From positions 17,715-81,714 of the forward strand of contig CACWLL010000009.1 in NCBI GenBank assembly GCA_902761735.1: a stretch of DNA of 64,000 bases, written 5' to 3'. Below are positions 1 to 64,000 of this stretch, one piece after another; within the stretch, counting starts at the first letter, position 1, and each line of letters starts with the position of its first letter. The notes below the pieces were generated by a model that did not search any database, was not told the DNA's origin, and was given only the letters and a program-made list of their open reading frames with translations. The translations under genes were made by a program, and so were the position numbers. Source of the DNA: an uncultured bacterium. Its GTDB lineage: Bacteria > Cyanobacteriota > Vampirovibrionia > Gastranaerophilales > Gastranaerophilaceae.

Positions 1-32
1 GTCAAGGCTTCGCCCTCTGCAAAAATTTCTCC

Positions 33-63
33 GAACCCTGACAAGGCTCCGCCTTGTGGGTTC
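33..63. repeat. Inverted repeat / extended hairpin downstream of tRNA-Gly
   Basis: GAACCC (33-38) pairs with GGGTTC (58-63), and ACAAGGC (41-47) pairs with GCCTTGT (51-57) around a TCC loop, with a two-base bulge. A related stretch starts the window (GTCAAGGCTTCGCC at 1-14 resembles GACAAGGCTCCGCC at 40-54). No T-run follows on either strand, so it is not a classical terminator. It lies downstream of the leftward tRNA and may be a dispersed palindromic repeat or a processing structure. Confidence 0.5.
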
Positions 64-95
64 TCGTCTTTACTTTATGTCATCGCAAAACAAAA

Positions 96-167
96 AGCGG
101 AAGACGGGACTCGAACCCGCGACGTCAACCTTGGGAAGGTTGCATTCTACCACTGAATTACTTCCGC
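96..167 (-). tRNA. tRNA-Gly (anticodon CCC)
   Basis: Read on the minus strand, a 7-bp acceptor stem (GCGGAAG/CTTCCGC) encloses a D arm, a 5-bp anticodon stem CAACC/GGTTG with loop TTCCCAA (anticodon CCC) and a T arm with GGTTCGAGTCC. Base 73 is U, as is usual for bacterial tRNA-Gly. The 3' CCA is not encoded, so it must be added by a CCA-adding enzyme; a candidate lies at 49325-50440. Confidence 0.97.
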
Positions 168-239
168 ACTTATGCTTCTTACCTAATATTATCACAAAAT
201 TTTTTCTTTGCAAAATATAAAACACCTTCTCTTAACAAT

Positions 240-267
240 TTGACCTGCATGTTTTCTATTGTATTAT
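240..267 (+). promoter_or_regulatory. Promoter of the metal-exporter gene
   Basis: TTGACC (240-245), a 16-base spacer and TATTAT (262-267), placed 26 bases before the start codon at 294. The match to a housekeeping sigma promoter is good. Confidence 0.6.
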
Positions 268-293
268 GAATATTATTATTGGAGAGGTTTTAT

Positions 294-1181
294 ATGCTGG
301 AAGAAATATTGGAACATCTTGGTTTGGCTGAATGGATTGCGGATGCTATTGCCGACAGTTTAATTATTTTACCGTTTTTGTTTGTGATTTTTGTCTTTAT
401 TGAACTGTTTGAACATTATTTTTCTGATAAAGTAAAACGTTTTGTTCGCTATTCGCAAGCTGGTGGCCCTGTTATCGGAAGTTTGGTTTCAATTATTCCG
501 CAATGCGGTTTTTCAGTTATTGCCAGTACGCTTTATGTCAGAAGATATATTTCCATGGGTACTTTGATTGCAATATATCTCGCAACTTCTGATGAAGCAT
601 TGCCTGTTCTGATTGCTCATCCTGACAAGTATAAATATATCTTGCCGGTTATCGCGATTAAACTCCTTATTGCTATTCCTGCCGGTTATTTGATTGATAA
701 AATATTCAAGCCGGTTTTGCGTGACGTTAAAGCTCCGGAAAAAACCGAAGAAGGTGCCGAATGCATAGGTCGTCCCAGCAAAAGAGAAGTTGCTTGGCAT
801 TCTCTAAAGCATACTTTTGAAATTTTTGTATTTATTTTGGTCATTACATTGATACTTAATTTCATTTTTGACGGAAATAAAATTGTCGATTTTTATCAAA
901 ATGGTGTTTTGACCTTAAAATATATCCAGCCAATAATAACGGCATTTATAGGACTAATTCCTAATTGTGCAGTGTCTGTTGCTATCACTGTTCTTATGCT
1001 TAAAGGTACAATTACATTTGGTGCTGCAATGGCAGGCTTATTATCCAATGGTGGTTTGGGGTTACTTGTGCTTCTGCGCGGCGGACGTTTGAAAAATAAT
1101 CTTCGTATAGTTGTAATTTTACTTTTGATAAGCATAATTTGCGGTGAAGTCCTTCAGTTGGTTACTCCGCTTTTTCATTAA
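294..1181 (+). CDS. Putative heavy-metal/manganese exporter, ArsP_2-like 10-TM membrane protein
   Basis: A 295-residue polytopic membrane protein resembling the 'putative manganese transporter' / ArsP_2 family of predicted 10-TM metal exporters. Hydrophobic segments alternate through the whole chain. The two halves carry similar motifs, IIPQCGFSV in the first and LIPNCAVSV in the second, as expected of an internally duplicated permease, each with a membrane-embedded Cys. A hydrophilic loop rich in Lys and Glu (about residues 145-170) separates the halves. The start is taken at ATG 294 because GGAGAGG at 281-287 lies six bases upstream; a TTG 15 bases earlier would put that Shine-Dalgarno inside the gene. 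It is preceded by its own promoter and followed by a leftward gene, so it is probably monocistronic. The metal substrate cannot be read from the sequence. Confidence 0.8.
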   Translation: MLEEILEHLGLAEWIADAIADSLIILPFLFVIFVFIELFEHYFSDKVKRFVRYSQAGGPVIGSLVSIIPQCGFSVIASTLYVRRYISMGTLIAIYLATSDEALPVLIAHPDKYKYILPVIAIKLLIAIPAGYLIDKIFKPVLRDVKAPEKTEEGAECIGRPSKREVAWHSLKHTFEIFVFILVITLILNFIFDGNKIVDFYQNGVLTLKYIQPIITAFIGLIPNCAVSVAITVLMLKGTITFGAAMAGLLSNGGLGLLVLLRGGRLKNNLRIVVILLLISIICGEVLQLVTPLFH

Positions 1182-1202
1182 GATAATATTTAATCAGGTT
1201 AA

Positions 1203-1904
1203 TTAAATATTTGCACCGCCATCTTGTATTTTTTTCATGACCTTTGCGCCGCCTTCGGTTTGGCGTAATATTTCCATTACAAATTCGTTTGCCTCAGAAT
1301 CTCGTGCAATTGCTTCTTTTAAGGCTCCCATCTCTTCAAATTTTAAATTTTCCATTCCGCTTGTTCCCTTGCTGCGGAAGTTCTTTTTGAATAATTCCTG
1401 AGTTTTATAATCAAATCCGTCTAATCCTTTTTGCATTGAATACCATAGGTAAAATTCTCTCAATAGCATATAATAATCAATTTCGGTATCATCGTTTATT
1501 ATAAATAGCGGTTTTGTTTTTAGTCCCATTTCTCCGGTAACGGTGTTTATATAAAGTGCTTTACCCCCCTCTAAAGGAGTAAGAAAACCCGTGTGCTCTT
1601 TTACCTGTTCAAGTATTTTTGAAGCGTTATGTACACGATATACTTTTGTACCGTTGTTTTCAACGTATTCTAATAATTTTTCAGGGTCTTGATTCGTGCT
1701 CTTATGTATAGCCTCAACTTCCTCTTTTACTTTTTTTATAAGTTCATTGGTTTTTGTATTAAGAGTAAGAGTTTCATTGCCGGTTATAACACTTTTTCCG
1801 GTGTTTCCGGAATATGTGGTACCCCTCTCTTTAAAGGCGCGTATTGCAGCCTTTTTTTTCTGATCAAGTACCTTTTGTTTCATGTTTTCTAAAAATTTTT
1901 TCAT
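1203..1904 (-). CDS. Uncharacterised soluble protein
   Basis: A 233-residue hydrophilic protein of unrecognised family. It has a basic N-terminus rich in Lys, no signal peptide or membrane segment, and a central region with a TGEMGLKTKP stretch followed by an aromatic DYYMLLREFYLWY stretch. The C-terminal part is helical and charged (EAIARDSEANEFVMEILRQ). The start is placed at ATG 1904. There is no Shine-Dalgarno, but minus-strand TATTAT ends exactly six bases before this ATG, the geometry seen at several other genes here and suggestive of a leaderless mRNA. An ATG 18 bases further upstream would overlap that -10 box. The gene stands alone between a rightward exporter and a rightward small gene. 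Confidence 0.7.
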   Translation of the reverse strand: MKKFLENMKQKVLDQKKKAAIRAFKERGTTYSGNTGKSVITGNETLTLNTKTNELIKKVKEEVEAIHKSTNQDPEKLLEYVENNGTKVYRVHNASKILEQVKEHTGFLTPLEGGKALYINTVTGEMGLKTKPLFIINDDTEIDYYMLLREFYLWYSMQKGLDGFDYKTQELFKKNFRSKGTSGMENLKFEEMGALKEAIARDSEANEFVMEILRQTEGGAKVMKKIQDGGANI

Positions 1905-2065
1905 AAATTTATAATAGTACATTTAACAGTTTTCTCATTCATCTGTTTATATTAATTTTTGTAAAGAGAATGTTTGAAATATATAAATAGTATATACTCG
2001 CTTATAGCGTGCATTTTGGGCTGAAAGCCTTATTTTATGCACTTTAAAAGGGCAATTTTTTTTGT

Positions 2066-2071
2066 TATAAT
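2066..2071 (+). promoter_or_regulatory. Probable -10 box for the small gene at 2142
   Basis: A perfect TATAAT lies 70 bases before the start codon. The -35 region (around 2043, TTTAAA) is poor, so only the -10 element is supported. Confidence 0.35.
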
Positions 2072-2141
2072 GTTTTTATATATATGTAAACTCGCAGAGA
2101 GTCAGAGTAATACTATATATAAACAAAGGAGACGCAACCCC

Positions 2142-2507
2142 ATGGTTTTTGGCTCAGGTTCAACACAAATGATGAATGCGGCTTTGATGCGCAGTACGAC
2201 TGGTGCGTATGGCTCGGCTAACCCTGTTCGTAAAGCCAACGGTCGTGTTGATATCACAAGCACTCCGCAAGCCCAAAGATATGATTTGCGTCAAACATAT
2301 AATTATGAGGCAATGTCGCAGGATTATTGGAATAGAGCTGCCGCTATGGGTATGACCCGAAGTGATTTTAATTATTTGATGATGCAGAAGCAAATGCAAG
2401 AAATGGCATACAAACAGCAAAAGCCTGCAATGACTGCCGAAGGTATTAAAACTGCATTTGATACAATCAAGGATACTATTGGTTCCATAAAAGATTTATT
2501 CTCTTAA
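2142..2507 (+). CDS. Small uncharacterised protein
   Basis: A 121-residue protein with no recognised domain. It opens with MVFGSGSTQMMNAALM, has a polar middle, and a Met/Gln-rich helical stretch (LMMQKQMQEMAYKQQ), then ends in an amphipathic helix (TIKDTIGSIKDLFS). The start is ATG 2142 because AAAGGAG (2125-2131) precedes it by ten bases. The open frame continues upstream to 2037 and there mimics a signal peptide, but a TATAAT box lies inside that stretch and no ribosome binding site precedes it. The Met-rich, Gly/Ser-starting composition resembles other lineage-specific small proteins in this window. Function unknown. Confidence 0.7.
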   Translation: MVFGSGSTQMMNAALMRSTTGAYGSANPVRKANGRVDITSTPQAQRYDLRQTYNYEAMSQDYWNRAAAMGMTRSDFNYLMMQKQMQEMAYKQQKPAMTAEGIKTAFDTIKDTIGSIKDLFS

Positions 2508-2559
2508 AAATCGTAATTTTTAAGATATTAAAATTAGATAAAGATTGTATAAAATACAC

Positions 2560-2588
2560 TTGATTTTTGTTGCAATTTGTTGTAGAAT
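2560..2588 (+). promoter_or_regulatory. adhE promoter
   Basis: TTGATT (2560-2565), a 17-base spacer and TAGAAT (2583-2588). The predicted start of transcription is near 2595, inside the adjacent Rex-like palindrome, leaving a leader of about 125 bases before adhE. Confidence 0.65.
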
Positions 2589-2592
2589 GGAT

Positions 2593-2610
2593 TTGTGAAA
2601 TAATTCACGA
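2593..2610. promoter_or_regulatory. Predicted Rex (NADH/NAD+ sensor) operator
   Basis: TTGTGAA-ATAA-TTCACGA is an 18-bp inverted repeat with a single mismatch. It matches the known Rex consensus (TTGTGAA, four bases, TTCACAA). It starts four bases after the -10 box and would cover the transcription start of adhE, a classic Rex target. No rex gene is in this window, so the regulator is inferred. Confidence 0.7.
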
Positions 2611-2718
2611 ATTAGCAAAGCTTAGTCGTGGAGCTAAATTTACCCGAAGTTCTTAAAAAGAACGCATGATGATAAGTAGATGGTTAATTAAATATCACTA
2701 TATAAAGGAGAATAATTT
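2611..2718 (+). promoter_or_regulatory. adhE 5' leader with stem-loops
   Basis: The leader contains ATTAGC...GCTAAAT pairing (about 2610-2640) and a small GTTCTT/AAGAAC hairpin near 2653-2668, then AAAGGAG before the adhE start. No known riboswitch consensus was recognised. Confidence 0.3.
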
Positions 2719-5433
2719 ATGGCAACAAAAAGCACAAAGAAAACGGTTGATAAGCTTGAAAAAGCTTTAAACAAATCAAGCGTTGTGGATTCAGCAGAGC
2801 AATTTGAATTACTCATTGAAAGGGTAAAGAAAGCTCAAAAAATTTATTCGACTTTCTCTCAGGAAAAAGTTGATGCAATATTCAAAGCTGCTGCAACTGC
2901 AGCTGACAAAGCTCGTATTCCTCTTGCAAGAATGGCTGTTGAAGAAACAGGTATGGGTGTTCTTGAAGACAAAATTATCAAGAATCACTTTGCATCCGAA
3001 TACATTTATAACAAACACAAAAATGCAAAAACATGCGGTATTATAAAAGAAGATATTGCAAACGGTACAAAGATTGTTGCAGAACCTTTAGGAATTATTG
3101 CAGGTATTATCCCTACAACAAATCCTACGTCAACAGCTATTTTTAAATCTTTAATCGCATTAAAAACAAGAAATGCTATTATATTTTCACCACACCCAAG
3201 AGCTACAAAATCAACAATTGCTGCGGCAAAAGTTGTGTTAGATGCTGCTGTTAAAGCGGGCGCTCCTGCGGATATTATCGGATGGATTGATGTTCCGTCT
3301 GTTGAATTGTCAGGACAATTAATGAAACACCCTGATGTTGCTTGTATTTTAGCAACAGGCGGTCCGGGTATGGTTAAAGCGGCTTATTCGTCGGGTAATC
3401 CGGCATTAGGTGTTGGACCTGGTAATACTTCTGCTGTAATTGATGAAACGGCTGATATTAAAATGGCGGTATCTTCAATTATTATGTCAAAAACTTTCGA
3501 TAACGGTATGATTTGTGCTTCAGAACAGTCTGTTGTTGTTGTTGAAGATGTATATGAAGAAGTTAAAAAAGAATTTTTATACAGAGGTGCTTATCTTGTA
3601 AATAAAGCAGAAGAAAAGAAAATGATGGATTTACCGTTCATTGATCCTGCAAGAGGAACTGCACATCCTTCTATTGTTGGACAACCGGCATACAAAATTG
3701 CAGAATTGTCAGGTTTTAAAATCCCTGAATATTCAAAGATTTTGTTAGCGGAAAGACCATCTGTAGATTGGAATGACCCGTTCTCAAGAGAAAAATTATC
3801 ACCAATTTTAACTATGTATAAAGCTAAAGATTTTAAACAAGCTACAGAGATGGCTTACGAATTGGTATCAAAGGGCGGTGCAGGTCATACCTCTGTTCTT
3901 TATACCGACACAAGAAAACAAGATAGAGTTGACATGTATGCAGAACTTATGCCATCATGTCGTGTATTAATCAATTCACCATCTTCCCAAGGCGGTATTG
4001 GTGATTTGTACAACTTCAAGTTAGAACCGTCACTTTCATTGGGTTGCGGTTCATGGGGCGGTAACGCTGTATCAGGTAACATAGGGGTTGAACATTTACT
4101 TAACTACAAGACAGTTGCTGAAAGGAGAGAAAATATGCTCTGGTTTAAGATTCCGCCAAAAGTTTATTTTAAACGTGGTGCAGTTGATTTAGCACTCAGA
4201 GAACTTAAAGGTAAAAAACGTGCGTTTATTGTAACTGACAGGTTCTTGTTCAATTCAGGTGCTGTGGATAGTATTGTTAATGTTTTGGATGATATCGGTA
4301 TTGATCATCAAATCTTCTTTGATGTAAAACCGGATCCTACATTATCAACAATTAAACAAGCTATGGATATAATTAAACCATATGAGCCTGATGTAATTAT
4401 TGCGTTGGGCGGCGGTTCTCCTATGGATGCTGCAAAGATTATGTGGTTAATGTATGAACATCCGGAAACTGATTTCTCTGATATTTCTATGAGATTTATG
4501 GATATCAGAAAGAGAATTTGTTCAATTCCTGATTTGGGGGCAAAAGCTACTATGGTGGCAATCCCTACAACTTCAGGTACAGGTTCTGAAGTTACTCCGT
4601 TTGCAATTATCACGGATGATGAATCACATGTTAAATATGCAATTGCGGATTACGCTCTAACTCCGACGATGGCAATAATTGACCCGAATTATGTTGATGG
4701 TATGCCTAGAGGGTTGACGGCTGCATCAGGTATTGATGCTTTGGTTCACGCAACTGAAGCTTATGTATCTTGTATGGCTACAAACTTTACAAATTCAAAC
4801 GCTTTGGAAGCTTGTAAATTGGTATTCAGATATTTAGAAAGATCTTGGAAAGAGGGGGCAAATGATCCTATTGCAAGAGAAAAAATGCACTATGCTGCAA
4901 CTATTGCAGGTATGGCATTTGCTAACTCTTTCTTGGGACTTTGTCACTCAATGGCTCATAAGCTGGGTGCTATGTTCCATGTACCGCACGGTGTTGCTAA
5001 CGCATTATTAATAAGACAGGTTATTAAATATAATGCTGTTGATTACCCGCACAAACAAGCGACTTTCCCTCAATACAAGTTCCCTAATGCAAAAGAAAAA
5101 TACGGACAAATTGCGGATGAACTTGGTTTAGGCGGAAAGACAAATGATGAAAAGGTTGAATTGTACATTAAAGCTATTGATAAATTGATGAAAGCAATTA
5201 ATCTTCCTAATTCAATCAGAGATTTCGGTATTTCGGAAGACGAATTTATGTCTAAGTTGGATGAAATGGTTGAATTGGCATTTGACGATCAATGCACGGG
5301 TGCAAATCCGGCTTATCCTTTGATGAGCGACATCAAGGCTATATATTTGGATGCATATGAAGGTGTTGTAAGAGATTATTATAATTCCTCTTCCAAATCT
5401 TCTTCAAAGACATCTAAAACATCTAAAAAATAG
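2719..5433 (+). CDS. adhE: Bifunctional acetaldehyde-CoA/alcohol dehydrogenase
   Basis: A 904-residue cytoplasmic fusion enzyme that reduces acetyl-CoA to acetaldehyde and then to ethanol, recycling two NADH; AdhE normally assembles into long filaments (spirosomes). Residues 1-440 form the CoA-acylating aldehyde dehydrogenase, with the catalytic Cys266 in GMICASEQS. Residues from about 470 form the iron-dependent alcohol dehydrogenase, with GGGSPMDAAK, PTTSGTGSEVTPFA and the metal-binding HSMAHKLGAMFHVPHG region. Length is slightly above the usual 870-890 because of a Ser/Lys-rich tail of about 20 residues. AAAGGAG lies upstream of the ATG. A Rex-type operator at the promoter predicts induction when NADH accumulates, and a strong terminator follows, so the gene is monocistronic. 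It is probably a main electron sink of a fermentative cell. Confidence 0.98.
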   Translation: MATKSTKKTVDKLEKALNKSSVVDSAEQFELLIERVKKAQKIYSTFSQEKVDAIFKAAATAADKARIPLARMAVEETGMGVLEDKIIKNHFASEYIYNKHKNAKTCGIIKEDIANGTKIVAEPLGIIAGIIPTTNPTSTAIFKSLIALKTRNAIIFSPHPRATKSTIAAAKVVLDAAVKAGAPADIIGWIDVPSVELSGQLMKHPDVACILATGGPGMVKAAYSSGNPALGVGPGNTSAVIDETADIKMAVSSIIMSKTFDNGMICASEQSVVVVEDVYEEVKKEFLYRGAYLVNKAEEKKMMDLPFIDPARGTAHPSIVGQPAYKIAELSGFKIPEYSKILLAERPSVDWNDPFSREKLSPILTMYKAKDFKQATEMAYELVSKGGAGHTSVLYTDTRKQDRVDMYAELMPSCRVLINSPSSQGGIGDLYNFKLEPSLSLGCGSWGGNAVSGNIGVEHLLNYKTVAERRENMLWFKIPPKVYFKRGAVDLALRELKGKKRAFIVTDRFLFNSGAVDSIVNVLDDIGIDHQIFFDVKPDPTLSTIKQAMDIIKPYEPDVIIALGGGSPMDAAKIMWLMYEHPETDFSDISMRFMDIRKRICSIPDLGAKATMVAIPTTSGTGSEVTPFAIITDDESHVKYAIADYALTPTMAIIDPNYVDGMPRGLTAASGIDALVHATEAYVSCMATNFTNSNALEACKLVFRYLERSWKEGANDPIAREKMHYAATIAGMAFANSFLGLCHSMAHKLGAMFHVPHGVANALLIRQVIKYNAVDYPHKQATFPQYKFPNAKEKYGQIADELGLGGKTNDEKVELYIKAIDKLMKAINLPNSIRDFGISEDEFMSKLDEMVELAFDDQCTGANPAYPLMSDIKAIYLDAYEGVVRDYYNSSSKSSSKTSKTSKK

Positions 5434-5453
5434 TAAATAGCATAGATATATAG

Positions 5454-5484
5454 AGAGCCTGAAGGTTATCCTTCAGGCTCTTTT
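5454..5484 (+). terminator. Rho-independent terminator of adhE
   Basis: A perfect 12-bp stem AGAGCCTGAAGG/CCTTCAGGCTCT with a TTAT loop (5454-5481) runs into TTTT. Confidence 0.95.
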
Positions 5485-5539
5485 GTGTGTAATGATTTTA
5501 GTTTTAACTCTACAAAACTTAAGAATTTTTATTAAATTT

Positions 5540-5568
5540 TTGACATCTAAAAACTTTGTTGATATATT
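5540..5568 (+). promoter_or_regulatory. Promoter of the substrate-binding/TolC fusion gene
   Basis: A consensus TTGACA (5540-5545), a 17-base spacer and TATATT (5563-5568), 44 bases before the start codon. Confidence 0.75.
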
Positions 5569-5612
5569 TAACACATAAATAAGTGTTTTATTTTGTTAAG
5601 GAGTAGTGAGGG

Positions 5613-8087
5613 ATGATTAAAAGGTTACTAAGCTTGGTGTTGGCAGGCATGTTGACATTCACGTACAGTGGTGGCATGGTGTTTGCGGCAAAAGTAAATC
5701 CTAATATGCCAAGACCACAGCAAAAAACATTACAGGCGTCGCCAAATGCGAGATCTATTCAGTTTGCATTTGTATTGGATGGCCCGTCAGATAAAAATAC
5801 TGAGGTTTTAAAAACGTTCCAATCAACAATTACAAAATCTTTGTTGCCGGATTATAAAGCAGTATTTCCAAAAGAGCTTGTATACACAGGTGATTGGACT
5901 AAACAAGGTGCAATAAATGCTTCAAATAAGGCATTAGCTTCCAAAGCATTAATGGTAATTTCTTTAGGTTATATGTCCAGTGAGTATTTTGCCGGTAAAA
6001 AAAATAAAAACAAATATGTTGTAACAATTGATCAATACGGTTTAAGGGATTTCGGTGATAAATTTTTTAATCCTGTACAACAGTCAGTAAATGATTTTGT
6101 CACATTCCAAAGATTAGTTCCTGATATGAAAAAGGTGGCTATTCTTCTAAATGAAAATTTCTACAAAACACAATCTGATTGGAATGGTATAATTGCAAAA
6201 AAACTAAAAGAAAGAAATTGTGATTTAGGTTTCGTTGTTGTTCCGGTAAATTCAAACCTAAAAGCTTCATTATCAAAGATTCCGTCAAATGTGGATGGGG
6301 TATATGTTACTCCGTTATTTAACTTATCGGCAGCTCAAAGACAGGAGTTGTATGATTATATTAATTCTAAAAAATGGCCGACTTTTTCTGCTGTTGGCAA
6401 GGAAGATGTTGATTTAGGTGCTATGCTTGGTGCATCGGCTTTTGATGTGGACAGAAAACTCGCTGAGGCAACATCTTTTAATATTCATGGTGTTTTACAT
6501 GGTAATGTTGTAAAGAATGAGAAAATTCCTTTTTACGATGATAAAGTAATTTTCTTCAATTCAGATACTGCGGAATTGGTTGGGTATGTGCCACCATTGA
6601 GGTTGTTGAATAATTCTACGGTAATTTCTCATAAGCAATTACCTGTGTACACTCTTGATATGCTTTTAACTGCATTGGATGAAAGCAACCTTGATATCGC
6701 AAGAAAAAGATACTTAATAAGTGCTGCAAGACGTTCTGTGGCAAGTTCTTATTTAAGATATCTTCCGACATTGAGATTAGATTTAGGTTATCAAACTTTT
6801 AACAGTGACTATGCAACGTCGTATTCCGATGTTCCGACTCGTGCGGGAGCATTTACTGTTGGTATGGATCAGGTTTTGTATTCTCCTGATTTAGTTACTA
6901 ATATTATTGTGAAACATAAAAAGTTGAAATTTGACAAGGCAGAAGCTGCTTTGACAAAGGCAAATACAGAATATCAGACTGCGAACTTGTATATTGAGAC
7001 ATTGATGCTTGAAAATATGATAAAAGTTCAAGAGGAATATGTAAGAGAAGTAAGAGAAAATCTTGCAATTGCACGTGTTCGTGAAAAAACAGGTAAATGC
7101 GGCAAAGAGGAGACTTTGCGATGGGCGGGTGAAGTAAGTGAGGCTGAGAAAAAATTGTTAACAATGAGAGCCGAATATAAAAATATAAAAATCCACATTA
7201 ATAAATTACTTCACAAGGATCAAAAAACAGAATTTAATTTTGCACCGTTAACGGCAAGTGACCCGGCATTTTTCTCATCTGATGTTCATATTATTGACCA
7301 CGTAAGAAATCCGCAAAAATTAGAAAAATTTACGGAAATGCTTATTGACGAAGTAATATATTTGTCGCCTGAAACAACAAAATTAAAAGCGGCAATTGCC
7401 ATGAAAAAAGCAGAAATGTCTAATTATGCTCAAAAATTTATTATGCCTAACGCTAAAATGTCGTTAGAATACCAGACTCAATTTGACAGAAATATTCCGT
7501 ACGAAGATGCCGGTCATAACCAAATAAAGGCTGTTCAAGCTGGTGTTATGGGCGGTATTGTATCTCCAATGGGGCGTGCAGCTTGGGCTAATTCACCTTA
7601 TTTAGGATTAGATAAAAATTCATTTAGATTTTTCATTGGTGCTCAATGGAAGCCAATCGAAGGCGGACATAAAATTGCAGAAATTGCGAGATGTAAATCT
7701 GAATTGAATGAATTAAATGCATATTTAGAACAAGTTGATACTGAAATTGAGATGAAGGTCAGATCCGTTGTAAATCGCGCAATCGCAAAATACTTTATAA
7801 TAGAAAAATCTTATAAGGCTATGTTTGCAGAAGGTGAAAATTATCAAATGGTTAAAAACAGATATTTGCTTGGGAAAGCGCCTATTGAGCAGGTAACGGA
7901 TGCTCAGCATCTGTATTTTCAAGCAAAAATTGACGCTTTAAATTCTCAATATGAGTTCTTCAAGGAGCTTATATGGGTACAAAGAGGTCTGCTTGCAGTC
8001 AACTGGGCTAAGGCAAACGATAAGGCTAAAAAATGGATGATGGAAATTCCAAAAGTATTGCCTGAGGAAGATGATTTTTCACTCTAA
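5613..8087 (+). CDS. Secreted fusion: ABC-type substrate-binding domain + TolC-like outer-membrane efflux domain
   Basis: An 824-residue exported protein. A signal peptide (KRLLSLVLAGML, cleavage near Ala25-Ala26) precedes two unrelated parts. Residues about 45-335 look like a type 1 periplasmic binding fold of the ABC_sub_bind kind: FAFVLDGPSDKN, VAILLNENFYKTQSDW, VDGVYVTPLFNLS and FSAVGKEDVDLGAMLGAS follow its beta-alpha order. Residues about 350-810 resemble a TolC-family protein, with long amphipathic helices repeated twice (LDIARKRYLISAARRSV in the first half, MKVRSVVNRAIAKYF in the second). AAGGAG lies upstream of the ATG. The gene has its own promoter and terminator, with no ABC permease or ATPase beside it. 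This suggests a diderm envelope and perhaps ligand-gated export, but the function is unknown. The domain calls come from motif reading only. Confidence 0.75.
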   Translation: MIKRLLSLVLAGMLTFTYSGGMVFAAKVNPNMPRPQQKTLQASPNARSIQFAFVLDGPSDKNTEVLKTFQSTITKSLLPDYKAVFPKELVYTGDWTKQGAINASNKALASKALMVISLGYMSSEYFAGKKNKNKYVVTIDQYGLRDFGDKFFNPVQQSVNDFVTFQRLVPDMKKVAILLNENFYKTQSDWNGIIAKKLKERNCDLGFVVVPVNSNLKASLSKIPSNVDGVYVTPLFNLSAAQRQELYDYINSKKWPTFSAVGKEDVDLGAMLGASAFDVDRKLAEATSFNIHGVLHGNVVKNEKIPFYDDKVIFFNSDTAELVGYVPPLRLLNNSTVISHKQLPVYTLDMLLTALDESNLDIARKRYLISAARRSVASSYLRYLPTLRLDLGYQTFNSDYATSYSDVPTRAGAFTVGMDQVLYSPDLVTNIIVKHKKLKFDKAEAALTKANTEYQTANLYIETLMLENMIKVQEEYVREVRENLAIARVREKTGKCGKEETLRWAGEVSEAEKKLLTMRAEYKNIKIHINKLLHKDQKTEFNFAPLTASDPAFFSSDVHIIDHVRNPQKLEKFTEMLIDEVIYLSPETTKLKAAIAMKKAEMSNYAQKFIMPNAKMSLEYQTQFDRNIPYEDAGHNQIKAVQAGVMGGIVSPMGRAAWANSPYLGLDKNSFRFFIGAQWKPIEGGHKIAEIARCKSELNELNAYLEQVDTEIEMKVRSVVNRAIAKYFIIEKSYKAMFAEGENYQMVKNRYLLGKAPIEQVTDAQHLYFQAKIDALNSQYEFFKELIWVQRGLLAVNWAKANDKAKKWMMEIPKVLPEEDDFSL

Positions 8088-8094
8088 TAATTAT

Positions 8095-8126
8095 TAACCC
8101 TCGAATCATTTCGAGGGTTATTTTTT
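8095..8126 (+). terminator. Rho-independent terminator after the TolC fusion gene
   Basis: An 11-bp stem TAACCCTCGAA/TTCGAGGGTTA with a TCAT loop (8095-8120) is followed by six T. Confidence 0.95.
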
Positions 8127-8140
8127 CATTAAAAACAGAA

Positions 8141-8170
8141 ACCGGCTTAATAAATAAGCCGGTATTTTTT
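8141..8170. terminator. Second, probably bidirectional terminator
   Basis: The stem ACCGGCTTA (8141-8149) / TAAGCCGGT (8155-8163) is followed by ATTTTTT on the plus strand and by a T-rich stretch on the minus strand. It lies between the end of the rightward fusion gene and the end of the leftward small gene at 8197, and can serve both. Confidence 0.75.
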
Positions 8171-8196
8171 CTATTTCGTGATTGCTAATAAACTTT

Positions 8197-8415
8197 TTAT
8201 GCTAACAGATAAGGAAGTACCTTTCCATTAGGAGATTCTCCGCTTACGCCTGCCGAATCATTGACTCTCGGATGGGATAAATTGTATGTTGTGTTACCTT
8301 TAAAAGTATTGTTGCTTGCAGACGCAAAGTCTACCTTTAGCCCTGCATCAAAATTTGTGTTTGCAGGTCTTAAATCGTATACATTTAATGCGCCTAAATC
8401 AACTTTCGGAAACAT
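8197..8415 (-). CDS. Small uncharacterised protein
   Basis: A 72-residue protein opening MFPKVDLGALNVYDLRP, rich in Asn, Ser and Gly, with no membrane segment and no recognised domain. AAGGGGT on the minus strand sits just upstream of the ATG, so this reading is preferred over the rightward open frame on the opposite strand (8261-8506), which has no ribosome binding site. A terminator follows it on the leftward side. The opening phrase has the look of a conserved lineage-specific small protein. Function unknown. Confidence 0.65.
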   Translation of the reverse strand: MFPKVDLGALNVYDLRPANTNFDAGLKVDFASASNNTFKGNTTYNLSHPRVNDSAGVSGESPNGKVLPYLLA

Positions 8416-8508
8416 CTTTTACCCCTTAATTTTTCCTTACATGTATATAAACAATTTTCCGAACGAAAAAGTGCGCAATTTCCTCTCGAATATTACGAAA
8501 TGTTAAGC

Positions 8509-8532
8509 GGTATTTTAGATGTCTAAAATACC
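8509..8532. repeat. 24-bp perfect palindrome
   Basis: GGTATTTTAGA-TG-TCTAAAATACC lies between two leftward small genes. There is no adjacent T-run, so an operator or an mRNA-stabilising hairpin is more likely than a terminator. Confidence 0.6.
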
Positions 8533-8563
8533 TATAAATAGTGAAAGTTTCGGGTAAGCAAAG

Positions 8564-8773
8564 TTATCCGAGCAAATCTAAAGAGCGCCCCAGCGTCGGA
8601 CTGTTTTCAACAGACGGGTAGAGCGGGTTGTAGGGTTTTGATGTAAACGGATTGACCCCCTGCAACTGTTGCTGTTGCTGTTGGTAATTGTGTTGATTAA
8701 GTTTTTCATCAATGCTTACAGGCTGTACCTTGAAAAGATACTGTTGCTGTATAGCGTTAACCGAATAATCCAA
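8564..8773 (-). CDS. Small Gln-rich protein, start uncertain
   Basis: A 69-residue reading from TTG 8773, preceded by AAGAGGT. It contains an uninterrupted run of six Gln (NYQQQQQQLQG) encoded by a CAACAG hexamer repeat, then a Pro/Ser-rich tail (NPFTSKPYNPLYP). The frame stays open upstream of the TTG through a plausible helical stretch (RERTIQEVKKL) without an ATG, GTG or TTG in frame. A nearby ATG lies in a different frame, so the true start may be unusual or a base may be missing. No domain is recognised. The third codon position is more GC-rich than in its neighbours, which weakens the call. Confidence 0.45.
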   Translation of the reverse strand: MDYSVNAIQQQYLFKVQPVSIDEKLNQHNYQQQQQQLQGVNPFTSKPYNPLYPSVENSPTLGRSLDLLG

Positions 8774-8875
8774 CTTCTTGACCTCTTGAATTGTTCTCTC
8801 TCTGCTTTCATAAATATAAAAAATTTAAATTTTGGCAAATTTCAGTTTCTGAAATTTTTGTTACAAAATTAACAA

Positions 8876-9391
8876 TTACTGGTCGCTTTCGTGGTGGTCG
8901 TTATCTTTTAAAAGTTTTTCAAAGTCTGACGGCTTAATGTCTTGGATGAATTTTTTAAATTCTTGAGCTTCTTCTTCATCTTTAGCAGAATCCGTAGAAA
9001 CAGAACCGTTTGAGAGTACATTTGCTGTTACATAAATCGGGGCTTCTACTCTTATTGCAATAGCAATTGCATCTGACGGGCGTGAATCAATTTCTATAGT
9101 ATTCCCCTCGTCATTTGTTAAATATAAAGTAGAATAGTATGTTTCTTTTTCAACATCATTAATTTCAACTTTTTCCAACGTATATCCTGTTTCTTTTATA
9201 ACATTTATAATCAAGTCATGGGTCATAGGACGTGCAACGTTGAGATTCTCGATTTTTCTTATAATCGCACTTGCTTCGGCTGAACCAATCCAAATCGGTA
9301 AAGCTCTTCTGTTTTCTTTATCATGTAAAACTACTATTGGGGAACCTGTTCTGGTATCAAGTGCGATACCCATAACTTTCATTTCAATCAT
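8876..9391 (-). CDS. Bifunctional nuclease family protein (BFN/DUF151)
   Basis: A 171-residue cytoplasmic protein of the DUF151 / bifunctional DNase-RNase family, widespread in Cyanobacteria, Actinobacteria and plants. The family signature is clear: GSPIVVLHDKENRRALPIWI followed by GSAEASAI, then ARPMTHDLI, and the hallmark IDSRPSDAIAIAIRVEAPIY at about residues 100-120. The C-terminal 40 residues are acidic and variable (KDEEEAQEF), as is common in this family. AAAGG lies about 11 bases upstream of the ATG; a second ATG three codons later is also possible. It is leftward, upstream of the TSCPD-type gene's transcript end, and probably monocistronic. Its cellular role is poorly defined. Confidence 0.93.
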   Translation of the reverse strand: MIEMKVMGIALDTRTGSPIVVLHDKENRRALPIWIGSAEASAIIRKIENLNVARPMTHDLIINVIKETGYTLEKVEINDVEKETYYSTLYLTNDEGNTIEIDSRPSDAIAIAIRVEAPIYVTANVLSNGSVSTDSAKDEEEAQEFKKFIQDIKPSDFEKLLKDNDHHESDQ

Positions 9392-9475
9392 TATTATTTC
9401 AACCTTTCAAGCTAAATATTATATGCATATTATACAGTTATTTTTGAAAATAGTAAATAAGCAATCTGTTGTAAT

Positions 9476-9748
9476 TTAGGCTAAAGGAGTTGTACTAATC
9501 TGACTAAGCGCTTGCTCAACTCCTCTTGCAAGCTGGTCGGCACATGAAGTTCCTTTTCCGCCGCAGTCGTTACCTTTAAGCATTTCAACAACTCTTTTTG
9601 CATCAGTTCCTTGAAGAAGCTTAGCGATGGCTGCGGTGTTGCCGGGGCAGCCGCCAAAGAATTTTATATCATAAATTTTCCCGTCATCTATTGCAAAAGA
9701 AATTCCCTTAGGACAAATTCCGCTGGTTTCAACTGTATATGTCTGCAT
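9476..9748 (-). CDS. TSCPD domain protein (TIGR03905-like)
   Basis: A 90-residue protein of the small TSCPD family, related to a C-terminal module of some ribonucleotide reductases. Conserved cysteines appear at residues 12 (ICPKGI), 34 (GGCPGN), 62 (NDCGGKG) and 69 (GTSCADQ), a likely metal-binding set. The length is typical for the stand-alone form. The start is ATG 9748 because GGAGGG (minus strand, 9755-9760) is placed right upstream; a TTG 27 bases earlier would enclose it. It is a free-standing leftward gene. Its exact biochemical role is not established for the family. Confidence 0.9.
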   Translation of the reverse strand: MQTYTVETSGICPKGISFAIDDGKIYDIKFFGGCPGNTAAIAKLLQGTDAKRVVEMLKGNDCGGKGTSCADQLARGVEQALSQISTTPLA

Positions 9749-9816
9749 AATAAACCCTCCATATTCTCTCTTCAATACTAATGTATCAAAATTATATCTT
9801 AATGTAAATTATAATG

Positions 9817-10026
9817 CTAGTTTTTTATAAATTCAATGTGATAGCCAATGATTGAAGCAATTAGTTGACATTCTTTAAGTGTAAGAGTGTCTCTTGATAA
9901 TTTCCCGTACAGACTTCCAATCGAATATTCTTTGCCTGAGAGTTCAGTCATTTTTTCTGCTAATTTTGCAATCGGCATATTATTTAAAACTAAAAGAGAT
10001 CTAATGTAATTTTTATTCTCGTTCAT
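9817..10026 (-). CDS. Small HTH-like (XRE-type) DNA-binding protein
   Basis: A 69-residue protein with a predicted helix-turn-helix arrangement: IRSLLVLNNMPIAKLAEKM, then YSIGSLYGKLSRDTLTLKEC, then IASIIGYHIEFI. This fits a minimal Cro/XRE-like fold, though no exact family was recognised. There is no Shine-Dalgarno; minus-strand TATAAT ends six bases before the ATG with TACACA 17 bases upstream, so the mRNA is probably leaderless. A 40-bp palindrome (10064-10103) lies upstream, between this gene and the divergent glycosyltransferase, and is a natural candidate for its operator. Confidence 0.7.
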   Translation of the reverse strand: MNENKNYIRSLLVLNNMPIAKLAEKMTELSGKEYSIGSLYGKLSRDTLTLKECQLIASIIGYHIEFIKN

Positions 10027-10044
10027 TCTAATATTATATTTTAT

Positions 10045-10072
10045 TTGACAGGATGTGTGTAATCATGATAAA
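10045..10072 (+). promoter_or_regulatory. Promoter of the glycosyltransferase gene
   Basis: A perfect TTGACA (10045-10050), 16 bases and GATAAA (10067-10072). The -10 box lies inside the left arm of the 40-bp palindrome. Confidence 0.5.
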
Positions 10073-10103
10073 TTATTCTCGTATATGAGAATAATTTATC
10101 ATG
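10064..10103. repeat. 40-bp perfect inverted repeat, candidate operator
   Basis: A 17-bp arm starting CATGATAAATTATTCTC (10064-10080) and its exact reverse complement (10087-10103) flank GTATAT. It overlaps the -10 region of the rightward promoter and lies just upstream of the leftward HTH gene. No T-run follows, so a binding site is more likely than a terminator. Confidence 0.75.
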
Positions 10104-10132
10104 TGTGATAATAATGTAAAGAAAGATATATT

Positions 10133-11155
10133 ATGAAGACACCAAATATTAGTATAATATTGCCTATTTATAATGTTGAGAGCTATTTAGAGGAATGTTT
10201 GGAAAGTCTAAGGTCTCAGTCTTTGTCTGGGATTGAAATAATTTGTGTCAATGATGGTTCAACAGATAATTCTAAAAATATATTGAAAAAATATGTGGAG
10301 TCAGATAGCAGAATAAAATTGATTAACCAAGACAATTCAGGACAGGGAATAGCAAGAAATAATGGAATAAAAATAGCAACAGGTGAATATATAGGTTTTG
10401 TAGACCCTGATGATTGGGTCGAGCCGGAAATGTTTGAGAATTTATATAGAGCTGCGAGAAATTTTGATGCGGATATTGTAGAAGAATCTTTTATTATTGA
10501 TAATGAAGCTCGAAATTATATCAAAAAAAGCAGAAATAAATTGAAATTACCTAAAAACCAAGTATACAATTATAAAATAAGACAAAATTATTTGTTTAGT
10601 GTAAATTTAGCGGTTTGGAATAAAATATATAGAACAGAGTTTATTCGTGAAAATAATATAGAATTCATGGATTTACTTCGTTCTGAGGATATTTATTTTA
10701 CTGTAAAGAGCAGAATATTAGCAAATAAAATAGTTTATATTGATAGTCCTGACTATCATTACAGGATAAAAAGTGATGATAAGGTTTTAATTAACCATGA
10801 TTTAGCGCAAAAAAAGAATAACGGGGTATTTTATTTCGTAAAAAATTTTAAGGACAAGTTAGTAGAAGATAATATTTATGAAATAACGGAGCCTGATTTT
10901 AAGAAATGGCGTAATGATATATTAATTGATTATTATTGGAAGTTCGCTGAAAATAAAAAACAATTTATAAATGATGTTCATTCTTTTCTTGAGTTAGAGC
11001 AGTTTGTTTTATTTTTTATAAGTATCATATGTAGAGAATTTTTCGGAAATATATTTTCTGTTTATAATACGTATTTGGAAGATAAAAAATATAAAATCTT
11101 CAAAATTTTAGGTTTTAAAATTAAAATCAGACACAATAAAATAAAATTCAGATAA
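10133..11155 (+). CDS. Glycosyltransferase family 2 protein
   Basis: A 340-residue GT-A fold glycosyltransferase. The N-terminal catalytic domain (residues 1-110) shows the GT2 signature: ISIILPIYNVESYLEECLES, then VNDGSTDNS at about 39-47, and the DxD-like DPDDW at 91-95 that binds the sugar nucleotide and metal. The middle (RSEDIYFTVK) is typical of capsule and polysaccharide transferases. The C-terminus ends in a short basic tail, YKIFKILGFKIKIR, almost the same as that of the unrelated glycosyltransferase at 28233-29348. Base composition is very AT-rich. The gene is isolated, with a palindrome over its promoter, and converges on a leftward gene with four bases between stops. The acceptor is unknown. 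Confidence 0.9.
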   Translation: MKTPNISIILPIYNVESYLEECLESLRSQSLSGIEIICVNDGSTDNSKNILKKYVESDSRIKLINQDNSGQGIARNNGIKIATGEYIGFVDPDDWVEPEMFENLYRAARNFDADIVEESFIIDNEARNYIKKSRNKLKLPKNQVYNYKIRQNYLFSVNLAVWNKIYRTEFIRENNIEFMDLLRSEDIYFTVKSRILANKIVYIDSPDYHYRIKSDDKVLINHDLAQKKNNGVFYFVKNFKDKLVEDNIYEITEPDFKKWRNDILIDYYWKFAENKKQFINDVHSFLELEQFVLFFISIICREFFGNIFSVYNTYLEDKKYKIFKILGFKIKIRHNKIKFR

Positions 11156-11159
11156 ATGT

Positions 11160-11426
11160 TTACGGGCAGAGGGATTCCCAATCCGGTTCGTTATCCTCTT
11201 CTCCCGGTTCTTTTATGTGTTCGCCTGTTTCCAGCATAACTGTCAGTGTTAATTTTAATTGTTTTTTATAATTTTCTTTTGCTTTCTCCGGTGTTTTTGC
11301 ACAGAAACAGAAGCTTGGGATTTCGTCTATCATTATGTAATGATAGGGTTTTCCTTCGAAATCCAAATCTTCTCCCTCAATAAGTGTCCAATCAAGATTT
11401 AAATAGTATTCTAAATCTTTTTCCAT
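11160..11426 (-). CDS. HicB-like protein without a HicA partner
   Basis: An 88-residue protein whose middle fits the HicB antitoxin-like fold: YHYIMIDEIPSFCFCAKTPE followed by KAKENYKKQLKLTLTVM and ETGEHIKEPGEE, the pattern of a small beta sheet followed by a helix and a '..G..I.EP' turn. No C-terminal DNA-binding domain and no HicA toxin gene are present nearby, so a toxin-antitoxin role is doubtful. It starts three bases after the GerMN gene stops and is probably cotranscribed with it. A stand-alone HicB-like fold of unknown function is the safest reading. Confidence 0.6.
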   Translation of the reverse strand: MEKDLEYYLNLDWTLIEGEDLDFEGKPYHYIMIDEIPSFCFCAKTPEKAKENYKKQLKLTLTVMLETGEHIKEPGEEDNEPDWESLCP

Positions 11427-11429
11427 AGA

Positions 11430-12038
11430 TTATTCACCAATAGAATTTTCACTGAGCGGTTGAGTAATCATTATCCCATCTCCGCCAATTACGTCTGCTT
11501 GTCTGCCGTCAATATACAAATATGCAGGTTTTTCCGTATTTCTTGCAATTGTTTTGATTAATTGGAACAATCTTTTATATACGCTTTCTGAGCCTCCGCC
11601 ATATGCAAATCCTGAAGATAAATCAACAATAACTTTATCTTCATTATCATATATGTGCAGAATATTTGTACTTGTCGGAACTTCCGAATATATACCCGTT
11701 GCTTTTTCCGTTTGAACGGGTCCCATAATCAATGAAGATATTGCAAATCTGAGTTTTGAACCGTCAACATTTGCATCATATTCTCTTTTTACAACTTTGT
11801 ATACTTCATCTCCGCCGGAATTTTTACCGATGAATACTATCTGAATAAAATCTTTTGGCTTTTCTTCAGGTTGTTCTTCCTGTTCATCAGGATTTAACTG
11901 AGGTAATTCAGCTACAACCCCAGGGCCTTCCTGATTTCTGTTTTTGAATATCGGTGATAAAAATGCCAACCCGATTACAACAGATAAAATTACTACAAAA
12001 AGACCTGCAAATATCATTAATAGTTGTTGTTTTTTCAT
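11430..12038 (-). CDS. Membrane-anchored GerMN domain protein
   Basis: A 202-residue protein with a short cytoplasmic N-terminus, one transmembrane helix (LLMIFAGLFVVILSVVIGLA), an acidic Pro/Glu linker (DEQEEQPEEKPKD) and a GerMN (sporulation and spore germination) domain from about residue 60: LRFAISSLIMGP, STNILHIYDNEDKVIVDLSS, then FQLIKTIARNTEKPAYLYID. Such domains occur in non-sporulating bacteria, including Cyanobacteria, and are thought to act at the cell envelope. It lies 14 bases downstream of the DUF2993 gene in the rbfA-truB transcript. Confidence 0.88.
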   Translation of the reverse strand: MKKQQLLMIFAGLFVVILSVVIGLAFLSPIFKNRNQEGPGVVAELPQLNPDEQEEQPEEKPKDFIQIVFIGKNSGGDEVYKVVKREYDANVDGSKLRFAISSLIMGPVQTEKATGIYSEVPTSTNILHIYDNEDKVIVDLSSGFAYGGGSESVYKRLFQLIKTIARNTEKPAYLYIDGRQADVIGGDGIMITQPLSENSIGE

Positions 12039-12052
12039 TCCGAAAACCTCTT

Positions 12053-12913
12053 TTATTGTTCTGTTACGTAACCTTTTTCAATGGTGAATATACCGGTGAT
12101 ATCGATTTTATTATCTTTAATCGATACTTCTTTAATTTGTGTTTTTACATCGTGATTTTCCAATATACCCATTGAAAATTCAAGCGGATTTAAGTAGTTT
12201 ATAATTTTTTCTAATTTACTTATATCAAATTTGTATGCACTTGTAACAAGCTTGGTGTCATTAAGTGCTATTTCGCCGTTTCTTACTTTGAAATCGGTTT
12301 CAATTGTTATGTCTTGTTTATTCTTTATAAAAGGTATTCCGACAGACATAACATAATACAATCTGTTATTTTCAATTTTAGCTGTTGTTGAAACTATATT
12401 AAATAATTTTGATGTATTACCGATGCTGTTAACTCGTCTGATTAATTCTGTATAAGATTTGCTTTCCATTGTTTTATTTAAATCATCTCCGGTAATTTGG
12501 AGTGCAAAAGCCATTGCAAACGGCTCCATAAACGTTACGGTATTATCTTTGTTGTTAACATCAATATAGTTATAATCGCAGAGAGATTTAAACTTAACCG
12601 TCGATACGTAAATGTCGTCAGTTACCGTATCTTTACCCTCAATTACCAAGGATTTGAAAATTCCTTTTTTTAATGCGGTAAGATTATATGATTGTAAATC
12701 AACCTTATATTTCCCTTGAGATTCCTTTTTTATAGCTTTTTTTATTACAGCGTTACCGATTTTTTCAGCAATGAAATTTGTACCGATTAAATTGCTGAAT
12801 GAAAAAGAATTTGAATATGGATTTGCAGGACAGCTAAAATTATCGCAATTACCTGCTTGAGCCATAGTACCCGTTAATATAATCAACCCTAACAAAATTA
12901 ATATCTTTTTCAT
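12053..12913 (-). CDS. Secreted DUF2993 (LmeA-like) protein
   Basis: A 286-residue exported protein with a signal peptide (KKILILLGLIILTGTMAQA). The body matches the DUF2993/LmeA pattern: a paired LTALKKGIFKSLVIEGKDTV and DIYVSTVKFKSLCDYN region, a FMEPFAMAFALQITGDDLN segment, and a repeat-like second half ending in VSIKDNKIDITGIFTI. DUF2993 proteins are lipid-binding and common in Cyanobacteria and Actinobacteria. It overlaps the truB stop by four bases (ATGA), showing translational coupling in the same operon. Specific function unknown. Confidence 0.8.
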   Translation of the reverse strand: MKKILILLGLIILTGTMAQAGNCDNFSCPANPYSNSFSFSNLIGTNFIAEKIGNAVIKKAIKKESQGKYKVDLQSYNLTALKKGIFKSLVIEGKDTVTDDIYVSTVKFKSLCDYNYIDVNNKDNTVTFMEPFAMAFALQITGDDLNKTMESKSYTELIRRVNSIGNTSKLFNIVSTTAKIENNRLYYVMSVGIPFIKNKQDITIETDFKVRNGEIALNDTKLVTSAYKFDISKLEKIINYLNPLEFSMGILENHDVKTQIKEVSIKDNKIDITGIFTIEKGYVTEQ

Positions 12914-13827
12914 TGTAACAACACCTTTTTAACCTTTACTTCTTTACCATCATATTGCCCTACGGCATCAACATGATTATTATAAAACAAAATTAAAAAA
13001 TCACCACTACTAATATTTTTTAAATCTTTTTTAATGGAGTTACCATGAGAAATTTTAATATGTTCATCTTCTTGCACTTCTACAATAGGCAGCGATAAAG
13101 CTTCAAGCGGTGATTGAATTGCAGATTGAAGAATTTCTTGTGCGTTATCAGAAATTATATATTTTAAAAATTTATCTTCCTCTTTTTTTTGTTCAATTTG
13201 GATAGGGAGTTTTGTAGAATTTTCTACAATAAATTTTCCGGCTTGAGTCCTGACAAGAGCCGACAGATGGGCATAGCATCCGATTTGTTCTCCTAAATCG
13301 TTTGCAATTGAACGAATATATGTCCCTTTTGAACATTTTATACGCAGTTTAGCTGTTTGTTTATTTTTATCAAATTCAACAAATTCAAGTTTATATATAG
13401 TAACTTTACGGGGTTCTATTTTTACCTGTTCCCCGGCTCTTGCATATTCATATAATTTTTTCCCGTCAACTTTAATAGCTGAATACACCGGCGGAAACTG
13501 CATAATTTCTCCCTTGAAATTATCTAAAAATTTTTCAATATCGTTTATATTAGTTTTTTTATTGGAAGTTTTTGTAATTTTACCTTCAATATCGTACGTA
13601 TCCGTAGCAGAGCCAAATTGTACCGTTGCCAAATACTCTTTATCGTCATCAAAATAGTCAATCAATCTGGTAGCATTACCTACACATATTGGCAAAACGC
13701 CTTCGGCAAAAGGGTCGAGAGTCCCTGTGTGTCCGACTCTTTTTATTTTTAAAATCTTTCTGATAATCCCGACAACGTCATGCGAGGTCAAACCGCGCGG
13801 TTTGTATATATTTATTACCCCGAACAT
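12910..13827 (-). CDS. truB: tRNA pseudouridine(55) synthase TruB
   Basis: A 305-residue enzyme that converts U55 to pseudouridine in the T loop of tRNAs. The signature INIYKPRGLTSHDVV opens the protein, the catalytic Asp38 is in GHTGTLDPFAEG, and YLATVQFGSATDTYDIEG, FPPVYSAIKVDGKKLYEYAR and CSKGTYIRSIANDLG follow in the usual order. The C-terminal part is weakly PUA-like. It starts seven bases after rbfA ends, the common rbfA-truB arrangement, and is followed by DUF2993 with a four-base overlap. Confidence 0.97.
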   Translation of the reverse strand: MFGVINIYKPRGLTSHDVVGIIRKILKIKRVGHTGTLDPFAEGVLPICVGNATRLIDYFDDDKEYLATVQFGSATDTYDIEGKITKTSNKKTNINDIEKFLDNFKGEIMQFPPVYSAIKVDGKKLYEYARAGEQVKIEPRKVTIYKLEFVEFDKNKQTAKLRIKCSKGTYIRSIANDLGEQIGCYAHLSALVRTQAGKFIVENSTKLPIQIEQKKEEDKFLKYIISDNAQEILQSAIQSPLEALSLPIVEVQEDEHIKISHGNSIKKDLKNISSGDFLILFYNNHVDAVGQYDGKEVKVKKVLLQ

Positions 13828-13833
13828 ACCAGT

Positions 13834-14178
13834 TTAAATTTCTCCTCTGGAGATTTTGTTAATTAATTCACTGACTCTTGAACCTTTTTCTAAAGAATCG
13901 GTATAAACGAATTTTAATTCCGGAGTAAGCCTTAATCGTATACGTTTACCTACTTCAAATCTGATTTTTGGGGTACTTTTTTCAATAATTTCTTTCGTCT
14001 TTTCAATCTGTTCATCAGAACCAAGAACGCTGTATATTACACGTGCAAAAGAATTGTCGTGTGCAACTTCTACGTCCAAAACGGATACAACACCTGATAA
14101 CCCTCGGATTTCTTTTCTGAGTATTTCAGATATATCACGCATTAATTCTTTTCTTACACGCTCATTTCGTAATGTCAT
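13834..14178 (-). CDS. rbfA: Ribosome-binding factor A
   Basis: A 114-residue KH-like 30S maturation factor needed for 16S rRNA processing, especially in the cold. Typical segments are RNERVRKELMRDISEILRKE, VSVLDVEVAHDNSFARVIYS and IRFEVGKRIRLRLTPELKF. The length is normal. The start is ATG 14178 with AAGGAG immediately upstream; an earlier in-frame start would enclose this site. It sits between an acyl-CoA synthetase gene and truB in the leftward operon. Confidence 0.95.
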   Translation of the reverse strand: MTLRNERVRKELMRDISEILRKEIRGLSGVVSVLDVEVAHDNSFARVIYSVLGSDEQIEKTKEIIEKSTPKIRFEVGKRIRLRLTPELKFVYTDSLEKGSRVSELINKISRGEI

Positions 14179-14228
14179 AATGTTCTCCTTAGTATAGACA
14201 TTATAACATGAAAACGCCAATTGTAATA

Positions 14229-15905
14229 CTAAAGTTTTATTAATTCTCTAACGTCATTACGTTTAACTTTTCTTGTTGTAGTTTTTGGTAACGGTTCTTT
14301 AGAGATTATAATATTTGTCGGGCGTTTATATGATGCCAAATGAGATGATAAAGTTTTAATTTCAAGTTTAATCATTCTATCGACATCTTCATCCGAATAT
14401 GTATTATATAATTCATCCTTTGGTACAACAACGGCAGTTACTTCTTCCGTCCCGTCTTTTGAACCAAAACTTCTTGATGTACCGAGAACGCAAACCTCGG
14501 CAATGTAATGACTCTTTTCTAATACAGCCTCAACTTCCTCAGGGAAAACTTTTTTACCACCCTGAAGAACAATCATATTCTTAATACGGCCGGTTATATA
14601 AATGTGACCGTCTTTATCAATTTTTGCAATATCTCCGGTGTGCAGCCATCCGTCTTTGTCGATAACTTCTGCTGTCATTTCCGGTTGATTGTGATATCCT
14701 TTCATAACCGAAGGTCCTCTGAGTAGGAGTTCTCCGTTTGTACTGTCTATTTTTGCTTCAAAAGATTTTAGCGGGTGTCCGACAGAAGAAATTATTCTTC
14801 GCTTGTCATAATTTACGGATACTACAGGGCTTGTTTCAGAAAGTCCATAACCCTGGAATACTTTTATACCTATGCGTTCAAAAAATCTTGCGACGTCAAT
14901 ATCTAACGGTGCTCCGCCTGAGATACATCCTATAAATTTGCCGCCTAAACTGTCATGGATTTTCTTAAAAATAATTTTTTTCAAACCGTATGTAGGAACA
15001 AATTTTGCAAAATGATACATAAATTTAAACATTACTCTTGTGATGTTGCCGGATGAATTAATTTCTTTTTCAATGCCGGCTTTCAAGAGTTTTAAAAATG
15101 CGGGAACAACAATCATAAATTGTATATGTTTTTCCTTCATAATTCCCGTTATATCTTTAGGCTTTAAACTGCTTGTATAATAAACGGTATGCCCGAAATG
15201 TAAAAATGTTGAAAACCCTATAGTCATTTCAAACAGGTGGTTCATAGGCAATATTGAAAGCAAATTTATGTTTTGATTATTCGGTAAAATTGCGTTAATA
15301 GCATCGGTACAATCATCTAACTGTGCTTTCATGTTTCTGAAAGATATTTCAACACCTTTAGGGGCACCTGTTGTGCCTGAAGTGTATATTATCAACGCTG
15401 TTGATTTAGAACTGCGTTGGCGCCACTTTGCATCATAAATTTCCGGTAAATCATATATATTTTTAATACCTTCTTTTACTGCGTGTTCATCGATTAAAAG
15501 AATATGTTTTATTGAAGGTACTTCTTTTTGCAATTCAATTGCCATATCAACATAGTCTTTTGATACTAACATTATCGATGGTAAACAATCTGATAAAATT
15601 GATACCAACTCATACTTTGACAATTTTATATCAAGCGGAACTGTTATAGTTCCCGTGAGAACGGATGCAAATACACATGCGCCGTATTCCGGTTTGGATT
15701 CGGAGAGTATTGCAAGACACTCCCCTTTTTTGAGATCTAAATCTTCAATCAGATATCTTGCAATTTTTCTGGATAGTAACCCAAGACCTTTATATGTAAA
15801 TTCTCTCCACCCGTAGGCTCCTTTCATTCCCAAGGCAATACGGTCACCATAGTCGCAAGTTTTTGTTTCCAACAATGATAAAATTCTGCTATTTCGTAAT
15901 TCCAT
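14229..15905 (-). CDS. AMP-dependent acyl-CoA synthetase / ligase
   Basis: A 558-residue ANL-superfamily enzyme that activates a carboxylic (probably fatty) acid to an acyl-AMP and then a thioester. The P-loop IIYTSGTTGAPKGVE, the GYGLSETSPVVSV motif, the hinge GDIAKIDKDGHIYITGRIKN and the C-terminal catalytic Lys in KTTTRKVKRNDV are all present. The length matches long-chain acyl-CoA synthetases. The start is ATG 15905, with AAAGGGG about nine bases upstream; a TTG 21 bases earlier is less likely. It is 50 bases upstream of rbfA. The acid substrate cannot be read from sequence. Confidence 0.92.
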   Translation of the reverse strand: MELRNSRILSLLETKTCDYGDRIALGMKGAYGWREFTYKGLGLLSRKIARYLIEDLDLKKGECLAILSESKPEYGACVFASVLTGTITVPLDIKLSKYELVSILSDCLPSIMLVSKDYVDMAIELQKEVPSIKHILLIDEHAVKEGIKNIYDLPEIYDAKWRQRSSKSTALIIYTSGTTGAPKGVEISFRNMKAQLDDCTDAINAILPNNQNINLLSILPMNHLFEMTIGFSTFLHFGHTVYYTSSLKPKDITGIMKEKHIQFMIVVPAFLKLLKAGIEKEINSSGNITRVMFKFMYHFAKFVPTYGLKKIIFKKIHDSLGGKFIGCISGGAPLDIDVARFFERIGIKVFQGYGLSETSPVVSVNYDKRRIISSVGHPLKSFEAKIDSTNGELLLRGPSVMKGYHNQPEMTAEVIDKDGWLHTGDIAKIDKDGHIYITGRIKNMIVLQGGKKVFPEEVEAVLEKSHYIAEVCVLGTSRSFGSKDGTEEVTAVVVPKDELYNTYSDEDVDRMIKLEIKTLSSHLASYKRPTNIIISKEPLPKTTTRKVKRNDVRELIKL

Positions 15906-15999
15906 ACATAAAACCCCTTTAATCAACAGATATATTCTATAATGTTATAAACTAAATGTCAATTGTATAAACAGTATATAACATTTTTTAACAATCTTT

Positions 16000-17283
16000 T
16001 TACCAGAAATTATCCATAAAATATCTCGGATAATGCCTCATATACATGAAATCATCCATATACATTCTTTGATAATAGGTGCGCATCAAAAATTCCTGCT
16101 GACGGCGAGCTTCTGCTTCTGCTTGCATTTGTTGAAGATATGCCTGCTCATATTCTTGAAGAATCGCATTTGTTTTTTTATCTTCTTCGTTATTTACGTG
16201 TTCAAAGCATCTTATTAAATCATTGCCGGAGAACCTCATGATGCAGTTATTGGTTGCATTGAAAAATTCGGATTGTTGTTTGCTTAATTCCATAGGTTCT
16301 AATATAGGTGATAAAATTTCATAAATTTTATTCCAATCAGGTTTTACTACAAAGCCTGATAATTTTGATGCTGCAGCATCGATTTTCTTTTGTTCCAATC
16401 GTGCTATTCCGACGTCTGCTCTCAGGAGGTTTTCGTAATCAGAATTTGTAAGAGCGTAGTCTTTTGCCTTATATAACATTCGTAATTTTTCTGTATCATT
16501 TGTACTTGATACGGCAGCCAATCTTATGTAATTAATGGCGTTTGGATTTCTTTTAACAAGTTCATTTGCACAAATTTCAGCATCTTTTATTTTTTTTAGT
16601 CCGTAATAGTCATTATATAAAATTTCAAGAGCGGGAGTATAATTAATTGATGTTGATGGGATTTTTTTAGCACATTGTATACTCATTTCATAGTTATTCA
16701 AGTTAGAATAGATATCCCCCAGTGCGAACCATAAATTTTCTTCTGACGGATTCTTTTTATCAGCAAAATCTGCAAGATAGGTTAAAGCTCCGGCATAATT
16801 TTTATTCAGATAATATAACATTCCGAGTTTATATGACACTATATCATCATTAAGAACTCTGTCTGCGGAATTTATACGTTTAATTATCATCATTTCATTC
16901 ATTGCAGAATGCATATCGTTTTTGTCGACAAAGTAGTTATAATATTTAATGTGTGTAGGCAGAAAGTTTCCGTCAACTCCTACTGCTTTTTTATAATTTT
17001 TATCGGAAATATATTTTTCAATTTTTTTAGCGTTCTTATATGAAGTTTTTAGGGAACCTGACAAAAGTTTTTCCGCAGAATCGCTGTATGGAATAAATTT
17101 TGCGGTAAATTTTTCGGAATCTATATCATAAAATCTTACGTAGTCCGGTGCTTGAACAGGAATAAATTTTTTATTCTGCGAGTATATTGTTCCATTATTG
17201 TAATTTGAATTAACTATATCTGCGCCCGAATAATTTTGGGCGAATATTAAGACCATACATATCCAAAAAATATGTTTTTTCAT
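16000..17283 (-). CDS. Secreted TPR-like repeat protein
   Basis: A 427-residue exported protein with a signal peptide (KKHIFWICMVLIFAQNYSGA). Residues about 125-330 hold tetratricopeptide-like helix pairs, for example VSYKLGMLYYLNKNYAGAL, LWFALGDIYSNLNNYEMSI and PALEILYNDYYGLKKIKDAE. The end is an Ala/Gln/Glu-rich helix followed by a Met/Tyr-rich tail (RTYYQRMYMDDFMYMRHYP). The start is the second of two adjacent ATGs, six bases after AAAAGG. It lies 16 bases downstream of the DUF4145 gene and is probably cotranscribed. It may act as an envelope scaffold; the partner is unknown. Confidence 0.8.
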   Translation of the reverse strand: MKKHIFWICMVLIFAQNYSGADIVNSNYNNGTIYSQNKKFIPVQAPDYVRFYDIDSEKFTAKFIPYSDSAEKLLSGSLKTSYKNAKKIEKYISDKNYKKAVGVDGNFLPTHIKYYNYFVDKNDMHSAMNEMMIIKRINSADRVLNDDIVSYKLGMLYYLNKNYAGALTYLADFADKKNPSEENLWFALGDIYSNLNNYEMSIQCAKKIPSTSINYTPALEILYNDYYGLKKIKDAEICANELVKRNPNAINYIRLAAVSSTNDTEKLRMLYKAKDYALTNSDYENLLRADVGIARLEQKKIDAAASKLSGFVVKPDWNKIYEILSPILEPMELSKQQSEFFNATNNCIMRFSGNDLIRCFEHVNNEEDKKTNAILQEYEQAYLQQMQAEAEARRQQEFLMRTYYQRMYMDDFMYMRHYPRYFMDNFW

Positions 17284-17299
17284 CATAATCCTTTTCTGT

Positions 17300-18076
17300 T
17301 TATAGAATACTTGCAACGAACATTGATAATATTATAACCAATGAAATAAAGGAAGAAATGCCGACGATTATCCAAAATATCGGTAATCCTTTTTTATTAT
17401 TTTTGTGTTTCATTGTATAAGATTGTTTTGTGAAAACCTTTTTCTTTTTTGTGTTTTTTGTGGTTTGTTGATTTTTTTCCTTAGGTTTTATCCCCCAACT
17501 TATAGGGAATAATGTTATTTCTTTTTTTGATTTTTTACCCCTTTTAGAACTTGTTGATTTTTGACTTTTAGCGGAAGATTTTTTTTCTTCTTTTTCTTTC
17601 GCTTCTTCATATTTATCAGACAGGGATTTTTTTGATTTTTTGCCTGTTACGAGAAGTTCGGTATCATATCTTAATTTAAGAATATCAGATTTTGCACCTT
17701 TGTTATAAACAACATAATTAATAGCGACTTCAAAGGCTCTTTGCAGGCACTCAAGAGCATCCATACCGCTTTTTTTATTCGTAGATGAGTGAACAGCATC
17801 ATTACCTTGCTTTTTTAGGAAATACAAATCATCAATAAACTCTTTTTCTTGTTCTTCACCGGTAGAATTATCTTTTAATGTTGCAAGCATATCGTCAAAA
17901 GTTTCTTCGGTTGTACGTTTCTTCCCAAGAACATTTTTGCAGACATTTTCTGCAAATTGCCTTGTCTGAGTTATACATTGAGAAAAATACTCATCACGAT
18001 AAAGTTTTTCTGCTTCATTAATTATTTCAAATAAATTTTTATCGGTTTTTTTTAGAAAATCAAAATTCGCAGCCAT
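17300..18076 (-). CDS. DUF4145-domain protein with C-terminal membrane anchor
   Basis: A 258-residue protein. Residues 1-115 match the DUF4145 pattern (FDFLKKTDKNLFEIINEAEK, then SQCITQTRQFAENVCKNVLG and DDLYFLKKQGNDAVHSS), a module often fused to nucleases or sensors. A strongly basic Lys/Ser linker (about 140-225) leads to one C-terminal transmembrane helix (IFWIIVGISSFISLVIILSM). The start is set at ATG 18076 because the domain begins there; the frame is open upstream to 18148 without a ribosome binding site. It is divergent from the riboswitch operon, with its upstream region shared. Function unknown. Confidence 0.75.
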   Translation of the reverse strand: MAANFDFLKKTDKNLFEIINEAEKLYRDEYFSQCITQTRQFAENVCKNVLGKKRTTEETFDDMLATLKDNSTGEEQEKEFIDDLYFLKKQGNDAVHSSTNKKSGMDALECLQRAFEVAINYVVYNKGAKSDILKLRYDTELLVTGKKSKKSLSDKYEEAKEKEEKKSSAKSQKSTSSKRGKKSKKEITLFPISWGIKPKEKNQQTTKNTKKKKVFTKQSYTMKHKNNKKGLPIFWIIVGISSFISLVIILSMFVASIL

Positions 18077-18141
18077 CATTAAATTCCCGTTACAATAGTA
18101 CAATGCCGTAATATTATTGTCAAGGAGAGAACAGACTGCTG

Positions 18142-18170
18142 TTGACATTGTGATATTGTTATCTTAGGAT
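18142..18170 (+). promoter_or_regulatory. Promoter of the cobalamin-riboswitch operon
   Basis: TTGACA (18142-18147), a 17-base spacer and TAGGAT (18165-18170), placing the transcription start just before the aptamer at about 18177. Confidence 0.75.
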
Positions 18171-18176
18171 ATTTAT

Positions 18177-18340
18177 ACAAACGAGGAAACGGGGTGAAAT
18201 TCCCCGACTGTAGCCGCAACCGTATGCCGCAGATGCGGGAAAGCCGGAATGCTCAATGTTGATGAATTTCTACGTGCGATATGGAAATTCTTCCGTACTT
18301 ATTGAGATGTCCTCTTGTGAATGATGAAGAGGATTTTTTA
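18177..18340 (+). ncRNA. Cobalamin (B12) riboswitch
   Basis: The core matches the conserved cobalamin aptamer: GGAAACGGGGTGAAATTCC (18185-18203), ACTG, then GCCGCAACCGTA (18213-18224), a short P6-like hairpin (CCGC/GCGG), and the 3' box AAAGCCGGAATGC (18240-18252). A downstream hairpin GAATTTC (18264-18270) / GAAATTC (18284-18290) carries TGCG (18275-18278) in its loop, complementary to CGCA (18215-18218) in the aptamer. This is the kissing-loop pair that couples ligand binding to expression in this class. The peripheral domains are short. The cobalamin form bound is not determinable here. It controls the genes from 18341. Confidence 0.92.
18310..18339 (+). terminator. Riboswitch expression platform: terminator / SD-sequestering hairpin
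   Basis: TCCTCTT (18310-18316) pairs with AAGAGGA (18327-18333), followed by six T (18334-18339) and directly by the ATG at 18341. The 3' arm contains the AAGAGG that would act as Shine-Dalgarno, so the same hairpin could end transcription and block translation. Confidence 0.75.
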
Positions 18341-19045
18341 ATGCCGTCAGCAGTTATGTCACAACCGAATATTATGAAAACAGGAACATGCCCTCACGGT
18401 GCGCCTTTAGGAGCTTGCCCTATTTGTAACGGTATGGGCGGCGGAATGAAAACTGCTGACCATACTGCGAAACCGGGTGAAATGAGCTGGAATGAATGTG
18501 CTGCAATAGGTGCTATGTTAAAGGCTCAACAAAATGCAAAAATGCAGCGAGAGCAAGATGCTGTAAGTTTTGCACAAAGGCTTGCGGCTTTTGAAAAGTT
18601 TATGATGAATGCATCATCAAGGCTTGCAAATATTACCGGTATGATAACCAATACATTTCCTCCGTTTTTATCACGTCCGATTAATTTTATTATTAATATT
18701 ACTGTCGGAAATTTATTAAATGCGGTTAAAAATGCCCCATCGGTTGTTCAAAGTGCACTTAATTTTTTATCCCAAAAATTTGCAGATATTTCTGATAAAT
18801 TAACCGCAATATATGGTGAAGTTAAGGCGGCAATATCAAAAAAAATAGGTGAGCCGCTGAACGAGTTCAAGAAAAAGGTTAAATCGCTATTTTCAATTTT
18901 TGATGCTCAAGATACTCAAAATGATGAAAAGAAAGTTGACGAGGCTAAAAAAGCATTCAAATTAAAAACTTTTATACATTGTTTGTATAAAAAGCTTAAA
19001 GGAGAGAATGATGAAGAATTAATCCGGAAAGGACGCGAGAAATGA
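18341..19045 (+). CDS. Uncharacterised Cys-motif protein under a cobalamin riboswitch
   Basis: A 234-residue protein of unknown family. Near the N-terminus is TCPHGAPLGACPICNGMGGG, giving C17-x-H19-x6-C26-x2-C29, a plausible metal-binding knuckle, then a Gly/Met-rich turn. The rest is helical: a basic-acidic segment, a moderately hydrophobic stretch (RPINFIINITVGNLLNAV, about 120-140), and amphipathic helices ending in a Lys-rich tail. No signal peptide is seen. The start is ATG 18341, set by AAGAGG 8 bases upstream; an ATG at 18281 lies inside the riboswitch platform. It overlaps the next gene by four bases. B12 control suggests a role in cobalamin or metal handling, but nothing in the sequence proves it. 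Confidence 0.85.
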   Translation: MPSAVMSQPNIMKTGTCPHGAPLGACPICNGMGGGMKTADHTAKPGEMSWNECAAIGAMLKAQQNAKMQREQDAVSFAQRLAAFEKFMMNASSRLANITGMITNTFPPFLSRPINFIINITVGNLLNAVKNAPSVVQSALNFLSQKFADISDKLTAIYGEVKAAISKKIGEPLNEFKKKVKSLFSIFDAQDTQNDEKKVDEAKKAFKLKTFIHCLYKKLKGENDEELIRKGREK

Positions 19046-20541
19046 TTGCTATACAATTTAATGATAGTGAAACCCGACGTCAGTATCGGAATTTGACAAC
19101 AAGCCAAAAAGTTAACAATTACAAAACAAAAGAAGGTGTAATTGTAAACAGTTTTATAAAAGAGAATGAAGATGGTATTTTATCGGACTGCTATAATCTT
19201 GAGGATACAAGAGATACATTAATTATTTCAAGTAATACAAAGCTTCCTAAACAATTAGGTGAAAATTTAACTAATCCTGAGCGGAGCTTACTGCCGATTA
19301 GTGCGTTGGCGGTTGGAGTGATGGGTATATTTGCAGGGATTTCCGCTTTTGTAAAGCGCAATGCAAAAATTACAAATGAAATCGCAAAAGAAAAATGGAT
19401 AACCTCATTTACTCGAAATATTTCCATAAATGAAGAAACAGTTCAGGCAATTGTGCAGATGGTTCAAAATCCTAACAGAAAAACTGTTCGTGCGGGATTA
19501 GGGGTGCTAACTCTTACCGCAACGGCGTTTATGGGTAAAACTTTCTTTGACGGATTTAAAGATGTGTGGGTAAAAAAGAGAGAAGCGGATATCCAAAAAG
19601 ACTTGCAAGAAAACTTAATTTCTGTAGAAACACAATCTTTTAGCGGGAAAATGCAAATTATCAGGAATTTACTGTCAGAGAAAACAAAACTTTTTTCGGA
19701 ATACCTGTCCCCGACAGAGCCAAAAATTCAACCTTTTGGTATGTTTAAATCGTCGAAAGATTTATCTTTTGGGACTTCTGACAATCACAGAAAAGATACC
19801 TCTGATAATCTAAAATATTTTGCGTTAGGTTCTGCGACTTTTGCATCAATAATAGCTCTTTCTCTGTATTCAATGAAAAATCTTAGGGCAGGAACTCTTG
19901 AAACTCAAAAATTTATTGAAAAAACAAAACAAGACATGCAATTGATTGCGAAATCCTCAAAAAATAAAAAGTATGTTCAAGAGTATTTGGAAAACATGCT
20001 CCAATTTATTAATGCCAAACAATCAGATATCGATGAAGTTATTAAACATACGTCATGGTCTAAAAGAGAGAAACAAAAGTTTGTAACACGTGTAATGAAT
20101 AAGATAAATACTTCTACGGTAAAGGTAAATCCGAATATTGGCGGTGACGGTACTCAAAAACCTTCATTTTCTTCGTTTGTCGATGATTATAGAGCATTTT
20201 TCTATAATCTTTTAATAGAGCCTGACAATAAGCAATTCCAGCAGCTTTTCTTTGGAACTACGACTCTTGCTGCAATAAGTTATGGCGGCAAACTTGTAGG
20301 GGATGCAATAAAAGAAGTTCAAGTCAAAAAGATTAATGCGCAAACGGAATTGGATTTACAGCGCAGGTTGGTTTCTACGGAATTGAGAAACTTCAAAGCA
20401 AAAAAAGATGCAGCTATAAAACCGCTTGTGGAAGAGTTTTTCTCAAAAGTTGATGAAGGGAAGTCAAAAGAACAGCTGAAAACAATGGCAGAAAATATAT
20501 TATTGGAAATTAAAAACGGACCTCCGTTTGTATATTCATAA
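19042..20541 (+). CDS. Uncharacterised membrane protein of the riboswitch operon
   Basis: A 499-residue protein of unrecognised family. It has about four spaced hydrophobic segments: LLPISALAVGVMGIFAGISA (about 85-105), a stretch around LGVLTLTATAFMGKTFFDG, one around FALGSATFASIIALSLYSM, and one around FFGTTTLAAISYGGKLVGDA. Each is followed by a charged amphipathic helix (KKREADIQKDLQENLI and VQVKKINAQTELDLQRRL are alike), suggesting three related membrane-plus-helix units. AAAGGA lies upstream, and the ATG overlaps the previous stop (ATGA), so the two proteins are translationally coupled. B12-dependent control is inferred from the operon. Function unknown. Confidence 0.8.
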   Translation: MIAIQFNDSETRRQYRNLTTSQKVNNYKTKEGVIVNSFIKENEDGILSDCYNLEDTRDTLIISSNTKLPKQLGENLTNPERSLLPISALAVGVMGIFAGISAFVKRNAKITNEIAKEKWITSFTRNISINEETVQAIVQMVQNPNRKTVRAGLGVLTLTATAFMGKTFFDGFKDVWVKKREADIQKDLQENLISVETQSFSGKMQIIRNLLSEKTKLFSEYLSPTEPKIQPFGMFKSSKDLSFGTSDNHRKDTSDNLKYFALGSATFASIIALSLYSMKNLRAGTLETQKFIEKTKQDMQLIAKSSKNKKYVQEYLENMLQFINAKQSDIDEVIKHTSWSKREKQKFVTRVMNKINTSTVKVNPNIGGDGTQKPSFSSFVDDYRAFFYNLLIEPDNKQFQQLFFGTTTLAAISYGGKLVGDAIKEVQVKKINAQTELDLQRRLVSTELRNFKAKKDAAIKPLVEEFFSKVDEGKSKEQLKTMAENILLEIKNGPPFVYS

Positions 20542-20554
20542 AAAGGAGTAAATA

Positions 20555-21013
20555 ATGATTCAATCAATTGGTAATCCCGTAAATGTAAAATATGTCCCGT
20601 ATCCGACTCCTCAATTCGCACCCAAAAAACAAGATAACTACATAAGGTTTGACGAGAATAAGACGGATTTGTACGTAAGACAAGGAGAGAAAGCCCTGCC
20701 ATACTTAAATGAGATATTAAAATATTCGCAAAATGAAGTACAATTAACGGAAGCATTATATATTTTGAATCGCATGCATGATGCCGGAACAAAAGGAATT
20801 GACAAAATGTACCCGACGCTTTCCCGACTAAATTGCACACAATCCCCATATATACAGACTTTTCTGGCGGGAATTTACAGAAAAACTCGAGTGCCGGATG
20901 CGTTTGGACCTTTGTTCAGCATGCTTATTCAAAATTCGCTAAAGCCTGTTTCTACTGTTCCTTTTGACCCAAATGAGGAGATTGGCGGGGCAATCTTGAG
21001 TTATTTTTCATAA
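20555..21013 (+). CDS. Uncharacterised protein, third gene of the riboswitch operon
   Basis: A 152-residue soluble protein, with AAAAGGAG seven bases before the ATG and only 13 bases after the previous stop. The N-terminus is extended and Pro-rich (NPVNVKYVPYPTPQFAPKK). The rest looks like a short alpha-helical repeat (EKALPYLNEILKYSQ, then TEALYILNRMHDAGTKGI, then TFLAGIYRKTRVPDAFGPLF), similar to HEAT or armadillo-type units and possibly a protein-binding scaffold. No catalytic motif is visible. An antisense open frame of 176 codons over this region (20319-20849) lacks a ribosome binding site and is a shadow. Confidence 0.75.
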   Translation: MIQSIGNPVNVKYVPYPTPQFAPKKQDNYIRFDENKTDLYVRQGEKALPYLNEILKYSQNEVQLTEALYILNRMHDAGTKGIDKMYPTLSRLNCTQSPYIQTFLAGIYRKTRVPDAFGPLFSMLIQNSLKPVSTVPFDPNEEIGGAILSYFS

Positions 21014-21389
21014 TATAATATCATATTAAAAAAAGAGCCTCGGATAGAGGCTCGTTGGAATTAAGAATAGCTGGAAGTATGAAAAAGATTAATTATATTT
21101 AACAAAATAAGTGTCATTAATACAATTGCCCACTTGGCTAATTTTTAGGATAGCGAAATTTTTATATCATTTTGCAAAAATCCCATCCACAAAAATCAAA
21201 ACAAAGCGTAAAAGCCATCAATAAGTGTATTTTTGCCACTTTATCGTTTATCTTTGCTACAATTGAATTATAGCCGCTTTACAAAACTTTATAATAGGGG
21301 TTGACAAAATATTTTTTATAATGTATAGTGAAATTGTTAGATGAAGTGTTTAACAAACACTTAATAAACCTCGAGAGAGGAGGAAGCAT
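21014..21389. other. 376-base intergenic region with one hairpin and one promoter
   Basis: The region holds a 7-bp hairpin GAGCCTC/GAGGCTC (21035-21053) preceded by a run of A. On the minus strand it would be a terminator; on the plus strand it lacks a T-run but may still end the riboswitch operon. The middle (21060-21290) shows no coding frame or recognised RNA. A strong promoter follows at 21301. Confidence 0.5.
21301..21329 (+). promoter_or_regulatory. Promoter of the 91-residue protein gene
   Basis: TTGACA (21301-21306), a 17-base spacer and TATAGT (21324-21329), with a leader of about 55 bases before the start at 21390. Confidence 0.75.
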
Positions 21390-21665
21390 ATGATAACAAT
21401 AAATCCTGTAAAATTTAACACATCTAAACAGTACATTTCTTTCGGAGATGGAAACACTGTTACTCCGAATATGGCGATTCTTGCTTTGCAAAATCCAAAT
21501 GCTCGTAGAGAATTTGAAGGTAATTTGAATAATTCTATGCCGTCTAACCCAATTTCAACGGTCATAAAAAAAATTGCAAGAACTTATAAATATGTAGTTT
21601 CCTCATCTGAACAAGCAAATATGCAGAGTCAAACTCCGGATCAAAGAATTTCATTTTTAGGATAG
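21390..21665 (+). CDS. Small uncharacterised protein
   Basis: A 91-residue protein with GAGAGGAGG seven bases before the ATG, its own consensus promoter and a terminator behind, so it is a well-supported monocistronic gene. It opens MITINPVKFNTSKQYISFGD, has an Asn/Pro-rich middle and ends QRISFLG. The short 'SFG' phrase near the N-terminus recurs in similar form (NFG) in the small protein at 50526. No known domain, signal peptide or membrane segment is seen. Function unknown. Confidence 0.8.
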   Translation: MITINPVKFNTSKQYISFGDGNTVTPNMAILALQNPNARREFEGNLNNSMPSNPISTVIKKIARTYKYVVSSSEQANMQSQTPDQRISFLG

Positions 21666-21727
21666 TGGTTCACTTGTTCAGATATAGTTAAATATTTATA
21701 TTTACCCCAAAACATACTTCAAATAAT

Positions 21728-21750
21728 ACCGCCTTTTAGGCGGTTTTGTT
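21728..21750 (+). terminator. Rho-independent terminator
   Basis: The stem ACCGCC/GGCGGT (21728-21744) with a TTTTA loop is followed by TTTGTT. Confidence 0.85.
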
Positions 21751-21837
21751 ATGTAAATTTTTGTAAAATAAAATTTGATTTCTATAAAGATATTAAATAA
21801 ACATTCCGATATACACGAAGAATATAAGGAGTACTTT

Positions 21838-23217
21838 ATGGAAATTCAAAATACCCCGTTTTTAAGATTGGTAGCTAATCAAAAGAAAATCGATGCCGAA
21901 TCTACTAAGGAATATACGCTTCAAAATCCTGAGGAAGCTATGGAATTGAAACAAATAGTAGAAGACGTATTGAGAGTAAATGAAGGAGAAACAATATATA
22001 GCATTGCCAATCAAATTGCTGTTCAAGGTAATACAAAGAATTCGTGTATTTTGCATGATGCTACAACAACAGAGAACATTAAAAAAGGGTATGCTATTAC
22101 TATTAGTGATTTATCTGAACAACAGATAAAAGATATTAAGCGAGTTATTTATGAATTGCACCATAAGCATTCAACTCCGGTAAATCCTTCTAATCCGGTT
22201 AACCCTGATAACCCGGTGGTCAACCCTGATCCTGATAACCCGGTTGTCAATCCTGACCCTGATGACCCGGTGGTTAACCCTGACAATCCGTCAACTCCGG
22301 CTTCTGATGACGTAGATGCGGCTCTTGATAAATTTTTTGAATATGTTCATTCTAAAAATGGTTCTATTACAAAAGAAACAGGTATCACAAGAACTCAGCT
22401 CGTAATGTTGACGAAGAATGATGATAGGGAAGAAGACTTTGGGTATTTCTTCAGTCAGTTAAACAAGATTTTTAATGTTTTGGACAGTAATTCCAACAGT
22501 ACATTATCTGCAGATGAAATTAAAGTAATTATAACCAATAATCCTGAATTAATAAATAACATGGTAGATATACAAAAAGGTGTAATTGCAAGTGATTCGG
22601 AGCAAGCAAATAGCGTTGAAAGAGCTTATCAAGCAAAAATTGAAGAATTTGCCGCACAAATACAAACACAATTTAGTGCTATGACATTAGAACAAAAGAA
22701 AGCGTTTGTTATTGCAAGAACCGAGGAATATTTTAATGCTTCCGGTATGACTGACCAAGCACAAGCTCTTGCAAGATTAAAAGCTGCAAATAAAATTGCA
22801 TACGATGATTTGAATTCCGGCAACGGCGATGGAAGCAGAACTCTTGGTGTATATCTGTATTACTTAAACAGCTCAGGGACTTCTTGGTATTCTGATGATG
22901 ATGAGGGCGATGGCCCCGGTGGCATGTTCTTAGATATAAATATGGCACGTGACCCGAGTACTAAATGGTATGATTTAGTTGAAGTCATGGTTCATGAAGT
23001 AACTCATGCTACGGCTTATTTACATCCTACAAATTTGCCTAAATGGGGTGAACATGTTGCATATCAAGCAGGCGAAGATTATTTGGATAGCGTCAGCGAA
23101 GGTGCTTGGTGGGGCTTTAAAGAACTTGATGAAATAAGAGAGCATATCGCAACTTATTATAGCCAGAAAGATGTTGACTTAGAGCCTAATTGGGCGTGGT
23201 GGACATACCAAGCTTAA
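21838..23217 (+). CDS. Putative zinc metalloprotease with LysM-like and EF-hand modules
   Basis: A 459-residue multidomain protein. Residues about 48-90 resemble a LysM (NEGETIYSIANQIA ... GYAITI). Residues 114-155 form a low-complexity linker of near-identical NPDNPVV / NPDPDDPVV repeats. Residues 216-227 (DSNSNSTLSADE) form a canonical 12-residue EF-hand calcium loop. The C-terminal domain carries the zincin motif HEVTH at 386-390 within VEVMVHEVTHATAYLHP; Glu or His in WGEHVAYQ could be the third ligand. No N-terminal signal peptide is present. The start is ATG 21838, with AAGGAG just upstream; the frame is open for 63 bases before that. It lies 93 bases before the first MGM-family gene. 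An extracellular role is likely but the export route is unclear. Confidence 0.78.
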   Translation: MEIQNTPFLRLVANQKKIDAESTKEYTLQNPEEAMELKQIVEDVLRVNEGETIYSIANQIAVQGNTKNSCILHDATTTENIKKGYAITISDLSEQQIKDIKRVIYELHHKHSTPVNPSNPVNPDNPVVNPDPDNPVVNPDPDDPVVNPDNPSTPASDDVDAALDKFFEYVHSKNGSITKETGITRTQLVMLTKNDDREEDFGYFFSQLNKIFNVLDSNSNSTLSADEIKVIITNNPELINNMVDIQKGVIASDSEQANSVERAYQAKIEEFAAQIQTQFSAMTLEQKKAFVIARTEEYFNASGMTDQAQALARLKAANKIAYDDLNSGNGDGSRTLGVYLYYLNSSGTSWYSDDDEGDGPGGMFLDINMARDPSTKWYDLVEVMVHEVTHATAYLHPTNLPKWGEHVAYQAGEDYLDSVSEGAWWGFKELDEIREHIATYYSQKDVDLEPNWAWWTYQA

Positions 23218-23310
23218 CAATACTTAACATGTAAGCTTAAAAAATTAAAGTTTCCTGTCGATATAGCCGTACTGCATGATATAAGGAACTAATCGAAAGG
23301 AAATCCAACT

Positions 23311-24804
23311 ATGGGAATGGCAGCATCACAAGCTAGATTTTTAGGGCTAACGGCAAGACAGAATAATGTCGAGTTTGAAGGTCAACAGATTAACCAACAG
23401 CGTACAATGTTGTCTAACGAATCTGCTAATTATTACAATGATTTGTTAGGTATGTCTGTACCGACACCACCTTCAGTCGACAGCTTTACAAAGACAATTT
23501 ATACTTTCTCGGACGGGGCGTTGACAAATACTGTTACGTCAATGATTGCGCAGTCGAACGGAATGTATACAATGAGCTACCTGTCAAAATGGCAAGATGA
23601 TTATGCTGCTATTGCCGCTGCGACAAGCGTTGTTTCACAACTTGGAGCTCCGGGAAACTATGTTTATGCTATCGGTTCAAGAAACCTGAGAACTTTAGGT
23701 TTGCTTCAAGGTAATACTGTAATGGGTAATACAATAGTTGTAAACGGCAAGGCTTATAATGTTCAAACAGATGCAACAGGTCCTTACTATGAGGCAACAA
23801 CTTATGAAAAGCAACCGAGACAGCAGGTTCCGCAAAATGAAATTGCTAATTTTGAATATTATCAATATGATCAGGCAACGAATACAATTATATCTCAAGT
23901 GTTTAAAGATGCTGCAACAGGCGGATTTTATACCCTTGATGATGACGAAAATCGTACGGATTTACCTGGTGTTACAGAAGAAGATTTAATTATTGCGTTA
24001 TATAATGAAGTAAATACCGGTAATGTTGATGATGATACCGAATACAGTACTACTTTAATTGAAAAAAATGCTGACGGTAATTATTATTATGAACCGTATG
24101 AAGAAGTAACAAGTAAGAATTATCTTACACAGGCTCAAATTCAAAGCATTACAACAAGTTCTTATGCAACTGATGATGAATATTTGAGTACGTTATCACC
24201 AACTCAGCTTGCTAATACTTTAAAAGAAGAAGCTGCTTGGAAAGAATTGTTAACTCAAAAGTACGGACTCAGTGACTGGATGGTAAGATATGCTCTTGAT
24301 ACAACTACGGGTATTCACAGACCTTACTTCTACGCTGTCAATGATTTAGAAAATGCTGTATATGATCCGACTACAAAAACTTCATTGTCAAAAATTAATT
24401 GTTACACTATCGGCAGTGAAGAAAAGATAGAAGAATTCAAGGGCGTTCAAAATTGTAAGATTGAAAAAGATTCTTCAGGAAGATTGATTACTTTGAGTAT
24501 TCCTACTGTTTTGGATAATGGTTCGGTTTTATATGTTGATTATCCGCTTACAACCGAAACTTCAACCGATCAGGAAAAATACAATGATGCTATGAATCAA
24601 TATGAATATGATAAAGCGTTATATGATCAAGCAGTTGAAAAAATCAATGCTAAGATTGAAGTAATTCAAGCTGAAGATAAAAATCTGGAATTGAGATTGA
24701 AACAACTTGATACTGAACAAAAAGCTATTCAAACAGAAAAAGATGCTGTATCAAAAGTTATTGAAAAGAATACAAGCGATACTTTCAAAACTTTCTCAGC
24801 ATAA
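23311..24804 (+). CDS. MGM-family protein A (conserved ends, variable middle)
   Basis: A 497-residue protein of an apparently undescribed family. The N-terminus MGMAASQARFLGLTARQNN continues with GQQINQQRT, and the C-terminal 70 residues form a long helix (LELRLKQLDTEQKAIQTEK, then FKTFSA). Both ends match the paralogue at 46354-47598 closely, while the central 300 residues are unrelated and look beta-rich with Asp/Thr/Tyr (TDLPGVTEEDLI). No signal peptide, membrane helix or enzyme motif is visible. AAAGGAAA precedes the ATG. Such conserved ends with a variable core recall self-assembling, exported appendage subunits, but this is inference. A terminator follows. Confidence 0.85.
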   Translation: MGMAASQARFLGLTARQNNVEFEGQQINQQRTMLSNESANYYNDLLGMSVPTPPSVDSFTKTIYTFSDGALTNTVTSMIAQSNGMYTMSYLSKWQDDYAAIAAATSVVSQLGAPGNYVYAIGSRNLRTLGLLQGNTVMGNTIVVNGKAYNVQTDATGPYYEATTYEKQPRQQVPQNEIANFEYYQYDQATNTIISQVFKDAATGGFYTLDDDENRTDLPGVTEEDLIIALYNEVNTGNVDDDTEYSTTLIEKNADGNYYYEPYEEVTSKNYLTQAQIQSITTSSYATDDEYLSTLSPTQLANTLKEEAAWKELLTQKYGLSDWMVRYALDTTTGIHRPYFYAVNDLENAVYDPTTKTSLSKINCYTIGSEEKIEEFKGVQNCKIEKDSSGRLITLSIPTVLDNGSVLYVDYPLTTETSTDQEKYNDAMNQYEYDKALYDQAVEKINAKIEVIQAEDKNLELRLKQLDTEQKAIQTEKDAVSKVIEKNTSDTFKTFSA

Positions 24805-24846
24805 AAAAAGATTTCCTTTCCTTTTTCCTTTTTCCTATTAATTTCC

Positions 24847-24878
24847 AACGACTGGGTTTACTTAGTCGTTTTTTTTTT
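24847..24878 (+). terminator. Rho-independent terminator of MGM-family gene A
   Basis: The stem AACGACT/AGTCGTT (24847-24870), extended by G-U pairs around a TTTA loop, is followed by eight T. Confidence 0.9.
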
Positions 24879-24932
24879 GCCTGAGGCACATCAAGCGATG
24901 CTTAGCTCGTGAATGGCAAGGTTAATAATTTG

Positions 24933-24941
24933 TGTTAGAAT
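24933..24941 (+). promoter_or_regulatory. Extended -10 promoter of the polyprenyl synthase gene
   Basis: TGT-TAGAAT (24933-24941) ends six bases before the ATG at 24948, leaving no room for a Shine-Dalgarno. The -35 region is poor, as is usual for extended -10 promoters. A leaderless mRNA is predicted. Confidence 0.5.
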
Positions 24942-24947
24942 AAAAAT

Positions 24948-25814
24948 ATGAGAGATTTTGGTTCAAATTACAAGAAAATATACGGACTTGTTTCAGAAGA
25001 TATTGCGAAGGTTAATAATAGAGTTATAAAAGAGTTTTCTGAAGATAAAGTTTTAAGTGATAAGCTAAGAGAGTATTTGAAAGCCCCGTCAAAGCATATT
25101 AGAGCGGTTTTGTCTTTTTTATATTTGCGTTCTTTAGGGTTGGAAATTGACGAGAAGCAAATTTTATTTCAATCGGTTATTGAAATGATACATAACGCAT
25201 CATTGATACATGATGACGTGATTGATGAGAGTCAAATTCGTCGGGGTAATTTGTCATTGAATAGTTCTGCAGGTAACCATATTGCGGTTATCCTAGGAGA
25301 TTATGTTATTTCAAAAGCTTTAAATTTGGTATGTGAATTAGATAATACAAGAATATACGAGCTATTTTCAAAAACAATGTCAGAAATGTGTATTGGGGAA
25401 GTAATGCAGTATAATTCATTGTATAAAATCACGACAATAGAAGAATATTTGGTTAAAACATATAAAAAAACCGCTACGTTATTTGAGATGGCTCTGTACG
25501 GAGCTTTGTATATTTCCGGCAGCGATTGTCATAGGGCTGTGAGTTTTGCCAAGAATTTCGGTATTGCTTTTCAATTAAGGGATGATATAAAAAATATTGT
25601 TGAAAATATTGCCGATAGCGATATAAAAAATGGAGTATATACCGCGCCTGTTATATTTAGCGGTTCTGTGGAAACATATTCCTCGGGTATTGAAAAAGCT
25701 GTCGGTTTATCAGATAATTACATACATAATGCCAAAAAAGAGCTTGATAATATTGGGCAAAGTGAATATAAAACGGCATTAATTGAGCTTACGGAGTTAT
25801 TAAGATATGAATAA
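24948..25814 (+). CDS. Polyprenyl diphosphate synthase family protein
   Basis: A 288-residue all-helical prenyl synthase that would extend an allylic diphosphate with isopentenyl diphosphate. The first Asp-rich motif, LIHDDVIDESQIRRG (about residues 84-98), is intact with the following Arg pair. The second is altered: AFQLRDDIKNIVEN has DDIKN where DDxxD is usual, and the normal Gly-Asp-Asp-Leu segment is replaced by SDIKNGVYTAPVI. The chain is shorter than the typical 320 residues. No ribosome binding site is present; the -10 box ends six bases before the ATG. It overlaps lepB by eight bases. It may act in undecaprenyl or quinone-chain synthesis, or with a partner subunit. Confidence 0.85.
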   Translation: MRDFGSNYKKIYGLVSEDIAKVNNRVIKEFSEDKVLSDKLREYLKAPSKHIRAVLSFLYLRSLGLEIDEKQILFQSVIEMIHNASLIHDDVIDESQIRRGNLSLNSSAGNHIAVILGDYVISKALNLVCELDNTRIYELFSKTMSEMCIGEVMQYNSLYKITTIEEYLVKTYKKTATLFEMALYGALYISGSDCHRAVSFAKNFGIAFQLRDDIKNIVENIADSDIKNGVYTAPVIFSGSVETYSSGIEKAVGLSDNYIHNAKKELDNIGQSEYKTALIELTELLRYE

Positions 25815-26772
25815 TTTTATAGGAAAAATGTCTTATGAGGAATTTATTGATGCAATTAAGATTATTTTCTCAAATGATGGCGAAGAGGGAAATGTAGAGC
25901 GAAAATCTGTAAAAGAGCGCATAGCAGATTCTGGCAGAGAATTTACTGATTTTATAAGATATGTTTTTTCTGTTCAAATCTTTAAAGATTTAATTAAATC
26001 TGTTATGAATTTTATAAAATGGATTTTTTCGATATTTACTCTTGATTTTTGGATAAATATAAAAAATAATGTGCTTGAATTTTTGGGGTTTGGCAATGAT
26101 GAGGAATCACCTGTTGATAATGAACCGGAAGAACTGACAAAAGAAGTTTTTATAAGAAAAGGGAAAAAGGTAAAAGCTTTTTTGTGGGAAACTCTTGATA
26201 CAATTATTTTTGTAGTTGTTATGGTAGTTATAATAAGATTTTTTATCGGAGAAATCCGTTGGATACCGTCAGGCTCTATGCATCCTACTTTATATGAGGG
26301 TGATAGAATTTTCGTTGAAAGATATTCACGTTTCTACAAAACTCCTGACCGTGGGGATATAATGGTATTTTATCCTCCGTTTGAAAATTTGAAAAATACT
26401 CCGGTAAAACTGTTTGCAAGATATACGGGCTTTTTCTGTAAAGATATAGCATTCATTAAACGTGTAGTCGGACTTCCGGGTGAAAAATATGAAATAAAAT
26501 TTGACGATTACGGTAAAGGTACGGTTTATATAAACGATAAACCTCTCGATGAACCGTATATTCAGAGCCCTTATGATTATACGCCATGTTCGGATACTAT
26601 GCATTGCGGTCCTGAAATTATTCCGGAAGGACATTATCTTATGTTGGGTGATAACCGAGGTAATTCTCAGGATGGCAGATATTGGGGATTACTTCCTAAG
26701 GAAAGATTTATCGGGAGAGCCGTATTCCTTTTCTGGCCGTTTAACAGAGTTAAAACTCTTAAGTTGGATTAA
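25807..26772 (+). CDS. lepB: Signal peptidase I with a long N-terminal extension
   Basis: A 321-residue membrane serine protease that removes signal peptides. The catalytic Ser157 is in WIPSGSMHPTL, the general-base Lys218 in FIKRVVGLPGEKYE, and the box GDNRGNSQDGRYWG is complete. One transmembrane helix (TIIFVVVMVVIIRFF, about 132-146) precedes the catalytic domain. Unusually, about 120 residues come before that helix, including a hydrophobic segment (IKWIFSIFTLDFWINI) and an acidic stretch (DEESPVDNEPEEL). A typical enzyme would have only a few residues there. The gene starts inside the end of the prenyl synthase gene (eight-base overlap). Confidence 0.95.
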   Translation: MNNFIGKMSYEEFIDAIKIIFSNDGEEGNVERKSVKERIADSGREFTDFIRYVFSVQIFKDLIKSVMNFIKWIFSIFTLDFWINIKNNVLEFLGFGNDEESPVDNEPEELTKEVFIRKGKKVKAFLWETLDTIIFVVVMVVIIRFFIGEIRWIPSGSMHPTLYEGDRIFVERYSRFYKTPDRGDIMVFYPPFENLKNTPVKLFARYTGFFCKDIAFIKRVVGLPGEKYEIKFDDYGKGTVYINDKPLDEPYIQSPYDYTPCSDTMHCGPEIIPEGHYLMLGDNRGNSQDGRYWGLLPKERFIGRAVFLFWPFNRVKTLKLD

Positions 26773-27000
26773 TTCGGGGCAAAATTTTTGTAAAACGCAG
26801 AAACAAAAAATGTTATCTTGATAGAATTGCTTTTCGGGTGATAAAACGTTAATTGCTGCCGGAAAGCGGACAAATGGATTAGAAAACACTAAGCTGGTTT
26901 CAATAGGTGATGATGTTTGAGTTGTGAAATTGTCGTGATTCTTGCGGAATTTACGATAAATTCGGTAATAGTGTTCATAATTTATCAAGTAAGCAAATTA
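26773..27000. other. Noncoding stretch after lepB
   Basis: About 230 bases without a credible gene; a leftward open frame here overlaps lepB and has no ribosome binding site. The sequence is less AT-rich than nearby spacers and contains possible pairing (GCTGCCGGAAAGCGG), but no known RNA family was recognised. No clear terminator follows lepB. Confidence 0.4.
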
Positions 27001-27029
27001 TTGACTTGTGAGTGTCGTTATGTTATAAG
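27001..27029 (+). promoter_or_regulatory. Promoter of the glycosyltransferase pair
   Basis: TTGACT (27001-27006), a 17-base spacer and an extended -10 TGT-TATAAG (27021-27029). A hairpin TCGTTAT/ATAACGA (27015-27050) spans the start region. The leader to the TTG start at 27181 is about 145 bases. Confidence 0.6.
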
Positions 27030-27084
27030 TGACTCAATAAGTAATAACGAACGAATAATATAAATCTGGTGCTACAATGTTGAG

Positions 27085-27138
27085 ATAAAGCGTCAATACC
27101 CGTATATAGTGCTAACTGTATATACTGGTACGCTTTAT
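27085..27138 (+). promoter_or_regulatory. Long structured hairpin in the 5' leader of the glycosyltransferase pair
   Basis: ATAAAGCGT (27085-27093) pairs with ACGCTTTAT (27130-27138). Inside it, ACC/GGT and GTATATA (27102-27108) / TATATAC (27119-27125) pair around a 10-base loop. It ends 42 bases before the TTG start and is not followed by a T-run, so it looks like a regulatory or stability element. No known class was recognised. Confidence 0.6.
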
Positions 27139-27180
27139 TGGTGTGATTAACCAAATTGCAGAAGAGATGGAGAAAAACTA

Positions 27181-28242
27181 TTGAATAAAACTAAATGTAA
27201 AATTTTAATAGCCTACCATAAACCGGCAATACTATTAAAATCAGAAATTATTCAACCAATACATGTAGGCAGAGATATTGCGTTGACTAAATCTAAGGAC
27301 GGTGCAAACTCAAATAACCACATTGAGTGGTTGGAACGAAATATGCCGGGAGATAATACCGGAGAAAATATTTCAAAATTAAACAGATATTTTTCAGAGT
27401 TAACCGGATTATATTGGGCTTGGAAAAACTATGACAAGTTAGAAAATCCTGATTATATTGGGCTCATGCAATATCGTAGACATTTTATATTTGACGATAA
27501 GATACTTTTAAATCATAAAAATACTGAAATAGAGAATTGCTATAGCATATTGGAATTTAATTATGCACCTAAAAATTATCAAAATATGATAGGTTTGAAC
27601 GATGAAAATATACTAAAAGTATTGGATGAATACGATTATGTAACCGTCAAAGAGTGTGATTTTAGTTACAGAGGGCTAGATAACGTAAAAGAGGATTATG
27701 TAAATAATATAGAAGGTACGCAAGAAAAAGACTATGATTTGATGTCACAAATAGTTGAATCGAAATATCCCCATATGTTGAAGTATCTGCAGCATCAATT
27801 AAATAGTCCAAAAACTTATTTATATCAAATGTTTATTTTACCAAGAGAAGAATTTTTCAAATATATGCAATTTTTATTTGATATTCTTTTTGAAATTCTT
27901 GATAGAGTTGATTTTTCCACATATACAATCAACGGGCAGAGAACTTTGGGGTATTTAGGCGAAAAATTATTCGATTGTTACATAAGATATTTACAGGCAG
28001 AAACAGGATTAAAACATAAAGAAGTTATTTCGACTCTTGTTTATTGTAATGAGCCGGTATCAGAATGTGAAAAGTTAAAAAAATCATTTATAAAACAAGT
28101 TTTTAAAAAGTCATTATACAAGATTAGATATAAATTAACTTTTAATAGTAGTAGGAAATTGTATAAAGAACAGTATTATAAGCAAAAGAATTTAGTAAAG
28201 ATAATTGAAAAATTGCAGAAGGGAAGCGTACTATGCAACTAA
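27181..28242 (+). CDS. DUF4422 family glycosyltransferase-like protein
   Basis: A 353-residue protein of the DUF4422 family, found in capsule and O-antigen clusters and thought to be glycosyltransferases. Family features are CKILIAYHKPAILLK at the start, ALTKSKDGANSN, LTGLYWAWKNYDK, DYIGLMQYRRHF, and a C-terminal YLGEKLFDCYIRYL. The start is TTG at 27181, supported by GGAGA seven bases upstream; no ATG is available near. It overlaps the next glycosyltransferase by ten bases. Very AT-rich composition is shared with the neighbouring gene and with the one at 10133, hinting at a shared surface-polysaccharide origin. Confidence 0.85.
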   Translation: MNKTKCKILIAYHKPAILLKSEIIQPIHVGRDIALTKSKDGANSNNHIEWLERNMPGDNTGENISKLNRYFSELTGLYWAWKNYDKLENPDYIGLMQYRRHFIFDDKILLNHKNTEIENCYSILEFNYAPKNYQNMIGLNDENILKVLDEYDYVTVKECDFSYRGLDNVKEDYVNNIEGTQEKDYDLMSQIVESKYPHMLKYLQHQLNSPKTYLYQMFILPREEFFKYMQFLFDILFEILDRVDFSTYTINGQRTLGYLGEKLFDCYIRYLQAETGLKHKEVISTLVYCNEPVSECEKLKKSFIKQVFKKSLYKIRYKLTFNSSRKLYKEQYYKQKNLVKIIEKLQKGSVLCN

Positions 28243-29348
28243 AAGATGTAGCTGTAGTTTTACTTTGTTATGCAGATTATGAGTCATTAGAAATTGCTCT
28301 TGCGGCACATACAAAATTTATGGAACCTGATACCAAAATATTCTTATTGCAAAACGGGCGAGGTACATATGATTGTGAGAGAACTTATAGAGTTGCAAAA
28401 AGATACGCAGACCTTTTTCCTCGTAATATAGTCGTTGTTGATTGGATTGAACCTCAAAAGCCATATTTGGCAATAAAGGAATTACTTAATTCAAAAATTA
28501 TGCAGCCATACTCATATATATGCAAGGTTGATGATGACGTATTCCCTGTTACAGAGGGTTGGCTGAAACAATTGATTGAAAGTTATAATACTTCTTCTGA
28601 AAAATATGGTGATGATTTAGCATATGTAACTTCTCTTGTAAATAATAACCCTTGGGGATTTATAAAAACTTTGGAAATAATGGATTTAAAAGAGGAATAT
28701 CTCCAAAATGTTGCAAGAGAACACATTGTTGGTAAAGGAGAATTAGTTTCAAAAGATGAAATTCGTGATGGGCTTTGCGGTACAGTATGGCATAATCCAT
28801 ACATATCACGATGGTTGCATAAAAAAACGACATTAAATATAGAAGAATTTATAGATAAATGTAAATCTCAAAGTGATTGTTTGGTAAATCATAAAGAAAG
28901 ATATTCCATAAATTGTATGCTATTTAAAAAAGAGTTATGGAATGCTATAGATATCAAAAAATTTGATGACGAATATATGTGTCACCAGTATTGTTTGAAC
29001 AATGATAAAAAAATTGTTGCTCGTTGTAATGTTCCAATGATTCATTTATTTTTCTATTCTCAAAGAGAAGAAAATAAAGATTTAATACCAAATATAAGAA
29101 ATTATTATGAAAAGTTTTTACAATTACCATTCCCGATATCAATATGTCCGAATAAAGAATACGAAAATGAAAACAGATTAAGATATATTGAGCAGATGTC
29201 GTGTAAAAATGATTCCCCTGAGAAATTTTCTTTTATAAAGACAATATTTTCAATAAGGAATTCGTCAGATAAAACTCATAAAATTATTACTATTTTAGGT
29301 ATTAAAATTAAAATTAAGAGAATAAAAAAGGTTTCTTATAAGCAGTAA
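28233..29348 (+). CDS. Glycosyltransferase family protein
   Basis: A 371-residue GT-A-like transferase. The N-terminus VAVVLLCYADYESLEIALA is the Rossmann strand and helix, YICKVDDDVFPVTEGWL contains the DxD metal/nucleotide site at about residues 99-103, and later segments are unassigned. Cys and His residues near the end (MCHQYCLNN) are unusual. The last 30 residues hold the basic tail THKIITILGIKIKIKRIKK, nearly the same as the tail of the glycosyltransferase at 10133. It overlaps the DUF4422 gene by ten bases, so the two are coupled. It presumably builds a surface glycan; sugar and acceptor are unknown. Confidence 0.8.
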   Translation: MQLKDVAVVLLCYADYESLEIALAAHTKFMEPDTKIFLLQNGRGTYDCERTYRVAKRYADLFPRNIVVVDWIEPQKPYLAIKELLNSKIMQPYSYICKVDDDVFPVTEGWLKQLIESYNTSSEKYGDDLAYVTSLVNNNPWGFIKTLEIMDLKEEYLQNVAREHIVGKGELVSKDEIRDGLCGTVWHNPYISRWLHKKTTLNIEEFIDKCKSQSDCLVNHKERYSINCMLFKKELWNAIDIKKFDDEYMCHQYCLNNDKKIVARCNVPMIHLFFYSQREENKDLIPNIRNYYEKFLQLPFPISICPNKEYENENRLRYIEQMSCKNDSPEKFSFIKTIFSIRNSSDKTHKIITILGIKIKIKRIKKVSYKQ

Positions 29349-29393
29349 TTTATGTGCTTTTATTATTCTAAAATATAAGTAATATTTTGATTT

Positions 29394-29428
29394 CGATTGT
29401 TTTAATTAATTGTATTAATTTACAATCG
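29394..29428. repeat. Stem-loop between the glycosyltransferase pair and leuS
   Basis: CGATTGT (29394-29400) pairs with ACAATCG (29422-29428), and AATTAAT/ATTAATT pairs inside it around a TGT loop. No T-run follows directly. It overlaps the -35 box of the predicted leuS promoter. Confidence 0.55.
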
Positions 29429-29447
29429 GGTGTCTTTGTGTTAGTCT
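29419..29447 (+). promoter_or_regulatory. Predicted leuS promoter
   Basis: TTTACA (29419-29424), 17 bases and TAGTCT (29442-29447). The -10 box is a 4/6 match. No T-box leader features are present. Confidence 0.4.
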
Positions 29448-29482
29448 TTACGTATTAATGTTGAAATTGAGAGGGAATATAA

Positions 29483-31987
29483 ATGAAAGAAGCGTATTTT
29501 CCGCAGGAAATAGAAAAGAAATGGCAAAAAGTATGGGAAGAAACAGGTGCTTTTAAAACTCCTGATGACAGTGATAAACCTAAATATTATGCCCTGTCAA
29601 TGTTTCCTTACCCATCAGGCAAATTACACATGGGACACGTTAGAAATTATACAATTACCGATGTAATTGCCCGTTTTAAAAAGGCACAAGGGTATAATGT
29701 ATTACATCCGATTGGGTGGGATAGTTTCGGTTTACCGGCTGAAAATGCCGCTATGAAACATGGTGCAAATCCTGAAAAATGGACTGATGAAAATATCGCT
29801 TATATGACAAAACAGCTGAAAATGCTGGGTCTTTCTTATGATTGGGATAGAGAAGTAGCTACTTGCAAGCCTGAGTATTACAAATGGACACAATGGCTCT
29901 TTTTGCAGTTGTATAAAAAAGGTTTGGCTTATAAAAAAGAGGCTGCCGTTAATTGGTGTAACGATTGCGGAACAGTTCTCGCTAATGAGCAAGTGATTGA
30001 CGGCAAATGTTGGCGATGTGACAGTGTCGTTGAGAAAAAGTATCTTTCTCAGTGGTTTTTGAAAATAACTGATTATGCAGATGTGTTATTGGAAGATTTG
30101 GAAAAACTTCCGGGTTGGGGTGATAATGTAAAAACAATGCAGGCAAATTGGATTGGGAAATCGCACGGTGCAATTCTCAGATTCCCTGTTATCGATGCTC
30201 CGAGTGGAGAAAAAATGGAAGTTCCTGTGTATACGACAAGACCGGATACCGTTCATGGTATAACATACCTTGTTGTAGCTCCTGAATATAAGGATATAGA
30301 AAAACTTACAACTGCGGAAAATAAAGTTTCTGTTGAGGAATATAGGGCAAATGCCCGTAAAATGTCTGAGATTGAAAGACTTTCGACAGACAGGCCTAAG
30401 ACGGGTGTACCTCTCGGAACTCACTGTAAAAACCCATTTACGGGGGAAACATTCCCTCTTTGGACAGCTGATTATGCTCTTGTTGAATACGGTACGGGTG
30501 CGGTAATGGCTGTTCCGACCCACGATACAAGGGATTTTGCGTTTGCAAAGAAATATAATCTTCCTTTAAAGGTTGTTATCAAGCCTGCGGATAAAGATTT
30601 GGGAGTTCCTGAAACGTGGGCGGATGCGTATGTTGATCCGGGTGTGCTTGTAAATTCCGCTGAATTTAACGGAATGGATAATGAAAGTGCCAAAAAAGCT
30701 ATTACTCAAAAAGCGGTTGACGAAGGTTTTGGAGAATTTAAGACGCAGTACCGACTCCGTGACTGGCTTATTTCAAGACAGAGGTATTGGGGTGCTCCAA
30801 TCCCTGTTGTATATTGTGATAAATGTGGTATTCAACCTGTTCCTGAAAATCAATTACCGGTACTTCTTCCAAAAGATGTTGATTTCTCTGTCGTAGGTAA
30901 ATCCCCTATAACGACGTCACCGACATTTAAAGATACGGTCTGCCCTGTTTGCGGCGGACATGCTACAAGAGAAATGGATACAATGGATACGTTCATTTGT
31001 TCAAGTTGGTATTATTTAAGATATGCTGATGCTCGTAACGATAAAGAATGTTTTAATAAAGATAAAGTAAACCACTGGCTCCCAGTTGACCAGTATGTAG
31101 GCGGTATTGAGCACGCAATTCTTCACCTTTTATATTCAAGATTTTTTACAAAAGCATTAAGGGATTGCGGATTGTTGGATTTTGATGAACCGTTTAAAAA
31201 TTTACTTACTCAAGGTATGGTATTGAAAGATGGCTCAAAGATGTCAAAGTCTAAGGGTAATACGGTTGACCCGGATGAAATATTTGAAAATTACGGGGCT
31301 GATACTGCAAGATTATTTATTCTTTCAGATTCACCGCCGGCAAGAGATTTTGATTGGTCAGATGCAGGAGTTGAAGGCTGTTATAAATTTCTGAACAGAG
31401 TCTGGAGATTGATTGCAACAAATGCTGATAATATTTCTTTGAATGTTCCTGATATCAAGGCAGGTGATTTAAAGAAAAAAGAAAACGATGATTTATTGCG
31501 TTTTGTTCATATCTCAATTAAGGGAATTACTAATGATATTTCTAACGATTTCCAATTTAATACGGTAATTTCAAAGTATAGAGAACTTACAAATGCTATA
31601 TATGATTGGCAGGGCAAAAAATCTTCGCTTGATGAGGAAGATAAACTTATATTGAGTTTCGCAATTATATCATTGATGAAGTTGATGTCGCCGGTTGCGG
31701 TACATTTAACGGAAGAAGCATGGCACGATTTATGCGGAGAGGGCTCAATTCATAATCAACCTTGGTGTGAATGGGATGAAAGCCTTGCGAAATCAAGCTC
31801 AATAACTCTTGTAGTTCAAATCAACGGAAAAGTTAAGGATAAAATTGAAGTTGACGAAGGTTTATCTCAGGATGAAATGAAAGAAAAAGCCTTATCCAGT
31901 GAAAAGGTAAAAACCTTAACCGAAGGAAAAACAATTGTGAAAGTAATTGTTGTTCCGAAAAAATTGGTTAATATTGTTGTTAAATAA
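29483..31987 (+). CDS. leuS: Leucyl-tRNA synthetase
   Basis: An 834-residue class I enzyme that charges tRNA-Leu. The HIGH motif is PYPSGKLHMGHVRN (HMGH at 49-52), and KMSKS appears as GSKMSKSKGNTVDP at about 585-595. The editing (CP1) domain between them has TTRPDTVHGITYLV and YGTGAVMAVPTHD, and a zinc-ribbon-like Cys cluster (NWCNDCGTV, KCWRCD) is present. A second Cys set (CDKCGIQP, CPVCGGH) lies before KMSKS. The C-terminal domain ends VVVPKKLVNIVV. GAGGG precedes the ATG. It is followed, after a small hairpin, by rsmI. Confidence 0.98.
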   Translation: MKEAYFPQEIEKKWQKVWEETGAFKTPDDSDKPKYYALSMFPYPSGKLHMGHVRNYTITDVIARFKKAQGYNVLHPIGWDSFGLPAENAAMKHGANPEKWTDENIAYMTKQLKMLGLSYDWDREVATCKPEYYKWTQWLFLQLYKKGLAYKKEAAVNWCNDCGTVLANEQVIDGKCWRCDSVVEKKYLSQWFLKITDYADVLLEDLEKLPGWGDNVKTMQANWIGKSHGAILRFPVIDAPSGEKMEVPVYTTRPDTVHGITYLVVAPEYKDIEKLTTAENKVSVEEYRANARKMSEIERLSTDRPKTGVPLGTHCKNPFTGETFPLWTADYALVEYGTGAVMAVPTHDTRDFAFAKKYNLPLKVVIKPADKDLGVPETWADAYVDPGVLVNSAEFNGMDNESAKKAITQKAVDEGFGEFKTQYRLRDWLISRQRYWGAPIPVVYCDKCGIQPVPENQLPVLLPKDVDFSVVGKSPITTSPTFKDTVCPVCGGHATREMDTMDTFICSSWYYLRYADARNDKECFNKDKVNHWLPVDQYVGGIEHAILHLLYSRFFTKALRDCGLLDFDEPFKNLLTQGMVLKDGSKMSKSKGNTVDPDEIFENYGADTARLFILSDSPPARDFDWSDAGVEGCYKFLNRVWRLIATNADNISLNVPDIKAGDLKKKENDDLLRFVHISIKGITNDISNDFQFNTVISKYRELTNAIYDWQGKKSSLDEEDKLILSFAIISLMKLMSPVAVHLTEEAWHDLCGEGSIHNQPWCEWDESLAKSSSITLVVQINGKVKDKIEVDEGLSQDEMKEKALSSEKVKTLTEGKTIVKVIVVPKKLVNIVVK

Positions 31988-31999
31988 GTGAAAATTATG

Positions 32000-32025
32000 G
32001 GTGGGGCAAATATCTATGTCCCACC
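32000..32025 (+). repeat. Hairpin between leuS and rsmI
   Basis: GGTGGG (32000-32005) pairs with CCCACC (32020-32025) around 14 bases. No T-run follows, so readthrough into rsmI is expected. Confidence 0.4.
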
Positions 32026-32041
32026 TATATAAGAGAATGTA

Positions 32042-32857
32042 ATGCGAGAATTTGATTTTTACATAGTACCTACGCCAATAGGAAATTTAGGTGATATGAC
32101 AGAGCGTGCGATTGAAGTTCTTAAGTCTGTCGATATTATTGCGTGCGAGGACAGCAGAAATACTCAAAAGCTTCTCAATCATTTTTCTATCGGTACAAAA
32201 TGTATTTCTTATCACAAATTTAACGAAAAAGAGCGAGTTCAAAGATTTTTGAATTTGATAAATGAAGGTAAATCAATAGCGTTGGTATCTGATGCGGGTA
32301 CACCTCTATTTTGTGACCCCGGAGCAGTTCTTGTTGAGGAATTGAAAAAAAACGGAAAAACCGTTACTGCACTTGCCGGTGCAAATGCAGTTGTAACTTT
32401 TATTTCTCAAATCCCGAGAGAATCTGAAGAATTTGTATTTATAGGTTTTTTGCCTCGTACAAAATCGCAGATTGTTGAAATCCTTACCAAATATAATGAT
32501 GCGGATACAATTTTTTATGAATCTCCAAAGCGTCTTGTTGAAACATTAAAAATAATAGCAGAGGAATTCCCGACAAGAACCGTATCCGTTGGCAGAGAGC
32601 TTACTAAAGTTTTTGAAGAAGTTTTGACTGATAGTGCCGAAAATATTCTAAATCATTTTTCTAAAGGGGATGTGAAAGGTGAATTGGTTATCATGATTCA
32701 TCGTAATAAAAATAAGTCAGGAATTGAAACTTATAAGGACAAAATAAACAAATTAAAAGAAAAAAAATATTCGGATAAAGATATCTCAACGATTCTGTCA
32801 TCTATATATGATATAAGCAAAAATGATGTGTATTCATATTTAGTCGACAATAAGTAA
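32042..32857 (+). CDS. rsmI: 16S rRNA (cytidine(1402)-2'-O)-methyltransferase
   Basis: A 271-residue SAM-dependent methyltransferase of the tetrapyrrole-methylase fold, modifying C1402 in the 16S decoding centre. The family motifs are in order: VPTPIGNLGDMTERAIEVL at 9-27, ACEDSRNTQKLL at 34-45, SDAGTPLFCDPG at 83-94, and FIGFLPR about residue 135. The FxxxPxR helix region continues to FYESPKRLVETLK. The C-terminal 40 residues are Lys-rich (KINKLKEKKYSDKDIS). It starts 54 bases after leuS and is 51 bases upstream of polA, which has its own promoter. Confidence 0.95.
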   Translation: MREFDFYIVPTPIGNLGDMTERAIEVLKSVDIIACEDSRNTQKLLNHFSIGTKCISYHKFNEKERVQRFLNLINEGKSIALVSDAGTPLFCDPGAVLVEELKKNGKTVTALAGANAVVTFISQIPRESEEFVFIGFLPRTKSQIVEILTKYNDADTIFYESPKRLVETLKIIAEEFPTRTVSVGRELTKVFEEVLTDSAENILNHFSKGDVKGELVIMIHRNKNKSGIETYKDKINKLKEKKYSDKDISTILSSIYDISKNDVYSYLVDNK

Positions 32858-32873
32858 TATAAAACTTTAAAAA

Positions 32874-32902
32874 TTGAATTATTTGAGTTTTTGTGGCAAA
32901 AT
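32874..32902 (+). promoter_or_regulatory. polA promoter (leaderless geometry)
   Basis: TTGAAT (32874-32879), 17 bases and TGG-CAAAAT (32894-32902). The -10 box ends six bases before the ATG at 32909. Confidence 0.55.
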
Positions 32903-32908
32903 AGCCCT

Positions 32909-35785
32909 ATGGGGAATTCAAAGACTTTAATCTTAATAGATGGTCACGCATTGGCTTTCAGAGAGTATTACGCTCTTGAAAGAACGGGTATGAGTACATC
33001 TGACGGTCAGCCAACTTGGGCTGTTTACGGTTTTTTTCATGCAATATTTGATTTGTTGAAAAATCAGAAAATTAAAACAGATGCAATTGCGGTTGCTTTT
33101 GATGTCAGCCATAGAACTTTTAGAGTAGAGAAATACGAAAATTATAAAAGTAATCGAGAACAGATGCCTGACACTATGCGTTCTCAAATGGATTTGATAT
33201 ATGATGGTTTAAGAGCGTTTAATATCCCTATTTATACAAAGGAAGGATTTGAAGCCGATGATGTAATCGGAACAATATCAAAGCAGGCATGTGATTTGGG
33301 TCATAAGGTTCTTATTTTGACAGGGGATCAGGACGCGTTTCAGCTTATTGATAAAGATGGCTGCGTAAAGGTTATAATCCCAACAAAAGGTGAATTAAAG
33401 ACTTACGATTGGGATGCAGTTTATGAAAAATTAGGTGTATATCCCAATCAGATTATTGATTATAAATCTTTACGAGGAGATACGTCGGATTGTATTCCGG
33501 GTATAAAAGGTATCGGTGAAAAAACAGCACAGGCTCTTTTGAAAGAGTTTGGGCATCTTGACGGTGTTCTTGAAAATGTTGATAAAATCTCAGGAAATGC
33601 TGTTAGAGAAAAAATTAAAAACGGTGTTGAGGATGCAAAGTTAAGTTATTATCTTGCAACAATTATAAGGGATTTAGATGTAAACTTTGATTTTGATAAA
33701 ACAAAGGTGGAATTACCTGATATAACAAAAGCTACCGAGTTTTTAAAGTCAATGCAATTTTATAGATTTTTGAAAAATATTAATTCAATTCTTTCTTCCT
33801 TTAACCCTGATGCAGCCAGCAATATCGTGGCAAAAGAAGACAGTAAAGAATTAATTCAGGTAAAAACTTCAACCGAAAGTAACGGGCAAATGCAGCTTGG
33901 TCTGTTTGCTCAAACAGTTTCGGAAGAGATTAACAAAAACAGTCAATCTTCGGAATTTTCTTCAAAACTTATAACGGATAGTGCGGATTTTGCTAATTTG
34001 TGCGTTGAACTTGAAAAACAAAAGCTTGTTGTATTAAATGTAAAATACAATTTTTCAAATGCTGTTGAAAATGATATTGTTGGTATTTCTGTTGCATATA
34101 AAGATGGATTGGATGCGGAAAGTATCGCTAAAGATTCGAGTTTTTCCGTTGAGACAAGTGTATACTATATTCCGTTGAGGCACGATTCTGTTTCAAATCT
34201 TTTATCAAAACCCGAAATAATGAACGGATTAAAATCTTTTATTGAATCGAAAAATATAAAAAAAGCAGTGTATAATTTGAAAGAGTTATATAATGTGTTG
34301 AAAAATGAGGGAATTGATTTAGCCGGTGCTGAATTTGATGTTGAATTGGCAAGTTATGTAGCTAATCCTTCAACAAGACATGAAATTGATATTCAGTCCA
34401 TTGAAAATCTCGATATGACTATTCCTCAGTATGCTGAGCCTGATGAAATTAAAAAACTAAAACTTACATTATATAATGCAAATATTGAAAATGTTACTAA
34501 AGCCGTAAATACGGAAAGTTCTGTTATTTTAGATTTAGTCGGATATTGGAAACAGAATTTAAACGATAATGAAATAAAAATTTTAAATGAAATAGAACTG
34601 CCGTTAGCTCGAGTGCTTGCTGATATGGAATATAACGGAGTTAGCCTTGATACTCCGTATTTGGCGAATTTGTCATCTGATATGGAGAGTAAATTAAAGG
34701 TAATTGAAACTAAAATATATGAGCTTGCAGGTTGTGATTTTAATATAAATTCTCCAAAACAGGTTGGTGAAATTTTATTTGATAAGTTGGGTTTAAAATC
34801 TAAAAAGAAGAAAAAATCCACAAGCGCAGAAGTCTTGGAAGAATTAGCAGAGGAATATGAGGTTGCAGGATTGATTTTGGAATATAGAAAATATGCAAAA
34901 TTAATCTCTACATATACGGATGCTTTGCCTGAATTAATCAGTAAAAAAGATAACAGAATACATACCTCGTTTAATCAGACCGTTACAACGACAGGCAGAT
35001 TGTCTTCCTCAAATCCGAATTTGCAAAATATTCCTGCTCGTACTGAAGATGGGAATAAAATACGCTCGGCTTTTGTTCCTGAAAATAGGGAAAATTCTCT
35101 GATTTTGTCAGCGGATTATTCTCAAATAGAACTCAGACTATTGGCACATATTTCTCAGGATAAGCATTTAATTGAAGCTTTTAAAAATGATGTAGATGTT
35201 CATACACTCACTGCATCAAAAGTTTTTGGTGTTCCTATGGAAGAAGTTACAAAAGATATGCGCTATAAATCAAAGGCGGTAAATTTTGGGATAATATACG
35301 GTCAAAGTAAATATGGACTTGCAAAAGCTATCGGGATTTCAAATGTTGAGGCTGAAGATTTTATAAACAAATATTTTGAAACTTATCCCAATATAAAGTT
35401 ATACATGTCTGCAACGATAAATTTTGCAGAGCAAAACGGATATGTCGAAACAATATTCGGACGCAGAAGATATCTTGCTGAGTTAAACAGTCCAAACGGA
35501 ATGATTAGAGAATTTGCAAAACGTGCGGCAATAAATCAACCTATACAAGGTACAGCTGCAGATTTAATGAAGTATGCTATGATTGAATGTGCAAAAAATT
35601 TAAAAGAAAGAAATTTAAAATCAAAAATGATTTTACAAGTTCATGATGAGATTGTAATAGAAACGTTGAAAGAGGAACTTGAAGAAGTAAAATCCATAGT
35701 AAAGGCTTCAATGGAGTTAAATCAGCCGCTCAGGGTTCCTTTGAAAGTAGATATAAATACAGGTGAAACATGGAAAGAATCATAA
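32909..35785 (+). CDS. polA: DNA polymerase I
   Basis: A 958-residue repair and Okazaki-fragment polymerase. Residues 1-290 are the 5' nuclease (LILIDGHALAFREYYAL, GFEADDVIGTI, LTGDQDAFQLI, IPGIKGIGEKTAQALLKEF). The central 3'-5' exonuclease-like domain lacks the catalytic DxE: VVLNVKYNFSNAV stands where DTET is expected, so proofreading is probably absent. The polymerase domain has LSADYSQIELRLLAHIS, YKSKAVNFGIIYGQS and LQVHDEIVIE (catalytic Asp residues intact). The start is ATG 32909; no Shine-Dalgarno precedes it, and a promoter -10 box ends six bases upstream. It overlaps the next gene by 16 bases. Confidence 0.97.
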   Translation: MGNSKTLILIDGHALAFREYYALERTGMSTSDGQPTWAVYGFFHAIFDLLKNQKIKTDAIAVAFDVSHRTFRVEKYENYKSNREQMPDTMRSQMDLIYDGLRAFNIPIYTKEGFEADDVIGTISKQACDLGHKVLILTGDQDAFQLIDKDGCVKVIIPTKGELKTYDWDAVYEKLGVYPNQIIDYKSLRGDTSDCIPGIKGIGEKTAQALLKEFGHLDGVLENVDKISGNAVREKIKNGVEDAKLSYYLATIIRDLDVNFDFDKTKVELPDITKATEFLKSMQFYRFLKNINSILSSFNPDAASNIVAKEDSKELIQVKTSTESNGQMQLGLFAQTVSEEINKNSQSSEFSSKLITDSADFANLCVELEKQKLVVLNVKYNFSNAVENDIVGISVAYKDGLDAESIAKDSSFSVETSVYYIPLRHDSVSNLLSKPEIMNGLKSFIESKNIKKAVYNLKELYNVLKNEGIDLAGAEFDVELASYVANPSTRHEIDIQSIENLDMTIPQYAEPDEIKKLKLTLYNANIENVTKAVNTESSVILDLVGYWKQNLNDNEIKILNEIELPLARVLADMEYNGVSLDTPYLANLSSDMESKLKVIETKIYELAGCDFNINSPKQVGEILFDKLGLKSKKKKKSTSAEVLEELAEEYEVAGLILEYRKYAKLISTYTDALPELISKKDNRIHTSFNQTVTTTGRLSSSNPNLQNIPARTEDGNKIRSAFVPENRENSLILSADYSQIELRLLAHISQDKHLIEAFKNDVDVHTLTASKVFGVPMEEVTKDMRYKSKAVNFGIIYGQSKYGLAKAIGISNVEAEDFINKYFETYPNIKLYMSATINFAEQNGYVETIFGRRRYLAELNSPNGMIREFAKRAAINQPIQGTAADLMKYAMIECAKNLKERNLKSKMILQVHDEIVIETLKEELEEVKSIVKASMELNQPLRVPLKVDINTGETWKES

Positions 35786-36189
35786 AAATTTTAATTATTA
35801 TCGGATTGTTTTTTTTAGGAGCTTTTGTTGCAGCAAGAGCAGAAGATTTAACTGTCCAGCAGCTTACAACTCCGACGAATGTTGCATTTAATGATTGTTT
35901 TAAAACATATAATTTGCCGGCAGATTATCTTTATTTTCAAACATTGAATAGCATTGCCGCAAATCGTTTTGAGATAAAAGAACTCCAATCCAAAAGCGGA
36001 TATATAATATTTAAAGCTGCAGGCAGAGAGTTTCTTGCTGCGGTTGCTTATTACGGACCGAATAAGAGTATTTTAAAAATTACACCGGTTAATAACTCAT
36101 ATTATTTTGCTCCCGGAATTGTGTTAAATATATTCAAATATATAGATATAAATTTGAATGAACAGATTAAAGATATTCCAAAATCGTAA
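35770..36189 (+). CDS. Small secreted protein of unknown function
   Basis: A 139-residue exported protein with a signal peptide (KILIIIGLFFLGAFVAARA) and a compact beta-rich body (YIIFKAAGREFLAAVAYYG, SILKITPVNNSYYFAPG). Its start lies inside the polA end (16-base overlap), with AGGTGAA immediately upstream of the ATG, so it is translationally coupled to polA. It converges on the leftward cyclo-ligase gene with two bases between stops and no terminator. No known family recognised. Confidence 0.8.
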   Translation: MERIIKILIIIGLFFLGAFVAARAEDLTVQQLTTPTNVAFNDCFKTYNLPADYLYFQTLNSIAANRFEIKELQSKSGYIIFKAAGREFLAAVAYYGPNKSILKITPVNNSYYFAPGIVLNIFKYIDINLNEQIKDIPKS

Positions 36190-36191
36190 AA

Positions 36192-36701
36192 TTAATCCGT
36201 AATTATGTAATCAATTTTCATATCAAATTCTTCTGTTGGCAAAGTTTCGGTGATAAGCTCTTTGAATATCGGAGTAATTGTCGTGATATTTGGATTGTTT
36301 CGTAGAAATCTATCATAATATCCTCCGCCGTACCCTAAGCGGTATCGATTTTTATCTGCCGCTAAAGCGGGTACAAAAATTAAATCAAGTTCCTTGGGGT
36401 TAATAGGTTCTGAGGTCGGTTCAAAAATACCAAAATCAGATTTTTTAAATTCTCCGATATTCGGACATACTAGAATATTTTCTCCGGAAACTCGAGGATA
36501 ATAAAACTTTTTAGTATAATCTTTTGTTAATTCTCTCAAATCAATTTCATATTTTGTCGGGTAAAAAAGCATTATACGTTTGGCTTTTTTGTAGACTTCA
36601 AATTTTATAATATTTCCAATAATACTTTTACTTGTTATATTTCTGTCAAGTGTCTTTCTTATTGATTTAAAATGTGTTCTTAAAGTTATTTTATTTTCCA
36701 T
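36192..36701 (-). CDS. 5-formyltetrahydrofolate cyclo-ligase
   Basis: A 169-residue ATP-dependent enzyme that converts 5-formyl-THF to 5,10-methenyl-THF in folate salvage. The nucleotide-binding and catalytic signature RLGYGGGYYDRF is at residues 121-132, preceded by LDLIFVPALAAD; RIMLFYPTKYEIDL is the substrate side. The length is slightly below the usual 180-190. There is no Shine-Dalgarno; the minus-strand -10 TATAAT ends six bases before the ATG. The start codon of the divergent cobO gene is only 23 bases away, and the two -10 boxes overlap. Confidence 0.93.
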   Translation of the reverse strand: MENKITLRTHFKSIRKTLDRNITSKSIIGNIIKFEVYKKAKRIMLFYPTKYEIDLRELTKDYTKKFYYPRVSGENILVCPNIGEFKKSDFGIFEPTSEPINPKELDLIFVPALAADKNRYRLGYGGGYYDRFLRNNPNITTITPIFKELITETLPTEEFDMKIDYIITD

Positions 36702-36707
36702 AAATTT

Positions 36708-36717
36708 ATTATATAAT
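36708..36717. promoter_or_regulatory. Shared divergent -10 palindrome ATTATATAAT
   Basis: The palindrome reads TATAAT on both strands: 36712-36717 for the rightward gene and 36708-36713 (minus) for the leftward gene. It leaves 7 and 6 bases to the two ATGs. The -35 sequences are weak on both sides. Confidence 0.55.
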
Positions 36718-36724
36718 AACCATA

Positions 36725-37303
36725 ATGAAAGACGAGTTAAAAAATACGTTAATAAATCCTGATTGGGCGAAACACGGGTATATACAAGTTTATACGGGGA
36801 ATGGGAAAGGTAAAACTACGGCTTCTTTGGGACTTGCCATGCGTGCTTTAGGCAGAAATTGGAAGGTGCTGATAGTTATGTTTACAAAAGGTGGAGATGA
36901 TTATGGAGAGCTTAATTCATTCAGAAATCTATCTCCGGCAATTGCGGAAAATTTAACGATTGTACAAGCGGGTTTAGATAGAATTGTATATCGTAACAAT
37001 AAGTGTGAAGCTGATTTAGCTGAAATTAATAAAGGGTGGGAATTGGCAAAAAAAGCTATACAAAATGATGAATATAATTTGATTATTCTTGATGAGGCTA
37101 ATATTGCAATTGATTTGGGGTTTATCGAATTAGAAGAAATGCTAGATGTTTTGAATAACAAACCTCAAGATATGGAAATTGTTTTGACCGGCAGAAATGC
37201 GAAAGCGGAAATTGTAGATATAGCCCATTTGGTTTCGGAAATCAACCCGATTAAGCACTACTGGGATACCGGTGTTACCGCTCGAAAAGGTATCGAATAT
37301 TAG
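36725..37303 (+). CDS. cobO: Cob(I)yrinic acid a,c-diamide adenosyltransferase (CobO/BtuR family)
   Basis: A 192-residue corrinoid adenosyltransferase that makes adenosylcobalamin-type cofactor from cob(I)alamin or cobinamide with ATP. The P-loop GNGKGKTT is at residues 25-32 in QVYTGNGKGKTTASLGLAMR, with LIILDEANIAIDLG as the Walker B-like region and EIVLTGRNAK close to the end. The length is typical. No Shine-Dalgarno; a TATAAT box ends seven bases before the ATG. Together with the cobalamin riboswitch at 18177 it shows that this organism uses B12. Confidence 0.95.
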   Translation: MKDELKNTLINPDWAKHGYIQVYTGNGKGKTTASLGLAMRALGRNWKVLIVMFTKGGDDYGELNSFRNLSPAIAENLTIVQAGLDRIVYRNNKCEADLAEINKGWELAKKAIQNDEYNLIILDEANIAIDLGFIELEEMLDVLNNKPQDMEIVLTGRNAKAEIVDIAHLVSEINPIKHYWDTGVTARKGIEY

Positions 37304-37310
37304 ATATCTG

Positions 37311-37514
37311 TTATATGAACCAAATCAATATTGCAGCGAAAACAAAAATTCCAAATATAACCCAAGAAATTGTTCTTTTCTTGCTTTCTTCGGGATTTTC
37401 AGCGGGGCGTGCAGCAGGTTTTCTTTGCTCTAAAATCTCAAAATCGCTGCTTCCGCATTCACAATAATCAACTCTGTTCGGATATATTTTATTACAAATT
37501 CTACATTTATACAT
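37311..37514 (-). CDS. Small zinc-ribbon membrane protein
   Basis: A 67-residue protein. An N-terminal zinc-ribbon-like pair, YKCRICNKIYPNRVDYCECG, gives four Cys in two CxxC/CxC knuckles. A Pro/Ala/Glu linker follows, then one C-terminal transmembrane helix (WVIFGIFVFAAILIWFI). No Shine-Dalgarno precedes the ATG; instead TTGTCA, 17 bases and TAATAT lie immediately upstream with six bases to spare. It converges on cobO with seven bases between the stops. Function unknown. Confidence 0.75.
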   Translation of the reverse strand: MYKCRICNKIYPNRVDYCECGSSDFEILEQRKPAARPAENPEESKKRTISWVIFGIFVFAAILIWFI

Positions 37515-37520
37515 ACGGTT

Positions 37521-37549
37521 ATATTAATATAATTTTTGACATTTGACAA
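37521..37549 (-). promoter_or_regulatory. Promoter of the zinc-ribbon membrane protein gene (leaderless geometry)
   Basis: On the minus strand TTGTCA (37544-37549), a 17-base spacer and TAATAT (37521-37526). The -10 box ends six bases before the ATG at 37514. Confidence 0.65.
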
Positions 37550-37622
37550 TATATTAACAAATATTTAAAAGTGAATTAATGTAAACATTGTTCCCAAAAG
37601 GGTTTAAAAGCAGATAAAAAAA

Positions 37623-37643
37623 TGTTATACTACAAATGTAGTA
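37623..37643 (+). promoter_or_regulatory. -10 region and palindrome upstream of the GGDEF/HD-GYP gene
   Basis: TGT-TATACT (37623-37631) is an extended -10 box. It overlaps the palindrome TACTACA-AA-TGTAGTA (37628-37643), a candidate operator. The -35 region is weak. Confidence 0.5.
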
Positions 37644-37729
37644 CGAAGTTGTGTGAAAGGATGTTGATATTGCCGTCTGAATGGAGTATTGCCCATTTGG
37701 CGGAGAAAGAGTAAAATATAGTTTAAGGA

Positions 37730-39802
37730 ATGTTAAAATTATTTAACGTTCTAACAATTTCTAATATTCAAGTGTTTTATAGTAAAGGTGTTAGGCAGGT
37801 AGTATTGAGCGAAAAAGTTAAATCAAAAAAGAATACTGAAAATGATATGAACGACGCGCTTTCTGCAAAACCGGTATCGAATCCGTCGGCAAAAAACCGA
37901 ACTCCGTCATCGACCGGAAAAAGAAACAGGGGCAGCATGCCGTCAAAGTCTGTGCATGTCGCTACTCAAAGTACGGCTGCCGGTATTCCTAGAGATTTAT
38001 TACCAACGGACAATCCGATTAGCAGAAATCGTGAAATAGTTGCTAAAATAAATAATATAAACTTGGTAAAATCCTCAAACAAAATGTATGGAGGATATCT
38101 TAATAATGCTCTTTCGGCAAATGTTCCGGGATATGATGATTATAATTCAATAATAACGGATATAAATGTTTCATTAAAAAATAAAAATTCGGTGAATGAT
38201 ATTATAAGTGTTTATAATTCCATATTTATAGGGAAATTGAATTGTTCCTTTTTGGCGTTTGGTTCTTATCATGAAAAATCTAAATGCATAAATCTAAAAT
38301 TAACAAGCACTTCAGGTAGCACCTATTCTTCAAAAATATTTTTGTCAGAAACAGATAATCCGGTTATAGAATGCTTTAATAAAGCTTCGGCGGTTATAAC
38401 AGATGATAACAAATTTTTGAATATTCCGTATTTAAAGAATAATTCAACTATAATTTTGCCGTTAATTTCTCTTAATCAAACAATAGGGGTTATGATTCTC
38501 GGCAAAGGTAATCAAGATTGCAATTTGGGTTTACTTTCGTTTATCGCAAATTATGCTGCATTATATTTGCAAAATATAGAATTAAAAGAAAAGGCAAACA
38601 AATATACAAATGCTGATACGTTAACAAACTTGTATAACCACAGAGGGTTTCAGGAAGTTTTGGCAAATGAACTGCAATTAGCGAAAGAAACCGAAACTCC
38701 TTTATCAGTGGTTATGTTTGATATAAACAACATATCAAAAATTAACAGAGAATTAGGACATGCAAAGGGGGATGAAGTTATCAAACTCCTTGCGGAAAAA
38801 ATTAAACAAAATATTCGCTCAAATGATAAGGCAGGCCGATACGGCGGAGATGAAATTGCGGTTATATTACCGAATACAACTACAGCTGATGCAAAATATT
38901 TAGCTGAGTATATTACCTACACATTATCTTGTTGTTTTGTAGATGATGTTGGGCCGGTAAAGGTTTCTGTCGGAATTTCTACTTATCCTGATAACTCAAA
39001 AGATCAGGAAAAATTGCTCATACTTGCGGAGCAGGCGATGTATATTTCTCAGGCGAAGGGATATAAAGAAGGAATGTCTGCAATTATAAGTTCTACTGAT
39101 TTTAACTTCTGGGATAATGCAGCGTTAAATTCGTTTGCTGAAGTTATTGCAAAGCGTCATGCCCAATTAGGTATAAGCTTCGAAGATGAACTTGTTCATA
39201 AGTTTAATAGTGAAGAAATAATTTCACAAAATCATCTTATTGAGATGGTAACATCTCTTGCAGGTGCAATTGATGCAAAAGATCCGTATACTAAAGGTCA
39301 CTCTACGAGTGTTTCCAGATATGCGGCGGCTCTGGCAAGGGCTATTAACCTTCCTGAAGATGATGTTCAGAAAATAACATTAGGCGGATTATTACACGAT
39401 GTTGGTAAAATAGGTATTCCGGAAGCTGTTTTGAGTAAACCGGGTAAATTAGAACCTGAAGAATGGGAAATTATGAAACAACACCCTGTTATTGGAGCAG
39501 AAAAAGTACTTGCTCCAAATGAGGCACTTTCTCATTTAATTCCAATTGTAAAATATCACCATGAGCATATAGACGGCAGCGGTTATCCTGAGGGATTAAA
39601 GGGCGATGCCATTCCGCTTTCTGCCCGTATTGTTGCGGTAGCAGATACCTATCACGCATTAATCAGTGACAGACCTTACAGAAAAGGTATGCCGGTTGAA
39701 AAAGCTTGCCAAATCCTTCAAGAAGGCGCAGGTAAGTTATGGGATGCTGATTTGGTAAGACATTTTATTGCAATTGCCCCATCTTTATCAACTATTATAT
39801 AG
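37730..39802 (+). CDS. Diguanylate cyclase-like / HD-GYP cyclic-di-GMP signalling protein
   Basis: A 690-residue cytoplasmic signalling protein. A basic low-complexity N-terminus is followed by a GAF-like sensor domain (about 130-285). Then comes a GGDEF domain (about 310-450), where the active site reads GRYGGDEIAVILP, that is GGDEI rather than GGDEF. An HD-GYP phosphodiesterase domain follows (about 500-680), with LLHDVGKIGIPEAVLSKPG and HHEHIDGSGYPEGLKG intact. It therefore can probably degrade and possibly make cyclic-di-GMP. The start is uncertain: ATG 37730 has AAGGA too close, whereas TTG 37805 has AGGCAGG at a better distance. An extended -10 box and a palindrome lie 90-110 bases upstream. 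It converges on dxs. Confidence 0.93.
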   Translation: MLKLFNVLTISNIQVFYSKGVRQVVLSEKVKSKKNTENDMNDALSAKPVSNPSAKNRTPSSTGKRNRGSMPSKSVHVATQSTAAGIPRDLLPTDNPISRNREIVAKINNINLVKSSNKMYGGYLNNALSANVPGYDDYNSIITDINVSLKNKNSVNDIISVYNSIFIGKLNCSFLAFGSYHEKSKCINLKLTSTSGSTYSSKIFLSETDNPVIECFNKASAVITDDNKFLNIPYLKNNSTIILPLISLNQTIGVMILGKGNQDCNLGLLSFIANYAALYLQNIELKEKANKYTNADTLTNLYNHRGFQEVLANELQLAKETETPLSVVMFDINNISKINRELGHAKGDEVIKLLAEKIKQNIRSNDKAGRYGGDEIAVILPNTTTADAKYLAEYITYTLSCCFVDDVGPVKVSVGISTYPDNSKDQEKLLILAEQAMYISQAKGYKEGMSAIISSTDFNFWDNAALNSFAEVIAKRHAQLGISFEDELVHKFNSEEIISQNHLIEMVTSLAGAIDAKDPYTKGHSTSVSRYAAALARAINLPEDDVQKITLGGLLHDVGKIGIPEAVLSKPGKLEPEEWEIMKQHPVIGAEKVLAPNEALSHLIPIVKYHHEHIDGSGYPEGLKGDAIPLSARIVAVADTYHALISDRPYRKGMPVEKACQILQEGAGKLWDADLVRHFIAIAPSLSTII

Positions 39803-39822
39803 GCTATTGAGGTAAGGGTTAT

Positions 39823-41598
39823 TTAAACCCCAACTTTTAAGCATTTTGTTATGTCTTCAATAATTTGTGACGGAGTTAATCTGTAACGTCGGTACAATTC
39901 ATCAAGAGGTACTCTGTCGGTAAATTCTTTGTTTGCTCCGTAATTCAGAACTTTTACGTCAGAATTTCCAAGATAGCCGGCTATCTTTTCTCCAAAGCCG
40001 CCGTTGAGTTCTCCGTCCTCAAGAGTTATGACAACATCGTGATTTTTCTTAAGGCTGTCAAGCATTTCCTTATCAATTCCTGTTATAAATCTTGGATTAA
40101 TTAATGTCGTATCAATATTCAATTTAGATTTTATTTCTTCAGCAATATTTTCTGCTAACCAATAGAAATTGCCTAAACCGATAATTGCTATTTTTTCGCC
40201 TGATTTAACCATTTTAAATTTGTTTATTGCGTTTGAATAATTTGTGGTATCTTTTATTCCTGTAGAATTTAGTCCGCAGGTTGGTACTCTGATTGCAGTT
40301 GAATATTGTGTCTGATTTACAGACCAATCAAGCATTGCAAGATATTCCTCTTTATTCGTAGGTGCAAGGTAAACAAGGTTAGGAATGTTACCCATCATTG
40401 CCATATCAAATGTGCACAAATGAGTTGCATCTGCACCTGAAATTCCGCCCCACCAAATCAAAAGAGTTATTGGAGAATTGTTCAAGCATAAATCTTGAGA
40501 TAGTTGGTCGTATGTTCTCTGGATGAATGAACTCATCACGTTAAGAATCGGTTTTGCACCACCTTTTGCTATTCCTGAAGAAAAAGCAACAGCGTGTTCT
40601 TCTGCAATACCTACATCAACATAGTGTTTCCCGAGTTGTTTTCTATAATTTGCATCAAACCCGAATACTCCGGGAGTGGCGGCATTTACAACCACAACAG
40701 ACTTATCTTCGTTTATTTTGTTTAAAATATAGTCCTTTGTGATGCTGTTCCAATTTTCGCCGGAAACCATATTGGAAACAGCGATTTCATTATTTTCATC
40801 TAAAGTGTTTGGCATAATCCAATGGAACATTTCTTTATTTTCCGTTGCTGCTTTTAATCCTCGCCCTTTTTCCGTAACAATATGTACTACGATAGGATGG
40901 TCTATATCTTTAACTTTTTTAAATCCGTCAATGAGTTTTTCAATATTATTGCCTTCTTTAATAAGCAGATAATCAAATCCCAAAGATTTGAAGAAATTGC
41001 ATTCTGCTTTTCCGTCAGAATCACGAAGTTCTTTAAGATTTTTATATAGTCCTCCCTCATTAGGCGCAATAGACATATCGTTATCGTTAACAATAATGAT
41101 TATATTAGAGCCTAAAACAGCTGCGTTATCTAATCCTTCTAAAGCTTCTCCGCCGCTAAGGGATCCATCACCAATAAGTGCAATAACATTACATTTTTCG
41201 CCCTTTAAATCTCTGGCTTTGGCAAGTCCTGTTGCAAGTGATACTGAAGTTGAGGTATGTCCTACCTTGAAGAAATCGTGTTCACTTTCTTCAGGTGCGG
41301 TGTAGCCTGTGTATTTATGATAATTTTCAGGATTTATAAAACCTTCTTTTCTTCCTGTAATAAATTTGTGCGGGTAACATTGGTGTGAAACATCAAATAC
41401 AATTTTGTCCGCAGGTGAATTGAATACATAGTGTAATGCTATTGTAGCTTCTGCAATCCCAAGATTAGGACCGCAGTGTCCGCTAATAGTATTAACTTTT
41501 TTTATAATAAAGTCTCTCATTTCATCTGCCAGTTGGCTCATTTCATTAAAGGATAATTTTTTAACATCATCAGGACTGTTTACTTTGTCTAAAATCAT
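39823..41598 (-). CDS. dxs: Divergent 1-deoxy-D-xylulose-5-phosphate synthase
   Basis: A 591-residue thiamine-diphosphate enzyme making DXP from pyruvate and glyceraldehyde-3-phosphate, the entry to the MEP isoprenoid pathway. The ThDP motif GDGSLSGGEALEGLDNAA continues to NDNDMSIAPN, and SGIAKGGAKPILNVMSSF covers the second half. Signature positions differ from the common form: SGHCGPNLG and DVSHQCYPHK replace GGHLGPNLG and DVGHQAYPHK. The chain is shorter than the usual 620-640. GGAGT precedes the ATG. No other MEP gene is here, but a prenyl synthase lies at 24948. Confidence 0.9.
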   Translation of the reverse strand: MILDKVNSPDDVKKLSFNEMSQLADEMRDFIIKKVNTISGHCGPNLGIAEATIALHYVFNSPADKIVFDVSHQCYPHKFITGRKEGFINPENYHKYTGYTAPEESEHDFFKVGHTSTSVSLATGLAKARDLKGEKCNVIALIGDGSLSGGEALEGLDNAAVLGSNIIIIVNDNDMSIAPNEGGLYKNLKELRDSDGKAECNFFKSLGFDYLLIKEGNNIEKLIDGFKKVKDIDHPIVVHIVTEKGRGLKAATENKEMFHWIMPNTLDENNEIAVSNMVSGENWNSITKDYILNKINEDKSVVVVNAATPGVFGFDANYRKQLGKHYVDVGIAEEHAVAFSSGIAKGGAKPILNVMSSFIQRTYDQLSQDLCLNNSPITLLIWWGGISGADATHLCTFDMAMMGNIPNLVYLAPTNKEEYLAMLDWSVNQTQYSTAIRVPTCGLNSTGIKDTTNYSNAINKFKMVKSGEKIAIIGLGNFYWLAENIAEEIKSKLNIDTTLINPRFITGIDKEMLDSLKKNHDVVITLEDGELNGGFGEKIAGYLGNSDVKVLNYGANKEFTDRVPLDELYRRYRLTPSQIIEDITKCLKVGV

Positions 41599-41729
41599 TT
41601 ATTACTCCGTTTCTTCTAATAATACCTATATATGTCTTATACCTTGATAATAATTTTACGTCAAGCGTCATGATTTTAAATATTTAAAAAATATTTTCGA
41701 AATTTAACATAAATAATTTAATCGGGTAG

Positions 41730-41758
41730 TTACAAAAAATTTTTTATTGTGCTAATAT
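41730..41758 (+). promoter_or_regulatory. Promoter of the 183-residue secreted protein gene
   Basis: TTACAA (41730-41735), 17 bases and an extended -10 TGC-TAATAT (41750-41758), 35 bases before the ATG. Confidence 0.5.
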
Positions 41759-41793
41759 GTTTTTGTGAAATGTTATAAGGGGAATTTTCTGAG

Positions 41794-42345
41794 ATGAATA
41801 AAACTAAAATTATTACTCCGTTGTTAATATTATCAGTAGCTTTAGGTATAGGGTTTGCACAAGGTTCGTCTGTCGATCCTGTAAAAACTATTAACAGATT
41901 GAATAATGGTAATAAAGTCCAAACCGAAGCACCTGTAAAAACACCTCAAAAGGCGGTTGCGACAAATCCTTCCGCATCATCAAAAAATTATTTAATGGTG
42001 TCACCACTGGAAGTTGTTGCAAGACCAAAATTTTATCTTGGTAAAAATGTAAAATTCAGAGCAAAATTTGATAAATTTTCAACATTAGGATTGGATTATA
42101 AACCTGCATTCAGAAGTTCCGAAAAATATATATCATTATTAATTCAAAGACCGGATTCATACGGGCATGATATTCCGTTATCGGAGTTGAAGATATTTGT
42201 TGACAGAACAAGTGCTGAAAAACATATTGATTTGAACTCGGGTGATGAAATTGAGGTTGCAGGAAATATATTTTCTGTAGCTCTGGGTGATGCTTGGATG
42301 AATGTTGAAAATTTCACTGTATTAAAAACCGCAGCAGTAAAGTAA
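41794..42345 (+). CDS. Small secreted protein, OB-like
   Basis: A 183-residue exported protein with a signal peptide (KIITPLLILSVALGIGFAQG), a Lys/Pro/Ala/Thr-rich linker (about residues 30-65) and a C-terminal beta-rich domain. In that domain LEVVARPKFYLGKNVKFRAK and SGDEIEVAGNIFSVALGDA resemble the barrel strands of periplasmic OB-fold proteins. AAGGGG lies upstream of the ATG. It sits 40 bases before the GH57 gene, which has its own -10 box. Function unknown. Confidence 0.7.
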   Translation: MNKTKIITPLLILSVALGIGFAQGSSVDPVKTINRLNNGNKVQTEAPVKTPQKAVATNPSASSKNYLMVSPLEVVARPKFYLGKNVKFRAKFDKFSTLGLDYKPAFRSSEKYISLLIQRPDSYGHDIPLSELKIFVDRTSAEKHIDLNSGDEIEVAGNIFSVALGDAWMNVENFTVLKTAAVK

Positions 42346-42357
42346 TCAGCTATTCAG

Positions 42358-42366
42358 TGTTATAAT
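42358..42366 (+). promoter_or_regulatory. Extended -10 promoter of the GH57-type gene
   Basis: TGT-TATAAT (42358-42366), 19 bases before the ATG, followed by AAGGGG as ribosome binding site. Confidence 0.5.
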
Positions 42367-42385
42367 ATTTAAGGGGTTAAGAGAG

Positions 42386-44893
42386 ATGGCAGATATAAAA
42401 GAAACAAAATCCGAAAAAGACGTTTTTTTGACTATTCACGGGCATTTTTATCAGCCTCCCAGAGAGAATCCTTGGCTGGATGCTATTGAGTTGCAGGATA
42501 GTGCGCTGCCTTTTCACGATTGGAACGAAAGAATAAATCGTGAATGCTATAACCCGAATTCTGTATCAAAAATTGTAGATAATCGTAATCATATTCTTGA
42601 TATGGTTAATAACTATGAATATATGAGTTTCAATTTTGGTCCTACATTGTTATCGTGGATGGAAAAATTTGCACCTCATACATACGAAAGGGTTATAAAA
42701 GCAGATATAGAAAGCAGAGTTGCTCATAATGGTCATGGAAATGCAATGGCTCAAGTGTACAATCATATTATAATGCCGCTTGCGAATGAACATGATAAGG
42801 AAACACAGGTAAAGTGGGGTATTTATGATTTCGAATACCGTTTTGGGCGTAAACCTGAAGGTATATGGCTTGCAGAAACGGCTGCAGATGATGATACATT
42901 AAGAGTTTGTGAGGCAAACGGTATAAAATTTATAGTGCTTTCACCTTATCAGGCTGCACAAATACGTGAGGAGGGTACGAATAATTGGCAGGATGTAAGC
43001 TGGGGTAATATTGATCCGGCACGTTCTTACAGATATTATATAAAATCAGCACCCGGTAAATATATAGATTTGTTTTTCTATGATGGTGCAATTTCTCGTT
43101 CGGTTGCATTTGATGAACTTTTAAAAGACGGAAATAAATTTGTAAAGCGTTTAAAAGAAGGTATTTCTGATTTAAGAGATTATCCTCAGCTTATAAATAT
43201 TGCAACTGACGGGGAGAGTTATGGTCACCATACAAAGTTTGGTGATATGGCACTTGCTTATGTCGTAAAAGTCAGAGCAGAAGCAGAGGGCTTTAAAATA
43301 ACAAATTATGCCGAATATTTGTCTAAATACAGAAGTAATTATGAAGTTGATATAAAGCAGGGTTCCTCTTGGAGTTGTTTCCACGGTGTCGGCAGATGGA
43401 AGGAAGATTGCGGCTGTTCTACGGGTGGGCATCCGGGTTGGAATCAAAAATGGAGAAAACCGTTAAGAGATGCTCTTGATTATTTGAGAGATGAACTGGT
43501 AAAAGTCTTTGAAAAAGAAGGTACAAGGTATTTTGAAGATGTATGGGCAGTTCGTAATGATTATATACGTGTTGTATTAGACAGAAGTCGTATGAATTTA
43601 GAAAGTTTTCAACGAGAAAATTTCTTGCCGGATTTGTCCGATGATGATAAGGTAAGAGCGATGGAATTGCTTGAAATTCAGCGTCAAGCAATGTTGATGT
43701 ATACAAGTTGCGGATGGTTTTTCTCGGAAATTTCAGGTATTGAAACGGTTCAAATTATGAAATATGCGGCACGGGCTATGCAATTGGCGTCGAAATTTAC
43801 CGGTAAAAATCTGGAAAAGAAATTTTTAGAGATTCTTTCCGAGGCAAAAAGTAATATCCCTGAATTCGGTACTGGAAAGGATATTTTTGAAAAGTTTGTT
43901 CGTCCGTCAATTGTTACTCTTAAGCAAATTGCGTGTTTGTGGGCTGTTTCATCTTTATATCAAGATTTTGAAGATGAAGAAAATATATATTGTTATACGG
44001 TTACCCGTGAAGATTATGAACATTTTCAAAAAGGTAATTCTACTCTTGCCGTCGGTCATATTGAAGTATTGTCAGGTATAACAGGTCAACGTTCAAACTT
44101 AATGTTTGCCTTGATGCAATATGCTGATGGCGATTTCCATTGTTCAATAAAAGAATATTCAGATGAAGATGAATACCAAAATATGAAACAATCTTTGGCA
44201 TGTACATTCAGGCAAAATACTATTACAGAAATAATACGAGCTCTTGATGAATGTTTTGGTAAAGAATATTTTACTTTGAAGGATATTTTCATTGAAGAAA
44301 GAAGAAAAATTCTCCAAATCTTATTGAGAAATAAGATGAAACGTTTCGCTCAAACATATCAAGCTTTATATAATGAGGCTAAGGGTTCAATAGGGCAAAT
44401 GCAAGAACTGGGCGTTGAGCTTCCGGAGGAATTTAAAATTGCTGCAAAATATGCTCTTAGTAAGAAATTTAATGATATTGTTACCGAGGCAGGCGGTTTT
44501 GTAGATGAAGCTGATTTACAGGTTATTAAAGGTATAAATTATGAAGCAAAGATTATAAATGTAAAACTTGATAAATCTCAAGCAAATAAAATTTTCGCAA
44601 AAAAAATAGAACAAAATATAAACCGTTTGGCATATAGTCTTGAATTCCAACAAGCGGAATTATTAATGGAAATATTTGATTATGCCGAAAAGATGGAATT
44701 AGAAATTGATATAGCAGAGGCACAAAATACATACTACACTCGCATATATCATAGAATAGGCGAGATTATTGATGTGGGTAAAAAATCGAAGCGACGCAGC
44801 GAAAAACATTTTGCACAAATGCTTCTTGAAATAGGTTGCAGGCTTAATATCAATACAGATTTTTATCAAAATATTTTAGATAAAGAATTATAA
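42386..44893 (+). CDS. Glycoside hydrolase family 57 / DUF3536 protein
   Basis: An 835-residue cytoplasmic protein with an N-terminal GH57-type barrel (about residues 1-310) and a DUF3536 C-terminal region. GH57 motifs are visible: HGHFYQPPRENPWLD, NGHGNAMAQVYNHIIMP, the nucleophile region EGIWLAETA, and ATDGESYGHH for the acid/base Asp. This architecture is found in Cyanobacteria and other bacteria and is thought to act on alpha-glucans (glycogen-type). The start is ATG 42386 with AAGGGG upstream, and an extended TATAAT box precedes it. No glycogen genes are adjacent, so the substrate is inferred. Confidence 0.9.
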   Translation: MADIKETKSEKDVFLTIHGHFYQPPRENPWLDAIELQDSALPFHDWNERINRECYNPNSVSKIVDNRNHILDMVNNYEYMSFNFGPTLLSWMEKFAPHTYERVIKADIESRVAHNGHGNAMAQVYNHIIMPLANEHDKETQVKWGIYDFEYRFGRKPEGIWLAETAADDDTLRVCEANGIKFIVLSPYQAAQIREEGTNNWQDVSWGNIDPARSYRYYIKSAPGKYIDLFFYDGAISRSVAFDELLKDGNKFVKRLKEGISDLRDYPQLINIATDGESYGHHTKFGDMALAYVVKVRAEAEGFKITNYAEYLSKYRSNYEVDIKQGSSWSCFHGVGRWKEDCGCSTGGHPGWNQKWRKPLRDALDYLRDELVKVFEKEGTRYFEDVWAVRNDYIRVVLDRSRMNLESFQRENFLPDLSDDDKVRAMELLEIQRQAMLMYTSCGWFFSEISGIETVQIMKYAARAMQLASKFTGKNLEKKFLEILSEAKSNIPEFGTGKDIFEKFVRPSIVTLKQIACLWAVSSLYQDFEDEENIYCYTVTREDYEHFQKGNSTLAVGHIEVLSGITGQRSNLMFALMQYADGDFHCSIKEYSDEDEYQNMKQSLACTFRQNTITEIIRALDECFGKEYFTLKDIFIEERRKILQILLRNKMKRFAQTYQALYNEAKGSIGQMQELGVELPEEFKIAAKYALSKKFNDIVTEAGGFVDEADLQVIKGINYEAKIINVKLDKSQANKIFAKKIEQNINRLAYSLEFQQAELLMEIFDYAEKMELEIDIAEAQNTYYTRIYHRIGEIIDVGKKSKRRSEKHFAQMLLEIGCRLNINTDFYQNILDKEL

Positions 44894-44968
44894 AATGTTT
44901 CATTTTATTTATCAAATTACATTAAAAAGCTTGTATAGCAGTGTCATGTAAAATAATGTTAAAAAATA

Positions 44969-44997
44969 TTTACAAATTGACATCCCTTTGATAGAAT
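44969..44997 (+). promoter_or_regulatory. rpsA promoter
   Basis: TTTACA (44969-44974), a 17-base spacer and TAGAAT (44992-44997), 43 bases before the ATG. Confidence 0.65.
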
Positions 44998-45040
44998 GTG
45001 AAAAAAGTTTATCAGATTAGTCTTAGAAAGTGGAGTAAAA

Positions 45041-46108
45041 ATGACATCAAAGGAATTAGATTTTGAAGAACTGCTAAAACAGTACGATTACAAGTTTCAA
45101 AAAGGGGATCTTGTAAAGGGTATAGTATGCGGTTATGACGGTCAGGGCGTAATGGTTGATATTGGTGCTAAGACTATTGCAGTGGTCCCAACCAGAGAAG
45201 CTGTTGACAAGGATGAAAAAGTTGAAGAAAAATTTGAAAAAGGTCAAGAATATGAATTTTTGATTATAAGAGAGGAAGATGAAGACGGAAAATTCTTACT
45301 TTCTCGTAAAAAAGTTGATTTTGCATATGCTTGGAAAGAACTTGAAAAAATTAAAGAAGCCGATGAAACAATTCTTGGTACAATTGCAGGAATTGTTAAA
45401 GGAGGTATTCTTGTTGAAGTTTCAGGTGTAAGAGGGTTTGTACCTTCTTCTCAGTTGAGAAGTAAAGAGTCTGATTTTGAAGTTGGCTCAAAAATTGAGC
45501 TTAAGATTTTAACTCTTGATAGCCAACAAAACAATTTTATACTGTCAAATAAGAAAGTATATGATGATAGTGCAGTTGAGGCAAGAAAAACCGTATTTTC
45601 TCAAATTGAAGCCGGTCAGGTAGTTAAAGGTGATGTTGTAAGAATTACCGACTTCGGCGCTTTTGTTGATTTGGGTGGAATTGATGGTTTACTTCCGCTT
45701 TCTCAACTTTCTTGGAGATGGATTGATCATCCGACAGATGTTCTTAATGTTGGGGATCAAATTGATGTAGAAGTTATCGCAGTTGATCACGAAAAACAAC
45801 GTGTATCCTTGAGTTTAAAAAATCTTGAGCCTGATCCTTGGGTTGAAGCTGAAAAACAAATCAAAGAAGGCGATAAGATTGAGGGTACAATTACAAGAAT
45901 TAAGCACTTTGGTGCATTTGTAGAAGTGTTCCCTGGTGTAGAAGCTTTGTTACCTCACAATGAAGTTGTTGAACTTCAAAATAGAGGCGGTAATATCTTA
46001 CAGGTTGGAGATAAGGTTATGACATATATCCTTAAATTCAATCCGAGTGATAAGAGAATTGCCCTTACAATCGATGAACCGACTGATGGTATTGAAGCTG
46101 ACGAATAA
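45041..46108 (+). CDS. rpsA: Small ribosomal subunit protein S1
   Basis: A 355-residue RNA-binding protein that brings mRNA to the 30S subunit. Four S1/OB repeats are visible: GDLVKGIVCGYDGQGVMVDI (about 22-85), a degenerate second (ILGTIAGIVKGGILVEVSG), VVKGDVVRITDFGAFVDLGG, and IEGTITRIKHFGAFVEVFPG. The short form with few repeats is typical of Cyanobacteria, Gram-positives and their relatives, rather than the six-repeat E. coli form. It has its own promoter and a strong terminator, so it is monocistronic. S1 is relevant here because leaderless mRNAs, suggested for several genes, may bypass it. Confidence 0.95.
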   Translation: MTSKELDFEELLKQYDYKFQKGDLVKGIVCGYDGQGVMVDIGAKTIAVVPTREAVDKDEKVEEKFEKGQEYEFLIIREEDEDGKFLLSRKKVDFAYAWKELEKIKEADETILGTIAGIVKGGILVEVSGVRGFVPSSQLRSKESDFEVGSKIELKILTLDSQQNNFILSNKKVYDDSAVEARKTVFSQIEAGQVVKGDVVRITDFGAFVDLGGIDGLLPLSQLSWRWIDHPTDVLNVGDQIDVEVIAVDHEKQRVSLSLKNLEPDPWVEAEKQIKEGDKIEGTITRIKHFGAFVEVFPGVEALLPHNEVVELQNRGGNILQVGDKVMTYILKFNPSDKRIALTIDEPTDGIEADE

Positions 46109-46132
46109 TTGTATTCGGCATATAAATATAGT

Positions 46133-46170
46133 AAAAAGCACTTTTCGTATTAGAAAAGTGCTTTTTATTT
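46133..46170 (+). terminator. Rho-independent terminator of rpsA
   Basis: A perfect 14-bp stem AAAAAGCACTTTTC/GAAAAGTGCTTTTT (46133-46166) with a six-base loop, ending in T-rich sequence on both strands. Confidence 0.9.
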
Positions 46171-46353
46171 TCTCATTTGTCTGAGGTAATTAGTTTTAAA
46201 TATCTACAGTAAATGTAGTATTTTTGCGTATTATAACAAAAGAATTAAAACATAGTGCCGTATAATATATTATAGGATATATTGACTTTTAAAAATTTAT
46301 CATTAAAAAGTTCAATGTAGTAGACAGGATAATATATACAAGGAGAACTGCTT

Positions 46354-47598
46354 ATGGGTATGGCAGCATCGCAAGCAAGATGGCTTGCATTAACGGCAAG
46401 AAAAACTAATGTAGAATACGAAGGACAGCAGGTAAACCAGGCTCGTACGGCTCTTGCGATGAAAAGTGCGAATACCTTTAATGAATTATTGGCTCTTCAA
46501 GTGCCGACTGCTCCGAGTACGCAGGATTTTACTAAAATCGAATATACATATATGGATGGGACAATTTCTGAAACAATTGAAGAAATGTCCTTATTGAATA
46601 ACGATCCTGAAGGATATAATTATATGGTTACACACTTCCATTATGCTGATATTTATACGGGTATTGAAAATATGCTTGTAAATCCGCAGGTTGCAATGGG
46701 AACTTCCGGTGTAAAAGATTATATTGAAAGAGGGGATATCACAAAAGAAGGTGATAATTATTATGTTAAAGGTGCTCTTGTTTCTCCATATAATCAAGAT
46801 GATATGGAGCAAAGAGCTGTCTATGAAAATATAATTGAAAATTATCCGGAAATAGGTAAGAAAAAATCAACACTTATGACTTATAATGGTACTGACGGGA
46901 AAATTCATTTTACATATTACGATGCGCTTGAATCTACGGCTGAGATGGTACCTGATTATTACTCAAAGAGTGATATTCCAAAATATGTCGGAACAGCGAA
47001 TCTGCAAAGTTATGATCCGGAAGATACTACTGATAAAGCTGCATATGATCAAATTTGCAGAGATTGGCCAAATTCCAATTTTGCAAAAGCTAATCCGTCA
47101 GACATCTACAAATGGGTGTACCAAGGTGAAGTCAGATATGCATGTGCAAAAGACTTAGAAACAAGTGCAAAAAGTGGTCCTGACCCTAAATCCCCGACAG
47201 AAAATCAGTCAAAATTGGCATACTATGTTGCAAAAGATTTGTCAACAAAGGTTGAAAATAAACAAAAAGCAATTGTAGATATTAATGATGAAGGACGTAT
47301 CGAAACAATCAGATATGAAAATTCTTCAGCAGTATATCCGGTAACTACCAATACAAAAACTGATACTGCAGCGTATGAAGATGCTATGAACCAGTATCAT
47401 TATAATATGGAAGTATATGAAAAAAGAATTGCAGATATTAATGCCAAGACAGAAAAAATTCAAGAACAGGATAGAACTCTTGAATTAAGATTACGTCAGT
47501 TGGATACAGAACAAGAAGCATTACAGACGGAAATGGAAGCAGTACAAAAAGTAATTCAGAAGAATATTGAATCTACATTCAAGACTTTCGAATCGTAG
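46354..47598 (+). CDS. MGM-family protein B (conserved ends, variable middle)
   Basis: A 414-residue protein. It shares its N-terminus (MGMAASQARWLALTARKTN, then GQQVNQARTALAMKSAN and VPTAPSTQDFTK) and its C-terminal helix (LELRLRQLDTEQEALQTEM, then FKTFES) with the protein at 23311. The middle is unrelated in sequence and shorter by about 80 residues, rich in Asp, Tyr and Thr. No signal peptide, membrane helix or catalytic motif. AAGGAG lies upstream of the ATG. It opens a cluster of four rightward genes, with the next gene 30 bases downstream. An exported or surface-assembling role is conceivable from the architecture but unproven. Confidence 0.85.
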   Translation: MGMAASQARWLALTARKTNVEYEGQQVNQARTALAMKSANTFNELLALQVPTAPSTQDFTKIEYTYMDGTISETIEEMSLLNNDPEGYNYMVTHFHYADIYTGIENMLVNPQVAMGTSGVKDYIERGDITKEGDNYYVKGALVSPYNQDDMEQRAVYENIIENYPEIGKKKSTLMTYNGTDGKIHFTYYDALESTAEMVPDYYSKSDIPKYVGTANLQSYDPEDTTDKAAYDQICRDWPNSNFAKANPSDIYKWVYQGEVRYACAKDLETSAKSGPDPKSPTENQSKLAYYVAKDLSTKVENKQKAIVDINDEGRIETIRYENSSAVYPVTTNTKTDTAAYEDAMNQYHYNMEVYEKRIADINAKTEKIQEQDRTLELRLRQLDTEQEALQTEMEAVQKVIQKNIESTFKTFES

Positions 47599-47628
47599 TT
47601 GGCTAAAATTATATAAAGAGAGGCAAAA

Positions 47629-48465
47629 ATGTCGTATAAAAATGATAGTTATCTGGTAATCGCAAATAAATTCGGGTCCGCAGGCTCCGATGCAAAGGCT
47701 CAGCTTTGGGAAACTTATGATCAGTTAAGAGATTTAACAATCTCCGGCACGGGTCAAGGTACCGGTTGGGGTATGACAGGCAGCTTTTTATATAGATTGG
47801 CTAGCCTTATGGCACCATCCTCTTATGCTAATTTGTTCGGAAGTTCGGAAACAATGAATATTCCGGGTACATCATATTATTCGGGATTAAATGGAGGTTC
47901 TTCTTTTGGATTAAATTCATTGTATAATTATTCCGGTTTCCCTGGTGGTGCCGCTCCTATTTCGTGGTCCGAAGGATTTGCGACAGGAGGAGCTTCCGCA
48001 TTATCGGGTTGGGGTACAGACAGTGCAACATCTTGGTCATCCATATCAGGAACACCAACGGGTTATGCATCGGGCATAGGCGGTATTGCTGACGTTGCAA
48101 GTGCAGCTGCTTATGGCGTTGGTGCGGCTAACGGATATGGCTTTGTCGGACGTAATATTGTACTGCCTGTTGCAAGTATGATTTCAGGTTGGGGTGGTAT
48201 TATGCAATCTGCAGCTCCGTATTTGGGAGAATACGGTTTACCTGCTCTTGTCATGGGTAATTTGATGCAAGGTATTACAACACCTGCCTTAGCTGCGTAT
48301 CAGAGAGTAACCGGTAATATTACTGCAAACGCTGATGCTATTCTTTCAAATAAAGTAAGAAATATTGAAACTATATGCAAAATGCTGGATACTCAAGGCG
48401 ACGTTGTAAAGAAGATGCTTAAAGAATCCATTGACAGTGATAGCAAAGCTATTCAAAACTTATAA
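47629..48465 (+). CDS. Gly/Ser/Ala-rich protein of the MGM cluster
   Basis: A 278-residue protein following MGM protein B by 30 bases with GAGAGG before the ATG. A short polar N-terminus (SYLVIANKFGSAGSDAKAQL) leads to a long low-complexity centre rich in Gly, Ser, Ala, Trp and Tyr (SGLNGGSSFGLNSLYNYSG, SEGFATGGASALSGWGTD). Weakly hydrophobic segments follow (VGRNIVLPVASMISGWGGIM, LPALVMGNLMQG). The end is a charged helix (RNIETICKMLDTQGDVVKKM). No known domain. The composition recalls structural or adhesive surface proteins. Function unknown. Confidence 0.8.
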   Translation: MSYKNDSYLVIANKFGSAGSDAKAQLWETYDQLRDLTISGTGQGTGWGMTGSFLYRLASLMAPSSYANLFGSSETMNIPGTSYYSGLNGGSSFGLNSLYNYSGFPGGAAPISWSEGFATGGASALSGWGTDSATSWSSISGTPTGYASGIGGIADVASAAAYGVGAANGYGFVGRNIVLPVASMISGWGGIMQSAAPYLGEYGLPALVMGNLMQGITTPALAAYQRVTGNITANADAILSNKVRNIETICKMLDTQGDVVKKMLKESIDSDSKAIQNL

Positions 48466-48596
48466 TGTAAAAAAATATTACGTCTTTTGTTTTATTTACG
48501 CTTGTACGTTAAAGTTTTTTGAATTTTTTCCGATATATTTATCGGAGAGTGAGCATATCATTCTTTGAGTGATACAGAAAAACACGTTAGGTTAAG

Positions 48597-48613
48597 ACAT
48601 GTTAAGAACATGT
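48597..48613. repeat. 17-bp palindrome upstream of the small coiled-coil genes
   Basis: ACATGTT-AAG-AACATGT lies about 80 bases before the 48692 start, in a 226-base spacer that also contains a CCGATA/TATCGG hairpin (about 48532-48547). A transcription-factor site is possible; no promoter is clear nearby. Confidence 0.45.
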
Positions 48614-48691
48614 TACAAAATAGGCAATATTTTGGGAAACTATGTTTTTATATACATGTAGAAATCTAAAGTGTTATAGGAGTAGATAAAT

Positions 48692-48921
48692 ATGGCGCTT
48701 CAAGATACTTTAGAGATGAATATAAAGAGAATGTTCGATTTCTTGATATATTCAAAGAACTTTATCATCAGAAAGAGTCCTCTAAAATCCTTGATGAACT
48801 CGATTGTGGAAGGCATAAAAGACTTTCTGACCATGAAAAAGAAATTAAAAATGGCTCAGTACAGACTAAATTATCATCAACATCAGTTCAGAAAAATGGA
48901 GCAGCTGATAGCAGAAAATAA
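48692..48921 (+). pseudogene. Probable true frame of the same gene, broken by a missing base near its start
   Basis: A frame open from 48670 to the stop at 48919-48921 has strongly AT-biased third positions (about one fifth G/C), like its neighbours, and encodes a hydrophilic helical protein (GASRYFRDEYKENVRFLDIF, then KELYHQKESSKILDELD). It has no ATG, GTG or TTG. If the ATGGCGCT at 48692 were ATGGGCGCT, the frame would begin MGASRYFRDEY right after the GGAG site. A lost G in a GGG run, by mutation or assembly error, is the simplest explanation. Confidence 0.5.
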
Positions 48922-48967
48922 CCAACACAGCTTTCTAAGGGGAAACAATCTGAATGAAACCAGATAA
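48692..48967 (+). CDS. Small gene of the MGM cluster; the open ATG frame is doubtful
   Basis: ATG 48692 has GGAG nine bases upstream and opens a 91-codon frame that ends just before the ribosome binding site of the next gene. Its codon use is atypical, however: the third position is nearly half G or C and Met/Ile are over-represented. A second frame over the same bases looks more like real coding sequence (see the overlapping entry). A gene is certainly likely here; which frame is translated is uncertain. Confidence 0.5.
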   Translation: MALQDTLEMNIKRMFDFLIYSKNFIIRKSPLKSLMNSIVEGIKDFLTMKKKLKMAQYRLNYHQHQFRKMEQLIAENNQHSFLRGNNLNETR

Positions 48968-48981
48968 AGGAAGCAAAGAAA

Positions 48982-49314
48982 ATGGGAATGATTAGTGATA
49001 CTTTAAGGTTACATCAATTGCAAGGTCGAAAAATGGACTTGCAGTTCAAGATTTCTGAAATCACTTCAACAAAATCCAGTTTGGTTAGTGCAGGTGATGA
49101 TTTGATGAAAGTCGGCACAGACTATGATCCGGATTCCCCTGTTATGAAAACTTTGCAGCAGCGTCAAGCTAAAATAAAGATTATGGAAGAAAGACTTAAT
49201 CAGCAAATGCAAGAATATCAAATCCAACTGGAAATGGTTGAAGCGGAATACGGTCAAGTTCGCCAGCGTTTAAGCCAAGAAATTAGAGAAGAAATGAGTT
49301 ATTCATTAGCTTAA
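48982..49314 (+). CDS. Small coiled-coil protein of the MGM cluster
   Basis: A 110-residue, entirely helical protein, beginning MGMISDTLRLHQLQGRKMDL and ending in a long coiled coil (MEERLNQQMQEYQIQLEMVE, then YGQVRQRLSQEIREEMSYS). The layout copies in miniature that of the MGM proteins: an MGM start with a RK-rich helix, then a terminal coiled coil with regularly spaced Leu/Gln. AAAGGAAG is upstream, 15 bases after the preceding open frame. Such small coiled coils often act as export chaperones, needle or tether subunits; here that is only a hypothesis. Confidence 0.75.
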   Translation: MGMISDTLRLHQLQGRKMDLQFKISEITSTKSSLVSAGDDLMKVGTDYDPDSPVMKTLQQRQAKIKIMEERLNQQMQEYQIQLEMVEAEYGQVRQRLSQEIREEMSYSLA

Positions 49315-49324
49315 TAAATAATTT

Positions 49325-50440
49325 TTATAATCCAAAAAATAATCCCGCGAGTTTTATCTCTTCTTGAGTAGAAATTTGGGGATTATTTAGTTTTTCTTTT
49401 AATATGAAGTCGAAGCATTCCTGATATTTCTCAGAAGGCTTAATTCCAAGTTTTTTAAGGCTTTCTCCGTTTATTGAAATTTTAATTTGTTTTAATAAAT
49501 CTAAGTATTTTGTTGAAATTGTATCATTAACCAGAATTCCATATAGTAAAACTGATTCAACAGGACAATTTTCAAATGCTTTATAAATATCAAAATCAGT
49601 TTTTAAATCTTTGTCTTTAACATAATTGTAATTTTTAAGAATGCATTGTTCTTCTTTTGTTAGTTCAAGATTAGATAAATCTTCCAAGGTTCCTACATAT
49701 ATTAACCAAATATTTTTGTTATTTATTTCTGATTTATATTTATTTATTATTTGTTCGATATTTTTTACAGGTTTATTTATTGTATTTTTAGTAACAAGTT
49801 TATATATGTTTTTATCTATAAACTCGTCATAAGCTTTTTGTGAATTAAGATTAAATGTTTCAATTAATTCTTTTTTCACTCTTTTATAGCTCATGTCATA
49901 GTTTATATTTTTAAGATAGTTATCCCTTAATTCTTCCGTATGTTTATCAAGCGTAAAGTTAAAGCGAACAGCAAATTTAAGAGCCCTTATAATTCTTGTC
50001 GGATCCTCTATAAAACTTTTATCGTGCAGAACTCGAATAATTTTATTTTTAATATCATCAAGTCCGCCTGTGTAATCAATTATTTCAGAGGTATTATAAT
50101 TTTTAGCCATTGCATTAATTGTAAAATCTCTTCTCAAAACGTCATCTTTAAGCGGACAACCGATTTCTGTAACAGTTGGCAAATGCCCTGCTCTTTCATA
50201 TATTTCTTTTCTTGTAGATGCTATATCAACTTCCTCTTTGCCAATAAGAACCCTAACTGTGCCAAAAGGTTCGTTAATTTTTTTTATGTGAAGTCCTTTA
50301 CAATTTTTGGCAAATTCAATAGCATTACCAACGTATGTTAAATCAATGTCAAAACTTTTCTTATTGAGAAGTTCGTCTCTTACAACGCCTCCGATATAAA
50401 ATAATTTATTATTTTTATCTTCCAGATTGATATTTTTCAT
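49325..50440 (-). CDS. CCA tRNA nucleotidyltransferase / poly(A) polymerase family protein
   Basis: A 371-residue class II nucleotidyltransferase. The active-site pair is in SFDIDLTYVGN (Asp31 and Asp33), preceded by LFYIGGVVRDELL, and RRDFTINAMA is at 103-112. The neck/RNA-binding helices (ADPTRIIRALKFAVRF-type region, here DPTRIIRALKFAVRF) follow. It would add or repair the 3' CCA, needed because the tRNA-Gly gene at 96-167 lacks CCA. The start is ATG 50440 because a minus-strand promoter (TTGTAA, 17 bases, TAAAAT) ends seven bases upstream; an ATG nine bases earlier would overlap that -10 box. The C-terminal half is degenerate. Confidence 0.92.
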   Translation of the reverse strand: MKNINLEDKNNKLFYIGGVVRDELLNKKSFDIDLTYVGNAIEFAKNCKGLHIKKINEPFGTVRVLIGKEEVDIASTRKEIYERAGHLPTVTEIGCPLKDDVLRRDFTINAMAKNYNTSEIIDYTGGLDDIKNKIIRVLHDKSFIEDPTRIIRALKFAVRFNFTLDKHTEELRDNYLKNINYDMSYKRVKKELIETFNLNSQKAYDEFIDKNIYKLVTKNTINKPVKNIEQIINKYKSEINNKNIWLIYVGTLEDLSNLELTKEEQCILKNYNYVKDKDLKTDFDIYKAFENCPVESVLLYGILVNDTISTKYLDLLKQIKISINGESLKKLGIKPSEKYQECFDFILKEKLNNPQISTQEEIKLAGLFFGL

Positions 50441-50447
50441 ACCTAGC

Positions 50448-50476
50448 ATTTTATATGAAAACCGATTTTCTTACAA
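50448..50476 (-). promoter_or_regulatory. Promoter of the CCA-adding enzyme gene (leaderless geometry)
   Basis: On the minus strand TTGTAA (50471-50476), 17 bases and TAAAAT (50448-50453), seven bases before the ATG at 50440. Confidence 0.6.
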
Positions 50477-50513
50477 TATATTTCAAAATTAGCAAAAAAA
50501 TATTTGTTTACAC

Positions 50514-50519
50514 TTTAAT
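50514..50519 (+). promoter_or_regulatory. -10 box of the small gene at 50526
   Basis: TTTAAT (50514-50519), a 5/6 match, ends six bases before the ATG. The -35 region is not clear. Confidence 0.35.
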
Positions 50520-50525
50520 ATTTAT

Positions 50526-50879
50526 ATGAAAATTCAATGTTATGATAATAATACAAATTTTGGTGTCAAATTAAAAACCGTTGAAATACTTGAAGCCGCT
50601 ACGAGTACCGTAATAAAAAGTGAAAATGTAAGCGGGTTAAAGAATATTATAAATACACTTTCTGAAAAGCCATTAAAAGCTACGGGACATAAGGGATATA
50701 GATTTTATGCGATGCGTTATGCGGAAAAAATTTGTGAAAAATATCCGGAAATTGCAAATCTTGCAATGCTTGTGAAAAATTTAAAAAAAGCAAATCCGAG
50801 TATGAAAAAAGAAGAACTTTATTCAAAAATTGAACCCTATATAAAAAATTTGGGTGAAGAAATCGATATCAAAATATAA
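50526..50879 (+). CDS. Small uncharacterised protein
   Basis: A 117-residue protein opening MKIQCYDNNTNFGVKLKTVE; the NFGVK phrase resembles the SFGD phrase of the small protein at 21390. The remainder is helical and basic (SEKPLKATGHKGYRFYAMRY, KICEKYPEIANLAMLVKNLK) and could be nucleic-acid binding, though no domain is recognised. There is no Shine-Dalgarno; the ATG follows a TTTAAT box by six bases. It is divergent from the CCA enzyme gene (85 bases between starts) and converges on the next leftward gene with five bases between stops. Confidence 0.75.
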   Translation: MKIQCYDNNTNFGVKLKTVEILEAATSTVIKSENVSGLKNIINTLSEKPLKATGHKGYRFYAMRYAEKICEKYPEIANLAMLVKNLKKANPSMKKEELYSKIEPYIKNLGEEIDIKI

Positions 50880-50884
50880 TATAT

Positions 50885-51115
50885 TTATTCATTAAAATAA
50901 TCGCAAATAAGAGTTTTTTTATGAGGGAACAATCGTATAATTTTATCGGCAAATTTATTTTTGGATAAATCATCGAGTTCTTTTTTCAATATTGCTTTCT
51001 CAATCACAACTTTATTATAGAGTTGTGAGCATATATAGCTTTTGTCAATCTTGGATGCCAATTTTTCCAGTTGTATCTCTTTACGTTCAATTGCTTTTAT
51101 CAGTTCTTTTTTCAC
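50885..51115 (-). CDS. Small coiled-coil protein
   Basis: A 76-residue charged helical protein (KKELIKAIERKEIQLEKLAS, then VVIEKAILKKELDDLSKNKF). The start is GTG at 51115 with AGAGG seven bases upstream, which is clearly better than any ATG. A single helix pair or a regulatory small protein is plausible; no family is recognised. Confidence 0.6.
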   Translation of the reverse strand: MKKELIKAIERKEIQLEKLASKIDKSYICSQLYNKVVIEKAILKKELDDLSKNKFADKIIRLFPHKKTLICDYFNE

Positions 51116-51223
51116 TGTAGAAACCTCTTTTAAAATAAATATAACCTTATCAAATCCTTTTGTATGTTTACATTATAAGGATAATATTAATTTTAAAATT
51201 TTAAATCGACTTTTTAGGTGATT

Positions 51224-51778
51224 TTATACATTTATCTCAGATAAATCATACTTATAGCCGATATTTAAAGCTTTAATATTCAATGGTATAAAATGCTTTC
51301 TATGGGCGGGAATTACATTATCTAAAGCTTTTTCCAATGTTTCAATTGATGTAAGACCGCTTATTTTTGACAATATACCCAAAGTCAAAATATTTGCCAT
51401 TTTGACATTTCCCAAATCGTCTGCAAGTTTTGAAACCGGAACAAATAAGTAATTTATGTCAACTCTTGGTTTTTCCTCTTTTACCAATGTGGAATTAGCA
51501 ATAATCCACCCGCCTTTTTTAACTTTTGGAAGAAATCTGTCAAAAGATGCCTGATTTAAGACGATTATGTAATCGGTTTCCGATTTATTCACAGAGCTGA
51601 CATCTTCAGAGTTGTTCATAACTATTTCGCAATTAACCGTCCCCCCGCGCATTTCAGCACCGTAGCTCGGATACCAGGTAACGTTTTTATTATCAAGCAT
51701 AAATGCATTAGCAAGTACTTCTCCTGCTAATAAAACACCCTGTCCCCCAAATCCTGCAATTATAAAATTATTTTCCAT
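51224..51778 (-). CDS. 2-oxoacid:ferredoxin oxidoreductase, gamma subunit
   Basis: A 184-residue subunit of a VorABCD/KorABCD-type enzyme that oxidatively decarboxylates a 2-oxoacid to an acyl-CoA while reducing ferredoxin. The family opening FIIAGFGGQGVLLAGEVLA and the ATW(Y)-type YPSYGAEMRGGTVNCEIVM are typical of gamma subunits. It overlaps the beta-subunit gene by one base (TAATG), and GAGGTAA precedes its ATG. The genes are co-transcribed in the order ferredoxin, alpha, beta, gamma. Confidence 0.93.
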   Translation of the reverse strand: MENNFIIAGFGGQGVLLAGEVLANAFMLDNKNVTWYPSYGAEMRGGTVNCEIVMNNSEDVSSVNKSETDYIIVLNQASFDRFLPKVKKGGWIIANSTLVKEEKPRVDINYLFVPVSKLADDLGNVKMANILTLGILSKISGLTSIETLEKALDNVIPAHRKHFIPLNIKALNIGYKYDLSEINV

Positions 51779-52548
51779 TATTTTACCTCCGCAGAAGCAT
51801 CTGTTATATCTTTATATACTCCCGGTTTGTATACCGGCATCATCTCTTCACGAACTCTTTCATGTGCCTGCTGAGGAGTCTTTTTCCAATTTGTAGGACA
51901 AGTAGAAAGAATTTCTACAAAGCTGAAACCTAATCCTTTTTGCTGGATTTCAAATGCTTTTTTAATAGCAGCTTTTGCTTTTTTTATGTTTTGTACGGTA
52001 TCAAGAGAAACTCTTGCCGCATACGCTGTACCGTCACACATCGCAATATGTTCGGTAATTTTAATCGGGTAGCCGTAATATTCAAGATTTCTACCCGTAG
52101 GTGAAGTCGTTGTAATTTGTCCCAATAGTGTCGTTGGACCTAATTGCCCGCCTGTCATGCCGTAGGTTGTATTATTTATGCAGATAGCCGTAACGTTTTC
52201 CCCACGCAGGGCACAGTGCATGCTTTCTGCCATCCCGATAGATGCAAAATCACCGTCTCCTTGATATGTAAATACTGTTCTTTCAGGTCGAGCCCTTTTT
52301 ATTCCGGTAGCTTCAGCTAAAGCTCTGCCGTGGGGAGCTTCCAAGCTATCGACTTCAACAAAATCATATAGCGTAACAGAGCATCCGATTGATGCAACTA
52401 AGATAGCATTATCTCTTAAACCAAGTTCATCAAGGACTTCTGCCACTAGTCTGACTGCGACACCGTGGTCACATCCCGGACAAAATGAAAATTTTGAGCC
52501 TTTTTTTATACTTTCTGGTACTTTAAAAACTTGAGTCGTTGCTGTCAT
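51778..52548 (-). CDS. 2-oxoacid:ferredoxin oxidoreductase, beta (ThDP-binding) subunit
   Basis: A 256-residue thiamine-diphosphate subunit. FCPGCDHGVAVRLVAEVL is the N-terminal Cys motif, GDGDFASIGMAESMHCALRG the ThDP/Mg2+ loop (GDGD), and NNTTYGMTGGQLGPTT the conserved end of the ThDP site. It resembles the beta subunit of 2-ketoisovalerate/2-oxoglutarate-type enzymes rather than pyruvate-type. It overlaps its neighbours by one base on each side (TAATG), showing tight coupling. Confidence 0.94.
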   Translation of the reverse strand: MTATTQVFKVPESIKKGSKFSFCPGCDHGVAVRLVAEVLDELGLRDNAILVASIGCSVTLYDFVEVDSLEAPHGRALAEATGIKRARPERTVFTYQGDGDFASIGMAESMHCALRGENVTAICINNTTYGMTGGQLGPTTLLGQITTTSPTGRNLEYYGYPIKITEHIAMCDGTAYAARVSLDTVQNIKKAKAAIKKAFEIQQKGLGFSFVEILSTCPTNWKKTPQQAHERVREEMMPVYKPGVYKDITDASAEVK

Positions 52549-53627
52549 TATAATACTTCACTTTCTTTTTTTACTCTTTCAACAATTTCATCAACAGACG
52601 GTGGATTTCCGACAGGTCTGTTTAGTAATTCAACGGGAGCTTTACCATTTACAGCAAGCTTTATATCTCTAATCATTTGCCCCATATTTATTTCCACGGA
52701 AATAAATTTCTTTGCGGTATCAGCTAATTCTGATAATCTCTTTGATGGGAACGGATATAGGGTAATCGGTCTTAATAAACCGACTTTAAGTCCTAATTTT
52801 CTGCATTCTTTCATTGCTGATTTTGCGTTCCTTGCAGGAGAACCGAAGCTTACAAGAATAATGTCCGCATCTTCTGTGTTGATTTCTTCCCATTCGGTTT
52901 CGTTATCTTCAATTAATTTGTATTTTGCATGAAGTCTGTTTAAAAATTCACATTGAACATCCGCGCTCGGAGCATAGGAGCGAATTACTCTTGCTCTACG
53001 GTTCTTTGCACCCGTCAAAGCCCATTCTGAATTATCAATTTCCGGATACGGATATTCCTTAAACTCGACAGGTTCCATCATCTGCCCCAACAAACCGTCA
53101 GCAAGCAGGATTGTCGGATTTTTATATTTATGAGCCAGGTAGAAGGCCTTGTACGTTAAATCCACACATTCTTGTACTGTGGCTGGTGCGAGCACTATTA
53201 ATTTGTAATCGCCATCCCCTCCGCCAATAGTTGCTTGATTATAATCGCCTTGTGACGGATAAATGTTTCCTAATCCTGGACCGCCTCTCATGACGCTGAC
53301 CAATACGACAGGCAATTCGTCCGATGCTGCATAAGAAAGAGCTTCTTGCATGAGCGCTACTGCGCAAGAAGAGGACGATGTCATTGCTTTAGCTCCGGTA
53401 GAGCAAGCTCCCATTACCATATTGATTGCAGCTAATTCGCTTTCGGCAGACACATATGCTCTTTTAAGTTCCTGCATTTTACCGCTCATAAATTCTCCGA
53501 TTTCACTTTGCGGCGTAATCGGATATCCGAAATAGCATTCGCAACCCGCAAGTACGGCTGCATTTGCTATCGCATAATTACCTTTTGTTAAAACTTTATT
53601 ACTCTTTTGTGTTAAACATTCTGTCAT
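52548..53627 (-). CDS. vorB: 2-oxoacid:ferredoxin oxidoreductase, alpha subunit (VorB-like)
   Basis: A 359-residue subunit. GNYAIANAAVLAGCECYFGY and PITPQSEIGEFM open it as in VorB/KorA proteins, then AYVSAESELAAINMVMGA and TSSSSCAVALMQEALSYAA (the CoA/pyrimidine face) and RGGPGLGNIYPSQGDYNQAT. The substrate is probably 3-methyl-2-oxobutanoate or a related branched-chain 2-oxoacid, or 2-oxoglutarate; the sequence does not separate these. GAGGATAA precedes the ATG. It begins four bases after the ferredoxin gene ends. Confidence 0.92.
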   Translation of the reverse strand: MTECLTQKSNKVLTKGNYAIANAAVLAGCECYFGYPITPQSEIGEFMSGKMQELKRAYVSAESELAAINMVMGACSTGAKAMTSSSSCAVALMQEALSYAASDELPVVLVSVMRGGPGLGNIYPSQGDYNQATIGGGDGDYKLIVLAPATVQECVDLTYKAFYLAHKYKNPTILLADGLLGQMMEPVEFKEYPYPEIDNSEWALTGAKNRRARVIRSYAPSADVQCEFLNRLHAKYKLIEDNETEWEEINTEDADIILVSFGSPARNAKSAMKECRKLGLKVGLLRPITLYPFPSKRLSELADTAKKFISVEINMGQMIRDIKLAVNGKAPVELLNRPVGNPPSVDEIVERVKKESEVL

Positions 53628-53630
53628 TTC

Positions 53631-53843
53631 TTATCCTCTGTAAACCTCTGTAATTGCTATATCGGGGCATCTGGTAGCACACATTGCACAACCTAAGCAT
53701 TCTCCGTTCGGGTCGCAAAACTCAGCAAGGTGTACCCCTAAATTGTTTACTTCTTTTCCTACTTTAATAAGTTTCTTAGGACATTCATCTATGCAGAGGT
53801 AACAACCTTTACATCTGTCTTTATCGATAACAATATGACTCAT
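53631..53843 (-). CDS. 4Fe-4S ferredoxin-type subunit of the oxidoreductase
   Basis: A 70-residue polypeptide with two [4Fe-4S] clusters: CKGCYLCIDECPKK and CLGCAMCATRCPD. The residues between them (EVNNLGVHLAEFC) form the usual VorD/KorD insert. It is the first gene of the operon; the -10 box (TATAAT) is 33 bases upstream. It carries electrons to the soluble ferredoxin pool, feeding hydrogenase or biosynthetic reductants in a fermenter. GAGG lies nine bases before the ATG. Confidence 0.93.
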   Translation of the reverse strand: MSHIVIDKDRCKGCYLCIDECPKKLIKVGKEVNNLGVHLAEFCDPNGECLGCAMCATRCPDIAITEVYRG

Positions 53844-53875
53844 CCTTTATAACCTCACAACTCCATGTCATGTGT

Positions 53876-53903
53876 ATTATAGCACCTAATAAAAATAAAG
53901 CAA
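53876..53903 (-). promoter_or_regulatory. Promoter of the ketoacid:ferredoxin oxidoreductase operon
   Basis: On the minus strand TTGCTT (53898-53903), 16 bases and a perfect TATAAT (53876-53881). Confidence 0.6.
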
Positions 53904-53963
53904 TTAATCGAATAAAAAACTTAAGGTAAAATACGCTTTTTATCCGTAAGATTACTTAACATA

Positions 53964-53993
53964 TTGATTAAATTGATATAAGTTTGGTAAAAT
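53964..53993 (+). promoter_or_regulatory. Promoter of the giant coiled-coil gene
   Basis: TTGATT (53964-53969), 18 bases and an extended -10 TGG-TAAAAT (53985-53993), 35 bases before the ATG at 54029. Confidence 0.55.
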
Positions 53994-54028
53994 ATATATG
54001 GGAAAGTGTATTTTTTAAGGAAAAAGAA

Positions 54029-57000
54029 ATGGCAGATAGAGTAGACGAACTAGCGGTTCTTATTGAAGATTTAAAACGAGATAATGATATTAACAATGAA
54101 GATTACAAAAAACTTTTGTCGGAAATTCAAGAGGGAGTAAAGGGTTTCAGAAATGTAGAAGCTACTCTCAATAAACTACAAAGTGCAATAAACAGTGCAA
54201 ATGATAACTCGGAAATTGCGGAAGAAGTTAAAACCCTTGCCGATAATTTTCGTTCTGGATTTAACTCTGTTGTCACTTTTGCAAATAGAGATGCCGATGC
54301 AAAAAATCTTTTACTTGATAGATTGGATGCTTTGGAAAATGCCGTAAAAAACGGGGTTATGATTGAATCTCTTCGTCAAAGAACCGATGAACTTGTTAAA
54401 GGCTATGAAAACTTTATATCTGATTCAAATCTGCGCCATGGTAATATGGTTTCGGCTCTTGTTGACTTAAAAAATAAAATTGATGATTATTCTTCAAAAA
54501 ACAATTATGTATATGGAACTATTGAACATTCAATAAATGATACAAATTCAAAAATTGAAGGTTTGGAAAATTCTGTTTCTTCAAATTTGGGTAATGTCAA
54601 TTCAAAATTGTATGCGTTAGGTGATGATATTCAAAAAATTCTCAATGACGGGTTCGATCATCTTAAGTATTTGAGCAGCAATATCGCCGAATCAATGAAT
54701 AGCACATCTCTTGATATGAGAACTACTATGGAATCATTGAAAGCGAATATTCTCTACTATTCTGATAATATCAATGAGAAATTTAGCGAATTAAACGGAG
54801 ATATTACAAATAAGATAGTTCAAAGCGGCGACAGCCAAGTAATGATTGGTAATGATATTTTAGACTATGTAAAGAAAGTTGAAAATCAAATAAATAACAA
54901 AGCTGAAGATTACGAAAATTCTATATCTGCAAAAGTTAATAATCTTATAGAATTTATAAATGCATTCAAGGAAGTATTTTCTTCAGCAAATGCAGATAAT
55001 GAGAAACTTTTGACCGACAAGTTTGAACTTGTGGAAAATCAATTTGTTCAATTGAACAACGAAATGGGAAATTTGCTAAAAGTGTCTTCTGATGAGATTA
55101 AAGCTGTATCAGAATCAATTGAACGTAATTCTCAAGATGTTGTTAAACGTTTACAAGAAACCGATATTGCAGAGATAAATAATATTAGAGAAGAGTTGTT
55201 GGCAAAATCTTCGGCAAATTTAGATTCAATTCTTGAAAAAGTACAAAATGTTTCAGATTCTGTTAACGAATTTAAAAATAATACCGGTGAAAAGTTAGGC
55301 GATTATCTTTCAACTATTAAAGAATTGTTTGTTGAATTTTCAGACAAAATTCAAAGCTCTCAGGATAATTCTGAAATATTGGAAAAACTGAATAATATCG
55401 ATATTTTAATTAGCAGATTTGATATAGAACGTAATGAAAATTTCGAACGTTTGCAATCTTTAATAGAGAGTAATGCTGCTGCAATAAATGAGATAAAAAA
55501 CAATAAATCAGAAGCTTTTGATTATGAAAGAGTTGAACATTTCATCTCCGGTCATAGTGCTGCAAAAGATGAAAAATTAGACGCTTTGAATGATACTGTA
55601 AGGGAATATAAAGAGTCTATTGATAAAATCTCAGGCGAAATAAATGCAAAAAATCAGGATGCATTATCAGGTATTTCTGAGTTGAAAGCAATAATTAATG
55701 ACGTTATTCCGAGTAAGGAAAATATTGATAGTGTTTCTGACAGAATATCTGCAAGAGTTTTTGAAGCCAAGGATGAAATTTCCGAAAAATTAGATTCCGT
55801 AAAAGATTCTATTGAGGAATTTGCTAATTCAAATAAACCTGTTAATTTGGATTATTCAAAAATTGAGGACATTATTGCAGAGCATAGTCGCAATAAAGAT
55901 GAAAGGTTGGATAACCTCAACAATTCTTTGAATTTAACCCAAGAAGATTTATCGGATAAGATTTCAGACATTAAAAAGACTTTAATATCTATTAATGAAA
56001 ATAACAACGGCAATTTTGATGCGGCAAGAATTGAAACTTTAATAAACGAAAAAAGTTCGGAAAAGAATGAAAAACTGGATAATATTTCAAAAGCGATAAA
56101 TTCATATCAAGAAAATATTGATAAAATGTCCGGAGAATTGAACACAAAAAGTCAGGATACATTATCAGAAATATCAGAGCTGAAATTATTAGCAAATGAT
56201 GTTCTTCCTCATAAAGAAACACTTGAGGGTATTTCCGAATCCATTAACGGGAAAGTTTTTGAGTGTAAAGAAACTTTGTTGTGGGAAATTGATACAGTTA
56301 AATCTTCTTTAGATTTAATTACATCCGCATTAGCAGAGTTTAATCCGGAATATGATGATTCTGCTTTATCCATAAAAATTTCCGAAATGAGTAATCAGCT
56401 TTCGGAATATTCTCAAAATTATGAACAGGCGTTTGCTGTTGTGGGCTCAAAGGTTAATGAATATCTTGAGAAGGTAGAACAAATTTCCACTCTTACAAAT
56501 ACAAAGTTGGAAGATGCTACTGATGAATTTGATGATATCAAGTCCCGTTTTGATGAATTGTCCGAAAAGTTAACAAATCTTGTTGGAAATTCAGGTTTAA
56601 TCGAAATTCTGGCAAATATAAGACAGCAATTTAATGTAATAGATGACCAAATAACAAAAGAAAAAGAGGGTGCGGTATCAGACGTAAAGGAAACCCTTGA
56701 CGAAATGCTTTCTGTAATAAATAATAACTTGTATTTAATTATTCAAAATATTGAAGGCTTGTATACAAACAATACCGAAACATCTACCAATCTTGTAGCA
56801 AGTTTAGATTCAGGTTTAACTTCAATAAAAGAAGATATTGAAGCTGTAATAAATAAGATTGATGCTGCAGTAAGTGAAAAAATTGAAACGTTGACTTCAG
56901 AATTTGAACCGTTGAAAGATGCGATTTTATCAATTACCGAGAATAATTTACCAAGGGAAGTTTCCAGTGTAAAAAGTAATTTGGAGTTATCATATGCAAA

Positions 57001-59560
57001 TATCGTTTCAGAATTAAAAGATGAATTAATAAACAGTGATGCGTTTACAAATATCGAAAATTCATTTAAAGATACAGTGGATAAACTTTCTGCCTTGGAT
57101 GATTCGGTAAATTATACCGTAAGTGCTAATCTGGACACTATTAATAATATTTTGCATACAATAAACTCTAATGTACAAAGCAACTTAGCTACTACGGAAG
57201 ATATTCAATCTACATTCCAGGCTCAGTTATTACAGATAGAATCAAAAATTCAAGAAAGCAGAACCTTTACTACATCTTCTATTCTTGATGGTTTAGCAGA
57301 GGTTCAAAGGGCTATAGCTAAGAGTAATTTCGACCCGGATGCTATAAAAAATGTAATTCTGCCATTAATAGATAATGATGAAATGTTAGAAGTCCTCAGA
57401 GGATTAAATAAAAGTTTGGCTGACAGAATTCAGGAATTTAAACAAGATACTGATTATTCTGTAACTGAATTAACAGAATTAGTGACAGACGTAAAATCGA
57501 CTTTAGATAAAACACTTGAGGTTATAAACAGTAAGTTTGAAAACTCCGGTGAAAAAGCCGACAGGATATTAAGTACCCTCAAAGAAATAGATTCAAAGAT
57601 TGATGTAATTGTTATGGCTACAAATAATACATCTATTCTTGAGGAAATTGATGATTTGAGAAGCCTTTTGGGGGCAAAGAAAAAGATTTCAAAAGCGGAG
57701 AAATCTGATGAATCCGAAAATGATTTTTCAAAAATAATAGAAAAATTGGATTTATTGTTGGCTTCTGCTATTAATTCTGATTTAACTGAAAAACTTCAGG
57801 AAATAAAAAATAAAATAGAAAATATATCTGTTTCATCTGGCGGTATCGGTTTTGAGAAACTGAATGAATCGGTTGATGTCATTAATAATAAACTGGATAT
57901 AATAGCGCAAAGCAGTGATGAAGAACTGTTGTATGAAGTAGAAGAAATCAAGACAAATCTTGATGGAATAATGGATAATTTGTCTGCTTCGGATAATAAA
58001 TTAGATAAATATGTAAAAACAATAGATGCAAAATTAGATATAATTGCCCAATCAACAAGTGATAGCAGTGAATTTGGAGATGTGGGAGAACTTCATGACA
58101 GCTTAAATGAAATAAAAGAGCAAATAGTTTCTACGGAAGAAAACTTGGAAAATTATTCAAAAAATATAGATTATAAATTGGATGAAATTTCTCAGCTTGC
58201 GGATGTTCATGAAAAACTTGATGCAATCAAATCGGATATAAAAGCCGGTATGGCATTTGAAACGCTTATTAAAGAATTAAATAATAAAGTTGATGTGTTA
58301 GCGATGTCTGAGGATACGGATATCTTGGACGAAATTTCCGAAATCAGACAAATTGTGGAAGACCAAATACAAATCCTTAAAACTTCAGCAGAAAATTCTT
58401 CAATTGAAGATTCTTTAAACAAGCTTGTTGAAGAGCTTAATAAGATAGATAAAAATATAGGCGATATAGATGTTTCTAAGGGTACGTCAGAAATAAAAGA
58501 AGCTGTAATAGCTGCGGTTGTTGCTGCGACAAATGAAATTTCTTTTGTGGAAGAAGCGGAGGAAATTAAGGATTTTGTTGAAGAAAGAACAAATGAATTG
58601 CATCATTTATTAACTGAAGTTAAGCGTCAATTAGTAGAAATGAACAGCAGTTCAGATGATATGGATTTATATACTTATACTATGCAAGATGTAGAGTCTG
58701 ATTTTGCGAAATTAAGACTTGTTATAAATGACATGGCTTCAAAAACTGACACTGAAGATTTGTCAGTTATATCCGCAAACTTTAATAAAATGGCAAAGTC
58801 ATTGGAAGATTTGAGAAATGTTCTTGTAGAAAACGAAATACAAAGAGCTGAACAGGGTGATTTAAATGAACATGTTGTCAGCATAAGTTCAAGATTAAAT
58901 CAACTACTGCTTTCTCAGAAGGAAACAGATAACGAGATTGTAGAAAAGCTTAATAACAGCATAAATGCAATATCGGGTCTTGACAATAAAATTCTTGCAA
59001 GACGTTTGGAAAAATATCTTTCAGAAATTTATAAAAAATCCATGAAAACCTCTAATTTGATGGAGGTTATGAAGAATGTTATGATGTATCTGGGTGAATG
59101 GATGGACGGTACTTCTGATACGTTATCTACAATTTATGACAGATGTACTCTCCCTGATACTATTGAGGAGTTAAAGTCCGACCTTCCTAAAGCATCAGAA
59201 ATTTCCGAACTTATTGATACACATAACAAAGAACAAGAAGAAAATATTGAAAATCTGCAAAATATTATAGAAAATATTTCTTCTCAAAATGATGTACGGG
59301 CTGAAGAGCTTCAAAATGCAATATACAGTCGATTAAATACTCAAGATGAAAAACTTAATAATATAATGGATGCAATTGATAATAAAATTGCACAACAAGA
59401 CTTCAGACTTGACAGAATAGAAAAGCAATTGGATATAATTGTTGAATTATTGAGCAAACCATCTTATGAAACAAAGATTATGAGTAAAATTGATGAAGTT
59501 GATGAAAAACTCACAAAACAAAATGTAAATATCGAAAAATTAACAGCATATGTTGACTAA
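54029..59560 (+). CDS. Giant repetitive coiled-coil protein
   Basis: An 1843-residue, acidic, almost wholly helical protein without signal peptide or membrane segment. Its N-terminus reads MADRVDELAVLIEDLKRDND. Long internal repeats are visible: units beginning KLDALNDTVREYKESIDKIS and KLDNISKAINSYQENIDKMS share the phrase ISGEIN/MSGELN-xK-xQD-LS-ISELK. Further towards the end, shorter units recur (NNKLDIIAQSSDEE, DAKLDIIAQSTSDS, YKLDEISQL). The protein ends in heptads (RLDRIEKQLDIIVELL). AAGGA precedes ATG 54029; the frame open upstream to 53984 contains the promoter. It overlaps glcD by 11 bases. Likely a cytoskeletal or tethering scaffold, by inference. Confidence 0.85.
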   Translation: MADRVDELAVLIEDLKRDNDINNEDYKKLLSEIQEGVKGFRNVEATLNKLQSAINSANDNSEIAEEVKTLADNFRSGFNSVVTFANRDADAKNLLLDRLDALENAVKNGVMIESLRQRTDELVKGYENFISDSNLRHGNMVSALVDLKNKIDDYSSKNNYVYGTIEHSINDTNSKIEGLENSVSSNLGNVNSKLYALGDDIQKILNDGFDHLKYLSSNIAESMNSTSLDMRTTMESLKANILYYSDNINEKFSELNGDITNKIVQSGDSQVMIGNDILDYVKKVENQINNKAEDYENSISAKVNNLIEFINAFKEVFSSANADNEKLLTDKFELVENQFVQLNNEMGNLLKVSSDEIKAVSESIERNSQDVVKRLQETDIAEINNIREELLAKSSANLDSILEKVQNVSDSVNEFKNNTGEKLGDYLSTIKELFVEFSDKIQSSQDNSEILEKLNNIDILISRFDIERNENFERLQSLIESNAAAINEIKNNKSEAFDYERVEHFISGHSAAKDEKLDALNDTVREYKESIDKISGEINAKNQDALSGISELKAIINDVIPSKENIDSVSDRISARVFEAKDEISEKLDSVKDSIEEFANSNKPVNLDYSKIEDIIAEHSRNKDERLDNLNNSLNLTQEDLSDKISDIKKTLISINENNNGNFDAARIETLINEKSSEKNEKLDNISKAINSYQENIDKMSGELNTKSQDTLSEISELKLLANDVLPHKETLEGISESINGKVFECKETLLWEIDTVKSSLDLITSALAEFNPEYDDSALSIKISEMSNQLSEYSQNYEQAFAVVGSKVNEYLEKVEQISTLTNTKLEDATDEFDDIKSRFDELSEKLTNLVGNSGLIEILANIRQQFNVIDDQITKEKEGAVSDVKETLDEMLSVINNNLYLIIQNIEGLYTNNTETSTNLVASLDSGLTSIKEDIEAVINKIDAAVSEKIETLTSEFEPLKDAILSITENNLPREVSSVKSNLELSYANIVSELKDELINSDAFTNIENSFKDTVDKLSALDDSVNYTVSANLDTINNILHTINSNVQSNLATTEDIQSTFQAQLLQIESKIQESRTFTTSSILDGLAEVQRAIAKSNFDPDAIKNVILPLIDNDEMLEVLRGLNKSLADRIQEFKQDTDYSVTELTELVTDVKSTLDKTLEVINSKFENSGEKADRILSTLKEIDSKIDVIVMATNNTSILEEIDDLRSLLGAKKKISKAEKSDESENDFSKIIEKLDLLLASAINSDLTEKLQEIKNKIENISVSSGGIGFEKLNESVDVINNKLDIIAQSSDEELLYEVEEIKTNLDGIMDNLSASDNKLDKYVKTIDAKLDIIAQSTSDSSEFGDVGELHDSLNEIKEQIVSTEENLENYSKNIDYKLDEISQLADVHEKLDAIKSDIKAGMAFETLIKELNNKVDVLAMSEDTDILDEISEIRQIVEDQIQILKTSAENSSIEDSLNKLVEELNKIDKNIGDIDVSKGTSEIKEAVIAAVVAATNEISFVEEAEEIKDFVEERTNELHHLLTEVKRQLVEMNSSSDDMDLYTYTMQDVESDFAKLRLVINDMASKTDTEDLSVISANFNKMAKSLEDLRNVLVENEIQRAEQGDLNEHVVSISSRLNQLLLSQKETDNEIVEKLNNSINAISGLDNKILARRLEKYLSEIYKKSMKTSNLMEVMKNVMMYLGEWMDGTSDTLSTIYDRCTLPDTIEELKSDLPKASEISELIDTHNKEQEENIENLQNIIENISSQNDVRAEELQNAIYSRLNTQDEKLNNIMDAIDNKIAQQDFRLDRIEKQLDIIVELLSKPSYETKIMSKIDEVDEKLTKQNVNIEKLTAYVD

Positions 59561-60938
59561 TGCAAAAAAAATAATAAAAGAGTTAGAAAGGAAGTTAAAC
59601 CCCTCAAATGTTTTATCAACGAAAGAGGAGTGTTATGCCTATGCTCAAGATGCTTCAAACAGTAAAGAAATAAAAAATATTCCGGATGCGGTAGTTTTTG
59701 TTAAATCAAAAGAAGATGTTGTAACTGTTGTTGAATGTGCGAAAAAATATAAAATCCCTATTATCTGTCGTGGTGCGGGTACAAATACCGTTGGTGCGTG
59801 TAGAGTAGAACATGGCGGCATAATTTTAAATTTTTCTAAAATGGATAAAATCATAGAAGTAAATAAAGAGAATATGACAGCAACTGTTCAGCCGGGAGTA
59901 ATTTTAGGGGATTTGCAGTCTGAGGTTGAGAAAATAGGATTATTTTATCCGCCTGACCCGTCAAATTTGAAAGTCTCAACTATCGGCGGCAGTATAGCGC
60001 AAGCCTCTGGTGGGGCTAAAACTTTTAAATACGGTTCTACCAAAAATTATATTTTAAATTTGGAAGTCGTAACGGCTGATGGCAGAGTTATGAAAACAGG
60101 AGCTGATACTGTTAAAAATGCGACAGGTTATAATTTAACAAGTTTGTTTGTCGGTTCTGAGGGAACATTAGGTATTATCACAGAGGCAACGTTAAAACTT
60201 ATACCAAAGCCTGAGGCTTGCAAAGTTATAATGGCATATTTTAATACTATTGAAGATGCAGTATCTGCTGTTAATAGTATTATAGAGCAGCAGATTTTTC
60301 CGGCAACCATAGATTTTATGGATTCAAATGCAATCAAGACTGTTGAACAATTTTATCCGGCGGGTTTGTTATGCGACAAAGAAGCTGCTCTTATTATTGA
60401 GATAGACGGATTTACAAAATCTATAGAATATCAGCAAAATGTTATAGAAAACATTTTGAATATGAATAATGCAGCACAAATTCAAATTTCGCACAACTCT
60501 GATGAATATGAACGTATTTGGACTGCACGACGTTCGTCTATGGGTGCATGTGCAAAATTAAAACCAAATGTTACAACGGATGATGTAATTGTACCGAGAG
60601 GTAATCTCGCAAAGCTTGTTAGAGGCATCCAAAATATTTGTAAAAAATATAATTTATCTACCTGTTTAGTCGGTCATGTTGGCGACGGCAGCGTTCATCC
60701 GCAAATTCCGATTGATTATAATGACGAAGATGAATATAACAGGTTTAAGCTTGCAAAATCTGAAATTTATGATTTAACTGTCCAATTAGGCGGAGTAATT
60801 TCCGGTGAACATGGAATTGGTGCGGATAAACGACCTTTTATTGATAGGGTTGTAAATAATGTCGCTCTTGATTATATGCGAGAAATGAAAAAAGTTTTTG
60901 ACCCGGAGAATATTTTGAATCCGTATAAAATATTTTAA
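59550..60938 (+). CDS. FAD-linked oxidase (GlcD-type 2-hydroxyacid dehydrogenase)
   Basis: A 462-residue flavoenzyme of the GlcD/D-lactate dehydrogenase family, oxidising a 2-hydroxyacid such as glycolate or D-lactate. The FAD-binding PCMH region shows CRGAGTNTVGACRVEHGGI, STIGGSIAQASGGAKTFKYG and NATGYNLTSLFVGSEGTLGI; the C-terminal cap has STCLVGHVGDGSVHPQIP and GGVISGEHGIGADKRPF. It starts inside the coiled-coil gene's end (11-base overlap), so the two are coupled, an odd pairing. No GlcE/GlcF partners are adjacent. Membrane association is unlikely from sequence. Confidence 0.92.
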   Translation: MLTNAKKIIKELERKLNPSNVLSTKEECYAYAQDASNSKEIKNIPDAVVFVKSKEDVVTVVECAKKYKIPIICRGAGTNTVGACRVEHGGIILNFSKMDKIIEVNKENMTATVQPGVILGDLQSEVEKIGLFYPPDPSNLKVSTIGGSIAQASGGAKTFKYGSTKNYILNLEVVTADGRVMKTGADTVKNATGYNLTSLFVGSEGTLGIITEATLKLIPKPEACKVIMAYFNTIEDAVSAVNSIIEQQIFPATIDFMDSNAIKTVEQFYPAGLLCDKEAALIIEIDGFTKSIEYQQNVIENILNMNNAAQIQISHNSDEYERIWTARRSSMGACAKLKPNVTTDDVIVPRGNLAKLVRGIQNICKKYNLSTCLVGHVGDGSVHPQIPIDYNDEDEYNRFKLAKSEIYDLTVQLGGVISGEHGIGADKRPFIDRVVNNVALDYMREMKKVFDPENILNPYKIF

Positions 60939-61091
60939 GCAATTGATATATAGATTATTTTTGTTGGCTATTTCTCCATAAAACAGCTAATTCAGCTATC
61001 TTCTTTTTCGTAAATCCTTCTCACAAATCAGGCTAACTAAGATACAGAAATTTTTGTATATGTGTTATATTTTTATCATTTTAGACAAAAA

Positions 61092-61128
61092 ATAAGGTGC
61101 ATTATTTGATGATGCACCTTATCTTTTT
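61092..61128. terminator. Bidirectional terminator between the FAD-oxidase gene and ppdK
   Basis: The perfect 11-bp stem ATAAGGTGCAT (61092-61102) / ATGCACCTTAT (61112-61122) is followed by CTTTTT on the plus strand and by TTTTTTG on the minus strand. It serves both converging genes. Confidence 0.92.
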
Positions 61129-61149
61129 GAATTTCCGACGTATATTTTA

Positions 61150-63816
61150 TTATACGTTTGCCAATTGCTTTCTTGGATTTGCAATTGCAGCTTGAGCTGC
61201 TGCTAATTTAGCTTGCGGAATACGGAATGGTGAGCATGAAACGTAGTTAAGTCCGATTTTGTGAGCGTACTTAACAGAATCAGGGTCTCCGCCGTGTTCG
61301 CCGCATATACCGCCAACTAGTGAAGAATTAACCTCTTTACCTTCATTAATTGACATTTCGATTAATCTTCCTACACCCTTTTGGTCTAAAGTTATAAATG
61401 GATTGGAAGGTAAAATCTTTTGTTCTACATAGTTCTTTAAGAATTTGCCTTCCGCATCATCACGAGAATATCCGAATGTCATCTGTGTAAGGTCATTGGT
61501 ACCATATGAGAAGAATTCAGCTTCTGTTGCAACTTCGTCAGCAGTTAATGCTGCACGAGGTATTTCAATCATTGTGCCGAATTTATAATTTACTCTTATG
61601 CCCTTTTCAGCCATAACTTGTTCTGCAACTGCAACTAATGTTGCTTTTGCAGTTTTAAGTTCGTTAATATGACCGATAAGAGGAACCATAATCCATGGTT
61701 GTATGTGATGTCCTTCCTTAGTCAAATCACAGCATGCTTCAAATATTGCTCTAACTTGCATTTCGTTAATTTCAGGATAGGTTAGTCCTAAACGGCAGCC
61801 TCTAAGTCCCATCATAGGGTTAGATTCTGACAAGTTTTCAACGATTTCAAGCATCTTTTCATCTTCAGAACAGTCTTGTCCTAAAGCTTTCTTCGTTGCA
61901 ACTTTTTCAACTAATTCTATCTTTGAAGGTAAGAATTCATGAAGAGGCGGGTCTAACAAACGAACTGTAAGCGGTTTGTCCCCTAATGCTTTAAACATTG
62001 CATAGAAGTCATTGTATTGCATTGGCAACAATTTATCCAAAGCTTCTTTTCTTGCTTCGGTTGTTCCTGCAATAATCATTTTTTGAACCCATGGTAATCT
62101 GTCAGGATCCATGAACATATGTTCTGTTCTGCATAAGCCAACACCCTCAGCACCGAATTTTTTAGCATTTTCGATATCTTTAGGAGTATCTGCGTTAGCT
62201 TCTACGTGAAGTTCTTTGATATCATCAACCCAAGAGAAGAATGTTTCAAAGTCTTCATCAAGTCCTGCTTGAACAAGTTCAATTGCACCTTCCATAACTT
62301 CCCCTGTACCACCATCAAGAGAAATGATATCATCTTTATGGAATACTGTTCCGTCTGAACACGTGATTGTTTCGTTAGCCAAGTCAATAACTAAATCTTC
62401 ACAGCCTGATACACAAGGTTTACCCATACCTTTAGCAACAACTGCTGCGTGAGAAGTTGCACCGCCTCTTAATGTAAGTACACCTTGAGAAACTGCCATA
62501 CCATGAATATCGTCAGGACAAGTTTCAATTCTTACTAAGATAACTTTTTCTCCAGCTTCACCACGTCTTGCTGCTTCTTCCGTATCAAATACAATCTTAC
62601 CTACGGCTGCACCCGGAGATGCGTTTACACCTTTTGAAACTTTATGAGAGTGTTTAACCTTATCAGGGTTAAAACAAGGTAATAATACTTGATATACTGA
62701 ATATGGATCAACTTGGTTGATAGCTTCTTCTTTAGTTATAATACCTTCATTGTACATATCAACGGCAATTTTAATAGCAGCTTTAGCTGTTCTTTTACCG
62801 TTACGAGTTTGAAGAATCCAAAGTTTTCCGCGCTCAACGGTAAATTCCATATCTTGAACATCGTGATAGCCTTTTTCTAATTGTTTTGCAATATCAACAT
62901 ATTGTCTGTAGATATCAGGCATATCTGTTTCAAGCTCAGAAATTTGTTTTGGAGTTCTTATACCGGCAACAACATCTTCACCTTGTGCATTTACAAGATA
63001 TTCACCGTAGAATTTGTTTTCACCGGTTGCAGGGTTACGAGTGAATGAAACACCTGTTGCACAATCGTTACCCATATTACCGAATACCATTGTTTGAACG
63101 TTAACTGCAGTACCGTAATTGTGGTCAATTTTGTTCATGTTTCTGTATGCTACTGCGCGAGGGATATTCCAAGAGCGGAATACTGCTTCAATAGCTTCTT
63201 GCAATTGAACGTAAGGATCTTGAGGAAATTCTTTGCCTGTAACTTCTTTGATAGTTGCCTTGTAAATAGGAATCAAAGACTTCCAACCATCTGCAGAAAT
63301 TTCTGTATCAGAAGTTACGCCTTCTCTTGCTTTAACTTTTTCAACTTCAGATTCAAAATATTTTTGTCTGTCCATTTCCCATGCAACAGAACCAAACATT
63401 GTTAAAAATCTTCTGTATGAATCATAACAGAAACGTGGGTTGTTAGTTAATTTAACCATAGCTTCCACTGTTTCATCATTCAAACCTAAGTTCAAAATTG
63501 TTTCCATCATACCCGGCATAGAAACTCTTGCGCCTGAACGTACGGAAACTAAAAGCGGATTAGTTGTATCGCCAAATTTTTTACCGGCTTTTGCTTCAAC
63601 ATCTTTTAATGCCAATTTTACTTCATCCATCAATCCTGCAGGCATGGTATTACCGTGGTTAATGTAATCCATACATGTTTCGGTGGTGATAGTCAATCCC
63701 GGAGGCACCGGTAAATTTAAATTAGTCATTTCGGCAAGGTTTGCCCCTTTTCCGCCAAGCAGGCTACGCATATTTGCGTTTCCTTCGTGGAAAAGCCATA
63801 CTCTTTTTTCTGTCAT
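61150..63816 (-). CDS. ppdK: Pyruvate, phosphate dikinase
   Basis: An 888-residue enzyme interconverting pyruvate + ATP + phosphate with PEP + AMP + PPi, used by many anaerobes in reversible glycolysis. The N-terminal nucleotide-binding domain begins GGKGANLAEM and has SVRSGARVSMPGMMETILNL. The phosphohistidine domain carries LRGGATSHAAVVAKGMGK. The C-terminal PEP/pyruvate barrel has GLCRTEHMF, PLRLLDPPLHEFLP-type spacing (TVRLLDPPLHEFLP) and VGGICGEHGGDPDSV. The length is typical (870-890). The start is ATG 63816 with AAGGAAAA upstream; two earlier ATGs (63894, 63831) are in frame but worse. Confidence 0.98.
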   Translation of the reverse strand: MTEKRVWLFHEGNANMRSLLGGKGANLAEMTNLNLPVPPGLTITTETCMDYINHGNTMPAGLMDEVKLALKDVEAKAGKKFGDTTNPLLVSVRSGARVSMPGMMETILNLGLNDETVEAMVKLTNNPRFCYDSYRRFLTMFGSVAWEMDRQKYFESEVEKVKAREGVTSDTEISADGWKSLIPIYKATIKEVTGKEFPQDPYVQLQEAIEAVFRSWNIPRAVAYRNMNKIDHNYGTAVNVQTMVFGNMGNDCATGVSFTRNPATGENKFYGEYLVNAQGEDVVAGIRTPKQISELETDMPDIYRQYVDIAKQLEKGYHDVQDMEFTVERGKLWILQTRNGKRTAKAAIKIAVDMYNEGIITKEEAINQVDPYSVYQVLLPCFNPDKVKHSHKVSKGVNASPGAAVGKIVFDTEEAARRGEAGEKVILVRIETCPDDIHGMAVSQGVLTLRGGATSHAAVVAKGMGKPCVSGCEDLVIDLANETITCSDGTVFHKDDIISLDGGTGEVMEGAIELVQAGLDEDFETFFSWVDDIKELHVEANADTPKDIENAKKFGAEGVGLCRTEHMFMDPDRLPWVQKMIIAGTTEARKEALDKLLPMQYNDFYAMFKALGDKPLTVRLLDPPLHEFLPSKIELVEKVATKKALGQDCSEDEKMLEIVENLSESNPMMGLRGCRLGLTYPEINEMQVRAIFEACCDLTKEGHHIQPWIMVPLIGHINELKTAKATLVAVAEQVMAEKGIRVNYKFGTMIEIPRAALTADEVATEAEFFSYGTNDLTQMTFGYSRDDAEGKFLKNYVEQKILPSNPFITLDQKGVGRLIEMSINEGKEVNSSLVGGICGEHGGDPDSVKYAHKIGLNYVSCSPFRIPQAKLAAAQAAIANPRKQLANV

Positions 63817-63878
63817 AGTTTTCCTTTCCATGTTTATAAAATAATCACCTAAATATAGAAATCCTTTTCTATGACAAA

Positions 63879-63907
63879 ATAGTAACATGCTCAATACTCA
63901 AAGTAAA
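63879..63907 (-). promoter_or_regulatory. ppdK promoter
   Basis: On the minus strand TTTACT (63902-63907), 17 bases and TACTAT (63879-63884), 62 bases before the ATG. Confidence 0.6.
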
Positions 63908-63929
63908 CATGTTATTTAGGAAAAACTAC

Positions 63930-64000
63930 CTATAATTTGTATATTTCAGGGCGTTCTTTTTGTTTTTCTATTTCTTTTTGTGCAATTTTTCTTTTTTTAT
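63930..64000 (-). CDS. C-terminal end of a leftward gene, cut by the window
   Basis: On the minus strand an open frame runs in from the right edge and ends at TAG (63930-63932). The last residues are strongly basic and charged (IAQKEIEKQKERPEIYKL). The fragment is short, so this is tentative; it would be transcribed in the same direction as ppdK. Confidence 0.35.
   Translation of the reverse strand, partial: KKRKIAQKEIEKQKERPEIYKL

Follow-up and report, generated by a model that had tools for sequence, protein, structure and literature searches.

The window, a 64-kb stretch of DNA from an uncultured member of the Gastranaerophilaceae, carries three adjoining genes behind a leader that a sequence-only reading had described as a B12 aptamer with a promoter, a kissing-loop complement, and a terminator-type platform. 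The locus raises the question of what three genes of no known family do under the control of cobalamin. Its features are as follows.

18142..18170, + strand: promoter-like site TTGACA-17-TAGGAT (consensus scan, 10/12 matches)
18168..18260, + strand: AdoCbl-II cobalamin riboswitch aptamer, RF01689 (Rfam score and invariant columns)
18264..18290, + strand: hairpin with UACGUGCGAUAU in its loop, a possible P13/L13 partner of the aptamer (fold)
18300..18343, + strand: expression-platform hairpin with a U6 run (fold and pairing shared among leaders)
18341..19045, + strand: gene 1, 234 aa (ORF; start set from orthologues and the conserved leader)
19042..20541, + strand: gene 2, 499 aa (ORF)
20555..21013, + strand: gene 3, 152 aa (ORF)

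Riboswitch and expression platform

The B12 aptamer is real, but it belongs to the AdoCbl-II family RF01689 and not to RF00174, the family named previously. In the Rfam search of the 64 kb, RF01689 scored 41.6 bits against a gathering threshold of 36.5 (E = 1.5e-06), and this aptamer is also the sole RF01689 match in the 2.0-Mb genome from which the window derives. No match to RF00174 was found in either the window or that genome. Among 29 aligned relatives including the window, 25 columns of the aptamer core are invariant, and these 29 aptamers were used to train our own covariance model. The locus resembles other AdoCbl-II riboswitches in its score above the curated cut-off, its invariant core, and its position in the 5' leader of an operon. 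It differs from them in that the genes behind it belong to no known families, and in that one related family (f3) has RF00174 at the same place.

Other elements of the leader vary in their support. A promoter-like site begins at 18142, although the number of such sites in the window is no higher than in shuffled sequences. The kissing-loop complement was not recovered, as a simple complementarity test found no match of at least 5 bases in the window and such matches in 11 of 68 leaders overall. The word ACGTGC is present in 24 leaders and, in that of the window, forms part of the loop of a hairpin.

The terminator-type platform was confirmed. Its inner hairpin (18309-18334) is followed by a T run and has a z-score of -3.82, beating all 200 shuffles; the z-score of the platform over 90 nt is -2.85. 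In the fold of 18300-18343, pairing extends to the Shine-Dalgarno sequence GAGG and to the start codon ATG of gene 1, and both lie with the U6 run on the 3' side. The underlying GTCCTC...GAGGA pairing was observed in 53 of the 68 leaders, including that of the window. Because the hairpin combines pairing of the start site with a U run, the platform can work through masking of the translation start, transcription termination, or both. Cobalamin riboswitches normally switch genes off when B12 is plentiful, and the direction of switching at this locus is taken by analogy from them. For the same reason, a storage role, which had been among the functions suggested, appears disfavored. By this analogy, the ligand-bound aptamer would favor the hairpin, hiding the ribosome-binding site and start codon and perhaps also terminating transcription, and a drop in B12 would expose them.

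Conservation of the operon and features of its proteins

The three genes are tightly coupled, as had been stated: genes 1 and 2 overlap by 4 bases, and genes 2 and 3 are separated by 13 bases. The overlap is kept in most orthologous loci. Among 71 GTDB contig loci collected by a search with gene 2, genes 1 and 3 adjoin gene 2 in nearly all, and the covariance model trained on the 29 aptamers places the riboswitch immediately 5' of gene 1 in every one of the 68 whose upstream DNA is present. It occupies this position as well in additional loci retrieved with gene 1 (20/20). This link spans four families, namely f1 (the family of the window), f3, f5, and f6, with RF01689 in f5 and f6 and RF00174 in f3; genes 1 and 2 of f3 and f6 have no adjacent gene 3. 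The arrangement of a riboswitch and three genes is not a one-genome accident. B12-riboswitch control of the operon is supported well beyond one genome, and the conserved placement rules out a riboswitch that lies upstream only here.

Gene 1 is present in 176 of 192 genomes of Gastranaerophilales, and its matches in a 224-genome sample of the phylum all fall inside the order. The three genes are the only constant neighbors of one another (67 to 69 of the loci; 39 for the next family), and the neighborhood analysis tied no transporter or enzyme to the operon by position. The operon is undescribed in the papers found on Melainabacteria vitamins and cobalamin riboswitches.

None of the three proteins matched a Pfam or NCBIfam family above the cut-off, in agreement with the earlier description of the genes as being of unknown function. 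Weak and scattered matches, such as those to tape-measure, apolipoprotein, and baculovirus envelope proteins, were obtained when single proteins were searched against Pfam, NCBIfam, and PHROGs and alignments against Pfam; these candidates were rejected. Nothing in the operon was recognized as an ATPase, a porin, or a known transporter fold.

The first protein has the N-terminal C-x-H-x6-C-x2-C motif that the sequence-only reading had pointed out, and C17, H19, C26, C29, and C53 are invariant in the alignment. The spacing in this motif is shorter in L034, one of the f3 homologs. Judged from sequence, the motif is likely a metal site, either structural or functional. The remainder of the protein includes a weakly hydrophobic stretch near residues 108-126 (hydropathy) and a helical C-terminal part, and a sequence search against PDB returned nothing credible.

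The second protein has four hydrophobic segments at about residues 86-104, 151-169, 260-278, and 402-420 (hydropathy). It also contains an internal duplication (146-228 and 393-478; hhalign probability 96.65, E = 4.6e-10, 33% identity over 76 columns), in which the duplicated unit consists of a membrane segment and a long charged helix. Accordingly, the similar charged helices described earlier do exist, being confirmed as a duplication that involves two of the four segments. The AlphaFold2 model is all-helical with low confidence (pLDDT 61), and comparison of this low-confidence model with solved structures gave no credible fold match. Sequence searches against PDB likewise yielded nothing credible, and relatives of gene 2 are absent from phage and plasmid records.

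For the third protein, the AlphaFold2 model is a soluble all-helical domain (pLDDT 84.8, pTM 0.77). The best structural match has a Z of 12.2, short of the level at which helical repeats can be told apart from common arrangements. Many armadillo proteins lie nearby and superpose on the model at Z of about 11 to 12, although gene 3 is short and values of this size are common among helical repeats. Designed armadillo repeats also gave a weak sequence match (E = 2.4e-06) with no significant single stretch. Based on the model, gene 3 probably encodes an armadillo/HEAT-type solenoid.

Cobalamin use and supply in Gastranaerophilales

Cobalamin riboswitches at other places in the order lead into either btuB/btuCDF or the B12-independent nrdDG. 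The operon therefore looks like part of a regulon for B12 scarcity, in which two kinds of members are recognized, namely uptake genes and a B12-sparing isozyme. In three loci (L052, L063, and L108), nrdDG is divergent from the operon and has its own riboswitch. These patterns are compatible with two types of function. The operon may contribute to the supply of B12 or, like the riboswitch-controlled nrdDG that stands in for NrdJ, may be a B12-sparing substitute that bypasses a B12-dependent process.

The distribution of the operon among genomes bears on this choice. Presence tables were combined for 192 genomes, including 170 of f1. The tallied supply routes are EcfT, CbiC (a biosynthesis marker), BtuC, and the TonB plug; BacA/SbmA, BtuM, adenosyltransferases, and QueG are outside the tally. 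In these counts over related genomes, which like the Fisher values are uncorrected for shared ancestry, the operon is present in 160 of the 170 f1 genomes and NrdJ (adenosylcobalamin-dependent reductase) in 118. EcfT and CbiC are both absent from all 170, and BtuC occurs together with the TonB plug in only 10. Among the 114 f1 genomes that have NrdJ without any tallied route, 112 have the operon; 39 of these 114 have no NrdD, and the operon is found in 37 of the 39. Outside f1, the genomes that have NrdJ without the operon all possess CbiC (G196 and G198) or BtuC (G202 and G204). Two counterexamples, G080 and G234, have NrdJ but neither the operon nor a tallied route; it is possible that the operon sits in an assembly gap in these genomes.

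Absence of the operon follows a similar pattern. Ten f1 genomes are without it, of which eight have no NrdJ, and all eight have NrdD. Contrasts also occur within genera (G016 versus G052 and G062 versus G027), with the genus-mate retaining both the operon and NrdJ. A supply function is expected to be lost where B12 use shrinks, whereas a sparing function should be kept, and thus the loss together with NrdJ fits supply. For the B12-sparing substitute, the finding that the operon is mostly lost along with NrdJ where NrdD stays is the reverse of the prediction. The nrdDG genes share the riboswitch class of the operon within this order and sometimes lie divergent from it, but they encode a recognized isozyme; the operon tends to stay with NrdJ and does not replace it. 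Moreover, no enzyme domain was recognized in the operon proteins (searches against Pfam and NCBIfam, and alignments against Pfam). Taken together, these findings favor acquisition or handling of B12 over a substitute, which we regard as unlikely.

The tie between the operon and NrdJ is not absolute. Thirty-eight f1 genomes with neither NrdJ nor a tallied route retain the operon, and most of them have a protein with a B12-binding domain; three members of one genus among these 38 (G047, G100, and G121) have no PF02310 protein either. The genome of the window has NrdJ (TIGR02504, 734.7 bits; PRK08665, 974.7 against a cut-off of 961), a B12-binding radical SAM protein, and NrdD. Because NrdD is also present, B12 is not strictly needed for DNA synthesis in this genome, where it is useful and perhaps not essential. 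Neither PF07715 (TonB plug) nor PF01032 (FecCD-type permease) was found in this genome or in the operon itself, and EcfT/CbiQ are also absent from the genome. Melainabacteria have been reported to make vitamins B2, B3, B7, and B9, and the gut types also B5, with B12 unmentioned (PMC3787301).

A candidate route of B12 acquisition

Among the functions proposed earlier, uptake or handling is thus favored by the loss together with NrdJ and by the retention in genomes without a tallied source, and the substitute and storage roles are disfavored. The operon is probably B12-repressed, with products that help the cell to obtain or keep corrinoids under B12 scarcity. At its simplest, this function would be B12 import by proteins of a new family. 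A more specific proposal, to which we give a little less than an even chance, is that the three proteins make up a class of importer not known before and without relationship to BtuCDF, ECF, BtuM, or BacA; this class would serve most Gastranaerophilales and explain their use of B12 without recognized uptake or synthesis. The roles of the individual proteins are the least certain part of this proposal. Gene 2, with its duplicated unit of a membrane helix and a long helix, would form the membrane part; gene 1 would partner gene 2 and handle the metal or corrinoid through its invariant Cys/His site; and gene 3 would act as a cytosolic scaffold in f1 and f5.

Comparison with known importers indicates how different such a system would be. 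The membrane proteins for B12 uptake have mostly yet to be identified (PMC6072759). BtuB-BtuCDF is similar in that the same riboswitch class controls btu genes in a small number of Gastranaerophilales genomes, but the operon encodes neither a TonB receptor nor a permease, ATPase, or binding protein. Additionally, twelve genomes have both the operon and BtuC, and the operon is therefore no simple replacement for BtuC. The ECF-CbrT type differs in that its EcfT component is absent throughout f1. A precedent is BtuM, a membrane protein that takes up B12 with no ATPase devoted to it and in which a cysteine ligates the cobalt (PMC6072759). By description, BtuM has six helices, compared with the four hydrophobic segments that hydropathy gives for gene 2. 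As for BacA/SbmA, the operon proteins gave no match to a domain of this type (Pfam and NCBIfam). The importer reading does not account for the passage of B12 across the outer membrane in genomes that have no BtuB, or for the energy source of transport.

The next form of the acquisition idea is a corrinoid-handling complex that works with a separate transporter. The operon would then serve intracellular trafficking, release, or salvage of corrinoids, with entry through a general transporter, for example an ABC protein of the BacA/SbmA type, and through large porins. The invariant Cys/His site of gene 1, the soluble probable solenoid of gene 3, and the finding that no energy-coupling part was recognized in the operon are all consistent with this scenario. 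BacA has also been described as an ABC protein that transports B12 and belongs to neither the BtuC nor the ECF class (PMC10960864). However, gene 2 is well conserved, has several hydrophobic segments, and is translationally coupled to gene 1, which argues against this explanation. We regard it as improbable.

Still less probable is an indirect link to corrinoids, in which the operon mediates a behavioral response to low B12, such as envelope remodeling, vesicles, or contact with B12 producers. Long helical segments with no recognized transporter fold may be taken to suggest such a function, and Bacteroides vesicles with riboswitch-linked Btu proteins are reported to capture B12 (PMC12751083). 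Nevertheless, no surface domains were recognized in the operon proteins by Pfam and NCBIfam, and the near-constant tie to B12 users without tallied supply routes suggests a more direct role.

The preferred reading, acquisition or retention of corrinoids, has consequences beyond this locus. Cobamides shape gut communities because many bacteria depend on them without being able to produce them, and the proteins for their uptake are often not known. In Gastranaerophilales, NrdJ and the B12 switch are common, yet most of the main family is without a tallied supply route. The presence of one conserved B12-controlled operon makes this supply gap directly testable with three genes and gives three protein families of no known function their first functional context. 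The operon is a strong candidate for an unrecognized way of acquiring B12.

Neighbours of the operon in the window

The operon is accompanied in the window by the following genes:

17300-18148, minus strand: divergent neighbour gene, whose product matches HEPN weakly (E 0.013)
21775-23217, plus strand: protein of 480 aa that matches EF-hand weakly
23311-24804, plus strand: protein starting MGMAASQARFLGLTARQ, of a family whose members follow the operon in 39 loci

The product of the divergent gene has a hydrophobic tail at its C-terminal end. The 480-aa protein carries the motif HEVTH, of the HExxH type, as well as a repetitive VNPDPDNP linker; it is possibly a metalloprotease. Furthermore, NPV...F...FG-like stretches at the N-termini of several proteins (window 21390-21665 and 20555-20660) appear mutually similar, as judged by eye only, and may represent a common localisation signal.

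Interrupted copies of gene 1

In two Gastranaerophilales genomes, gene 1 copies (G032:C4:288511-289182 and G246:C7:32902-33579) are interrupted by one or two stop codons, which were read through. These copies may be pseudogenes or result from errors in the assembly. In G032, the riboswitch is matched three times.

Riboswitches in related loci

In three loci of relatives, a second cobalamin riboswitch, divergent from the operon, lies upstream of nrdDG, the gene pair for a class III ribonucleotide reductase. This riboswitch is located at:

L052, 2763-2911, minus strand
L063, 2615-2761, minus strand
L108, 4941-5088, minus strand

In family f3 of the same order, the operon (loci L137, L138, and L139) lies behind the longer RF00174 cobalamin riboswitch in place of RF01689, suggesting that the aptamer was changed or replaced inside one order.
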